From: Actinobacteria bacterium 21-64-8
GTDB lineage: Bacteria; Pseudomonadota; Alphaproteobacteria; Sphingomonadales; Sphingomonadaceae
Direction of reading: 5' to 3'
Assembly (NCBI GenBank): GCA_903970225.1
Contig: CAJCHR010000016.1
Coordinates: 1-43,737, forward strand
Length of the DNA: 43,737 bases
Each line of letters starts with the position of its first letter. The stretch's first letter is position 1. Position numbers and translations under genes: made by a program. Of this stretch, positions 1-43,737 are shown in pieces. Under the pieces are notes generated by a model, which worked only from the letters and a program-made list of their open reading frames with translations, was not told the DNA's origin and ran no database searches.

Positions 1-615
1 CCGTCATACGGGCCGCTCATGGCCTCGATGGGGCGCATCTTCCTGGGGACCGCGATCCTGCGACGGCAGGCGCTCTATCACGCCGCGATGTTCGGTGCGT
101 TCAGCGTGTTCTGGACGGCGGCGCCGTTGTGGCTAAGCGGCGCTCCGTTCCATCTGAGCCAGGCCGGCATCGCATGGGTGGCGCTCGCCGGGGTCGCCGG
201 CGCGGTTGCCCCGCCGTTCGCCGGGCGGCTCGCTGACAAGGGCCACGCGCGAATTGGCGCCGGCGCGGCGATGGTGCTGGCGGGCGGGGCGTTCCTGATC
301 TCGAACCTGGGCCGCGCAGGCGGTCCGGTCGGTCTCGCCATGGTCATTGCGACCGCCGTGCTGCTCGATTTCGCGGTCTCGGCCAACCTGGTCTTCGGGC
401 AGCGCGCGATTTACGCACTTGGTCCCGAGCAGCGCGCGCGCCTCAACGGCTTGTTCATGGCATCCTTCTTTGCCGGCGGCGCGATCGCCTCGGCCCTGAG
501 TGGGTGGTGCTACGGACAGTTCGGATGGACCGGCGTTTCGATCGTCGGGGTCGGCTTGCCGATTGCCGCACTGCTTTACTGGATGACGGCGCCTCGCACG
601 GTCGCGCCTTCGTGA
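1..615 (+). CDS. MFS transporter, C-terminal part (5' end outside window)
   Basis: The frame is open from base 1 and ends at TGA 613-615, so only the C-terminal part (about 204 residues) of a longer gene is present. Alternating hydrophobic stretches and short charged loops give roughly six membrane segments. A loop GRLADKGHARIGAG resembles the G-x-x-x-D-(R/K)-x-G-(R/K) motif found between helices 2/3 and 8/9 of major facilitator superfamily carriers. This matches the second half of a 12-helix inner-membrane proton-coupled transporter. The DUF3237 gene follows 83 nt downstream on the same strand and may be co-transcribed. The substrate cannot be judged from the fragment. The first in-frame ATG (19) is not a likely start. 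Confidence 0.8.
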   Translation, partial: PSYGPLMASMGRIFLGTAILRRQALYHAAMFGAFSVFWTAAPLWLSGAPFHLSQAGIAWVALAGVAGAVAPPFAGRLADKGHARIGAGAAMVLAGGAFLISNLGRAGGPVGLAMVIATAVLLDFAVSANLVFGQRAIYALGPEQRARLNGLFMASFFAGGAIASALSGWCYGQFGWTGVSIVGVGLPIAALLYWMTAPRTVAPS

Positions 616-698
616 ACGAGCGCGACCCTGGTCGGATCTTTCAAGACGCTCGGCCCTGCCAGATCATTGTTCTCACCAACCCAGCGGAGATATAAGCC

Positions 699-1193
699 AT
701 GACCGCGGACTTCGACGACAAGCTTCCCGATGCGCTCAAGACCGTGAGTACGAGACCGCTGTTCGTCGTGCATCTTCCCGTGCATCAAACTTACGATCTG
801 GCGGTGACGCCGATGACTCACCGCAAGGTGGGTATGGTCGCGGCAGGAACGTTCGCCGGCGCGCGCCTGTCGGGCGAGGTGCTTGACGGCGGTAACGACT
901 GGCAGTGCCTGCGCGCCGATGGCGCACTGACGCTCGACGTGCGGCTACTGCTGCGGGCGACCGACGGCGGACTGATCGCGATGCGCTATGTCGGCATGCG
1001 TCATGGATCGGGCGACGTGCTCGCGCGGATCGACCGCGGCGAGGTCATCGATCCATCGACCTATTACTTCCGCAGCCTCGTCCAGTTCGAGACCTCGGCG
1101 CCGCAGCACGACTGGCTCAACCGCATCTATGCGGTCGGCGTCGGCCACCGCCTGCCTGACGGGCCGACGTACAGCCTGTTCGAAGTTCTCTGA
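699..1193 (+). CDS. DUF3237 domain-containing protein
   Basis: This 164-residue soluble protein has no signal peptide or membrane segment. It starts at ATG 699 behind a GGAG element at 686-689. The pattern FAGARLSGEVLDGGNDWQ, then LDVRLLLRATDGGLIAMRYVGMRHG, then FRSLVQFETSAPQHDWLNRIYAVGVG is the usual layout of DUF3237 proteins, which are small beta-barrel proteins of unknown biochemistry. They are common in proteobacterial catabolic clusters beside dehydrogenases and transporters. The gene lies 83 nt after the MFS gene and converges with the tetR-like gene, with only 2 nt between their stop codons. No catalytic role can be assigned. The family call is fairly secure from the conserved blocks, and the length is normal. 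Confidence 0.8.
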   Translation: MTADFDDKLPDALKTVSTRPLFVVHLPVHQTYDLAVTPMTHRKVGMVAAGTFAGARLSGEVLDGGNDWQCLRADGALTLDVRLLLRATDGGLIAMRYVGMRHGSGDVLARIDRGEVIDPSTYYFRSLVQFETSAPQHDWLNRIYAVGVGHRLPDGPTYSLFEVL

Positions 1194-1195
1194 GC

Positions 1196-1771
1196 TTACG
1201 GATTCAGGAAAGCGGGCAGGATCATTGCGAAGAAATCGTCGAGGGGGGCCCTGCTTCCGGTGATCTTCATCGCCGATGCGGCCCCGCCCCAGCAGTTCAC
1301 CAGCACCCGCGCGGTCCGATCGGCATCGATGTCCGCAGATATCTCGCCAATCGCCTGCCCGTTGCAGATCGCAGCCGCGAGAAGCGTGCACCAGCGGACG
1401 ACCTCGCTCAGCACTTCGTGACGGATCGCCGGGGTCAGCTCGGACGCTTCCTGGATGAACCGCCCAATCAGGCACCCGCGCTCGTATCCGAAACTCGCGT
1501 AGAGCGCGGCGATGTGTTCGAAATGGGCGCGGATGCGTGCGACCGGCAGGACCGCCTCGTCGGCGAGCATGTCGATCGCCACGCGCTGCCAGTAGACCCG
1601 CACCGCCTCGCCGGCGAGCGTCTCCTTGGCCTTGAAGTGGTTGTAGAACGAACCCTTGGGAACGCCCGCCGCGTCGACGATCTCCTGGACGCCGCAGCGG
1701 TTGTAACCGAGCATGTGGAACCGCTCCACCGCGGCGGCGACGATCTTTTCGCGAGAACTCGGCCGGGGCAT
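1196..1771 (-). CDS. TetR/AcrR-family transcriptional regulator
   Basis: The N-terminal helix-turn-helix reads SREKIVAAAVERFHMLGYNRCGVQEIVDAAGVPKGSFYNHFKAKETL, a textbook TetR DNA-binding domain at about residues 5-50. A divergent all-helical ligand domain follows. The ATG at 1771 (MPRPSSREK) was chosen over an upstream start at 1798 because it places the HTH at the usual distance from the N-terminus; the predicted protein is 191 residues. It is the last gene of a leftward set after the OYE, SDR and SnoaL genes, 51 nt downstream of the SnoaL gene. It is therefore a natural candidate autoregulator of that set. A 17-nt palindrome at 4270-4286, in the divergent promoter region, is a possible operator (inference). 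The ligand is unknown. Confidence 0.9.
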   Translation of the reverse strand: MPRPSSREKIVAAAVERFHMLGYNRCGVQEIVDAAGVPKGSFYNHFKAKETLAGEAVRVYWQRVAIDMLADEAVLPVARIRAHFEHIAALYASFGYERGCLIGRFIQEASELTPAIRHEVLSEVVRWCTLLAAAICNGQAIGEISADIDADRTARVLVNCWGGAASAMKITGSRAPLDDFFAMILPAFLNP

Positions 1772-1822
1772 GCGTGTCCATAACGCGCAAACGCGCATAT
1801 CGAAACAGCGCGCGCCCCAGCT

Positions 1823-2218
1823 TTATGCGGGGAAGGCATCTCCGAACATCGGCAGCCCGCTGACGGAGTTCTCCCGCGTCGCTTCGTCCTGGATCACGTC
1901 CCAGTGCTCGGTAAGCACGCCGTTTTCCAGCCGGACGATGTCCGCCGCGATCCAGTTGGCGGGCGCACCGATGCCGGAGAAGCGGCCATGGAGGATCACG
2001 TAGTCGCCGTTCGCCACGACCAGCCCGTTCTCATAGCGAAGCTCGGGCGGCGCGCTGCGGATGAGATCGAACAATCCCTCGCGCCCGGCAGCGATGTGCG
2101 CGCTGTGCTGGATGTAGTCGGGCGACCACATCGGCTCGGCGGCGGCGTAGTCGCGCCGGTTGAACAGGGTCTCGAAGGCCTCGAGAACGAACGCCTTGTT
2201 TTTGTCTTCCTGGGTCAT
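1823..2218 (-). CDS. SnoaL-like / NTF2-fold protein
   Basis: This 131-residue protein has the features of SnoaL-like proteins: an N-terminal helix (VLEAFETLFNRRDYAAAEPMWSPDYIQHSAHIAAGREGL) followed by a curved sheet with DYVILHGRFSGIG and ending LTEHWDVIQDE. The conserved YIQHS and EHWDVIQ blocks line the pocket in this fold. Members include polyketide cyclases, hydratases, isomerases and binding proteins without catalysis, so the reaction cannot be fixed. It starts 4 nt after the SDR stop, which indicates tight co-transcription with the SDR and OYE genes. A second, unrelated-looking SnoaL-like protein lies at 5208-5633. Confidence 0.8.
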   Translation of the reverse strand: MTQEDKNKAFVLEAFETLFNRRDYAAAEPMWSPDYIQHSAHIAAGREGLFDLIRSAPPELRYENGLVVANGDYVILHGRFSGIGAPANWIAADIVRLENGVLTEHWDVIQDEATRENSVSGLPMFGDAFPA

Positions 2219-2222
2219 GTTT

Positions 2223-2978
2223 TCAGCCTACCGGTGTTTTCATCATGAGATCGTTGAACTGCTCGACGAGTGCGCCTTCGCCCGGACCCGCGTTGTTGCG
2301 CAGCGCCTTGGCTTCCTCGACGAGCACTTCGGTCTCGGCGGTCTCCAGAGCGGCCATGGCCAACGCGATGAAGCGATCGAGCGGCATCGCGCGCAAATCG
2401 TCCTGGCTGTTCATCAGCGTGGTCGCGACCCAGGGCGGCGCGAGTTCGAGCACCTCGACCGCCGTGCCGCGCAGCTTGTAGCGCTGCGACAGCGTGTACG
2501 AATGCATCGCCGCCTTGGTGCTCGAATAGACCGAAGTCAGCGCGAGCGGGGTGAAGCCGAGGATCGAGGTGACGTTGACGATCGTCGCGGCCGGCTGGGC
2601 CTTGAGATGATCGATCAGCGCGGCGCTCATCCGGATCGGGCCCATCAGGTTGGTGGTGATGATCGACACCATCTGCGTGTCGTCGAGCGTGCCTGCCGCG
2701 TCATCGGGCAACATGATCCCGGCATTGTTGATGAGCACGTTGAGCGCCGGATGCTCGGCGGTAAGCCGTCTCGCGGCGGCGGCGATGCTGTCCGGCTGCT
2801 CGACGTCCATCGCGATCGAAGCCATGCCCGGATTGGCGCTCGTCGTCACCGCCAGCCGCCCGGCGTCACGCCCCGAGATGATCACCCGATTGCCGCGCGC
2901 GTGCAGCGCCTCGGCAAGGCCGCGCCCGATGCCCGATCCTCCACCGGTGATGAAGATCGTGTTGCCCGTGAGTTTCAT
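2223..2978 (-). CDS. SDR family oxidoreductase (DltE-like)
   Basis: This is a classical short-chain dehydrogenase/reductase of 251 residues. The dinucleotide-binding motif TGGGSGIG is near residue 11, followed by NNAG (residues about 89-92) and the catalytic Ser...YxxxK (VTSILGFTPLALTSVYSSTK). The substrate-side segment and C-terminus (KALRNNAGPGEGALVEQFND) resemble the DltE/COG3967 subgroup, a family-level impression. The start at ATG 2978 (MKLTGNTIFITGG) puts the Rossmann motif at the usual position; the open frame runs further upstream but that part has no homology-like content. It lies between the OYE and SnoaL genes on the same strand, suggesting sequential redox steps on one substrate. 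The substrate is unknown. Confidence 0.9.
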   Translation of the reverse strand: MKLTGNTIFITGGGSGIGRGLAEALHARGNRVIISGRDAGRLAVTTSANPGMASIAMDVEQPDSIAAAARRLTAEHPALNVLINNAGIMLPDDAAGTLDDTQMVSIITTNLMGPIRMSAALIDHLKAQPAATIVNVTSILGFTPLALTSVYSSTKAAMHSYTLSQRYKLRGTAVEVLELAPPWVATTLMNSQDDLRAMPLDRFIALAMAALETAETEVLVEEAKALRNNAGPGEGALVEQFNDLMMKTPVG

Positions 2979-3058
2979 GGTCACTCCCGCGTTGAGCAGC
3001 GACCCTGCTCCCGCGCGATCATTCTGGATTGAACAATGCCGCCAAAAGCGGCGGACGC

Positions 3059-4180
3059 TCAGGCCACTTGCGAGACCGCTTCGTATGGCGGGTAGTCGAC
3101 GTATCCCTTTGAATCGAAAGTGTAGAACGTGCTCCGGTCGTAATCGGCGAGCGGCCAATTGTTGCGGATGCGCTCCGGCAGATCGGGGTTCGAGATGAAG
3201 TGCCGCCCGAACGCAACGAGGTCGGCGTCGCCTCTGTCCAGCACGGCCTCCGCGGTATCGGGTTCGAACCCGCCCGAGGTGATGATCTTGCCGTCGAAGA
3301 TCGTGCGCAGCCGCTGCGTGGCGACGGGGCCGCGATCCTCGCCGACCACGATGTTGCCCTGCACGCGTGGTTCGATCACGTGGAGATAGGCGAGGCCGAA
3401 GCGGTTCAGCGAACCGGCGATGTAGCCGAACAGCGCATCCGGATCGCTGTCGGACATGTCGTTCCATCGCCCGCCAGGCCCGATGCGCACGCCGACGCGA
3501 TCGGGGCCCCAGACCGACACCAGCGCCTCCACCACCTCAAGCAGGAAGCGCGCGCGGTTCTCGATCGGGCCGCCGTACGCATCGCTCCGGTGATTGCTGT
3601 TGTCCTGCAGGAATTGATCGAGAAGGTAGCCGTTGGCGCTGTGGACCTCGACACCGTCGAAGCCGGCGGCCTTGGCATTCACGGCCGCGCGGCGATAATC
3701 CTCGACGATCCCCGCGATATCGGAAAGCGCGAGAGCGCGGTGCGGGGACGGCTGTACCCAGCCGCCGGGGGTGGATGTCAGATGCGTCGGATCTTCCCAA
3801 TACGCTGGGCTTACCGATGCCGACACCGGGACCGGTCCTTCGGTCACGTCCACATGCGATGACCGACCGGTGTGCCAGAGCTGCGAGATCATGAACCCGC
3901 CGGCGGCGTGAACGGCGGACGTGATCGCCTTCCATCCCTCGACTTGCGCATCGGAATAGATCCCCGGCGCACCGAACCAGCCGCGCGCCGATGGCGAGAT
4001 CGTCGTCGCCTCGGTGATGATGAGGCCGCCCTTGGAGGCGCGCTGGGCGTAGTATTCGCGCATCAGAGGGCCCGGGGTGTCGCCCGGCTGCTCGGCGCGC
4101 GATCGGGTGAGAGGCGCCATAACCACGCGGTGCAATAGCGGCGCGCCGTCCAGCTCGATCGGCGAGAACAACTTCGACAT
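3059..4180 (-). CDS. Old-yellow-enzyme family alkene reductase (NemA-like)
   Basis: This FMN-dependent enoate/alkene reductase is 373 residues long, the normal length. Diagnostic blocks are MAPLTRSRA near the N-terminus, QLWHTGRSSH, the substrate-anion-binding pair in EVHSANGYLLDQFLQDNSNHRSDAYGG (His and Asn), NRARFLLEVV, and the C-terminal FMN-phosphate-binding region TSGGFEP...VAFGRHFISNPDLPERI. The family reduces activated C=C bonds of enones, nitroalkenes and nitrate esters using NAD(P)H in the cytoplasm. The ATG at 4180 was chosen because a GGAG element lies about 6 nt upstream, and because MSKLFSPIELDG is the usual N-terminus. It is the first gene of the leftward OYE-SDR-SnoaL-TetR set and is divergent from the hydrolase at 4397. 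Confidence 0.93.
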   Translation of the reverse strand: MSKLFSPIELDGAPLLHRVVMAPLTRSRAEQPGDTPGPLMREYYAQRASKGGLIITEATTISPSARGWFGAPGIYSDAQVEGWKAITSAVHAAGGFMISQLWHTGRSSHVDVTEGPVPVSASVSPAYWEDPTHLTSTPGGWVQPSPHRALALSDIAGIVEDYRRAAVNAKAAGFDGVEVHSANGYLLDQFLQDNSNHRSDAYGGPIENRARFLLEVVEALVSVWGPDRVGVRIGPGGRWNDMSDSDPDALFGYIAGSLNRFGLAYLHVIEPRVQGNIVVGEDRGPVATQRLRTIFDGKIITSGGFEPDTAEAVLDRGDADLVAFGRHFISNPDLPERIRNNWPLADYDRSTFYTFDSKGYVDYPPYEAVSQVA

Positions 4181-4269
4181 GGCAAGCTCCATCATGGCTC
4201 CGGAAAGCGCGACGATCGGACAGGCCCGAGCCGAAGGCTTGGCGTTTACTGCCGCGGATTGAACATTCT

Positions 4270-4286
4270 GGCTCGGACCACGAGCC
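4270..4286. promoter_or_regulatory. Perfect inverted repeat in divergent promoter region (candidate operator)
   Basis: The sequence GGCTCG-GACCA-CGAGCC has perfect 6-bp arms and a 5-nt spacer. It lies 89 nt upstream of the OYE gene and 110 nt upstream of the hydrolase gene, so it could control both. The size fits a TetR-type operator, and the TetR encoded at 1196-1771 belongs to the same set. Binding is inferred from position and symmetry only. Confidence 0.4.
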
Positions 4287-4396
4287 CGCATTGCGAGTGG
4301 CGCTCAGCCCGTTCTACGCGCGGCCAGAACCGACAAAACAGACGCGCGAAGGGGGCCGATAGAGGCGCCATCCATGTTCGCTCCGAGGAGAATCCG

Positions 4397-5170
4397 ATGA
4401 CGCGCAAGTCCCCGATCACGAACGCGCTCGGCGTAGCCATCGCTGCGGCCGCATTGACCACCTTGTCGGGTCCGCATGTTCAGGCCGAGCCGATACGCAA
4501 TGTGGTGCTGGTTCACGGCGCGTTCGCCGATGGTAGCGGCTGGAAGGCGGTATCCGACATCCTGGCGCGCGACGGATACCATGTCAGCATCGTCCAGCAG
4601 CCGATGACTTCGCTCTCGGACGATGTCGCGGCTACCAACCGCATCCTCGATGAGCAAACCGGGCCGGTCGTGCTCGTCGGGCACAGCTATGGCGGCAGCA
4701 TCATCTCGCAGGCGGGCAATCATCCGGCCGTAGTCGCGCTGGTCTTCATCGCCGCTTTCCAGCCCGACAGCGGCGAAAGCACGGTCGCTCTGCTGAGCCA
4801 CACACCGCCGCCGACCAACCATCTGAAGACCACCAAGGATGGCTTCCTGTTCCTGGATCCGGCCAAGTTTCACGCCGACTTCGCTGCCGACGTCCCGGCG
4901 GAGGAGGCCAAATTCATGCAGATCTCGCAAATGCCGCTCGCCGGGAAGGCGTTCACCGAAGCTGTCACGCACGCCGCATGGCGCGACAAGCCGAGCTGGG
5001 CGCTGGTGGCGAGCAGCGACATGATGATCGCCCCCGACCTCGAACGCTTCATGACCGCTCGCGCCAAGAGCACGACGATCGAGGTGACGAGCAGCCATGT
5101 CGCCTTCCTGTCGCACCCGGCTGACGTGGCCAAGCTGATCGAAGAAGCTGCTCAGCACGCAAAGCCCTAG
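4397..5170 (+). CDS. Exported alpha/beta hydrolase
   Basis: The 257-residue protein begins with a typical Sec signal peptide (basic MTRKSP, hydrophobic core, PHVQA about residue 30). It is followed by VVLVHGAFADGSGW (oxyanion-hole region) and the nucleophile elbow GHSYGG with Ser97. The likely acid is Asp in VASSDMMIAPD and the catalytic His is in SSHVAFLSHPADV. The fold resembles the esterase/hydroxynitrile-lyase-type group often annotated as alpha/beta hydrolase in Sphingomonas. ATG 4397 is preceded by GAGGAG at 4385-4390, which decides the start over the long upstream open frame. It is divergent from the OYE gene and followed 37 nt later by a SnoaL-like gene. The substrate is unknown; an ester or small lactone is plausible. 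Confidence 0.88.
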   Translation: MTRKSPITNALGVAIAAAALTTLSGPHVQAEPIRNVVLVHGAFADGSGWKAVSDILARDGYHVSIVQQPMTSLSDDVAATNRILDEQTGPVVLVGHSYGGSIISQAGNHPAVVALVFIAAFQPDSGESTVALLSHTPPPTNHLKTTKDGFLFLDPAKFHADFAADVPAEEAKFMQISQMPLAGKAFTEAVTHAAWRDKPSWALVASSDMMIAPDLERFMTARAKSTTIEVTSSHVAFLSHPADVAKLIEEAAQHAKP

Positions 5171-5207
5171 CCGCAATCAGCGCCTGCCGCTGCCAAGGAG
5201 AATGCCT

Positions 5208-5633
5208 GTGACCCTGACCCTCGAGCACGCGCGCGAACTGGTATCGCCGATCTATGACGCGCTTACCCTGGGCGCCGACAAGGATATTGCGGCGCTGATC
5301 CGCGGCGTGACCACGGCGGACTTCCTGTCCTGCGGCAACGAGGGTGACTGCGCCGATCGGGAGGCGGTCGCCAAGCGGTTCACGTTGTTGCCCGACATCA
5401 TCCCCGATTTGTCGTGGCAGATTGCGGACTTGTGGGTGGCGAACGACGACACCGTCGTCGTCCGCGGGCGTGCGTCGGGAACGCCGGTCAAGCCCTTCCT
5501 CGGCCAGGCGCCGACCGGCCGCGCGTTCCACACCATGTCGATCGACCTATACCTGACGCGCGGCGGCCTGATCGCGAGGTCGTATCACGTCGAAAACTGG
5601 ATGGCGGCACTTGCTCAGCTGAAGACCGAGTGA
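5208..5633 (+). CDS. SnoaL-like / NTF2-fold protein (ester-cyclase-like)
   Basis: This small NTF2-like protein carries LVSPIYDALTLGADKDIAALIRG, IADLWVANDDTVVVRGRASGTP, GRAFHTMSIDLYLTRGGLIARSYHVENW. The central VRGRASGT...TGRAFHTMSID...RSYHVENW pattern is that of the SnoaL-like ester cyclase/nuclear-transport-factor-2 group. AAGGAG at 5195-5200 is only 1 nt before ATG 5202 but 7 nt before the in-frame GTG at 5208, so GTG is the better start. The two choices differ by two residues. It follows the exported hydrolase closely and is probably co-transcribed, but it has no signal peptide and should be cytoplasmic. The function is unknown. Confidence 0.78.
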   Translation: MTLTLEHARELVSPIYDALTLGADKDIAALIRGVTTADFLSCGNEGDCADREAVAKRFTLLPDIIPDLSWQIADLWVANDDTVVVRGRASGTPVKPFLGQAPTGRAFHTMSIDLYLTRGGLIARSYHVENWMAALAQLKTE

Positions 5634-5636
5634 TCA

Positions 5637-5649
5637 CGGCGTCGCGCCG
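5637..5649. terminator. Short GC hairpin between convergent genes
   Basis: CGGCG-TCG-CGCCG forms a perfect 5-bp stem with a 3-nt loop in the 30-nt gap between the convergent SnoaL-like and NmrA-like genes. No T-run follows on either strand, so it is at best a weak terminator or an mRNA 3'-end stabiliser. Confidence 0.3.
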
Positions 5650-5663
5650 AGAACGCTGAGAGT

Positions 5664-6542
5664 TCAATAGGCAAATCTCTCGGCGTGGCGCTGCACGAAA
5701 TCAGCGAAAGTGTGCGGTGATCTTCCCGTCACACGGGTGAAATCATTGAAGATTTCGTCCGAGCCCGGGATGCCTTGCCCCGATAACCGTTCGAAGCTCT
5801 GGTAGACGCAGTCCATGTACGCTGGCTCGCCCCCGGCCGAGAGCACGATCTCGAGGAATTCGCTGGGAGGCCGAGCCTCATACCGGAAAGGGCGGCCAAT
5901 CACCTGGGTGAACACGTCCGCGACCTCGTCATAGGTCTTGGCCTCGGTGCCGAGCCGGTAAGTCTTACCAGCGTGCTCTGCGGGATCGCGCAGCACGGCC
6001 GCCGCGACCTGCGCGATATCCACGCCGTCGATCCAGCTCCATCGAGCATTGCCGACATAGTATCGGATTACGCCGTTCTGCACGACATCGATGCCGCCAT
6101 AACCCAGCAGATTCTGCATGAAGATTTCCGGGCGCAGGTGGGTGTAGGCGATTCCAGACGCGGCGATGTAGCGCTCCACGAACTGGTGCCATCCGTAGTG
6201 GGCGACGTCTGTGTCATCGGCGCCGCACGCGCCAAGATGGACGATGTGGGACACACCGGACTTCACCGCTTGATCGACCAGCGACTTGCTCTGCCGCAGC
6301 ATGTCCACCGTGTAGCCGGTCAGGATGAACAGCCGGTCCACTCCGTCCAGCGCCGGCGCGATCGTCGTGGTTTTGTCGTAGTCCAACAGGACGACGGGCA
6401 CGCCGAGATCGCCCGCGTGGTCGGGATTTCGCGAGGCCGCCATGACGGTCAGGTCCGGCTCACCCCGCAAGCTCGCCAGGACTTCGCGGCCGACCTGTCC
6501 CGTCGCGCCAGTGATCAGGACTGAGGACGTCGAATTGGTCAT
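5664..6542 (-). CDS. NmrA-like NAD(P)-binding protein (atypical SDR)
   Basis: This 292-residue Rossmann protein has ITGATGQVGREV at residues about 9-20 (GxxGxxG) and a long C-terminal substrate domain. It looks like the NmrA/NAD(P)H:quinone-oxidoreductase-like atypical SDRs: short insert after the first strand (AASRNPDHAGDLGVPVVLLDYDK), VDRLFILTG, VSHIVHLGACG, and THLRPEIFMQNLLGY. The usual YxxxK catalytic pair is absent (HYGWHQFVER in its place), typical of the group, which acts as redox sensor or quinone/azo reductase. ATG 6542 (MTNSTSSVLITGATG) is preferred to the upstream frame. It is 52 nt downstream of the araC-like gene on the same strand, so AraC may control it. It converges with the SnoaL-like gene. 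Confidence 0.88.
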   Translation of the reverse strand: MTNSTSSVLITGATGQVGREVLASLRGEPDLTVMAASRNPDHAGDLGVPVVLLDYDKTTTIAPALDGVDRLFILTGYTVDMLRQSKSLVDQAVKSGVSHIVHLGACGADDTDVAHYGWHQFVERYIAASGIAYTHLRPEIFMQNLLGYGGIDVVQNGVIRYYVGNARWSWIDGVDIAQVAAAVLRDPAEHAGKTYRLGTEAKTYDEVADVFTQVIGRPFRYEARPPSEFLEIVLSAGGEPAYMDCVYQSFERLSGQGIPGSDEIFNDFTRVTGRSPHTFADFVQRHAERFAY

Positions 6543-6594
6543 GGAGCTCGCCTCTGCGGTTTTTCGGTTGGCGTACAGGCACAGGAGAGAACGA

Positions 6595-7575
6595 CTAGAG
6601 CTCGGCCCCCCGACGCCATGCGCCCGGCGTCTGGCCGACCGCGCGCGAAAACACGCGTGTGAAGTGGGATTGATCGGAAAAACCGGTCTCCAGCGCGATC
6701 TCGGCGAGCGGTCGCCCAGTATCGAGCAACAGCTCCCGCGCGCGGCGAACCCGTGCATCCGTCAGCCACATGTGCGGCGGCTTGCCGGTCGAGACCTTGA
6801 ACGAACGATGGAAATGCGATGGTGAAAGCCGGACGAGATCGGCGCAGGCCTCGAGCGCGATCCGTTCACCCAAGTTCGCTTCCATGTACTCGGTGACGAA
6901 CCTGAGCAGGCGTGCTGTAAGGCCGCCTGAGAAGTGCGGGCGTGGCTCGACTTTCGGCGGGCTCGACAGGAGCGACAACAGGCTGATCGAGAGTGCCTGG
7001 CCCAGCAAAGGCTCGCTCGGATCCTCGTGATCGCATTCGGCCTCGAACAGCCGTGCCAGAGCAAGCAGACGGCGATCGGCGAACCCGATCCGGCAGATAT
7101 CAGGCAATCGGATAGCGGCCGGATCCCCAGCAACTTCGGCAAGGTCGGCCATCGAGAATTGCAACGTCAGATGGCGCAGCGATGAGATCGCTGGGGCATA
7201 GGACCAGGTCGGCGTGCCTGCAGGCAGGAAGTACATGCGGTTTGGCGCCTCACCCGTCGCGGCATTCCCGGGTCCGACCGAGCGCATCCGGAACCGCGCG
7301 CCGCTTTCTTCCAAGACGACGACCAGTCGATCGTAAGGCGCGGTGCTGTCGATTTCGACGGGACCTTCGGCGCGGATCTCCTGGACAACGGCGGACAGGC
7401 CCACCCAGGTCTTTTGACGCACCTTGTCGACCTTGATGCTTTGGTGCGAAGGCCTGAACGGCTTGCGCCAGGCACCGGCGTGGGGCGCGCCGCGACTCCT
7501 GCCGAATGCTTCGACCAAGCTGGCCGCGTCCTCAGCCTCGATATTGCCGGCTTTGTGGATCGGTGCGTGAAGCAT
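6595..7575 (-). CDS. AraC-family transcriptional regulator
   Basis: The 326-residue protein has an N-terminal cupin-like sensing half (residues about 60-170, including RMYFLPAGTPTWSYA) and a C-terminal double helix-turn-helix (about 225-322). The latter reads ERIALEACADLVRLSPSHFHRSFKVSTGKPPHMWLTDARVRRARELLLDTGRPLAEIALETGFSDQSHFTRVFSRAVGQTPGAWRR. This is a complete AraC/XylS DNA-binding domain. The gene is divergent from the TonB-dependent receptor at 7972, with about 396 nt between, and lies upstream of the NmrA-like gene on the same strand. Either may be its target. The ligand is unknown. Confidence 0.92.
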   Translation of the reverse strand: MLHAPIHKAGNIEAEDAASLVEAFGRSRGAPHAGAWRKPFRPSHQSIKVDKVRQKTWVGLSAVVQEIRAEGPVEIDSTAPYDRLVVVLEESGARFRMRSVGPGNAATGEAPNRMYFLPAGTPTWSYAPAISSLRHLTLQFSMADLAEVAGDPAAIRLPDICRIGFADRRLLALARLFEAECDHEDPSEPLLGQALSISLLSLLSSPPKVEPRPHFSGGLTARLLRFVTEYMEANLGERIALEACADLVRLSPSHFHRSFKVSTGKPPHMWLTDARVRRARELLLDTGRPLAEIALETGFSDQSHFTRVFSRAVGQTPGAWRRGAEL

Positions 7576-7971
7576 GGCGCATCTCCTGCAATTCCATCTC
7601 CAGCATCAGGCCGACCAACGATTCGCGCGAGTGAAGTTCCGTAAACTTCGTAGCGTTCGCGCCTCACGAAATTTAGGAGCGCTTTGCGAATTTGACCACA
7701 AGGTGCTGTGTGTCGGCGGCGTATTCACTGTTCGATGAGGTGTCCTGCCGGATGAGCGACAACGGCGGATGCCGAGGCGGCGCCCGTGGCAGCCGGTCAA
7801 CGGGGACGGGCGGGCATGCTGCGTGGGCGGATCGACTGGCATTTCGCGGCGAATGGCGCTTGCGCCACGCTGATTTGCCGGCCTGATCGGTCCGGTTCAC
7901 AACATTTACGAACCACAACGCGCCAGCGACCGCAGCTTCGGCCAGATCACGATCCAGGGTGGAGCTGTTCG
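7576..7971. other. Intergenic region between divergent araC-like and TonB-receptor genes
   Basis: No convincing gene lies here; the short open frames lack ribosome sites and recognisable domains. The stretch must carry the promoters of both divergent genes. It contains a 31-nt element at 7889-7919 (listed separately) and the ribosome site GGAG at 7961-7964 for the receptor. Confidence 0.6.
7889..7919 (-). promoter_or_regulatory. 31-nt element, copy A, upstream of TonB receptor
   Basis: Read on the minus strand it begins GTTGTGGTTCGTAAAT and continues GTTGTGAACCGGACC. It matches the element at 14653-14683 at 23 of 31 positions, the first 16 with a single mismatch. Both copies contain a direct repeat GTRAAY-N3-GTRAAY (two 6-nt units, 9 nt apart). 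This copy ends 52 nt before the receptor start codon. A shared regulator is inferred; no binding data exist in the sequence. Confidence 0.4.
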
Positions 7972-10254
7972 ATGAACTGGAGGATCCACGCGCGTAAAGT
8001 CGCTGCGTCAGCATTGCCGTGTGTCTTCGCGTCGCTCGCGGCAGGCTCGTCCTGGACAAACTCAGCCTACGCAGATGACGCCGCGACGCAGGCCGGTATC
8101 GTCGTCACAGCCACCAAACGCCCGACGCTCCTGTTGGACACCCCGATGAGCGTTACTGTCGTCGATACGAAGACGCTTGCCCAGACCCACGTTGATGAGT
8201 TCGCCGATATCGCGGCGCTGGTCCCGGGGTTGACCTACACGGACTCGGGACCGGGAAACAAACGCTACGCCTTGCGCGGGCTGCAATCGGCCGGCGAACC
8301 CGAGGTGGCATTGTACTATGACGAGGTGCCGGTGAGCGGGCTTCCGGGCGCTTCTCTCGACACCGGCGACAGCCAGCCCGATTTCAAGCTTGTGGACCTT
8401 CAGCGGGTCGAAGTCCTGCGCGGGCCGCAGGGCACGCTTTATGGCAACGGATCGATGGGCGGGGCGATCCGCATCATCTCGCACCGGCCCGACTTGCAGG
8501 GCATCTCAGGAGCTGCCGAAGGGTATGTGTCGGCGACAGATGGCGGCAATCCTTCTGGTGGTTTCGACGCGATGGCGAACATCCCGGTCGTGAAAGATCG
8601 CCTGGCGGTGCGGATCGTCGGCTACGTGCGCCGTGAAGGGGGCTGGATCGATGCGGTCGCCGATCCAGACATTGCGCTTCCGCAGCTGACCGATCGCAAC
8701 ACCAACTGGGAGCATACCGCCGGCGGGCGCGCTTCAGCGAGCTTTCAGGCGCTGCCCGGCTGGAACATCACTGGCATCGCCTATTATCAGCGGACCACCA
8801 CCGGTGCGGCTTCGGACATCTATCCCGCGTACGGAACTGCGTCCGACCCTTACGTGTCGAAGACCTATGTGCGCACGCCATGGCGCGAGCGCGCGCAGCT
8901 CTACAATCTGATCAGCACGACCGAGTTCGCGCACGCCACCCTGGTCGCGACCGGTTCGTACCAGCGCAGAGTACTAGACCGGACCACCGACACGACCCGC
9001 TTCCTGATCGGCCAGTTCGGCTGCACCGAACTCACCTGGGATCAGACGTGCCACGGGCCGCCGCTGGCGCCGGCGGCAGGCTACGCCCACGAAACAGTCA
9101 GCGCGTGGTCAGGAGAGGTCCGGCTCACGTCCAAAGACATCGGCCGGCTGGAATATACCGTCGGCGCGTTCCTGCAGCGCGCTACCACCACCCGCAAGAC
9201 GCAGGTCGCCTCGGTCGATGCCGGCGGAAACGTGGCGCACGATCCGGCCACAGGCACGACGCTCGGCCGGCTGTTCGAGCGGGACAACGTCGACACGTTC
9301 GACCAATACGCGCTATTCGGTGAAGCATCGTATCGGATCGTGCCGCGGATCAAGGCGACCGCCGGACTGCGCTACTTCAACTCCGATCGAACCGACCAGC
9401 AGGTTATCGTCCAGCAGTTCTTTCCTGGGCAACCCACCGGGCCCCAGCCTTTCCAGCAGTTTCGTCAGGGCAAGCTCTTCCAGAAATACCAGCTCTCCTA
9501 CTCCATCCCTTCCGAAGGTCTGATCTATCTGCAGGCCGCGCAGGGCTTCCGCTCCGGCGGACCCAATTTTCCCGGAGGCTTCGCGATCTCTGCCCCGCCT
9601 TACGGCGCGGATTCGGTCTGGGATTACGAATTCGGCGCGAAGTTCGACCTGGCGGACGGGAAGCTGCACGTCTCCGGCGCCGTGTTCCACATCGTCTGGA
9701 GCAACCTGCAGCAACTCGTGCCCACCGCGCTGTTCAGCTACATCGCCAACGCCGGTAGGGCGCAATCGGACGGCTTCGAGACCGAAGTGGCGTTTACGCC
9801 AAACGGGGCCTGGTCGGTCTCCGGCGGCGTGACCTACAACGACGCGCGTCTCGTTGGACCGCAGCCGGCCCAGATCGACCCCGCGCTGCAACTGCAAGCC
9901 GGCGACAAGCTCGCCAACGTGCCTGACTGGACCGCGCGCGGCAGCCTGGCATACGACTTCGCGCTTCCCGCAGGCTTCAAGGCGCTGGCCCGGCTTGACG
10001 GCGTGTACCAGTCTGGACGGGGTGACATCGTCTCCTTGCGCAACCCGGCCTTTTTCCGGATCGGCTCCTCCGCGCTCGCCAACCTGCACATCGAGCTCAC
10101 CCCGCCGCGGACGTGGTCGATCGGGCTCGACGTCGACAACCTGTTCGACAGCTTCGCGCCACAGTCAGCCAAGGCGCTCGATTCCAACCTGGTGATGACC
10201 GAAGCCGCTGCGCGCCCGCGCACGATCACCTTGCGGCTCGCCGCGGCCTTCTGA
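7972..10254 (+). CDS. TonB-dependent outer-membrane receptor
   Basis: This 760-residue receptor has a signal peptide ending near SAYA-DDA (about residue 35). A TonB-box-like strand follows (GIVVTATKRP), then the plug domain (about 50-165, with PMSVTVVDTKTL, YALRGLQSAGEPEVALYYDEVPV, LQRVEVLRGPQGTLYGNGSMGGAIRII), and a 22-strand-type barrel ending in AAF. Such proteins import siderophores, vitamins or oligosaccharides and, in sphingomonads, aromatic compounds across the outer membrane using TonB/ExbBD. ATG 7972 has GGAG at 7961-7964, and the open frame upstream lacks a signal peptide. It is divergent from AraC and meets the STAND regulator tail to tail. The substrate is not evident; the long barrel without a TPR or secretin domain does not specify it. 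Confidence 0.93.
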   Translation: MNWRIHARKVAASALPCVFASLAAGSSWTNSAYADDAATQAGIVVTATKRPTLLLDTPMSVTVVDTKTLAQTHVDEFADIAALVPGLTYTDSGPGNKRYALRGLQSAGEPEVALYYDEVPVSGLPGASLDTGDSQPDFKLVDLQRVEVLRGPQGTLYGNGSMGGAIRIISHRPDLQGISGAAEGYVSATDGGNPSGGFDAMANIPVVKDRLAVRIVGYVRREGGWIDAVADPDIALPQLTDRNTNWEHTAGGRASASFQALPGWNITGIAYYQRTTTGAASDIYPAYGTASDPYVSKTYVRTPWRERAQLYNLISTTEFAHATLVATGSYQRRVLDRTTDTTRFLIGQFGCTELTWDQTCHGPPLAPAAGYAHETVSAWSGEVRLTSKDIGRLEYTVGAFLQRATTTRKTQVASVDAGGNVAHDPATGTTLGRLFERDNVDTFDQYALFGEASYRIVPRIKATAGLRYFNSDRTDQQVIVQQFFPGQPTGPQPFQQFRQGKLFQKYQLSYSIPSEGLIYLQAAQGFRSGGPNFPGGFAISAPPYGADSVWDYEFGAKFDLADGKLHVSGAVFHIVWSNLQQLVPTALFSYIANAGRAQSDGFETEVAFTPNGAWSVSGGVTYNDARLVGPQPAQIDPALQLQAGDKLANVPDWTARGSLAYDFALPAGFKALARLDGVYQSGRGDIVSLRNPAFFRIGSSALANLHIELTPPRTWSIGLDVDNLFDSFAPQSAKALDSNLVMTEAAARPRTITLRLAAAF

Positions 10255-13131
10255 TCAGGATCGCCGCTGACCAGCGCGGCGTGCGGGGATCCGCGCAGGT
10301 GCCGCCTTGCGGGTGCCTTTGAGGTTGGCCAGCAAATGAGCGGCGATTTGCAGGTCCGCCGTCTCGAAGCCCTCGGTGAACTGGTCATAGACCGAGCCCA
10401 GCAGTTTGTGCGCCTCGAGCCTGCGACCTTCCCTTGCCCACTGACGGGCGAGGCTCGTCGCGGCGCGCAGCTCCCAAGAGAGCGCTCCCTGCGCCTGCGC
10501 CTCGGCGATCGCGCTCTCGAACAGGCGCGAAGCCTGCTCGGTCTTGCTTGGATCGCTCGCAAGCAGCCCTTCGCCCGCGACGCGCAGCATCTCGGGATTG
10601 CTCCATCCGCACTGATGCTCCTGCGCGCGAGCGGCGAGGTCCGGCGTCATGAAATGACTGTCGATCGTCACCAGCAATTCGAGATGCATCGGACTTATCG
10701 TCCGCACCGCGGCGTTGCTGCGATAGGCGAAGCCGGTGCTCTCCTCGCCATCGCGGCGGGCAAGGATATCAGCGAAACCCTCACCCATCACGAACCACCG
10801 GTCGAGCGTGTAACGCCTGCCAGCCTCGAGCAGATCGGCCGTGTAGCCGCGCGCGGCGGGCAGGTTGCCGGTCCAGAACGCGATCGGGCACGCGGCAACA
10901 GCCAGCGCGAAGCAGATCGAGAACGGTCCATCTTCGTGCGCCATGCTCACCGCTTCGTCCATCAGTGCGACGGCCTGGATCGGCTTGCCGCGCAGCCAGA
11001 GGATTCGGGCGTGAAGCATGCGCATAGAGACGCGGCGGTTGATCGGGGCGTTCGCATAGCTCAGCGGGATCGCCCGCGCAGGATGGCGCATGACACGATC
11101 GGCGAGGTGCCAAGCGCGCTCGTGGTCGCCCGCCCAGTGGAGCGCCTGCGCTTCGACCCGCTCTGCCAGCAACACCGCCAGCGGATCCTCGGCCTCGCGC
11201 GCGTTCTGGCTCATCAGCGCCGCAATCCGCATCGATCCCACGTTGTCGCCCTGCTCGATCCGGTAGATTGCGCGCGATTGCAGCAATTCGATCTTGTGCT
11301 TGGGATGCGGCATGCGGTCGGTGAGGGCTTCGGCCTGGTCGAACAGCGCATCGGTGCTTGCGCGGTCCATCGAGCAGTTGAGATGGAGCACCGTGCGCAC
11401 CGCGCTCAGGCGTAGCTCTGCGAGCAGGTTCGGCGGGTCCAGCGTGCGCAGCAACTCGAGCGCGAGCCCGGCGCGGCGGTTGAATTCGTCGATCAGGCAG
11501 AGCTGGAATCCGAACGGCAGCGACGCGATGGTCAGCGCCGCGCCGATCTCGACGTCGCCATCGGGTCCGAACGCCCATTCGAGCGCCGCACGGATATCGT
11601 CGATCGTGTAGCCGAACTCCTCGACCCATTCGGCGCGGCTCAGCGTATCCCAGCGCGCCTCCGCGGCTGCCATCAGATCGCGGTGGTGCTGCGCATGCCG
11701 TCGGGCGAGACTGGCGTCCTGGCCGGTCGCGGCGGCCTTCTCCCGGGCATAGGCCCCCGTGACCCGCAGCAGCCTGTAGAGCATCGCTGGTCCGCTCGGA
11801 TCAGTCGCGACGAGCGACTTCGCGGTCAGCGAGGCGACCGCATCGAGCACTTGCTCCACCGCGACGCCTTGCCCCGACGCGACCGCGGCCGCCGACTCGA
11901 GCGTGAACGAGCCGCGGAAGATCGAGAAGCGCTCGAGCACCCGCTTCTCGACCTCCGAAAGGAGTTCATAAGACCAGTCCAGCGCGCCCATGATCGACTG
12001 CTGGCGCGTTTGCACCGAGCGGCTGCGCCGTGCGATCAGCATCATCCGGTCGTTGAGAGCGGTGGCCAGGCCCCGGAGGCCGAACAGGTCTACCCGGGCC
12101 GCGGCCAGTTCGATTGCGAGCGGCAGACCATCGAGACGCCGGCAGATCTCGACGACGGATGCCGCCTCCACCTCGCCGAATGTGATCGTTTCCGAGCTGT
12201 TCATGGCGCGCTCCATGAACAGCTGCACGGCGGGATAAGTCATCGCTTCGGACGGCGTCAGCTCCAGCCCTTCCTCGGGCATGTCGAGCGGACCAAGCCG
12301 GAACACCCACTCGTCTTGCGCCAGCAGCGGTTCGCGACTGGTCGTCAGGAAGCGCACCTGTTCGGATGCGAACAAGATCGTCTCAACCAAAGCGGCCACC
12401 GCGCTGACGACGTGCTCGCAATTGTCGAGGACGATCAGAACCTGCCGGTCGCTCAGGAACGCGCTGAGGCTGCCGAGCGGATCACCGGTCGTGACGGATA
12501 CGCCGAGTGCGGTCGCGACAGCAGCCGGAACCAGTTCGGCCCCTTCGATGGCGGATAGCTCGACGAAGTAGACCCCATCGGAGCCGAGCGCGCCGCACTG
12601 TTCGCTCATCGCCAACGCGACGGTACTCTTGCCCACGCCTGCGGGTCCGACAACGCTGACCAGCCGGCGCGCCTGCAGCTTGACCAGCAGGCCTTCGACG
12701 ACGACGTCGCGCCCGACGATGCGGCTGAGTCCCTTGGAGAGAAACGCATTGCTGCGGCCTTCCCGCGGCGGGTCGATGCGGGTCACGGTGACCGAGCGCT
12801 CGACCGGGAGGCTGAACAGATAGCCGTGGCCGGAGACGTTGACGATGTAGTGCGCGCCGCCCTGGCCATCCCCCAGGACCTTGCGGATGGCCGCGATATG
12901 GACACGAAGGTTGGTCTCATCGACCATCGCATGAGGCCAGACGAGGCTCAGCAGCTCGCGTTTGGTCACCACTTCGCCTGCGCGCTCAACGAGCGCGATC
13001 AGCAATTCCATTGCCCGGCCACCGAGACGGACCTGCCGCCCATTCTCGATCAGGATCCGCCGCGAAGGGAACAGCTGGAACGGCCCGAAGACGAGCGCGT
13101 CACCATCTGTCCTTGCGCCGGCTTCCGACAC
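10255..13131 (-). CDS. OmpR-type winged-helix / STAND ATPase transcriptional regulator
   Basis: This large regulator (958 residues) has three parts. Residues about 12-108 form an OmpR/PhoB-type winged helix (LLIALVERAGEVVTKRELLSLVWPH...IAAIRKVLGD...IVNVSGHGYLF). Residues about 135-430 form a STAND/NB-ARC-like ATPase with Walker A GPAGVGKST (162-170) and Walker B VLIVLDNCEH (231-240), plus a GLPLAIELAAARV block. The remainder is a helical TPR-like repeat region to the C-terminus. The family acts as inducer-activated switch proteins related to AfsR/MalT-type activators. The GTG start at 13131 is preceded by GGGGGA. Its stop meets the receptor stop with no gap (TGATCA). It is upstream-adjacent to the MFS gene, so it may govern the transport block. 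Targets are inferred only. Confidence 0.9.
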   Translation of the reverse strand: MSEAGARTDGDALVFGPFQLFPSRRILIENGRQVRLGGRAMELLIALVERAGEVVTKRELLSLVWPHAMVDETNLRVHIAAIRKVLGDGQGGAHYIVNVSGHGYLFSLPVERSVTVTRIDPPREGRSNAFLSKGLSRIVGRDVVVEGLLVKLQARRLVSVVGPAGVGKSTVALAMSEQCGALGSDGVYFVELSAIEGAELVPAAVATALGVSVTTGDPLGSLSAFLSDRQVLIVLDNCEHVVSAVAALVETILFASEQVRFLTTSREPLLAQDEWVFRLGPLDMPEEGLELTPSEAMTYPAVQLFMERAMNSSETITFGEVEAASVVEICRRLDGLPLAIELAAARVDLFGLRGLATALNDRMMLIARRSRSVQTRQQSIMGALDWSYELLSEVEKRVLERFSIFRGSFTLESAAAVASGQGVAVEQVLDAVASLTAKSLVATDPSGPAMLYRLLRVTGAYAREKAAATGQDASLARRHAQHHRDLMAAAEARWDTLSRAEWVEEFGYTIDDIRAALEWAFGPDGDVEIGAALTIASLPFGFQLCLIDEFNRRAGLALELLRTLDPPNLLAELRLSAVRTVLHLNCSMDRASTDALFDQAEALTDRMPHPKHKIELLQSRAIYRIEQGDNVGSMRIAALMSQNAREAEDPLAVLLAERVEAQALHWAGDHERAWHLADRVMRHPARAIPLSYANAPINRRVSMRMLHARILWLRGKPIQAVALMDEAVSMAHEDGPFSICFALAVAACPIAFWTGNLPAARGYTADLLEAGRRYTLDRWFVMGEGFADILARRDGEESTGFAYRSNAAVRTISPMHLELLVTIDSHFMTPDLAARAQEHQCGWSNPEMLRVAGEGLLASDPSKTEQASRLFESAIAEAQAQGALSWELRAATSLARQWAREGRRLEAHKLLGSVYDQFTEGFETADLQIAAHLLANLKGTRKAAPARIPARRAGQRRS

Positions 13132-13262
13132 TGCTTTCCCCCGAGCAGCTGACGCTGCCTTCGAATACGACCGTCTTACTTATCCTTAACCCGAATATGC
13201 GGTGGGAGGGAAACCGAATTTCGAACCGGGCGGAGCAAAATCTCGGTCGCGGCACGGCACGG

Positions 13263-14573
13263 TCACGCCTTCGGTGCGAGGCGGCTCTGCGATGCCATCA
13301 GTGCGATGGCGCAGATAAGCGTCAGCGCGATGACCGCCATGACCCACGGCTCGCGCCCGGCCTGCACCAGCGGCAGCAGGATCAGCGGTGCGGCAGCGGC
13401 GCCGATGCGGTTGAACGACCAGGCGAGGGTCACCGCCTTCGAGCGGCCGGCGGCGGGGAATTGCTCTGCGCCGTAGACCATCATCGTCGGGATCGTGAGC
13501 GACGTGAACAGACCGTAGCCCACGAGCGCGACAGCAAGGCCGAGCGAAACCGAGCTCGACGCGAACAGCCCCAGCAGCAGGAGCATTCCGCCATTGTACG
13601 CGATGAGAGCGAGCCGGCGATCGATGCGATCGATGAGGAGCGCGCTCAGCAGTGTCCCGATCGGAGGCCCACACGAAGCCAAGGCGATGTAGAGCAGCGC
13701 TCCGGATAGATCAAAGCCGCGCGTGATAAGGATCGGGCCGGTTACCAGCGGAAACGATACGGTGGCCCAAGGGGTCAGGAAGAACAACAGCGAGACCACC
13801 GCGAACCGCCATCGAAAGGAAGGCTCCGCGTGTAGCCACCGATCTTTGCGTTCGACCGGGGCTGCCGGTTGCGTTCGGAACAATTCCGGCGATCGTTCGA
13901 AGCGGCGCCTGACCGCGTGCGCCTCGGACGGACGGCCACGTGACGCCAGCCAGCGCGGCGCCTCGGGGAGCCACAGGAAGCCGAGCGCGGTCATGGTTGC
14001 CACTATGGATCCCCCCACGAACGCCCATTGCCAACCATCCAGGCCCATCGGCTTTGCGAAGGATAGTGCCCGCACCGCCCAGATCACCGCGGGCGGGGCA
14101 AGCCCTGCCACTGCGCAGACCAGCGTGACGAGCGAGGATTGGCGCCCGAGCGGCGCGATATTGGTGAGGTATGCGACCATGAGCGGCAGGTACGCGCCCA
14201 GCGCCACTCCCGATGCCAGACGCACCAGCGCCAGAAGCTCGGGGGTCCGGCTGAAGCCTGCGAGCAGCGACGTCGCTCCAAGCAGCGCCGTCGCCGCGCT
14301 CAGCGCTCGCGATGGACCCATTCGATCCGCGACGATGCCCATCACCGGCGTCCCGAAAATCGCGCCGACATACACCGAGCCGACCAGCCACCCAAGCTGA
14401 CCGTGCGACAGATTGTGCGGGGGCGCGGCGAAGACCGCCGACAGCACCCCGCCCATTGCCAGTTCGCTCAGATCGATTGCAAGGCCCAGTGCGCAAATGA
14501 GGCCAATCACAAGGTGCAGCCGCCTTGGCGCGGCGCACGTCTCCCCGGGTTCGCTGGCTTCGATCAAAGACAT
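13263..14573 (-). CDS. MFS transporter (aromatic acid/sugar-type, 12 TM)
   Basis: This complete 436-residue major facilitator has a short cytoplasmic N-terminus followed by twelve hydrophobic segments. Motif A-like GIVADRMGPSRALSAAT occurs between helices 2 and 3 and LLIDRIDRRLALIAY between 8 and 9. The loop after helix 6 carries WLPEAPRWLASRGR, characteristic of the sugar/aromatic-acid:H+ symporter group (AAHS-like). It probably imports an organic acid into the cytoplasm, but the ligand cannot be fixed. ATG 14573 has GGAAAG upstream. The gene lies 131 nt downstream of the start of the STAND regulator, on the same strand, and is divergent from the EthD-like gene. A 31-nt element in its promoter region is shared with the TonB receptor. 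Confidence 0.9.
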   Translation of the reverse strand: MSLIEASEPGETCAAPRRLHLVIGLICALGLAIDLSELAMGGVLSAVFAAPPHNLSHGQLGWLVGSVYVGAIFGTPVMGIVADRMGPSRALSAATALLGATSLLAGFSRTPELLALVRLASGVALGAYLPLMVAYLTNIAPLGRQSSLVTLVCAVAGLAPPAVIWAVRALSFAKPMGLDGWQWAFVGGSIVATMTALGFLWLPEAPRWLASRGRPSEAHAVRRRFERSPELFRTQPAAPVERKDRWLHAEPSFRWRFAVVSLLFFLTPWATVSFPLVTGPILITRGFDLSGALLYIALASCGPPIGTLLSALLIDRIDRRLALIAYNGGMLLLLGLFASSSVSLGLAVALVGYGLFTSLTIPTMMVYGAEQFPAAGRSKAVTLAWSFNRIGAAAAPLILLPLVQAGREPWVMAVIALTLICAIALMASQSRLAPKA

Positions 14574-14652
14574 CGCTTTCCCGCGTGGCGGAGCGCGGCT
14601 CGTGGCCCCACCCTGGCGTACACTTGCTCGGACTGCTTGCCTGCATGGTCCG

Positions 14653-14683
14653 GGCGCGATTTACGGGATTTACAAACCACAAC
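14653..14683 (-). promoter_or_regulatory. 31-nt element, copy B, between MFS and EthD-like genes
   Basis: On the minus strand it begins GTTGTGGTTTGTAAAT and continues CCCGTAAATCGCGCC, with the 7-nt direct repeat GTAAATC. It matches copy A (7889-7919) at 23 of 31 positions. It starts 79 nt upstream of the MFS start codon and lies about 147 nt before the EthD-like start, so it could serve either. A role as activator or repressor site is inferred. Confidence 0.4.
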
Positions 14684-14830
14684 CCTCGCTGAGCCCCAAC
14701 CATCCGACACTCAAAATGGGCAGATCATTCAAACGGCATAGGAACCACCAAGCCAGCGTGCGTGCCATGAACCAGGAAGAACCGTGGTGCGATCGATCCG
14801 CGCCGCTGGGATGACAATCGGGAACACGTC

Positions 14831-15730
14831 GTGAGCACGTCTATCGAAACGCCCGATTACGGGGAACGCGACAAGCGAATCGCGTGCCAGACGTACTCCG
14901 CCATCCGGCGCATCGAGCACCTCGATCCCGAACTGTTCGGGCATTACTGGCGAGACGTGCATGGCCCGCTCTGTGCGCGTCTGCCTGCGCTCGGCTTCTA
15001 CGTGCAGCATCACTTCGCGCGCCTTCACCCGGCCAACCTGTGGCCGCTCGCGGAAGACGTGAAACCGATGGGCGTCGTGCTGGACGGTGCAGTCGAAATC
15101 GGTTTTGCCGGCGCCCAGGACCAGGCCGCATTCGCCGCCGCCAGCCCAATCCTGTTCGGCGACGAGATCAACCTATTCGCGCACGACCTCGCCTATAACC
15201 TGCCGAGAGGCTCGAAGACGTACGTCGACCGGCAGGCCGATGGCGCGCCCAACGGCCCCGACAAGCTTCACCGGCTCCATCTCCACTTCAGCGGCGACAC
15301 CGACAATGGTCTTACCAAATGGGCCCAGGGCATGGCCGAGCATCTCGCCTCGGCCGAAGCCGTGCACAAACTTCGGCTCCACTTGCCCGAGCCTTACGAC
15401 AACGACCGCCCATCCCCGCCTTCGCCGGGCGTTGATCACCATGCCGAGGACAAGCGCATCCGGGTGGCCGTGTTCGAGATCGGCTTCGAGACCGCCCTCG
15501 CCGCGCGCCGCTATTTTGATACCGATCATTTCAGGGCTACGCTGGACGGACAAGCCGTCCACGTCCAGCACCTCGGCGCCTTCCTTGTCTCCGGCGTCTA
15601 TACTTTCGTGCGCGACGGGCGCCCGACGCTGGCGGGGCTGCGCGGCAGCCGGCAGGCGGAGATCATCGAACGCATGGGCGCGCTGACCCAGACCGAACCC
15701 GAGGTCTCGCGCCTGTTCGTACCGTCCTGA
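14831..15730 (+). CDS. EthD-like domain protein
   Basis: This soluble 299-residue protein has an N-terminal half reading IRRIEHLDPELFGHYWRDVHGPLCARLPALGFYVQHHF. That pattern, an F-x-x-Y/H-W-x-x-V/T-H-G-P-L block, defines EthD-like dimeric alpha+beta barrel proteins. The second half (RVAVFEIGFETALAARRYFDTDHFRATLDGQAVHVQHLGAF) may be a degenerate second barrel repeat. EthD-type proteins accompany P450 or dehydrogenase degradation systems and can be dehydratases or accessory proteins; the reaction here is unknown. The GTG start at 14831 has GGGA about 8 nt upstream, while an upstream ATG at 14812 is out of frame and stops at once. It is divergent from the MFS gene and convergent with the S41 peptidase. 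Confidence 0.72.
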   Translation: MSTSIETPDYGERDKRIACQTYSAIRRIEHLDPELFGHYWRDVHGPLCARLPALGFYVQHHFARLHPANLWPLAEDVKPMGVVLDGAVEIGFAGAQDQAAFAAASPILFGDEINLFAHDLAYNLPRGSKTYVDRQADGAPNGPDKLHRLHLHFSGDTDNGLTKWAQGMAEHLASAEAVHKLRLHLPEPYDNDRPSPPSPGVDHHAEDKRIRVAVFEIGFETALAARRYFDTDHFRATLDGQAVHVQHLGAFLVSGVYTFVRDGRPTLAGLRGSRQAEIIERMGALTQTEPEVSRLFVPS

Positions 15731-15740
15731 AGCCGTTCGA

Positions 15741-17201
15741 TCATTGCGGGCGGAAATTCTTGATGCCGTCTGCAGGCAAGACGGTTTGAACGATCCAACT
15801 CCTAATCGCGCTGGTGTCGGTAATGTCGCCGTTGAACATGATGTCGGGCCTGACGGGGGCATTGTCACCTCTGTCGCGGCCATCGCGGGTCATGACAGGT
15901 ACGCTCAGCGTTGCATTTCCGCTTGGAAGCGGCGTCGATATTGGCGTGCCCGTGCGGCTGTCCACGAAGGTCTCGAGCCCGATAAGGCGCACGCCTGGCA
16001 TCAGCCTCATCTCGTCTGCGAAGGCGATGCAGGAGCTGGCGCAACCGTAGTCGGTAAGGACATATACCTTGCCAGTGACCGGGTTGGCGGGCGGCTTGGG
16101 AGATCTTCGAGGTGGTTGATGATGGGGTACGCGATAGACCGGACGGCCAGCAGCGATCGCCTTCGCTATGCCTTCGGACACCCGGGTGTCCTCATTGATC
16201 CGATCGGCGGCGGTGTCGGGAGGCATGCCGATGTCATTGCCACCCCCCGGGGAGCTTAAATACGTCGAAATCTCGGGCGTCGCGCGAAAGACAGGGAAAA
16301 TGGCTAGCCGCGCCCTCGCATAATACGCGGTGTATTCATCGCCATAGAGTGCACGAAGAAAAGCCATGAACCAGTTGTAGGGGCCGCCAGGGTTTCCCCT
16401 GACATCGATAACGATGACGCGCTTATCTCTAAGGTCTGCCGCCTTCGCGATGGTCGCGCGGAATTGATCGGCTTCGGATGTACCGAATGTTTGGAAGATC
16501 CCCACCCGCACCCACGCGCCGTCAGGTCCAAACGGGGTGATACTGGTCTCTCGCTGGGTCGTCCGACCCAGGGCCGCAGCAATCGGAAGCAGGCGGGTTG
16601 CCGGTGCGGGCCGCCAATCGAGCGAGACACTTCGGCCGCCGATCGTGCAGCGAACGGGTCGGGCCAGAAATGGGTTCCGCTCGACCAAGAAGAGCGCCCG
16701 TGCGGCCGACGCTTTGGTCGAATCAAGGCCCCAGTGGCCCCCCGAGTAGAGCGCGCCCTGATGGACCCACACTTCGGTCGGGTTGCCATCGCAGCCCGTC
16801 ACTTCCTCTCCGTTCGTCACTTGGCCATCGTTCGAGGCCGCTGCGACAGCGTAACGTCCGCCGCGATAAGCCAGCAGGAAGCCCGGCCACGTGAGGTCGG
16901 CCGGCAAGAGGTTAAACCTCAAATGCACGTGCTCGTCGTCAATGCTGTTGACGAAACGAGAGAGCGCCGCCTTGTAGCCGGCGAAGTCCTTGATCCGGGC
17001 TATTTGATCCTCAGCAGTGGCACGGGCTTGGTCCAGCCGCTCGATAGCCTGCTTGGGCGCAGGATAAACGATGCTGATATACTGGGCGCGGATATAGCCG
17101 TCCGTGAAGCGCAGATCCTGGATGGCAGTCTCCTGCCAGACGTTTTGGGCATACGCACGAGGCGCTAATACGAACAGCAGCCCAACAAGGAGCGCCTTCA
17201 T
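15741..17201 (-). CDS. Exported S41-family (tail-specific-like) peptidase
   Basis: The 486-residue protein starts with a signal peptide (MKALLVGLLFVLAPRAYAQ, cleavage near residue 18). The S41 fold is seen in GAWVRVGIFQTFGTSEADQFRATI (about 228-251), VIVIDVRGNPGGPYNWFM (about 262-279) and the nucleophile strand VYVLTDYGCASSCIAFADEM (about 379-398, Ser389 or Ser390). VRLIGLETFVDSRTGTPI follows. Family members cleave near C-termini or degrade peptides in the periplasm using a Ser/Lys dyad; this one has no obvious PDZ domain. ATG 17201 was chosen because the signal peptide begins there; the upstream frame overlaps the previous gene. It lies 29 nt downstream of the retropepsin-like gene and is probably co-transcribed. 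A processing partnership is inferred only. Confidence 0.87.
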   Translation of the reverse strand: MKALLVGLLFVLAPRAYAQNVWQETAIQDLRFTDGYIRAQYISIVYPAPKQAIERLDQARATAEDQIARIKDFAGYKAALSRFVNSIDDEHVHLRFNLLPADLTWPGFLLAYRGGRYAVAAASNDGQVTNGEEVTGCDGNPTEVWVHQGALYSGGHWGLDSTKASAARALFLVERNPFLARPVRCTIGGRSVSLDWRPAPATRLLPIAAALGRTTQRETSITPFGPDGAWVRVGIFQTFGTSEADQFRATIAKAADLRDKRVIVIDVRGNPGGPYNWFMAFLRALYGDEYTAYYARARLAIFPVFRATPEISTYLSSPGGGNDIGMPPDTAADRINEDTRVSEGIAKAIAAGRPVYRVPHHQPPRRSPKPPANPVTGKVYVLTDYGCASSCIAFADEMRLMPGVRLIGLETFVDSRTGTPISTPLPSGNATLSVPVMTRDGRDRGDNAPVRPDIMFNGDITDTSAIRSWIVQTVLPADGIKNFRPQ

Positions 17202-17230
17202 CGAAATTGCTGGTGCACGGGCGCCCGGGA

Positions 17231-17867
17231 TCAACGGCTCACGCCTTTCAATGGCGCAACACCGCGCTTGGGATCGCGGAAACAGATTCGGCCGCTCCCG
17301 CGCGAGACGGCGAAGGGCAGATTCTTCCAAACCACGATGCCCAGGATCAGCGCTGGTCCGGAATCGAGCTTCAGCGCCCGAAACACCGGGAGCTCACTTA
17401 TTCTCGCCGGATAGTCGTCCACGACGCGGCCACCAATGACGCTCCCGGAGATCCTTGCGCGAAATGACTCGCTTCCACTTGCGGGGTCAAAGCCCTTTAT
17501 TCGCTTGTCCGCGCTGACGCTTGGCGATGTGCGTGCGAGTCCCTGACCGCCAGCGGCATCCCAATTCAACACAGTCGCGGCCGCGCCCGTATCGACTACG
17601 CCCGTTGCGCGTCTCCCATCCCGAAGCACTACAGTCGCAGCCACAAACCCCGCTGGCCCGCCGCCAGAAAAGAGGTTGGTTTCACATCGAGACCATCCTC
17701 CGCTCATGTCCGCGGTCCCTTCAAGGAACGAGCCATGGCAGAGGGGCAAGGTCCGTCGAATTCGCTGCCAACGCGGGCGTTAGGCAAAATACGGCCTGGG
17801 ACAACGTGATCAGAGCCCCAGCCGCGACACTGATGTGCATGGACCGAGGCAGAACCGGTTTGGTCAT
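17231..17867 (-). pseudogene. Exported retropepsin-like aspartic protease, frameshifted after signal peptide
   Basis: The downstream frame (17231-17749) encodes an aspartic protease of the retropepsin clan: VVDTGAAATVLNWDAA holds the catalytic DTG, and LILGIVVWKNLPFAVSRGSGRICF is the C-terminal strand block. That frame has no ATG before the domain and hits a stop at 17780-17782. In the neighbouring frame, ATG 17865-17867 starts a clear signal peptide (MTKPVLPRSMHISVAAGALI..., ending TPALA-A) that runs into a TGA at 17721-17723. Removing one base, for example in the C4 run at 17743-17746 (minus strand), would join them into about 205 residues. Either the gene is newly broken or the sequence has an indel error. 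A TTG start at 17749 could yield a leaderless form. Confidence 0.7.
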
Positions 17868-18045
17868 CTGCCACAGATAAGCCGCCGGCGCTCCTCAGCG
17901 CTTGCACAATACCACCGTTCTTCACCCTCCACCCGGCTTTGGCCCTTCCCCGTAACCTTATATGTTCTTGAGCATCGAGCCGATGCGATCAGCTCGTATC
18001 CGCACCGTAGCAGTGACGGGCAAACCGGAGTTATCCGAAGCCGAG

Positions 18046-19656
18046 CTAAGCGCGGTGCGCAGAAGACGCTCGGTATCCAACGTCAAGGACGATACGGCGC
18101 CCGATCGAGATGTTGGTCAGGAAGGTCTCGTCGTGGCTCACCACGAGCAGCGCGCCGTCATAGGCCTGAAGCGCGGCTTCCACGGCGTGGATGGAGTCGA
18201 GGTCGAGATGGTTGGTGGGTTCGTCAAGGATCAGCAACTTGGGCGGGCGCGGTCCGCCCAGCCGACACGCAAGGCCTGCGCGCAGCATCTGGCCGCCGCT
18301 GAGCGTGCCCACGATCTGCAGCGCGGCGTCCGCGCGGAACAGGAAGCCCGCGAGCACTGCACGGCAGCTGTTCTCGTCCGAGTCCGGATTCAATCGGCGG
18401 AAGTTGTCGAGGATCGATGCCGCCGGATCGAGGAACGCGACGTGCTGGTCGATGACGGCGGCCGTGACGCCGAGGCGCACTTGCCCGGATAGCGGGAGGA
18501 GTTCGCCCGACACCAGCTTGAGCAATGTGCTCTTCCCCGCGCCGTTGGGCCCGGTGATGGCAATCCTCTCGGGCCCGACGATTTCAAGATCGACGTGCTC
18601 GATCAGGGGATCGTTGGATTGGTACCCCGCCGCAACGTCGTGCATCTCGAGCACTCTGCGCTCCGCGTGCAGGCCCGTTGGCGGCAGGACGATCGAGAGC
18701 TCCTGAAGGATCTCGATCCGCGCCTGCGCAGCCGCCACGGTCTCTGCCGCTTCGCCGGCGAGACGCTCGCCAAGGCGCTGGCCGCTTCCGCCGCTGGCCT
18801 CGGCGGCGTTCCTGCGCGCACCGATCAGGATGCGCGGCATGTCGCCCCGAGATGCCTTGCGCGATCCCGCCGCGTCGCGCCGCTGCTTGCGCTCGGCAGC
18901 CGCCTGCACTTTTCGCCCAACCTCGGCACGACGCTTCTGCGCGTGCGCCAGATCGCTGCGGGCGGCTTCGAGCTCGACGGCCTTGCGTTCGCGGTACTGG
19001 CTCCAGTCGCCACCATAGCGGGTGGCACCGAGCGTCGTCAGTTCGACAATGGCGTCCATGCGCTCGAGCAGCTCACGGTCGTGGCTCACGACGAGAAGGC
19101 CGTCGGTCCAGTCCTCGACGAGCCGGAGCAGCGCCTCGCGTCCGTCGCGGTCGAGATTGTTGGTCGGCTCGTCGAGCAGCAGGAAGTCGGGATGGTCGAA
19201 GATCGCGGCGGCGATTGCCGCACGCGTCCGCTGTCCGCCCGATAGCGAGGCGAGTGCAGTGGTTGCCCGCGCTTTCAGCTGTACGCGGTCGAGAGCCTCG
19301 CCGATCCGTTCCTCAAGCGTCCAGTCCGCGTCGGCCAGTTCGTCGAGGTCCGCAACGCCGTTCTCGGCGCGTCCCAGCACGCCGAGGGCGTCAGCTACGC
19401 CGAACATGTCGGCAATGGTCTCGCCGGCATATGCCCGAACCTCCTGCCGCATGACGCTGACGCGCCCATCGACGACGACCTTGCCGGATGTCGCGGTGAG
19501 GTCGCCGGAAAGTATCCGCAGCAGCGTGGTCTTGCCCACGCCGTTGCGTCCGACCAGACCGATCCGCTCGCGCGAGAGGTGGACGTCGATGCCGCCCAGC
19601 ACCGGTCGGCCGTCGGGGGTCGCCCAATGGAGCGCCGCTGCGCTTAGCGAAGTCAT
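18046..19656 (-). CDS. ABC-F family ATPase
   Basis: The 536-residue protein has two ATP-binding cassettes and no membrane segments. The first has Walker A GRNGVGKT (about 36-43), signature LSGGQR and Walker B FLLLDEPTNNLD. The second has GPNGAGKS, LSGGQM and LLILDEPTNHLD. A charged linker (about 215-315) full of Arg/Glu/Ala is the coiled coil that reaches into the ribosome in ABC-F proteins. Members are translation factors or antibiotic-resistance ribosome protectors rather than transporters. ATG 19656 (MTSLSAAALHW) gives the usual N-terminus; starts at 19707 would add 17 residues without conserved content. It lies 51 nt downstream of tetR-like 19708-20301 and is probably in its operon. Resistance is a possibility, not shown. 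Confidence 0.92.
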   Translation of the reverse strand: MTSLSAAALHWATPDGRPVLGGIDVHLSRERIGLVGRNGVGKTTLLRILSGDLTATSGKVVVDGRVSVMRQEVRAYAGETIADMFGVADALGVLGRAENGVADLDELADADWTLEERIGEALDRVQLKARATTALASLSGGQRTRAAIAAAIFDHPDFLLLDEPTNNLDRDGREALLRLVEDWTDGLLVVSHDRELLERMDAIVELTTLGATRYGGDWSQYRERKAVELEAARSDLAHAQKRRAEVGRKVQAAAERKQRRDAAGSRKASRGDMPRILIGARRNAAEASGGSGQRLGERLAGEAAETVAAAQARIEILQELSIVLPPTGLHAERRVLEMHDVAAGYQSNDPLIEHVDLEIVGPERIAITGPNGAGKSTLLKLVSGELLPLSGQVRLGVTAAVIDQHVAFLDPAASILDNFRRLNPDSDENSCRAVLAGFLFRADAALQIVGTLSGGQMLRAGLACRLGGPRPPKLLILDEPTNHLDLDSIHAVEAALQAYDGALLVVSHDETFLTNISIGRRIVLDVGYRASSAHRA

Positions 19657-19707
19657 CTCTCTGAAATCCGTCTCTTCTACAGCAGTCCGACGCTCGCCAA
19701 CTGCCAC

Positions 19708-20301
19708 TCAGTCTTCGATGCAAAGCTGAATCAGCCGCGCCAGACGCTCAGTGGTTGCCTGCCGGTCCGAGCCTTCGATCGGCGGTGAGCCGAGCGCGAA
19801 ACGCAAGGTCGCAAAGCCGAGCACCTGCGCGGCGATCAGTGCCGCGCGAACCTGCGCATCGTGCCCGCCGATGCGGAGCGCCAGCGGATCGATCAGGGCG
19901 CGATGCAATGCGGCCGACAGGATCGGCGCCGCGGTCAGGCTGGTCGCCGATCGCAGCAGCAAGTGGAAGTCGTCGATCTCGTCCGTGTCGCTGGCCGGTG
20001 CGACCGGAAGCATCAGATGGCTCGCCAATCGCGTGCCCAAGGTTTCGAGCGGCCCTTGGAACACCTCTTCCGCGCCGAAGGCATGGTCGGCCAGCGCCTC
20101 GAACAGTCCGGCCTTGGAACCGAACAGACGCATGACGATCGCGGGATCCGTATCCGCGATCGCTGCGATCTCCCGCACCCCCACCGCGTCGTAGCCGGCA
20201 CGGCTGAAGGCATGTCCCGCCGCCGCAAGCACCCGCGCCCGCATATCCGCCGACGATGTGCGACTGCGCCGGGCAGGTTTGATATCAACGGACGTTGACA
20301 T
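19708..20301 (-). CDS. TetR/AcrR-family transcriptional regulator
   Basis: The 197-residue regulator has its helix-turn-helix at residues about 21-67 (MRARVLAAAGHAFSRAGYDAVGVREIAAIADTDPAIVMRLFGSKAGLFEAL), a standard TetR_N domain with an atypical DPAIVMRLFGSK turn. The all-alpha ligand domain includes FATLRFALGSPP near the C-terminus. It is divergent from the SDR-P450 pair and is followed by the ABC-F gene. Two similar 18-nt palindromes, one overlapping its own start codon (20283-20300) and one between the genes (20330-20347), suggest autoregulation and control of the divergent operon. The ligand is unknown. Confidence 0.92.
   Translation of the reverse strand: MSTSVDIKPARRSRTSSADMRARVLAAAGHAFSRAGYDAVGVREIAAIADTDPAIVMRLFGSKAGLFEALADHAFGAEEVFQGPLETLGTRLASHLMLPVAPASDTDEIDDFHLLLRSATSLTAAPILSAALHRALIDPLALRIGGHDAQVRAALIAAQVLGFATLRFALGSPPIEGSDRQATTERLARLIQLCIED
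20283..20300. promoter_or_regulatory. TetR operator-like palindrome, site 1
   Basis: TATCAACGGACGTTGACA contains perfect 6-bp arms TCAACG/CGTTGA around GA. It matches site 2 at 14 of 18 positions. It covers the tetR start codon and first codons, which would suit direct autorepression by blocking transcription. Operator function is inferred. Confidence 0.55.
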
Positions 20302-20329
20302 ACTTCGCCGGACCTTCCATCTGCATATT

Positions 20330-20347
20330 TATCTACAGTCGTTGATA
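20330..20347. promoter_or_regulatory. TetR operator-like palindrome, site 2
   Basis: TATCTACAGTCGTTGATA lies inside a longer dyad with outer arms TTTATC/GATAAA (20328-20349). Shared consensus with site 1 is TATCWACRGWCGTTGAYA, with the centres 47 nt apart. It sits 27 nt upstream of the SDR start codon, probably in its promoter. Function is inferred from sequence and position. Confidence 0.55.
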
Positions 20348-20373
20348 AACGAGTCGAAACAGAAAAGCGAGAC

Positions 20374-21120
20374 ATGATCATGACACTCGATGGCAAGGTA
20401 GCGCTGGTCACCGGAGCCACCAGCGGCATCGGCTTCGCCGCGGCGCGACGTTTGGCAGAGGCAGGCGCGCACGTACTGGCAACGGGCCGGTCGCAAAGCG
20501 GGCTCGAGACCGTCCGCGCGATGCTGGGCGGTCGCGGAGAAGCGGTTGATTGCAACGTCGCCGATCCCAGCGCGATCGCGAGGCTGATGGAGTCGATCGC
20601 GCATAGCCGCCGCCAGCTCGACATCCTCGTCGTCAACGCCGGCGTTTCGAACGCGCCTGCGATCGGCGAGCTCACCCCCGAAACCTATGACGGCCTGATG
20701 GACGTCAACTGCCGGGGTGCGTTGTTCACGTTCGTCCACGCGCTTCCGCTTCTGGCTCAGGGCGCGTCGGTGGTCTTCGTCGGCTCCGTCGCGGGCAGCA
20801 AGGGCCAGCCGGGCGATCCGCTTTACGCCGGCAGCAAAGGCTTCGTCCGCGCATTTGCGCGCGGTGCCGGCACCGACCCCGAGATCCTCGCCCGCGGGAT
20901 CCGGGTCAACGTGGTCTCGCCCGGCCCGATCGAAACGCCGCTGACGCGCGAGGCCACCGATGACGAGGACGCACGCGCCTATGTCGAAGGAATGATCCCG
21001 ATGCATCGATGGGGACGGCCGGAGGAGGTCGCCGAGGCGATCCTGTTCCTGGCGTCCAGCGCATCGAGCTTCACCACGGGCGCGGAACTCACCGTCGATG
21101 GAGGAATGGCGCATGGCTGA
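20374..21120 (+). CDS. SDR family oxidoreductase
   Basis: This classical 248-residue short-chain dehydrogenase/reductase has the cofactor motif TGATSGIG (about residues 14-21), VNAG (about 87-90), catalytic Ser in VGSVAGSKGQPGDP and YAGSK (YxxxK). The C-terminal VSPGPIETPLTRE and FLASSASSFTTGAELTVDGGMAHG are those of FabG-like enzymes. It reduces or oxidises an alcohol/carbonyl with NAD(P). It overlaps the following P450 gene by 8 nt (ATGGCTGA), so translation is probably coupled. It is divergent from tetR/ABC-F with an operator-like palindrome just upstream. The substrate is unknown; coupling with a P450 suggests an oxidised terpenoid, fatty or aromatic molecule (inference). Confidence 0.93.
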   Translation: MIMTLDGKVALVTGATSGIGFAAARRLAEAGAHVLATGRSQSGLETVRAMLGGRGEAVDCNVADPSAIARLMESIAHSRRQLDILVVNAGVSNAPAIGELTPETYDGLMDVNCRGALFTFVHALPLLAQGASVVFVGSVAGSKGQPGDPLYAGSKGFVRAFARGAGTDPEILARGIRVNVVSPGPIETPLTREATDDEDARAYVEGMIPMHRWGRPEEVAEAILFLASSASSFTTGAELTVDGGMAHG

Positions 21121-22211
21121 TCTTCACGATGGCCGGCCCGCGTCGGCTGCCGCGCCGGTCCGCGGCATCGGGCCGATGGGCTCTCCTGTCTGGTACGTCA
21201 GCCGCAATGCCGATGTCCGCACGGTCCTGTCTTGCCCGTTTGCCAGTTCGGACCCGTCACGCCCCGGCTTTCCCGAGCCCGAGGACCTCGACGATCGCAC
21301 GCCGTTCCTGATCGAGCTCGACGCGCCCCGCCATGCCGAGCTTCGCCGGCTGGTGCTGCCCGAGTTCGGCACCCGCTCGGTGCGCGCTCTCGAGCCGCTG
21401 CTGCAGGCCTCGGCCGATTGGCTGGTGGCGCGGATGCAGGTCGCCGGTCCGCAGGCCGATCTGGCAGATGCTTTCGCCAAGCCGATGGCATCGCTTGCGA
21501 TCTGCCACCTGCTGTCGGTGGCCCCGGCCGATGGTCCCTCTCTCACCTCCTGGGCCCGAGGTTCTAGGTGACGACAGCCGCGGACCGGAGGCACAGGGCG
21601 CCGCGCTCCAGGCGATCAACGGCTATATGGAAAGCCTGATCGACGAACGTATCGCCGATCCCGGTGACGATCTGTTCGGCCGGCTCGCGGCAGGGCCGTT
21701 GCGCGAGGGCAGGATCAGCCGCGCGGAGCTGGTTTCGCTCGCGATCATGCTGCTGATGGCCGGACACGACACCAATGCGAAGATGATCACGCTGGGCGTC
21801 GGCACGCTGCTGGACGAACCTGGGGCCGTCACAAGGATCGTGTCCGACGAGAGCGCGGCACACGCCGCCGTCGACGAACTGATCCGGCTGCATTCGATCG
21901 GGGACGACGACGGCTTCCGTGTCGCCACTGCCGACATCGCTGTTGGTGATGCGGTGATCCGCGCTGGCGAGGGCATCGTGCCGCTGGCCCGGCATGCCAA
22001 TCACGATCCGGCGATTTTCGAAGCGCCCGAGCGGTTCGACCTTGACCGCAACACCAACCTGCATGTCGGGTTCGGTTACGGACCGCACTTGTGCCTTGGC
22101 CGACCGCTCGCGCGGGCGGTGCAGGCGATCGCCTACAGAACGCTGTTCGCGGTGATCCCGACGTTGCGCCGCGTCGCGGACGAACCGCGGCTCATCGTGA
22201 CCGGTTGGTGA
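21113..22211 (+). pseudogene. Cytochrome P450, broken by a single-base frameshift
   Basis: The first frame, from ATG 21113 (GGAGG at 21100-21104), encodes about 150 residues of a bacterial P450 N-terminal half (ELDAPRHAELRRLVLPEFGTRSVRALE...) and ends at TGA near 21570. The rest continues in the next frame from about 21556: I-helix LLMAGHDTNAKM, K-helix ExxR as DELIRLHS, and haem-binding FGYGPHLCLGRPLAR with the Cys ligand. Removing one base in CGAGGTTC (about 21557-21564) joins WAR to VLGDDSRGPEAQG and restores about 365 residues. It could be a real inactivation or an indel error. The SDR overlaps its start. The intact enzyme would hydroxylate a small lipophilic substrate using external ferredoxin; none is encoded here. 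Confidence 0.85.
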
Positions 22212-22469
22212 GATGACGCATCTATAGACGGCTATCCGTTGGCAGGGCCGTTTGGAAGCGTTGCCCCGCGGTAGGTGCTGCCACATGTCCGACCTGTCCG
22301 CCAACCTATGCCACCTCGACGACGATCCCTCGTGGCCATCCTGTTCGCGGCTAGGAACGTCGGCGGATTTCTCGACATTGCGAATGAGCGTGCCCGAGAA
22401 GACGAAATCCTGGCGAGACTGATCGAGCCGGGCATCGCGTGGGCCTGCCAGCCTGATGCTGGCATCGGT

Positions 22470-24815
22470 TCACAGGAGCTTGTCCAATGTGATCGGCAGC
22501 TCCCGCACGCGCTTGCCCGTCGCATTGTAGATCGCGTTGGCGACGGCTGCGCCCGTGCCCGTGATGCCGATCTCGCCGATGCCGTGCGCGCCCATCGGGG
22601 AATGCGGATCGGGGATGTCGGTCCAGATCACGTCGATCTCGGGTACGTCCATGTGCACCGGCAGATGATAGTCAGACAGGCTCGGATTCATGATCCGTCC
22701 CTTGCGTTCATCGAACTGCGTCTCTTCCATTAACGCTAGACCGAGTCCCATGATGATACCTCCGCGGAACTGGCTCGTCGCGGTCTTGGAGTTGAGGATC
22801 CGCCCGCAGTCGAACGCGCCGAGCACGCGGCTCACGCGCGGCTCGCCAGTGATCACGTTGACGCGCACTTCACAGAAGATCGCGCTGTGGCTGTGCATCG
22901 ACCAATGCATCGTCTCGAGCGGCTTGGGCGAGGCGGCCTCCACCGAAACAGTGTCTCGCCCGGCGCGAGCCAGGATCGACGCATAGCTTTCGTATCGGTC
23001 GGGCTCGTCGGCCTTGCACAAGCCCGCATCGCGGCTGGCGACGTCATCCACGTCGAGTCCGGCCAGCGGCGAGTCGTTGCCGGCGAGCTTGATCAGTTCC
23101 TTCACCAGCGCGCGATAAGCGGCGATCACCGAAGCGCCGATCGACGCGGTCTGCTGCGATCCGCCCGCGAGCACGACGCCGGGCAACGTCGAATCGCCGT
23201 AGTTGAACGTGAGCGCGTCCATCGCCAAGCCCAGCCTCTCGGCGGCGACCTGGCTTTGCGCGGTCGCGGTGCCCATGCCCATCTCGTGGGCGGCAATGTC
23301 GACGCTCGCGCGGCCATCCTTCGTCACGGTGATCCGCGCGGCGCCGCCGGGCATCCGGTAGTACGGATAAGTCCCGGTCGCGCAGCCCATACCGACCAGC
23401 CACTCGCCATCGCGCACCGCGCCCGGAATGGGATTGCGCCGGTTCCAGCCGAACTTCTCGGCGCCAGCGCGCCAGGCCTCGTCGATGTGCCGTGACGAGA
23501 ACGGCAGGCCCGATGTCGGATCCTTGTCCGGCTCGTTCAGCAGGCGCAGCGCGACCGGGTCGATGCCGAGTTCGTGCGCCAGTTCGTCCATCGCGCTTTC
23601 GAGCGCGAACGTGCCGACCGACTCACCGGGCGCGCGCATGAAGGTGTTGGCGAGCATATCGAGCGAGACCGTCTGGACGTCGAGCAGCACGGTCTCGGAG
23701 GCATAAGCGCTGCGGGTCCCCATGATGAACGGTTCGGCCATCGCGTTGTCGGCGGTCTTGGGGGTTACCCCGGTGTGGATCAGAGCCTTGAGCCTGCCGT
23801 CAGGCCCGGCGCCCAGCGCCACGCGCTGCTCGGTCGGCGAGCGGCCGCCGACGATCCGGTAGACGTCTTCCCGGGACAGCGCGCACCGCACCGGACGCCC
23901 GGAAACCTTGGCCGCCGCAGCCGCCAGAATGTGATGCTGCCACATGCATTTGCCGCCGAACCCACCGCCGACGAACGGCGACGTGATCACCACCTGCTTC
24001 TCGTCGATGCCGAAGATCTGGCCCAGCGTCCACGCGGTGTGCGCGACGAGCTGCGAGGCGTCGTGAATGCGCAGCGTCTCGCCTTCCCACGCGACGGTGA
24101 CCCCGTGGAGTTCGATCGCGTTGTGGTTGTGGCGCGGCGTACGATACGTCGCGTCAACCCGCGACGGCGCGGCGGCCAGCGCCTTCTCGGCATCGCCCAT
24201 CTCATTGCGCAGCGGCTCTCCGCGGAACGTGGCCTGCGTCGTTCCCCGCGCGACCGCCTGCGCGAAATTGATGTTGGCGGGCTCTTCCGCATACGTCGCC
24301 CGGATCAGCGATTTGGCGTGGTCGGCCTGCTCCTGCGTTTCGGCGAGCACGACGGCGATCGGCTCGCCGTTCCAGCGGATGCGATCGTCCTGCATGACCG
24401 GAAGGTCGTCGCCGCCCGCCGCTTTGGGCGCGGACATGAACACCGGCGGCGGCTGCATCGACGGGGCATTGCGATACGTCATCACCGGCACCACGCCGGG
24501 CGCAGCCTGCGCGGCGCTCGTATCGATCTCGAGGATCCGCCCCTTCGCGATCGTGCTACACGCGATCGCCGCATAGACCATGTTCTCGAACACGAACTCG
24601 GCGGCAAACCGCGCCGCTCCCGAGACTTTGAGAGGGCCGTCCAGGCGAGAGATCGGCTTGCCGACATGGCCATGCTTGTGCTCGATCAGCGGGTCGGGCT
24701 TGCCGCCGGGAATCCAGCTGTCGGGCGACATGGCGATCGCCTTGGCCATCGTGCCCTGTACGGCGCCCTGCACGACGCCTTGCGCCAGTTGCTTGGTGTC
24801 CTTGAAAATGCTCAT
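22470..24815 (-). CDS. Aldehyde oxidoreductase, molybdopterin-binding subunit (PaoC/xanthine dehydrogenase family)
   Basis: The 781-residue large subunit starts at ATG 24815 inside the stop of the FAD subunit gene (ATGA overlap). Typical blocks are [23 protein letters not shown] near residue 45, [62 protein letters not shown] (molybdopterin-binding), [28 protein letters not shown], and the C-terminal [34 protein letters not shown]. The GIGE Glu is the active-site base that activates the Mo-bound hydroxyl. It oxidises aldehydes or N-heterocycles with water as oxygen donor. The long N-terminal segment before the domain (about 40 residues) is found in PaoC-like proteins. The length is close to normal. 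No XdhC/PaoD-type chaperone is adjacent. Confidence 0.93.
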
Positions 24816-25798
24816 GCCTGCATGTCCGTGAGTTCGCCGAGCGCCGCGACGATCGTTCGCCGGGCCAGCTCGACCTTGAAGCCATTGTGTTCCAGCGGGC
24901 GGGCGTCGGCGAGTTCGGCTTCGGCCGCCGCCGCGAATGCTGCTTCGCTTGGCGCGCGGCCGCGAAGCGCCGCCTCGGTCTTTGCGGCGCGCCACGGCTT
25001 GTGCGCGACACCGCCGAGCGCGACCCGCACATCCTTGATCCGCCCGTCCTCGATCTCGAGCGCCGCGGCGACCGAGATCAGCGCGAACGCATAGCTCGAT
25101 CGGTCGCGCACCTTGCGGTACGTCGAGCGTCGCGCTAATGGCAGCGCCGGCAGTTCGATCGCCGTGATCAACTCGCCGGGCTCCAGCATGGTCTCGATGT
25201 CCGGCCGGTCGCCGGGCAGCCGGTGAAAGTCGGTAAGCGCGAGCGTCCGGGCGCCGGCGCCGCTTTCGAGGTGAACGACCGCATCGAGCGCGGCCAGCGC
25301 GACGCACATGTCCGACGGGTGCACCGCGATGCACGAATCCGATGCGCCGAGGATCGCGTGCATGCGGTTGAAACCGTCGATCGCATCGCAGCCCTGGCCG
25401 GGCTGGCGCTTGTTGCAGGCCGATCCATCGTCATCGTAGAAATAGCTGCAGCGGGTCCGCTGGAGCAGGTTGCCGCCCACCGTCGCCATATTGCGGATCT
25501 GCGCGCTGGCGCCCGCGACGATCGCACGAGTTAGCACCGGATAGCGCGTGCGCACCGCCGGGTGCTCGGCCAGCGCGGTGTTGCTGACAGCCGCGCCTAT
25601 CCGCAGCCCGCCGTCTTCAAGCTCGACGATTTCGCGAGAAAGCCCGCTCACGTCGACCAGTGCGGCCGGCCGCTCGAGGGTTTCCCGCATCAGGTCGACG
25701 AGGTTGGTGCCGCCGCCCAGGAATTTTGCGCCGGGCTGGCGCGCGCGGCGAACCGCATCCGCGGTGTCGGCGGCGCGAGCATAAACGAAAGGTGTCAT
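24812..25798 (-). CDS. Aldehyde oxidoreductase FAD-binding subunit (PaoB-like)
   Basis: The 328-residue subunit carries the FAD-binding strand [15 protein letters not shown] (about residues 25-39) and [25 protein letters not shown] (about 109-133). It has extra cysteines in [27 protein letters not shown], spaced as in PaoB-type subunits that hold an additional 4Fe-4S cluster. The C-terminal CO-dehydrogenase flavoprotein domain follows ([23 protein letters not shown]). It transfers electrons from the Mo/Fe-S chain to its acceptor. It overlaps the Fe-S gene and the Moco gene by 4 nt (ATGA) at both ends, so the three are translationally coupled. The upstream extension of the open frame is a shadow. 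Confidence 0.92.
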
Positions 25799-26301
25799 TC
25801 GGCAGGCTCCGCGAATGTCGCTTCGATCGCATCGACGATGCCGTTGTACGCGCCGCAGCGGCACAAGTTGCCGCTCATCCGCTCGCGCAGCTCGTCGCGG
25901 CTGAGCGCGATCGTCGCGGACCCGAGATCCGCCGTGACATGGCTCGGCACGCCGCGCCGCAGCTCTTCGACCATCGCCACTGCCGAGCAGATCTGCCCCG
26001 GCGTGCAGTATCCGCACTGGAAGCCGTCATGCTCGACGAACGCGGCCTGGAGCGGATGGAGCGCCGCGACCGTACCGAGACCCTCGATCGTGGTGACCGA
26101 ACGCCCCTCGTATTGTACCGCAAGCGCGAGGCAGGAGAGGATGCGCTCTCCGTCCACCAGCACCGTACACGCGCCGCAAGCGCCTTGATTGCAGCCCTTC
26201 TTGGTCCCTGAGAGCCGCAGATTCTCGCGCAGCAGGTCGAGCAACGATACCCGCGGATCATCGGGCAATGCGACAGCCTCACCATTTACCTTCATGTGCA
26301 T
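25795..26301 (-). CDS. Aldehyde oxidoreductase 2Fe-2S subunit (PaoA-like)
   Basis: The 168-residue subunit contains the plant-type ferredoxin half, [22 protein letters not shown] (four Cys), and the helical half with [10 protein letters not shown] and [11 protein letters not shown] (four Cys): both 2Fe-2S sites are complete. It starts near [18 protein letters not shown] without the twin-arginine signal that E. coli PaoA carries, and no such signal is seen in the frame upstream, so the enzyme is probably cytoplasmic. The ATG at 26301 or 26295 cannot be distinguished, as the ribosome site is weak. It is the first gene of the leftward paoABC-like operon. Confidence 0.93.
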
Positions 26302-26678
26302 GGGCAGCTTTTTCCATCCGATCGACGCGCGGCATGCTGCGACCGGTATCGGACTAACCCAGCAGCAGCGGTTTGGTGCCGCCGGTCCGCTGGCGCGTTG
26401 CGCTCATTGAGCAGATGACGGACTGCTTCGCGCCCATCGAAGCCATTCAAAGTGCGGGTAGCCCTTTCTCATACCTGCCATTACCGACCCTGGGACTATG
26501 ATGCTCCGAACGACCGGCATTTCGGACCTTGGCGACCGCTCGGAATCATCAAGGAATCTGCGGTAAACTGCTCTCTGTTCAGCCAATCTTGGGAGCGCAA
26601 ACAGGCCCTGCTGATTCGGTCCGACAAGTCTCGAGTAGGACCGCCGCTTACAAATCCACATCTCATGCAGGCCATCCC
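26302..26678. other. Intergenic region between aldehyde oxidoreductase operon and araC-like gene
   Basis: No gene with a domain was recognised. A reverse open frame that covers the AraC gene in another frame extends here but is a shadow, as is a forward one from 26452. The base composition is slightly more AT-rich than the surroundings. It must hold the promoter of the oxidoreductase operon and the 3' end of the araC-like gene. A small gene with an unusual start cannot be excluded. Confidence 0.5.
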
Positions 26679-27548
26679 TTACGCCTGGGGTTCCTTGTTG
26701 AAGGCACGACGCGCTTTGAACTCCCGCGGGCTCTCGCCGGTCATCCGGCGGAAGGTCACGGCAAAGTTGTTGGCCGAGGTGAAGCCGATCTCCTTCGAGA
26801 CCGTCCTGACGGCGACACCCGAAAGCAGCAGGGACTTGGCCCGCTCCATCCGGTATTCCGCAATATAGTCGCCGATCGACCGTCCCCGGCTGGCCCGGAA
26901 GGCCCGGGTGAGATGCCGCACCGAGAGATTGCAGCGATCCGCAAGTTCGCGCAGCGTCGGCAGCAGACCGCCATCGCGCAAGCGCTCGTCGATCAGTTTC
27001 AGCCGCCACGGTGACAGACCGCCGCCGGTCTCGCTTTGTCCGATGCCCAGCAGATAGCGCGTCAAGTCGATCAGCATCTGCCCGGCCATCAACTCGATAT
27101 AGGCCTCGCTGGCGAAACCCGGCCGCCGCATCTCCTGTGCGATGCGCAGAAGCATGTTGCGCATCCCGGTGTTGGCGATGTCCAGCCCCGCTATCAGGCG
27201 GCTGCCGGTCCATTCGACCGCGCCGTCGAAGTAATGTGCGACGGCCTCCGGGTTGAAGATGCAGACGATCGCCTCCTGGTGCCTGCATTCGGCGCGAATG
27301 TGGAGGATCTGACCCGGAGGATAGAAGAACATCTCGCCCATCGGCATGAATCGGTGCGGGCCCCAGAGCCGCGGAAAGCAGGCGGTGCCGTTCTTCGGCT
27401 GAGGCAGCAGCGAGAGCTGCAGATGATGATCGGCGGTTTCACCCGCGATCTCGATCGGTGCGTCCCATTCGGCACTGACCAGTTGCACGCGGCAAAACCG
27501 CGTCGCAACTTCGCGCGCGACCGTTCTGGTCCCGTTTGGCCTGCCCAT
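26679..27548 (-). CDS. AraC-family transcriptional regulator
   Basis: The protein of about 289 residues has an N-terminal sensing half with GEMFFYPPGQILHIRAECRHQEAIVCIFNPE. The C-terminal AraC domain (about 190-280) reads LPTLRELADRCNLSVRHLTRAFRASRGRSIGDYIAEYRMERAKSLLLSGVAVRTVSKEIGFTSANNFAVTFRRMTGESPREFK. The start at 27548 has GGGAG about 9 nt upstream, while the ATG at 27557 directly abuts it, so 27548 is preferred. It is divergent from the second TonB receptor and upstream of the aldehyde oxidoreductase operon on the same strand (377 nt away). Either may be its target. A perfect 6-7-6 palindrome lies just before the gene (27566-27584). Confidence 0.92.
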   Translation of the reverse strand: MGRPNGTRTVAREVATRFCRVQLVSAEWDAPIEIAGETADHHLQLSLLPQPKNGTACFPRLWGPHRFMPMGEMFFYPPGQILHIRAECRHQEAIVCIFNPEAVAHYFDGAVEWTGSRLIAGLDIANTGMRNMLLRIAQEMRRPGFASEAYIELMAGQMLIDLTRYLLGIGQSETGGGLSPWRLKLIDERLRDGGLLPTLRELADRCNLSVRHLTRAFRASRGRSIGDYIAEYRMERAKSLLLSGVAVRTVSKEIGFTSANNFAVTFRRMTGESPREFKARRAFNKEPQA

Positions 27549-27565
27549 GGCCGGCATCTCCCATT

Positions 27566-27584
27566 ACGGGATCTCTCGTCCCGT
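27566..27584. promoter_or_regulatory. Perfect inverted repeat upstream of araC-like gene
   Basis: ACGGGA-TCTCTCG-TCCCGT has perfect 6-bp arms with a 7-nt spacer. It ends 18 nt before the araC-like start codon on its sense strand, and is about 245 nt before the divergent receptor. It could be an operator or a 5'-UTR hairpin near the ribosome site of the araC mRNA. Confidence 0.4.
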
Positions 27585-27829
27585 TTCGCAACCATAGCCG
27601 ATAATTGGCGCGGCGCCACGTCCGTCGTTTCAAGGCAGGGAGCTTTGCAAGACCGCTGCGATCGGGCCAAATCTATCCTGACGGGGCGTAAAATCGTCGA
27701 CGACGAACGCTGAGTGCTACCGGTCTTGGCGACTTGCCCTAAGCTTCCTCTGCGAGCCGGCGTGCCGGGTTGCTGCCCACAGGGCGGCGTCCCGAGCCTC
27801 CAGGAAGGAACGGCCGAGGGGAGAGAGCG

Positions 27830-30388
27830 ATGCCAAAGCGTAGGCAAGTCATGTCCAGGATTCTGGCTACCACCGCGATCGGGCTCAGCTTCGCCGCGGC
27901 ACCCGCCATGGCGCAAAATTCGGACAAGGCTACGGACTCCGGCGAGATCATCGTCACCGCCCAGCGCATCGAACAGCGCCTTCAGGACGTACCGATCTCG
28001 ATCACCGTGCTGAGCCAGGACGCGATCACCAAGCGCAACATCGTCAGCAGCGTCGATCTCGGCACCTACGTCCCTTCGCTGTCGACGAACCAGAGCTTCG
28101 GCGCGGAGAAAGCCAGCTTCTCGATTCGCGGGTTCACCCAAGAGGGCAAGACTTCGCCCTCGGTCGCGGTCTATTTCGCCGACGTTGTCGCACCGCGGTC
28201 TAACGGCGGCACGACGTCGGGCAACGGCGCGGGCGTGGGCTCGTTCATGGATCTGCAGAACGTGCAGGTGCTCAAGGGTCCGCAGGGCACGCTGTTCGGG
28301 CGCAATTCCACGGGCGGCGCGATCCTACTCGTGCCATCGAAGCCGACGGAGAATCTCGGAGGCTATGTCCAGGGCTCGGTCGGCGATTACAACATGCACC
28401 GCATCGAGGCGGTGCTGAACGCGCCGATCACCTCGACCATCCGTGTACGCGGCGCGGTCGACTGGAACCAGCGCGACGGCTACGAGACCAACAAGAGCGG
28501 CATCGGCCCCAAGGATTTCGGCAACACGAACTATATCGCAGCGCGGTTCAGCGTGGTGGCCGATATCACGCCGGATCTCGAGAACTACACGATCGCGAGC
28601 TACAGCCGCTCGAACACACACGGCGTTCTGCAGAAGGTGTTCGGCTGCAATCGCGGCTATGCGAGCGGCGGCGGGCTGGTCGGGCTGCTGGGGCCCTACG
28701 CCTGCGGCCAGGTCGACCGGGAAAATGCCCGAGGCGACGGTTTCTGGGACGTCGACAACAGCGATCCCCACCCGAAGGAGCTCATCCGGCAGTGGCAGGT
28801 CATCAACACCACGACGCTCCGGGCCACCGATAATCTGACCATCAAGAATATCTTCTCCTACGCCCAGTACCGCGAAAGCGCCGACTTCGATCTGTTCGGC
28901 GACAATCTGATATCGACGGGACAGCCGCTCAACTTCGGGAATCTCGGTATCGGCGTCAACGCGATGGGAACCTGCCAGTATCCCAGCATGACTTGCACGA
29001 CGCCGCTGATGCTTCCCACTACGCCGGGCCAGTCGCTGCCGGGCATTACGCTCCATCCCGGGGTAACCGGCAACAACTCGGCGCAGTCGACCCTCACCGA
29101 AGAATTGCAGTTGCAGGGCAATCTGTTCGGCGATCGGCTCACCTGGCAGGCCGGCGCCTATCTTGAATCGAGCAGGCCGCTCGGCTTCAATTCCGGCACG
29201 ACCCAGATCTTCGAAAGCTGCACCGACTACGCAACTCTGCAGTGCACCAACCCCTTGCTGATTGGTTCGCTCTCCTCCTCGAATGTGAAAGATACGTTCA
29301 ACAGCAAGGCGCTCTACGCGCAGGCGACCTACAAGTTGACAAGCCAGCTCAGCCTGACCGGCGGCATCCGCTACACTTCGGACAAGGTTTCGAGCGAATC
29401 GCGCAATGTGAATATCGAGGTCCCGACGCCCGGTACTGCGGTCTATTCCTGCCAGAACGTGGTGAAGTTCAACGTCGGCGGCGACATCAGCAAGCCGCTG
29501 ATCGTGGATGGTCCGCTGTCGGCGCAGTGTGATGCTGTGCTTCATGAGAATTCGAAGCGTCCGACATGGTTGATCGACCTCGACTACAAGCCCACCGACG
29601 ACCTGCTGCTGTATGCCAAATGGGCGCGTGGCTATCGCCAGGGGGCGATCAACTCGAACAACCTGGGCCTCGAGACCGCCGGGCCGGAAACGATCAACAC
29701 GTACGAAGGCGGTCTCAAGGCCAGCTTCCGCGGACCGGTTCCCGGTTATTTCGACATCACCGGTTTCTACAACAACCTGACCAATCAGCAACTCGCGGTG
29801 GATTCGGTCGTCGCGCCGCAATTCCAGGGCAAGGTCCCCAACGCCCAGCCGATCCTGAACGCGGGCAAATCGCGCACTTGGGGCATCGAGATCGATACGT
29901 CGGTCAGGCCGTTCAAGGGCTTCAAGCTCGACCTTGGGTATGCCTACCTGAACACCAAGCTGATCGAATTTACCCAGCCGGTGAAGCCGGTCTATTATTC
30001 GGACCTGTTCCCTTCCGCGGATGTCGGCCAGCCGCTTGCCTTGTCGCCCAAGAACCGCGTGACGGTCACCGGGACCTATACGCTTCCCCTGGATGAGCAT
30101 GTCGGGCGGGTTTCTTTCGGCGCGACCTTCACGCACACCGATGCCAATCGCGCTGTGTCTCCCAGTGTCGCGCCCAATTACCTGCTGCCCGCGGCGAACC
30201 TGCTCAATCTCAACGTCGATTGGGACTCGGTCCTGAGCAGCCCGATCGATCTGTCGTTCTTCATGACCAACGCGACGAACCAGAAATTGACGGTTTACGC
30301 GGCCGGCACATATACGACGAACGGGCAGATCTCGGGGCAGATCAACCAGCCGCGGATGTTCGGCTTCCGCGCAAAGTACCGGTTCTGA
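27830..30388 (+). CDS. TonB-dependent outer-membrane receptor
   Basis: This 852-residue receptor starts with MPKRRQVMSRILATTAIGLSF and a signal peptide ending AAPAMAQ (about residue 29). A TonB-box region follows (GEIIVTAQRIEQRLQDVPISITVLS), then a plug (about 40-175, with SFSIRGFTQEGKTSPSVAVYFADVV and LQNVQVLKGPQGTLFGRNSTGGAILL), and a barrel to the C-terminal KYRF. Sphingomonads use such receptors for sugars, siderophores and aromatic compounds, and the specific ligand is not visible. GAGAGAG (27821-27827) precedes ATG 27830; the internal ATG at 27851 is an alternative. It is divergent from the AraC gene and followed by a terminator and an uncharacterised gene. Confidence 0.94.
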   Translation: MPKRRQVMSRILATTAIGLSFAAAPAMAQNSDKATDSGEIIVTAQRIEQRLQDVPISITVLSQDAITKRNIVSSVDLGTYVPSLSTNQSFGAEKASFSIRGFTQEGKTSPSVAVYFADVVAPRSNGGTTSGNGAGVGSFMDLQNVQVLKGPQGTLFGRNSTGGAILLVPSKPTENLGGYVQGSVGDYNMHRIEAVLNAPITSTIRVRGAVDWNQRDGYETNKSGIGPKDFGNTNYIAARFSVVADITPDLENYTIASYSRSNTHGVLQKVFGCNRGYASGGGLVGLLGPYACGQVDRENARGDGFWDVDNSDPHPKELIRQWQVINTTTLRATDNLTIKNIFSYAQYRESADFDLFGDNLISTGQPLNFGNLGIGVNAMGTCQYPSMTCTTPLMLPTTPGQSLPGITLHPGVTGNNSAQSTLTEELQLQGNLFGDRLTWQAGAYLESSRPLGFNSGTTQIFESCTDYATLQCTNPLLIGSLSSSNVKDTFNSKALYAQATYKLTSQLSLTGGIRYTSDKVSSESRNVNIEVPTPGTAVYSCQNVVKFNVGGDISKPLIVDGPLSAQCDAVLHENSKRPTWLIDLDYKPTDDLLLYAKWARGYRQGAINSNNLGLETAGPETINTYEGGLKASFRGPVPGYFDITGFYNNLTNQQLAVDSVVAPQFQGKVPNAQPILNAGKSRTWGIEIDTSVRPFKGFKLDLGYAYLNTKLIEFTQPVKPVYYSDLFPSADVGQPLALSPKNRVTVTGTYTLPLDEHVGRVSFGATFTHTDANRAVSPSVAPNYLLPAANLLNLNVDWDSVLSSPIDLSFFMTNATNQKLTVYAAGTYTTNGQISGQINQPRMFGFRAKYRF

Positions 30389-30403
30389 AGTTGATGCGGT
30401 CGA

Positions 30404-30436
30404 AGCCCGATCTCCTCGAAGGCGATCGGGCTTTGT
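30404..30436 (+). terminator. Rho-independent terminator after TonB receptor
   Basis: AGCCCGATC (30404-30412) and GATCGGGCT (30424-30432) form a perfect 9-bp stem with an 11-nt loop, followed by TTGTCGTT. The T-run is imperfect. It lies 15 nt after the receptor stop and 32 nt before the next gene, so it may separate that gene's transcription or act as an attenuator. Confidence 0.7.
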
Positions 30437-30467
30437 CGTTGCATGAGAGCCATCCGAGGGAAGAACC

Positions 30468-31484
30468 ATGACCATCGACTTGTCCGGCGGCCTGCCCGTC
30501 GAACGCGAATACGTCTACTCCGAGAAGCCCGGCCCCGAAGTGCGCGACGCGATCAACGTCTGGCTCGAGGAAGAGAACGCCGCCTTCGCGATGCGGATCG
30601 GCATCGAAACCGTCGCCGAGGATTGGGATTCGCCAGAACTCTGGCTTGACATCGCCTATCCGGACGGCCGGGTGATCAGCGGGCGCGAGCACGGCGCGCG
30701 GCATCCCAACATCGATGCCGCGGGCAAACCGACGGTGATCGGCTGCGGTCCGCTCGAGTATCGCTGCATCGAGCCGTTCAAGCACTGGCACATCGCGTTT
30801 ACGCAGCACCCGGTGCGCGAACTGACAGCGCAGCAATTGATCGACGAGACTTATCCCGATCCGCCGCCGATGCGCGAGGTAAGCTTCGAGATCGATTTTT
30901 ACCCGGTCGTGCCCCCGCTGATATCGGGGACGCTCAGCGAAGCCACCGCTGAGGAGGGCAGCTTCCTCAGCCCGCGCTACGAACAGCTGTGCCGCGCCAG
31001 GGGATGGCTTCAGATCGACGGCGATCGTCGCGAATTTTCCGGCCAGATCCTGCGGATCAAGCGCCAGGGCGTGCGCAAGTTCGAAGGCTTCTGGGGGCAT
31101 TGCTGGATGTCGGCGCTGTTCCCGAGCGGCAAGGCCTTCGGGGTCAATGTCTTTCCGCCCCGCGCCGACGGCAAGCCCAGCTTCAACGAGGGTTTCGTGT
31201 TCGACGGCGATGGCACGCTGACGCCGGCCCGCGCCGTGCAAATTCCGTGGATGCGCGAACTGCTGACGGGCGGCGAGCATGTGCCGCTGGTGCTGGAAAC
31301 GGCCGACGGGCTTATCGAGATCGACGGCACCACGTTCGTCAACTGCCGCTCGCTCGGTGCACACGTCTTGCCCGAAAGTTTTCCCATCGTGCAGCAGGCG
31401 CATGCCGTCTATAATTGGGGTGGTGAAACGACGGCAGGAATGATCGAACGATCGACCCTGCGCGATCACATGCGTTCCGTATGA
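30468..31484 (+). CDS. Uncharacterised 338-residue protein (DUF7064/AttH-like, tentative)
   Basis: This soluble protein has no signal peptide or membrane segment and begins MTIDLSGGLPVEREYVYSEKPG, with AGGGAA (about 30460-30465) before ATG 30468. Blocks IGCGPLEYRCIEPFKHWHIAF and GHCWMSALFPSGKAFGVNVFPP recall the tandem beta-sandwich halves of AttH/CrtC-like hydratase-fold proteins, now split into DUF7064/DUF7065 families. This is recall, not a search. Similar proteins sit in catabolic gene sets of sphingomonads and mycobacteria. It follows the TonB receptor across a terminator-like hairpin, suggesting partial co-expression. Enzymatic role unknown. Confidence 0.7.
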   Translation: MTIDLSGGLPVEREYVYSEKPGPEVRDAINVWLEEENAAFAMRIGIETVAEDWDSPELWLDIAYPDGRVISGREHGARHPNIDAAGKPTVIGCGPLEYRCIEPFKHWHIAFTQHPVRELTAQQLIDETYPDPPPMREVSFEIDFYPVVPPLISGTLSEATAEEGSFLSPRYEQLCRARGWLQIDGDRREFSGQILRIKRQGVRKFEGFWGHCWMSALFPSGKAFGVNVFPPRADGKPSFNEGFVFDGDGTLTPARAVQIPWMRELLTGGEHVPLVLETADGLIEIDGTTFVNCRSLGAHVLPESFPIVQQAHAVYNWGGETTAGMIERSTLRDHMRSV

Positions 31485-31538
31485 CCCGATCGTTTGCAAA
31501 GTTGCGGCCAGCGCGGCTTGCCGCTTGGGCCGTCTCAA

Positions 31539-31555
31539 CCGAGACTCTTCGAACC
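31539..31555 (-). other. Imperfect copy of tRNA-Arg 3' segment (possible degenerate attachment site)
   Basis: CCGAGACTCTTCGAACC differs at 3 of 17 positions from CCGAGAGGATTCGAACC at 32290-32306, the T-arm/acceptor segment of the tRNA-Arg gene. Its orientation is the same. The two enclose the small gene at 31630-32178. TTCGAACC is a generic T-loop sequence, so chance or a decayed tRNA remnant is possible. Confidence 0.25.
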
Positions 31556-31629
31556 CGCAACGATCGGGGGAAGCGATTGCCGCACCGGAGCGAACGAAGC
31601 GAGGTGGGCCGCCGATCAGGTGGACGCGC

Positions 31630-32178
31630 CTAGCCTTCCTGAGGCGGTAAGACGGCTGGCTGTGAAGGGGATTCAGTTGAAAGCCTCGATTGTATCGCTA
31701 ATGACCTTTCCAGGGCATCCGCGGTCCTGATCTGCGCCTGCAGTGAGTTCAGATACATGTTATCACGCGCTCGAAATCCATCAGAGGCATAGCCTTCCAC
31801 AGCTAGGTCCGCCTCAGATGCCGTGATGCCCACCTCCTTCAAAACCGCTGAAAGCAACTTTGTCTGCGCGGTTCTTATCTCGGTGTTTTGAAGTTCAATT
31901 CCTTGGGGTGTGGTGGCCTGTTCAACTCGGATCACACGGTGGTACGCGGCGAACGCTTCCATCACGCGACGCGAATGTGCGAACTCCACGCGAAGCAAAT
32001 TGATAGCAGTTGAATAGGCTGGATCGCTTGGGAGATGCCTCGTGGCGATCAGCATCCGCACAACGATCATTTTACCATCGCGGATGCGACGTCGACCCTC
32101 GACCCACAAGGTGATCATCACCGCCGTGATTGGTGATAAAACGATGCCGCCGAGGGTCAGCCACTCATTCAGACCCAT
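31630..32178 (-). CDS. Small membrane-anchored hypothetical protein (DUF6680-like)
   Basis: The 182-residue protein has one N-terminal membrane segment (LTLGGIVLSPITAVMITLWVE, residues about 6-26), followed by a charged helical cytoplasmic part. MIVVRMLIATRHLPSDPAYSTAINLLRVEFAHSRRVMEAFAAYHRVI has the feel of DUF6680 proteins (recall only). ATG 32178 (MGLNEW) was chosen because it places the membrane segment at the N-terminus. It is more AT-rich than its neighbours and stands alone between the uncharacterised gene and tRNA-Arg, so it may have been acquired. Function unknown. Confidence 0.65.
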   Translation of the reverse strand: MGLNEWLTLGGIVLSPITAVMITLWVEGRRRIRDGKMIVVRMLIATRHLPSDPAYSTAINLLRVEFAHSRRVMEAFAAYHRVIRVEQATTPQGIELQNTEIRTAQTKLLSAVLKEVGITASEADLAVEGYASDGFRARDNMYLNSLQAQIRTADALERSLAIQSRLSTESPSQPAVLPPQEG

Positions 32179-32281
32179 GGCGCGGCTCCTCCTCCCGATC
32201 TTCCACCCACCTGCGCTTCCGGCCAATGTTACCTACCGGTCACCTTTTCCATGTGAGGTAACCTTGAAAACCGCAGAAATC

Positions 32282-32358
32282 TGGCGCGCCCGAGAGGATT
32301 CGAACCTCTGACCCCAAGCTTAGAAGGCTCGTGCTCTATCCAACTGAGCTACGGGCGC
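32282..32358 (-). tRNA. tRNA-Arg (anticodon TCT)
   Basis: Read on the minus strand, the 77-nt gene begins GCGCCCGTAGCTCAGTTGG. Acceptor arms GCGCCCG/CGGGCGC pair perfectly, the discriminator is G, and CCA is encoded. The D-arm has AGCTCAGTTGG, the anticodon loop CTTCTAA gives anticodon TCT (Arg, AGA codons), and the T-arm is AGAGGTTCGAATCCTCT. All arms fit a complete, functional tRNA. Confidence 0.95.
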
Positions 32359-32485
32359 GCGCCGGGGTTCTCTTAATCGGGCAGTGGCGGCGAAGCAAAC
32401 GGTGGGGACGAACCGCGCGGCTTGCCGCTCGCGTGTCGCTGTGCGAGGCAGCAGGCGATCGGGATATCGGGCAAGGGGAGCAGCT

Positions 32486-33295
32486 ATGACCGAAGCATTG
32501 TCACGGATCGAGGGTGATGCCGGTGCGCGGCGCCACTTCCGGTTCTTCGACTACATGCTCGCTGCGTTCGTCACGATCCTGCTGCTCTCGAACCTGATCG
32601 GGGCGGCCAAGCTCTCGATCTTCCATGGCTACGTGTTCGGCGCGGGCATCCTGTTCTTCCCGATCAGCTACATCCTGGGCGACGTGCTGACCGAGGTCTA
32701 TGGATACGCCAACGCGCGGCGCTGTCTGTGGGTGGGCTTCTTTGCGATGCTGTTCATGGCGTTCATGAGCTTCGTCGTTGTCGCGATGCCCGCGTTCGGA
32801 GGGTGGGACTGCGCCGCAAGTAGCGATCCGCGCTTCGCCAGCGTGCTGTCTGCACACGGCTCTGGGGCGATCTGCCAATCGACATACGAATCGGTGTTCG
32901 GAAGCACCTGGCGCATCGTGCTGGCCAGCGTGATCGCGTTCTGGGCGGGCGAGTTCGTCAACTCGTTCGTGCTCGCCAAGATGAAGGTCTGGACCGGCGG
33001 CAAGTACCTGTTCACGCGCACCTGGGGCTCGACCATCGTCGGCCAGGCGGTCGACAGCTTGCTGTTCTACCCGATCGCATTTGCGGGCGTCTGGTCGGGT
33101 CAAAGCGTGCTCACCGTGCTGGTCACCAACTGGGCGCTCAAGGTGCTGTGGGAAATCCTGCTGACGCCGGTCACGTATGCTGTGGTGGGCTTCCTCAAGC
33201 GCACCGAGGGTGTCGACGTGTTCGATACCGGCACCGACTTCTCGCCATTTGCCAAGGTGCAGAGCACGGGTGATGTGAGCTCGCGTTTCTCCTAA
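32486..33295 (+). CDS. yhhQ: Queuosine precursor transporter (YhhQ/VUT family)
   Basis: This 269-residue integral membrane protein has about six segments. The conserved features are NLIGAAK, FGAGILFFPISYILGDVLTEVYGYANARR (the family signature), WAGEFVNSFVLAKMKVWTGGKYLFTRTWGSTIVGQAVDSLLFYPIAF, and LKVLWEILLTPVTYAVVGFLKR. Members import preQ0/preQ1 for queuosine tRNA modification. ATG 32486 has AAGGGGAG at 32473-32480; the open frame upstream is not coding. recF follows 12 nt downstream, suggesting co-transcription. An extra loop with two cysteines (GWDCAASSDPRF...AICQSTYES) is present, as in other alphaproteobacterial members. Confidence 0.92.
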   Translation: MTEALSRIEGDAGARRHFRFFDYMLAAFVTILLLSNLIGAAKLSIFHGYVFGAGILFFPISYILGDVLTEVYGYANARRCLWVGFFAMLFMAFMSFVVVAMPAFGGWDCAASSDPRFASVLSAHGSGAICQSTYESVFGSTWRIVLASVIAFWAGEFVNSFVLAKMKVWTGGKYLFTRTWGSTIVGQAVDSLLFYPIAFAGVWSGQSVLTVLVTNWALKVLWEILLTPVTYAVVGFLKRTEGVDVFDTGTDFSPFAKVQSTGDVSSRFS

Positions 33296-33307
33296 AGGTG
33301 CGCCCGC

Positions 33308-34390
33308 ATGGCGCTTGACCGAATCCTCCTCTCACGTTTCCGCAACCACCGCGACACGGCAATCGAAGGTACCGCGCAGTTCAACCTGCTCGTGGGCGAA
33401 AACGGCGCGGGCAAGACCAATGTGCTCGAGGCGATCTCGCTGTTCGCGCCGGGGCGTGGTTTGCGACGCGCGGCATTGGCCGACATGGCGCAAAGAACCG
33501 GGATGCAGGGAAAGGATGGCGGCTTCGCGCTGAGCGCCGAACTTGCGGGCGACGTGCGACTCGGCACGGGGATCGTGCCCGATCGACCGGGACGGCGTAT
33601 CGTGCAGGTGAACGGCGCTGAAGCCAGCGCGACGAGCCTCGCCGAGTGGCTCGCCATCGGCTGGCTGACCCCGGCGATGGACCGGCTGTTCATGGAAGGC
33701 GCGGGCGCGCGGCGGCGGTTTCTCGACCGGCTGGTGCTCGCACTGGAGCCTTCGCACGCACGCAATGCGGCCCGGCTGGAGGCGGCACTGCGCGAACGCG
33801 GGCGATTGCTCTCGGCAGACGCGGAGCCCGATCCGGCCTGGCTCGACGCGATCGAGGCGCAGATCGCGGAGAGCGGCGCAGCGGTCGCGGATTCGCGCGG
33901 CGATCTTGCGAGACGGCTCGACGCGGCGCTGGCGGCGCTGCCCGCCTCGCCATTCGCGCGGCCTTCGCTCACTTATGTTCCCGGAGGCCCGACCGGAGCG
34001 AACGCGCTCGCGCAGGCTCTGCGCGAGGGGCGGCGGCGCGACCGGGCCGCTCAGCGCACGCTGACCGGCCCGCACCGCGATGATCTGGCGGTAACGCTCG
34101 CCGCCAAGAACCAGCCTGCGGCCGAGTGCTCGACGGGCGAGCAGAAGGCGATGCTGATCGCGATCACCCTCGCGCATGCGGCGCTTGGCGAAGTGGAGCG
34201 CCCTCGCCTGCTCCTGCTCGACGAAGTGGCCGCGCACCTCGACCCGCTGCGGCGCGAAGCCTTGTTCGAGCGGCTGGCCGAGGGCCGCGCACAGGTGTGG
34301 ATGACGGGCACCGAGCGCGCACCATTCGCGCCGATCGTGGAACGGGCTGCGGTGTGGCGCGTGAATGACGGCAGAGCGGAGCGGCAGTAA
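33308..34390 (+). CDS. recF: DNA replication/repair protein RecF
   Basis: The 360-residue SMC-like ATPase has N-terminal LDRILLSRFRNHRDTAIEG, Walker A LVGENGAGKTNVLEAI (about residues 28-43), DRLFMEGAGARRRFLDRLVLALEP, GPHRDDLAV, signature CSTGEQKAML and Walker B RLLLLDEVAAHLDPLRREALF. RecF loads RecA at gaps with RecO/RecR and supports replication restart. The length is normal. Unlike E. coli it is not in a dnaA-dnaN-gyrB operon but follows the YhhQ-type gene by 12 nt. It converges with the TesA-like gene (23 nt between stops). Confidence 0.95.
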   Translation: MALDRILLSRFRNHRDTAIEGTAQFNLLVGENGAGKTNVLEAISLFAPGRGLRRAALADMAQRTGMQGKDGGFALSAELAGDVRLGTGIVPDRPGRRIVQVNGAEASATSLAEWLAIGWLTPAMDRLFMEGAGARRRFLDRLVLALEPSHARNAARLEAALRERGRLLSADAEPDPAWLDAIEAQIAESGAAVADSRGDLARRLDAALAALPASPFARPSLTYVPGGPTGANALAQALREGRRRDRAAQRTLTGPHRDDLAVTLAAKNQPAAECSTGEQKAMLIAITLAHAALGEVERPRLLLLDEVAAHLDPLRREALFERLAEGRAQVWMTGTERAPFAPIVERAAVWRVNDGRAERQ

Positions 34391-34413
34391 AGTCCTTCGC
34401 TGAAGAAGACAAG

Positions 34414-35112
34414 CTACGGCAGCGCCTTGACCACCGTGTCGATCGTCGCCTTGACGATCGCATCCACCCCCAGCGCGGTCGGATGCACATGGTCCGCCTG
34501 CACCAGTTCGGGCTTGCCGACTACGGCCGCGAGGAAGAACGGCACCAGTACGTCGTGATGCTTTTTCGCGAGGGCGGGAAAGATCCCGTCGAAATCGCGG
34601 GCGTAAGAAGGCCCGAGGTTCGGCGCGGCGAGGATGCCCATGATCACTACGGGGATGTGCCGCTTGTCGAATTCGGCGAGGATCGCATCGAGGTTCTTGC
34701 GCGCATCCGCTGGTGGCAGTCCGCGCAGCATGTCGTTGCCGCCAAGGCTCAGGATCACCAGCCCGGGCGGACGCGGCTGATTGTCGAGCGTGAACGCCAG
34801 CCGCGCGAGCCCGTCGGCGGTGGTGTTGCCGGACACGCCCGCATTGCTGACCCGCGCATTGATGCCGCGAGCCCGCAGCGCCTTCTCGAGCTTCGCTGGG
34901 TAGCTTTCACCGAAATTCAGCCCGTATCCGGCAAGCAGGCTGTCACCGAGCGCCAGAATATCGACCTCGGGCCCTTTGACGGCCGGTTCGGACGCGGCCT
35001 CGTGCGCCTGCGCGGAAGGCGGCGGCGGCGGCACCGTGTCCTTATGGCAAGCCACAAGCGCGAGCGTTGCAACCAGAGCGACCGCCAACCTTGCGCTGCG
35101 AAAAATATACAT
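34414..35112 (-). CDS. tesA: Lipoprotein arylesterase / lysophospholipase (TesA-like, SGNH)
   Basis: The 232-residue SGNH hydrolase has a lipoprotein signal (MYIFRSARLAVALVATLALVAC, lipobox Cys22), so it is probably anchored to a membrane. A proline-rich spacer leads to ILALGDSLLAGYGLNFGESYPAKLE (block I, Ser58). VILSLGGNDMLRGLPP is block III (GGND), and VQADHVHPT supplies Asp and His. E. coli TesA is a periplasmic thioesterase/lysophospholipase; this one adds a lipid anchor. AAGGAG lies 8 nt upstream of ATG 35112. It is divergent from the ybbA/ybbP-like pair, the conserved neighbourhood seen in many proteobacteria. Confidence 0.92.
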   Translation of the reverse strand: MYIFRSARLAVALVATLALVACHKDTVPPPPPSAQAHEAASEPAVKGPEVDILALGDSLLAGYGLNFGESYPAKLEKALRARGINARVSNAGVSGNTTADGLARLAFTLDNQPRPPGLVILSLGGNDMLRGLPPADARKNLDAILAEFDKRHIPVVIMGILAAPNLGPSYARDFDGIFPALAKKHHDVLVPFFLAAVVGKPELVQADHVHPTALGVDAIVKATIDTVVKALP

Positions 35113-35159
35113 CGCGTCGTCTCCTTGGCGCGGGGCACTAGCTATCCCATCTCCGCCGC

Positions 35160-35861
35160 GTGACAAGTCCCGTTCCCGCCCCGGCGCCCGCGATCGTCGC
35201 CCGGGGCCTTCGCCTGACCCTTGGCAGCGGCGACGGTGCCGTAGACGTGCTCAAGGGCATCGACCTTATCGTTCCGCAAGGCCAGGTGCTGGCGCTGCTC
35301 GGGCCATCCGGATCGGGCAAAAGCTCGCTTATGGCGGTGTTAAGCGGGCTCGAGCGAGCGAGTTCGGGCGGGTTATCGGTGGGCGGCGCCGATTTCGCTG
35401 CGCTGGGCGAAGACGGCCTTGCCCGGGCGCGGCGCGGACGGATCGGGATCGTGCTCCAGGCATTTCACCTCCTGCCGACGATGACCGCGCAGGAAAACGT
35501 GCAGACGCCGCTCGAATTGGCCGGCATCGCGGGCGCAGCGGCGCGGGCGACAAGCGAACTCGAAGCCGTGGGGCTTGGCCACCGGTTGTCGCATTATCCG
35601 GCGCAGCTTTCCGGCGGCGAGCAGCAGCGCGTCGCCATCGCCCGCGCATTGGCGCCAAGCCCCGCGATCGTGTTCGCCGACGAACCCACCGGCAACCTCG
35701 ACGCGGCGACTGGGGCAAGCATCGTCGATCTGATCTTCGCCCGCCGTGCCGAAACCGGCGCAACGCTGGTGATCATCACTCACGACGCTGCGCTGGCCGC
35801 GCGCTGCGAACGGGTCGTGACGCTGGCCGATGGGCGGATTGCAGAGGATAATGGCGGGTGA
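35160..35861 (+). CDS. ybbA: ABC transporter ATP-binding protein (YbbA-like)
   Basis: The 233-residue cassette of the MacB/LolD group carries Walker [11 protein letters not shown] (about residues 43-52), Q-loop [17 protein letters not shown], signature LSGGEQQR, Walker [16 protein letters not shown] and switch [10 protein letters not shown]. It starts at GTG 35160, 47 nt from the divergent tesA start, and ends inside the start of the permease gene (GTGA). It powers the FtsX-type permease encoded next. The substrate is unknown; lipids or peptides have been suggested for the family. Confidence 0.94.
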
Positions 35862-38368
35862 CCTGGGCGATCGCCTGGCGGATCGCGCGGCGCGACTTGT
35901 CGGCGCGCTTCCGCGGCCTCAGGCTCCTGCTCGTCTGCCTGTTCCTGGGCGTTAGCGCGCTCGCCGCGATCGGGACGCTGACGACCGCGATCTCGACCGA
36001 ACTTGCGGTGCGCGGCCGCGAGATCCTGGGCGGCGATATCGAGGCACGCGTGTGGCAGCGGGGACTGACCCCGGCCGAGAACGCGGCGCTCGAAAAGCTC
36101 GGCACCGTTTCCAGCGGCCTGCGGCTTCAGGCGATGGCCAGCGCCAATGGCGTCACCGCGCCGGTCGCGCTGAAGGCCGTCGACGCCCGCTGGCCGATGG
36201 TGGGCCGATTGTCGCTGAAGGACGGACGCCAGGTTGGCGCGCCCCCTCCGGGCACGGTGTATCTGGCCGACGGCGCGGCCGCGCGGCTTGGCGTTTCGCC
36301 CGGAGCGACGATTGCGATCGGCGACCAGCCGGTGAAAGTCGGCGGGATCATCGATCGGGAACCCGAATTGCTCGGCGAAGGGTTCAATCTCGGGCCCTCC
36401 GCGATCACCGCGCTCGACCTGCCGGCACGCGCCGGCCTGACCGCGCCGGGCGCGATGTACCGCACCAAGGCGCGCGTGGCATTGCGACCTGGGATCGATC
36501 CCGAAGTTGCTGTGGCACGGTTGCAGAAGGCCTTCCCCTCCTCAGGGTTCGAGTTCCGCACACGCAATGATGCCGCGCCCAGCACCGGCGATTTCGTGCA
36601 ACGGATGGGGGAGTTCCTGGTGCTGGTCGGGCTAGCGGCGCTCGCGATCGCCGGGATCGGCATCGGCGGCGGCGTGTCCTCCTATCTCGACGGCCGTCGC
36701 GGCAGTATCGCCACGCTCAAGGTGCTCGGCGCGACCAGCGGTGACATCGCGCGGATCTACCTGCTGCAGATCGCGGCAGTGGCGATCGTCGGCAGCGCCG
36801 CCGGGCTGATCGCCGGAGTGGTGGCGGTGCCGCTGGTGGCGCAAGCTCTGTCCGGGCTTCTCCCTGTAGAGAGCGGCTTCGTGTTCGCGCCCGCTGCGCT
36901 TGCGAGCGCTGCCGCATATGGCTTGCTCGTGGCGCTGGTGTTTGCCGCGCCGCCGCTGCTACGCGCTCGCGCCTTCCCGGCGATGGCGCTTCTGCGAGCG
37001 CGGGTGACACCGCTGCGGCTGCCCCCACGCATGGTGGTACTACCCGTCGGGCTCGGTCTCGCCGGGATCGCCGCGCTGGCGCTGGCGGGCGCACAGGACA
37101 TCAAGATTACCGCGATGTTTCTCGCCGGCACCGCGACGCTGCTCGGTCTGCTCGCCGCGCTTGGACTTGCGATCCGCGCGATTGCGGCACGGCTCCCCCG
37201 CCCGCGCGGGCCTTTGTTGCGAGCAGGGCTCGCCAACCTGCATCGGCCGGGCGCACCGACGGGAGCGCTCGTGACGGCGCTGGGCTTCGGCCTCTCTGCA
37301 TTCGTGCTGCTCGCGGTGATCCAGACCAGTCTGGATGCGAACATCGCCAAGAAAGTGCCGAGCCGCGCACCTGATTACTTTGTCCTCGACCTGCCCAAGC
37401 AGCGCGAGGCCGAGTTTCGTGCAGCGGTCACCCGCACCGCGCCGGCCGCGAAAATCCGGACGGCGCCGTCGCTGCGTGGCGCGATCCTCGCCTACGGCCC
37501 GGCAGAGGCGATGACGCGGGTGTCCGATCTCAAGGACATCCCCAAGAATGCCTGGGCGCTCAAAGGCGAGCGCGGTCTGACGTTCGCTGACGATGTCCCC
37601 GAGGGAAATACCGTAACCGACGGCAAATGGTGGGCGCGCGGCTACACCGGGCCGCCGCTGGTCTCGGTCGACAAGGATCTCGCCGATGCGATCGGCCTCA
37701 AGGTTGGCGACAAGGTGACGATCGGCCTGCTTGGGATCGAGCGCAGCGCGACGGTGGCTTCGCTTCGGCGGATCGACTGGGACTCGTTCGGGTTCAACAA
37801 CGTGCTGGTGTTCTCGCCCAATGCATTGAGCGATGCGCCCTACAGCCTGGCCGCGACGATCGATCTTCCGAACAAGGCCGCGAGTGCGGGTCTGCTACAC
37901 CAGCTTGTGCGGCAGTTCCCGTCGAGTTCTGTGGTCGAGACCGGCGGCCTGCTGCGTGACGCCCGTGCTCTGCTTGGCCAAATCTCGACCGCGATCCTCG
38001 CGGCTGCCTCGGTAACGGTATTTGCCGGACTCGCGGTGCTTCTCGGCGCGATCGCCGCCGCGCGGGCGGCGCGCACTTACGACAACGTGATCCTGCGCGT
38101 GCTCGGCGCGAGCCGGGGCCAGCTCCTGCTTTTGCAGCTTGCCGAATACGGTGCGCTCACTGCGATCCTCGCGCTGGTCGCGCTCGGCCTCGGCAGCGCG
38201 ATCGGCTGGGTGGTGATCGTCAAGCTGTTCGACTTCGCCTGGCTGCCCGACTGGCCGCGTGTGCTCGGCGTGCTTGGCGGCGGGCTCGTACTGGTCCTCG
38301 CATTTGCGCTCGGCGGGTCGATTCCGTTGCTGCGGGCGCGCCCGGCGCAGGCATTGCGGGAATTGTAA
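35858..38368 (+). CDS. ybbP: ABC transporter permease, FtsX-type (YbbP-like)
   Basis: The 836-residue membrane protein has an N-terminal segment (LRLLLVCLFLGVSALAAIGTLTTAI), a large periplasmic domain (about residues 50-245) and FtsX domain membrane helices (about 250-450). A second periplasmic domain follows (about 480-685, with RAPDYFVLDLPKQREAEF and FNNVLVFSPNALSDAPYSLAAT), then the C-terminal FtsX helices (about 700-836). This two-FtsX layout is the YbbP/mechanotransmission type. The GTG start overlaps the ATPase stop (GTGA). No partner fusion protein is encoded. The exact cargo is unknown. Confidence 0.93.
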   Translation: MTWAIAWRIARRDLSARFRGLRLLLVCLFLGVSALAAIGTLTTAISTELAVRGREILGGDIEARVWQRGLTPAENAALEKLGTVSSGLRLQAMASANGVTAPVALKAVDARWPMVGRLSLKDGRQVGAPPPGTVYLADGAAARLGVSPGATIAIGDQPVKVGGIIDREPELLGEGFNLGPSAITALDLPARAGLTAPGAMYRTKARVALRPGIDPEVAVARLQKAFPSSGFEFRTRNDAAPSTGDFVQRMGEFLVLVGLAALAIAGIGIGGGVSSYLDGRRGSIATLKVLGATSGDIARIYLLQIAAVAIVGSAAGLIAGVVAVPLVAQALSGLLPVESGFVFAPAALASAAAYGLLVALVFAAPPLLRARAFPAMALLRARVTPLRLPPRMVVLPVGLGLAGIAALALAGAQDIKITAMFLAGTATLLGLLAALGLAIRAIAARLPRPRGPLLRAGLANLHRPGAPTGALVTALGFGLSAFVLLAVIQTSLDANIAKKVPSRAPDYFVLDLPKQREAEFRAAVTRTAPAAKIRTAPSLRGAILAYGPAEAMTRVSDLKDIPKNAWALKGERGLTFADDVPEGNTVTDGKWWARGYTGPPLVSVDKDLADAIGLKVGDKVTIGLLGIERSATVASLRRIDWDSFGFNNVLVFSPNALSDAPYSLAATIDLPNKAASAGLLHQLVRQFPSSSVVETGGLLRDARALLGQISTAILAAASVTVFAGLAVLLGAIAAARAARTYDNVILRVLGASRGQLLLLQLAEYGALTAILALVALGLGSAIGWVVIVKLFDFAWLPDWPRVLGVLGGGLVLVLAFALGGSIPLLRARPAQALREL

Positions 38369-38478
38369 GCGACGAGCCCGAATGATCCGGACCGGATGAG
38401 ACCCACTCGATAATCTATGGTGCGATCCGGGCCGAAGCGGTATGAGCCCGGCAACGACACCGGGGACGGGCACAAGCA

Positions 38479-39855
38479 GTGAATTGGTTCCGTAAGGTCT
38501 TCTTCCGCCAATCGTCCGTGCCAGAGGTTCATTTCGAAGCACCCCCGGTGCTTCAGGCTCTGCCCGCATACACTCCGCTTCCCGCGCCGCAGCCGCCTGA
38601 ACTGCGCAAAGTCACCAGTTCTTCGGCGCTCCCCAGCTTTCAGACCCCGGGTAGCGAACTTGGCCTCAGCTTCCATACGGTTGAGGGGGAGAACACGCGC
38701 AACAAGGTGCGCGACGCGTTCTCCCCCTCGCTGCCGATCACCAATCCCCGGTTGCTCGCCGGTCGGACCGAGGCGCTCAAGACGCTGATCCGCGCGGTCG
38801 AGGACCTGAAGCTCCACATCGTGATCTATGGCGAGCGCGGGATGGGCAAGACCTCGCTGCTGCAGATCCTCAAGCAACTCGCCGAATCCGCCAAGTATCA
38901 GGTGGTCTACCATTCGTGCGGCGAGGATGCGCACTTCCCCGACATGTTCCGGGCAATCGCAGCGGAAATCCCTCTGCTGTATTATGAAGGTTTCGACGTC
39001 GCGAGCGCGGACAGGCGGCACACGGGCTCACTCGCCTCGCTGCTGCCCACGGGCGATTTCAACGTCAGCCAGCTCAGCGATACGTTCGCGAAGCTCTCGA
39101 ATACGCGCGTGCTGATTATGCTCGACGAGTTCGATCGCAGCCCGACCGGGCTGTTCCGCCGCAACATCGCGCAACTGGTCAAGAATCTTTCCGATCGATC
39201 GGTCAAAGTGCAGCTGGTGATCGCCGGAGTGGCGGGGAACCTGTCCGATCTGGTCGAACATATACCTTCGATCCGCCGAAACATCCTGGGTTTCCGCATT
39301 CCCGAGCTGAAACCCACTGAGGTGCAGCAGATGGTCTCGATCGGCGAGGAAATCAGCGGGTTGATCTTCGATCCCGAAGCATCGGCGCAGGTCATCGCGA
39401 TGGCCAACGGCTCGCCATACCTCGCGGCCTTGCTCAGCCAGTACGCCTCGTTCGGTGCGCTCGATCGCGGCGCCTCGATCGTGGCGCCGGTCGATGTCGT
39501 GAACGCCGTGGCGCAAGTCGCTGACGAACTGCGCGCGCGGCTGTCGGATGCCTCTGGTGAGGCAGTCGACCGCGCACTCGTGGATGGCTGGGGCGCGACG
39601 CTGCATACGTTCGCCAACCACTCGATGCACGACATGGGCTGCCTCGATGCGGACACCGTTCAGGGCGTTCTTGCCGATCGCCGCTTCCTGGATGTCGCCG
39701 AGCAGCTGCGCGAAACTTACGGACTGCTGATCACCGCGTTCGATGAAAAGCCTGAGCGGTACCGTTTTCGCGAGGAGGGGCTTGGAAGCTACATCTGGCT
39801 GCGTCTTGCGGAGAACGGCGTGAACGCCGGGCGGCAGCCGGCGGAACAGGCCTGA
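38479..39855 (+). CDS. AAA ATPase with N-terminal proline-rich region
   Basis: The 458-residue protein begins at GTG 38479 with a short amphipathic MNWFRKVFFRQ. A proline-rich linker (about 20-60) and an AAA/ORC-type core (about 95-330) follow: Walker A GERGMGKT (118-125), Walker B VLIMLDEFDR (211-220), and sensor-like VQLVIAGVAGNLSDLVEHIPSIRRNI. A helical C-terminal half (about 330-450) follows. The core resembles ORC1/Cdc6-like and TniB/ExeA-type ATPases. No enzymatic domain is attached, so it likely assembles or regulates a complex. It precedes two glycosyltransferase genes by 57 nt and may act on polysaccharide export or polar localisation (inference). Its N-terminal basic-aromatic helix could bind membrane. 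Confidence 0.8.
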   Translation: MNWFRKVFFRQSSVPEVHFEAPPVLQALPAYTPLPAPQPPELRKVTSSSALPSFQTPGSELGLSFHTVEGENTRNKVRDAFSPSLPITNPRLLAGRTEALKTLIRAVEDLKLHIVIYGERGMGKTSLLQILKQLAESAKYQVVYHSCGEDAHFPDMFRAIAAEIPLLYYEGFDVASADRRHTGSLASLLPTGDFNVSQLSDTFAKLSNTRVLIMLDEFDRSPTGLFRRNIAQLVKNLSDRSVKVQLVIAGVAGNLSDLVEHIPSIRRNILGFRIPELKPTEVQQMVSIGEEISGLIFDPEASAQVIAMANGSPYLAALLSQYASFGALDRGASIVAPVDVVNAVAQVADELRARLSDASGEAVDRALVDGWGATLHTFANHSMHDMGCLDADTVQGVLADRRFLDVAEQLRETYGLLITAFDEKPERYRFREEGLGSYIWLRLAENGVNAGRQPAEQA

Positions 39856-39912
39856 GGCGACGAGGCTGTCGGAGGCAAGCTCTTGGTCGAAGCGCGGTCT
39901 GGGTGAGGCACG

Positions 39913-40806
39913 ATGATCGGTCCTGAAGCCGGCCGCGATGTATCGATCGTGGTCCCCCACTACAACGACCTTGCCAGCCTGGGCATCTGCCTTGACGCAC
40001 TGGCGATCCAAACGCTGCCCGCCGAGCGGTTCGAGATCATCGTCGCCGATAACCGATCGCCTTGCGGCATCGGTGCGGTGGAGGCGCTCGTTGCCGGACG
40101 CGCGCGTGTGATCGACGCTCCTGAAAAAGGCGCAGGTCCGGCGCGCAACGCAGGGGTTGCTGCGTCGGCCAGGCGGTTGCTCGCTTTCACGGATTGCGAC
40201 TGCGTGCCCGAACCGGGCTGGCTGGAGGGCGGTCTGACAGCGCTGGAGGATGCCGATGTCGTCGGCGGCCGCATGACTGTTTCGGTCGGCAGCGAGGCGG
40301 CGATGACGGGAGCCGAAGCGTTCGAACGCGTGTTCGCATTCGACAACCGCGATTATGTCGAAACCAAAGGTTTTTCCGTCACTGCGAACCTGTTCACCAC
40401 GCGCGCCGTGTTCGACGCAACCGGGCCGTTCCGGAACGGGGTGTCCGAGGACCTTGAGTGGTGCCGCCGTGCGGTCGGCAAAGGCTATTGCCTCGCTTAT
40501 GCCGCGGATGCGGGTGTAGCCCACCCCGCGCGTGCAAACTGGACCCAGCTCAAACACAAGTGGCGGCGGCTGAATCGCGAGCGGTTCACCCTTGAGGCCG
40601 GCACTCTTGGCGGAAAGGTGAAGTGGGCCGCACGCACGATCGCGCTGCCGCTGTCGATTTTCGCGCACGTCCCCAAAGTGGCCGTGAGCCAAAATCTTCC
40701 CGATGCCCCTGCCCGGCTGCGCGCATTGGCGACACTGACGCGGCTACGGCTTTGGCGCATGTCGGATAGCTTTGCGCTTCTGGTGAACGGAGGCGCAGGC
40801 CGTTGA
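39913..40806 (+). CDS. Glycosyltransferase family 2 protein
   Basis: The 297-residue GT-A fold enzyme begins MIGPEAGRDVSIVVPHYNDLASLGICLDAL. The nucleotide-binding strand is FEIIVADNRSP, and the metal-binding DxD-type motif is TDCDCVPEPGWLEGG (near residue 95). EDLEWCRRAVGKGY is the acceptor-side ED block. There is no convincing membrane segment, so it is probably cytoplasmic or peripheral. It transfers a sugar from a nucleotide donor onto a lipid-linked or polysaccharide acceptor; donor unknown. It lies between the AAA ATPase and the second GT2 gene, and overlaps the latter by 4 nt. Confidence 0.9.
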   Translation: MIGPEAGRDVSIVVPHYNDLASLGICLDALAIQTLPAERFEIIVADNRSPCGIGAVEALVAGRARVIDAPEKGAGPARNAGVAASARRLLAFTDCDCVPEPGWLEGGLTALEDADVVGGRMTVSVGSEAAMTGAEAFERVFAFDNRDYVETKGFSVTANLFTTRAVFDATGPFRNGVSEDLEWCRRAVGKGYCLAYAADAGVAHPARANWTQLKHKWRRLNRERFTLEAGTLGGKVKWAARTIALPLSIFAHVPKVAVSQNLPDAPARLRALATLTRLRLWRMSDSFALLVNGGAGR

Positions 40807-41735
40807 GTGATCCAATGCATGTGGCGGTGGTGATCGTGGGCTTTCGCAACACGGGCGATCTCGTCCGTTGCATCGGCGCGCTGGACGGCTCGCACTACGC
40901 CGATTTCGACGTGATCGTGGTGGAAAATGGCGGACACCAGGCATTCGAGCGTGATGTCGCGGCGCTTCCGGCGGTTCTGTCAGGCGGCCAGCCGGTCCGA
41001 CTGGTCGAAGCGCCCGGCAATCTGGGATTCGCAGGCGGCGTAAACCTTGGCATCGAGCGCACGCCCGAAGCCGACGCGTGGTGGGTTCTCAATCCTGACG
41101 CGGTGGCGTCGCCCGAAGCGATGGGCGAACTCGTCAAGCGGCTCGCGGCGGGAGACTGTGATGCGGCGGGCGGCGTTCTTCACTTCGCAGACGGCACGAT
41201 CCAGTCGGTCGGCGGCATCTGGCAGAGCTGGATTGCACGCGCGGTATCGATCGGTTCGGGTGCGCCATTGTCGACCCGTTTCGATCAGGTGGAGGTCGAG
41301 GCGAAGCTCGATTACATCGTCGGCGCCTCAATGCTGATCCATCGGCGCTTCCGCGAAAAAGCCGGGCTGATGCGCGAGGATTATTTCCTTTATGCTGAAG
41401 AAATCGAGTGGTTCCTGCGCGGTGCCAAAGCCGGGACGAGGCTAGGCTTCGCTCCTGAGGCCCTCGTGCTTCATCATCAGGGGACGACGACCGGCTGGAG
41501 CGAAGGTATCCGCAAGCGCCCGAAGATGCCGGTCTATCTCGATGAACGTAACCGCATTCTCGTCTCGCGCGACCAGTTTCCGGTACGCGCGCCGATAGTT
41601 GCGATCGGATCGCTCTTATTGATGATCGTCAGGTTCGCACGAAAGCGCGCATGGCGACAGATCGGATATGGTATACAGGGCTGGATCGCCGGTGTCGGCG
41701 GTAAGCGCGGCGTCCCCCGCTGGATGAGCGGTTAG
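40803..41735 (+). CDS. Glycosyltransferase family 2 (WbbL/rhamnosyltransferase-like)
   Basis: The 310-residue GT2 enzyme has DVIVVENGGHQAFERD, VEAPGNLGFAGGVNLGIERTPEADAWWVLNPDAVASPEA (NxGFAxGxN...LNPD, the WbbL-like signature), AASMLIHRRFREKAGLMREDYFLYAEEIEWFLRGAKAGTR, and VLHHQGTTTGW. This group includes dTDP-rhamnose:lipid-linked GlcNAc rhamnosyltransferases, but a rhamnose donor is inferred. The TTG start 40803 overlaps the previous stop (TTGA) and has GGAGG 9 nt upstream; ATG 40815 is an alternative. It faces the PilZ gene, 12 nt between stop codons. The C-terminal hydrophobic APIVAIGSLLLMIVRFA may contact membrane. Confidence 0.9.
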   Translation: MSDPMHVAVVIVGFRNTGDLVRCIGALDGSHYADFDVIVVENGGHQAFERDVAALPAVLSGGQPVRLVEAPGNLGFAGGVNLGIERTPEADAWWVLNPDAVASPEAMGELVKRLAAGDCDAAGGVLHFADGTIQSVGGIWQSWIARAVSIGSGAPLSTRFDQVEVEAKLDYIVGASMLIHRRFREKAGLMREDYFLYAEEIEWFLRGAKAGTRLGFAPEALVLHHQGTTTGWSEGIRKRPKMPVYLDERNRILVSRDQFPVRAPIVAIGSLLLMIVRFARKRAWRQIGYGIQGWIAGVGGKRGVPRWMSG

Positions 41736-41747
41736 CCGCGCCGAAAC

Positions 41748-42221
41748 TTAAAGGTGCAGCGAAAGCAGCGGATGCACCGCCGCAAGCAAGCCCGTCCACA
41801 ACGCAACCGCCAGTCCGCCGATCACCACCATGCGAAGCTGCATCGGCAATTTCTCGTCATCGGTCATATCACCCTCCAGCTCCATTTGCCGCAAGTGTGT
41901 TGCGGTCAAGATCTGCGCCACATTGTCTGGCGCATCTGAAATAACGGCATGACCGGGGATAGGTTCCTCGAAAGCGCAACCATACGTCCCGTCGGCCTTC
42001 CAGATGATGTGCGCGACGCGATGGCCGATGCCGCCGATGCCAACGCTCACCCGCGCGAAAAGCGGCAGATCGGCGTGCGAGCGAAACCGGCATCCGCCCG
42101 TCGTCAGATCTAGCAGTACGACATCTTCGACCGACGCACCGAAGCGCAGCACGGCCGGACGATCAACCTCAAGCCTGTCTTCTGTTCTGGGATCATCAGT
42201 ATGCGGTAACGCGACGACCAT
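41748..42221 (-). CDS. PilZ-domain protein with C-terminal membrane segment
   Basis: The 157-residue protein has RTEDR (RxxxR, residues 12-16) and VLLDLTTGGCRF (D/NxSxxG-like motif with Thr for Ser). A PilZ beta-barrel continues through RVSVGIGGIGHRVAHIIWKADGTYGCAFEEPI. PilZ domains bind cyclic di-GMP through these two motifs. Residues about 130-155 (MVVIGGLAVALWTGLLAAVHPLLSLHL) form one membrane segment, so the sensor is anchored with its barrel in the cytoplasm. Convergent with the glycosyltransferase pair, it may couple c-di-GMP to polysaccharide output (inference). AGGAGA lies 6 nt before ATG 42221. Confidence 0.85.
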   Translation of the reverse strand: MVVALPHTDDPRTEDRLEVDRPAVLRFGASVEDVVLLDLTTGGCRFRSHADLPLFARVSVGIGGIGHRVAHIIWKADGTYGCAFEEPIPGHAVISDAPDNVAQILTATHLRQMELEGDMTDDEKLPMQLRMVVIGGLAVALWTGLLAAVHPLLSLHL

Positions 42222-42989
42222 GATCCGTCTCCTGTTCGACTGAAGCCCTTCTTATGTCGGCATTGGTTGCCAAAGTGTTTAGATCGCAGGCCGCTCGGCC
42301 ATCCCACAAGTACGGTTTGCAGACGGAGTGTGTCGGAATGGGGCGCTATAACGGCAATTCCGCTTTGATCCGCGAATACTCCGGAACGGATTTGGTTACC
42401 GTTGCTCGCCCCCGGTCACCACGGCACATCCAGGTATTCACGGGAAGCCGCTCACGGCTGACCCGTCTGCGGACCGAGGTCGCCCATGGGAGACATACTG
42501 GATTTCTCTTGCGACGCGTCTTCGGCGTCATGGCGGCAATTCCTCGATTCTTTGCTTGAGATCAAACGCGCGAGCGAAGTCGGCAGTGTGACAGCACGGA
42601 TCCGCCCACCGGCTCGATGCGAAGCCGAGGCAAGGCGCCTTGTCCGTGACATGAACCTTACCGATCACGTCGAATTGCTCGAGCCAGATCTCGCACCACA
42701 ATCCAGTTGCGATCCCCGAGCGGAGCATACAGGCCCGATCGCGCGCCTGCGACGAGGCCTGGCGGGACGGCTGGGATCTGCACGGCGCCTATCGCGGTCT
42801 TAGCCGCATTCCGCGTCGCGGCACGATCGCGCGCCGGACATCCTCGATACGAAAAAAATCGGGCATTAACGTCAGCTTGCGTGACATTCCCTTCAACGTT
42901 CGTTCATCCGGAACTACGTATGTGGGTCGGGCATTCGTCTTGGCGGCGTCTCGGTTTGGCGCGCCGCACCATGCCTTCGGAGAATGACA
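42222..42989. other. 768-nt stretch with no certain gene
   Basis: It lies between the leftward PilZ gene and the rightward DUF4136 lipoprotein. A weak candidate small gene (42486-42803) is listed separately; the overlapping reverse open frames look like shadows. Poorly conserved base composition and no terminators or RNA signatures were recognised. Promoters for both flanking genes must lie here. Confidence 0.5.
42486..42803 (+). CDS. Possible small hypothetical protein (105 residues)
   Basis: From ATG 42486 with a GAGG element about 6 nt upstream, the frame encodes MGDILDFSCDASSASWRQFLDSLLEIKRASEV..., a soluble helical start followed by an Arg-rich end (LRRGLAGRLGSARRLSRS). Third-position base use is less biased than in neighbouring genes, and overlapping reverse open frames exist. 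No domain was recognised. It may be a real orphan, a decayed gene or noise; a clear ribosome site is the only support. Confidence 0.3.
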   Translation: MGDILDFSCDASSASWRQFLDSLLEIKRASEVGSVTARIRPPARCEAEARRLVRDMNLTDHVELLEPDLAPQSSCDPRAEHTGPIARLRRGLAGRLGSARRLSRS

Positions 42990-43682
42990 ATGAGAACCGT
43001 CTCGATACCTGGCGTGGCGCGGCTGCGGATTGCCGTCGCCGGGCTCATAATGCTGGCGCTCGCCGCATGCGCCACTCCCTTCAATGCCAATGTTTCGCGC
43101 TTTCAGTCGCAGCTTCCTGCGCCTGCAGGCCAGACTTTCGCCATCGTTGCCGATAACCCGGCGCTGAAGGGCGGGATCGAATTCGGCGAGTATGCCGACG
43201 TCGCGGCCGCAAGCCTGACTCACGTCGGTTACACGCGTGTGGCCGACCCCTCGCAGGCGCAGCTGGTCGTGCACTTCAATTACGGCATCGATACCGGCCG
43301 CACCCGCATCCAGTCGACCGGCTTCGGCGATCCGTTCTGGAGCCCATGGTATGGCGGCGGCGGATTTGGCCGTGGCGGATTTGGTCGCGGCGGCTGGGGT
43401 CGCGGCGGTTGGGGCGGCGGCTACGGTGGCTTGTGGCAGTACGGCTGGTATGATCCTTGGTTCGACAACGGCATCCAGAGCTACACCGTCTACACCAGCA
43501 AGGTCACGCTGACGATTGCCGACCAGACCGGCAAACACTTGTTCGAAGGCCGTGCCGAGGCCGTCTCCACCTCGAACCGGCTGCAATATCTGGTGCCGAA
43601 CCTTGTGCAGGCGCTGTTCACCAACTTCCCCGGCAATTCGGGCGAGACGTTGCGCATCACCGTGGCACCTGAGAAGAAGTAA
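42990..43682 (+). CDS. DUF4136 lipoprotein with glycine-rich insert
   Basis: The 230-residue protein has a lipoprotein signal (RTVSIPGVARLRIAVAGLIMLALAAC, lipobox LAAC), followed by TPFNANVSRFQSQLPAPAGQTFAIV, the DUF4136 opening. The C-terminal VTLTIADQTGKHLFEGRAEAVSTS...LVPNLVQALFTNFPGNSGETLRITV continues the domain. Between them lies an insert of FGRGG/WGRGG repeats and aromatic residues (WSPWYGGGGFGRGGFGRGGW...). Start 42990 is favoured over 42984 because GGAG (42979-42982) then has a 7-nt spacing. DUF4136 proteins are envelope lipoproteins of unknown role. Promoter signals lie upstream; a hairpin terminator follows the stop. Confidence 0.88.
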   Translation: MRTVSIPGVARLRIAVAGLIMLALAACATPFNANVSRFQSQLPAPAGQTFAIVADNPALKGGIEFGEYADVAAASLTHVGYTRVADPSQAQLVVHFNYGIDTGRTRIQSTGFGDPFWSPWYGGGGFGRGGFGRGGWGRGGWGGGYGGLWQYGWYDPWFDNGIQSYTVYTSKVTLTIADQTGKHLFEGRAEAVSTSNRLQYLVPNLVQALFTNFPGNSGETLRITVAPEKK

Positions 43683-43694
43683 TAGGTTACGGGG

Positions 43695-43723
43695 GCCGCC
43701 TCTGTCCAGAGACAGGGCGGCTT
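43695..43723 (+). terminator. Hairpin terminator after DUF4136 gene
   Basis: GCCGCC-T-CTGTC pairs with GACAG-GGCGGC across the loop CAGA, leaving one unpaired T. TTCCTAACCATTTTCT follows, a weak T-run. It lies 12 nt after the stop codon and ends the annotated gene. Confidence 0.6.
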
Positions 43724-43737
43724 CCTAACCATTTTCT

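Follow-up and report, generated by a model that had tools for sequence, protein, structure and literature searches.

The window analysed here, one whole contig (G000:C16, 43,737 nt) of a draft genome, carries a gene for a large putative regulator (REG) in a cluster with genes for a TonB-dependent receptor and an MFS transporter, and two short elements of similar sequence lie in the promoter regions of this cluster. The question raised by the locus is whether the two elements have a common function and, if so, which protein reads them; as argued below, the elements are real, and the sequence comparisons point to REG as the protein that most likely binds them. Because the genes follow the order AraC(-), TonB receptor(+), REG(-), MFS(-), EthD(+), each copy falls into a divergent gap, copy 1 between the AraC and receptor genes and copy 2 between the MFS and EthD genes, and neither is directly upstream of REG (Table 1).

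Table 1. Genes and candidate regulatory sites of the window; coordinates refer to the whole contig.
Feature	Position	Strand	Basis or sequence	Remarks
AraC-family regulator	6595-7575	-		possible target; rival binder
Possible third site	7631-7655	+	GTGAAG-TTCC-GTAAAC-TTC-GTAGCG	55 bp before AraC start, antisense to AraC
Element copy 1	7895-7919	-	GTTGTG-N4-GTAAAT-N3-GTGAAC	52 bp before TonB receptor ATG, antisense to receptor
TonB-dependent receptor	7972-10254	+	Pfam	proposed target; ORF open from 7786, ATG at 7972 assigned as start
REG	10255-13131	-	Pfam, PDB sequence search, low-confidence AlphaFold2 model	proposed binder
MFS transporter	13263-14573	-	Pfam	proposed target
Element copy 2	14659-14683	-	GTTGTG-N4-GTAAAT-N3-GTAAAT	85 bp before MFS ATG (sense), 147 bp before EthD GTG (antisense)
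EthD-domain protein	14831-15730	+	Pfam	possible target

The regulator and its relatives

Pfam recognizes an OmpR-type winged helix near the N-terminus of REG (Trans_reg_C, E 4.3e-16, residues 31-106), followed from about residue 135 by a STAND-type NTPase, to which NB-ARC and AAA_22 match just above their cut-offs; three REG relatives match Pfam families similar to these NTPase families. The C-terminal half is predicted by AlphaFold2 to be all-helical, with high confidence across much of residues 550-940, and no TPR family scores above its cut-off, while the model as a whole has a mean pLDDT of 62.5 and a poor N-terminal domain. Neither a receiver domain nor a GerE (LuxR-type HTH) match was found in REG with Pfam, and no BTA-domain family appears among the Pfam hits at E <=0.001, with about 30 residues lying between the winged helix (to 106) and the NTPase. 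The MFS transporter most resembles the aromatic acid/H+ symporters, yet scores far below the cut-off of that family.

Relatives of REG are encoded in 167 of 72,556 plasmid records (E <=1e-60). At E <=1e-40, they occur in 8 of the 298 genomes of the family and in 15 of the 149 of the genus, that of the window being counted, and some carry several copies. A common recognition helix, V[DE]E[ST]NLRVHIAA[IL]RK, is found in the REGs of the window and of three loci discussed below (L076, L077, and L078), whereas many distant homologs have VEDGSLRFHMAGLRK at this helix instead.

Two copies of a rare element

The two stretches which the first-pass annotation had paired, 7889-7919 and 14653-14683 on the minus strand, are indeed identical at 23 of 31 positions, differ only once in their first 16 minus-strand positions and both contain GTRAAY-N3-GTRAAY. 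Their compact common core comprises 25 nt. The direct repeat described there is present, but instead of a pair the element is better understood as a set of three half-sites with steps of 10 and then 9 bp, GTTGTG-N4-GTAAAT-N3-GTRAAY, the first unit being degenerate. A 25-nt pattern, GTTGTGGTTYGTAAATNNNGTRAAY, fits both copies exactly and has no other match with up to three mismatches in the window, nor any in 100 dinucleotide shuffles of it. The motif does not recur in many random copies in its own genome (4,090,219 bases) either: the 16-mer core GTTGTGGTTYGTAAAT, with up to two mismatches allowed, is found only at the two copies, both with 0 mismatches (the reversed 16-mer likewise gives 2 matches at <=2 mismatches), and exact GTRAAYN3GTRAAY occurs five times, twice at the window copies and three times inside ORFs of the mechanical list. 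As the 25-nt and 16-mer patterns were both built on the two copies themselves, these counts demonstrate rarity and are not an independent test. If the two whole intergenic regions are compared, their best local alignment is the element, with a score above that of 997 of 1000 shuffles (p 0.003).

Across 397 family genomes, searches for the exact element returned, besides the window sites, seven matches at 2-3 mismatches against three for the reversed control, so the exact element is locus-specific. One 2-mismatch match (L046, 5200-5224) lies inside one mechanically listed ORF and 35 nt past the end of another. The location of the element near gene starts would also suit a factor encoded outside the module or a part of the core promoter, which we nevertheless regard as very unlikely: the element is not widespread in the genome or the family, unlike the site of a global factor, half-sites of the same kind are enriched beside REG homologs (see below), and scans of both gaps for a sigma-70 consensus came back empty.

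Conservation in orthologous promoters

At E <=1e-150, the receptor is found in 3 of 195 genus genomes, namely that of the window, G436 (locus L076), and G496 (L077). The REGs of the two Novosphingobium loci L076 and L077 are 49% and 44% identical to that of the window, and an MFS protein of 45% identity is present in both. Their MFS and receptor genes diverge from one common gap, and this gap contains the element, GTTAATGTTGTGAAT at 17107 in L076 and GTGAATCTTGTTAAT at 8337 in L077, in the same orientation as in the window, MFS-sense and receptor-antisense. Conservation in orthologous promoters, which the first-pass annotation had put forward as one point to look at, is thus observed. In the window, REG separates the MFS gene from the receptor gene, and each has its own copy with the orientation seen in the orthologs. 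The layouts are GATAAT-N4-GTTAAT-N3-GTGAAT in L076 and GATAAT-N4-GTGAAT-N3-GTTAAT in L077, and the sites are found about 50-90 bp upstream of the assigned receptor starts.

The best local alignments of the copy 1 gap with the L076 gap and of the L076 gap with the L077 gap both coincide with the element (p 0.001 and 0.002), the best of the other 18 gap pairs aligned reaching p 0.144. Exact GTNAAYN3GTNAAY occurs five times in 22 sources, at the two window copies, in L076, in L077, and at one place in L079, and GTDAAYNTTGTDAAY, a pattern made from these sites, is found once per genome in the three genomes with the receptor and always in the receptor gap, compared to 0, 2, and 3 occurrences of its reversed control. 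Scanning genome contigs with the receptor alignment yielded three loci: that of G436 once more, one with two REGs in a Steroidobacteraceae MAG (L082), and one in a Phenylobacterium MAG that is truncated by the contig end (L083). With held-out 24-mer PWMs, the numbers of 1000 shuffles scoring as high were 0 for L076, 0 for L077, 1 for L083, and 523 for L082; leave-one-out PWMs placed the site between the MFS and receptor genes first of 39,972 positions in L076 and in L077, and the site in L083 first of 9,778. A PWM from L076 and L077 alone gave 50 and 71 of 1000 shuffles as high for the two window gaps. These modest window-gap values under independent training, together with the failure of L082 with the Novosphingobium PWM, count against REG as the reader. 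A 4-site profile model recovered only its four training sites in six genomes and missed those of L078, L083, and the L077 AraC gene, which also counts against REG. With an 8-site model, three genomes gave no match at E <=10 other than the sites used for training, as expected by construction. The EthD protein was tried as an anchor and rejected, its homologs in 6 other genomes of 397 and a paralog in the window's own genome (contig C455) being 48-52% identical and the element being absent from the fetched stretches.

Between the two window gaps, the aligned stretch runs to about 45 nt, past the repeat, and the orthologs have one common gap. The two copies probably arose by duplication, and it might be argued that they are alike mainly by descent, the separation of the MFS and receptor genes having duplicated the divergent gap between them, and have no present function. 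This is highly improbable, because the repeat has been kept in the orthologs while the rest of the promoter diverged and unrelated REG loci show the same half-site at one period.

Tandem half-sites beside other REG homologs

The flanks of plasmid-borne REG homologs contain GTNAAN repeats at 10-bp steps, such as GTAAAT-CGTC-GTAAAG-CGGG-GTAAAG in L113 and GTGAAT-CGTG-GTGAAT-TCTT-GTGACG in L087, and Sinorhizobium fredii NGR234 (L129) has GTTGAGAGTTGTAAATCCATGTAAAT, which is close to window copy 2. For a count of such repeats, the half-site was taken from the window and the 10-bp period from L085, L087, L113, and L115, which all belong to a set of 26 plasmid loci. These were picked from the 167 records (9 of 15 rows plus 17 of 60 spread rows) for species variety before their flanks were read; they are not all independent, since some are mutual orthologs (L087/L118; L129/L130), and the REG ends in unannotated records were estimated from the match. 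Pairs of GTNAA at period 10 amount to 12 sites in 9 of the 26 loci, compared to 6 sites for all 14 remaining periods in the range 6 to 20 together, with 0 sites at period 10 for the reversed motif and 0 inside the REG genes. Because the loci that supplied the period sit inside this set, the confirmatory counts are those of the 17 plasmid loci fetched after the period had been noticed (5 sites in 5 loci at period 10, 4 at the other 14 periods) and of 25 sphingomonad REG loci (at period 10, 5 sites spread over 4 of them; 0 at other periods; 1 for the reversed control). Since 10 of these 25 loci had been scanned with a plasmid-trained PWM just before, two of the counted sites (L015 and L019) were already known. 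The 126 kb of control loci yielded 1 site with period 10 and 4 sites with period 9; these controls include L022 and L025-L028, which had been fetched for a partial element match and may inflate the control counts, above all those at period 9, whereas L046, fetched for the same reason, was excluded from the controls of this count and of the plasmid PWM scan.

If the half-site is not fixed beforehand, GTNAA at period 10, present in 13 of 51 loci, ranks at the top of the gapped 4-letter patterns with at least two A/T (next, 7 loci), and the patterns equalling or beating it (13-14 of 51 loci) consist of G and C only. The exact pair thus marks only about a quarter of the REG loci. The contrast is weaker if one mismatch is allowed in the 17 loci, with 16 sites in 8 loci at period 10 and 10 in 7 at period 11. 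Both observations count against REG. When the regions upstream of 12 REG homologs were aligned, no conserved block emerged, and the signal appeared only once the period was tested. Family REG homologs of 31-36% identity have neither a TonB receptor nor EthD nearby (tblastn, 1e-8). The first step of the Novosphingobium element is 10 bp, as in the REG family, and the second is 9 bp; pairs at period 9 were found at 0 sites in the flanks of both the 26 plasmid and the 25 sphingomonad loci. This 9-bp second step, with period-10 flanks elsewhere, is a further observation that counts against REG.

A PWM trained on 13 plasmid 16-mers only ranks copy 2 second, the site at 7631 third, and copy 1 fourth among the 87,444 positions of the window. 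It places the site between the MFS and receptor genes first in L076, L077, and L082 (within 18 kb) and third in L083, and a site between the REG and AraC genes first in L078, a locus treated below. In gap-wise shuffles, the p values are 0.018 for copy 2 (best in its gap), 0.010 for L076, 0.002 for L082, and 0.035 for L083, with 0 of 1000 shuffles as high for L077 and for L078; in the copy 1 gap, the site at 7631 scores best (p 0.027) and copy 1 second (p 0.068). No site was detected in the 131-bp gap upstream of REG itself (13132-13262), where 560 of 1000 shuffles score as high with the 24-mer PWM and the plasmid PWM gives p 0.488, which counts against REG. In favor of the assignment, seven receptor homologs of 36-37% identity outside the module have no significant site with either PWM (p 0.06 to 0.99 in gap-wise shuffles with the plasmid PWM). 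Ten non-module REG loci include three with a top score above 20 (L015, L018, and L019), the site in L018 lying about 5 kb away from REG; the remaining seven lack a strong site, and six of them score within the range of six EthD control loci (10.5 to 17.3).

That an OmpR-type winged helix may read these direct repeats, as the first-pass annotation had suggested, gains independent support from the homolog flanks, including plasmid loci from other orders, because they contain the same half-site at one specific period. Single sites in control loci do score as high (25.3 in L041 with the 24-mer PWM, 17.3 in L045 with the 16-mer PWM), as would be expected if the similarity were due to chance, but the genome-wide rarity of the element, the held-out tests in the gaps of other genomes, and the excess at a single period make the probability of a chance similarity next to negligible.

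A possible site upstream of the AraC gene

The stretch 7631-7655 has the same 10+9 layout as the window copies and is the sole match in the window to GTNAAN5GTNAAN4GT with up to one mismatch. Since 37 of 100 shuffles also contain one, it is by itself not rare enough for certainty, and we treat it as a possible further site upstream of the AraC gene, which may belong to the same regulon as the TonB receptor beside it. The second REG of G436 (L078, 49% identity) lies away from this receptor and MFS, and in its 20-kb locus the two top-scoring PWM sites are both located in the gap between the REG and AraC genes (0 and 4 of 1000 shuffles as high). The element of L078 has the layout GTTAAG-N4-GTAAAA-N3-GTTTAT. 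In L077, a further site precedes the AraC ortholog (41% identity over 288 aa), with 8 of 1000 shuffles as high for the 24-mer PWM and p 0.062 for the plasmid PWM. The sites in L078 and upstream of the L077 AraC gene leave both REG and AraC as candidates for the binding protein.

The element might accordingly be the operator of the linked AraC regulator, which would control itself, the receptor, and the MFS transporter, with REG as a bystander or an upstream input. The divergent arrangement of the AraC and receptor genes in the window and the sites just described in L077 and L078 favor this assignment, and the occurrence of AraC-type genes near three orthologous or paralogous loci likewise counts against REG. 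However, G436 possesses the element, yet the best match to AraC there is confined to residues 128-323 (39% identity), and the AraC protein adjoining its MFS gene is alike only in the DNA-binding end. L082 lacks an AraC hit at 1e-6, and the period-10 excess occurs in loci that were selected by their REG gene; of those with annotation, few show an AraC-type neighbor (AraC in L133, GlxA type in L127). We therefore consider AraC unlikely to be the reader of the element.

Proposed mechanism and comparison with known systems

From the sequence data, we infer that REG is the binder, that its effect is activation and not repression, and that control is exerted via oligomerization. It is likely, in our judgment, that both elements are REG operators on which oligomerized winged helices activate the receptor and MFS genes, and perhaps those for EthD and AraC. 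In such a mechanism, the REG winged helices would occupy, in a head-to-tail arrangement, tandem GTNAAY half-sites spaced by roughly one turn of the DNA helix, and the STAND NTPase would most likely oligomerize in a nucleotide-dependent manner on a signal, setting two or three winged helices side by side on the operator. Bound REG would then induce the genes for the TonB receptor and the MFS transporter, perhaps also those for EthD and AraC, and the targets would form one local uptake and catabolic regulon.

REG combines features of several known regulator types. MalT carries its LuxR-type HTH at the C-terminus. Like MalT and the LAL proteins, REG combines a STAND NTPase with putative helical repeats (a weak TPR_MalT match below cut-off was seen in the REG ortholog of L077), but it differs from them in its N-terminal winged helix and the absence of a GerE match. 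The winged-helix DNA-binding domain is also shared with OmpR/PhoB response regulators, from which REG differs in its lack of a receiver domain. CadC (ToxR-like), among the closest solved sequences in the PDB search, resembles REG in having an N-terminal OmpR-type winged helix and no receiver. CadC has a membrane-spanning part, a periplasmic sensor, and modelled sites arranged head-to-head (PMC5430869), whereas in REG the winged helix is combined with a STAND NTPase and the sites found here are head-to-tail. With large SARPs such as AfsR, REG shares the OmpR-type winged helix, the STAND NTPase, and a tandem direct-repeat operator (AfsR features after PMC10936776), but unlike in these proteins, no BTA domain was detected, which in AfsR of Streptomyces coelicolor corresponds to residues 120-270 (PMC10936776). 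The OmpR-type domains of SARPs are known to bind head-to-tail on direct repeats 11 or 22 bp apart (PMC10936776), compared to 10 bp in the REG family and, in the window, steps of 10 and 9 bp.

A literature search of titles and abstract openings, subscription papers being mostly outside its range, found no operator of a proteobacterial winged-helix/STAND regulator. On balance, we lean toward regarding tandem GTNAAN repeats with a 10-bp period, together with the 10+9 three-unit variant in Novosphingobium, as the family-wide operator of a large, apparently uncharacterized group of proteobacterial one-component regulators in which an OmpR winged helix is joined directly to a STAND NTPase and a helical solenoid. 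These may control the uptake and catabolism of organic compounds and would be counterparts of AfsR without BTA domain. A predicted operator of this kind gives the REG family a testable DNA target and would allow the regulons of REG relatives to be searched. It would also provide a defined DNA with which to examine how an OmpR-type domain is governed by a STAND switch when no SARP activation domain is present.

Paralogs and gene neighborhoods

A second short contig of the same genome (G000:C455) carries relatives of the SDR, u4304 and EthD genes of the window, indicating that the catabolic cluster has a paralog in its own genome; a search of this contig for the 25-nt tandem-repeat element found no copy. 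The P450-like ORF of the window encodes 292 aa and matches the Pfam model in its second half only; the ORF may be partial or wrongly bounded. The single high score of the element-derived 24-mer weight matrix in L041, a locus with an EthD homolog and no known regulator gene nearby, is probably due to chance.

Genes of the regulator type (OmpR-type winged helix plus STAND NTPase) can be numerous in a single genome, G496 and G499 each giving five matches, and can stand in tandem, as in the Steroidobacteraceae MAG locus L082. In both Sinorhizobium gaps following the regulator gene (L129, from S. fredii NGR234, and L130), CTCAACTCGT is found directly past the repeats toward the next gene, and may represent another conserved box or else promoter sequence that is orthologous between the two. 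Among the plasmid loci, regulator homologs adjoin zinc alcohol dehydrogenase and tautomerase genes in four (L087, L115, L118, L124) and are divergent from epoxide-hydrolase genes in three (L117, L120, L121). In L078 and L077, two further regulator loci, a 3-hydroxyacyl-CoA dehydrogenase gene and an adjoining gene that weakly matches Ldl_recept_b lie close to the regulator gene, and this pair may be a marker of the pathway.

Positions of the features discussed
Locus	Position	Feature	Detail
Window	21333-22211	P450-like ORF	
L039 (G000:C455)	768-4140	relatives of window genes	SDR 61%, u4304 42%, EthD 51%
L041	17838-17861	weight-matrix match	score 25.3
L082	10159-15975	regulator-type genes	two
L078	14440-16386	dehydrogenase/Ldl_recept_b-like pair	
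L077	14572-16627	dehydrogenase/Ldl_recept_b-like pair
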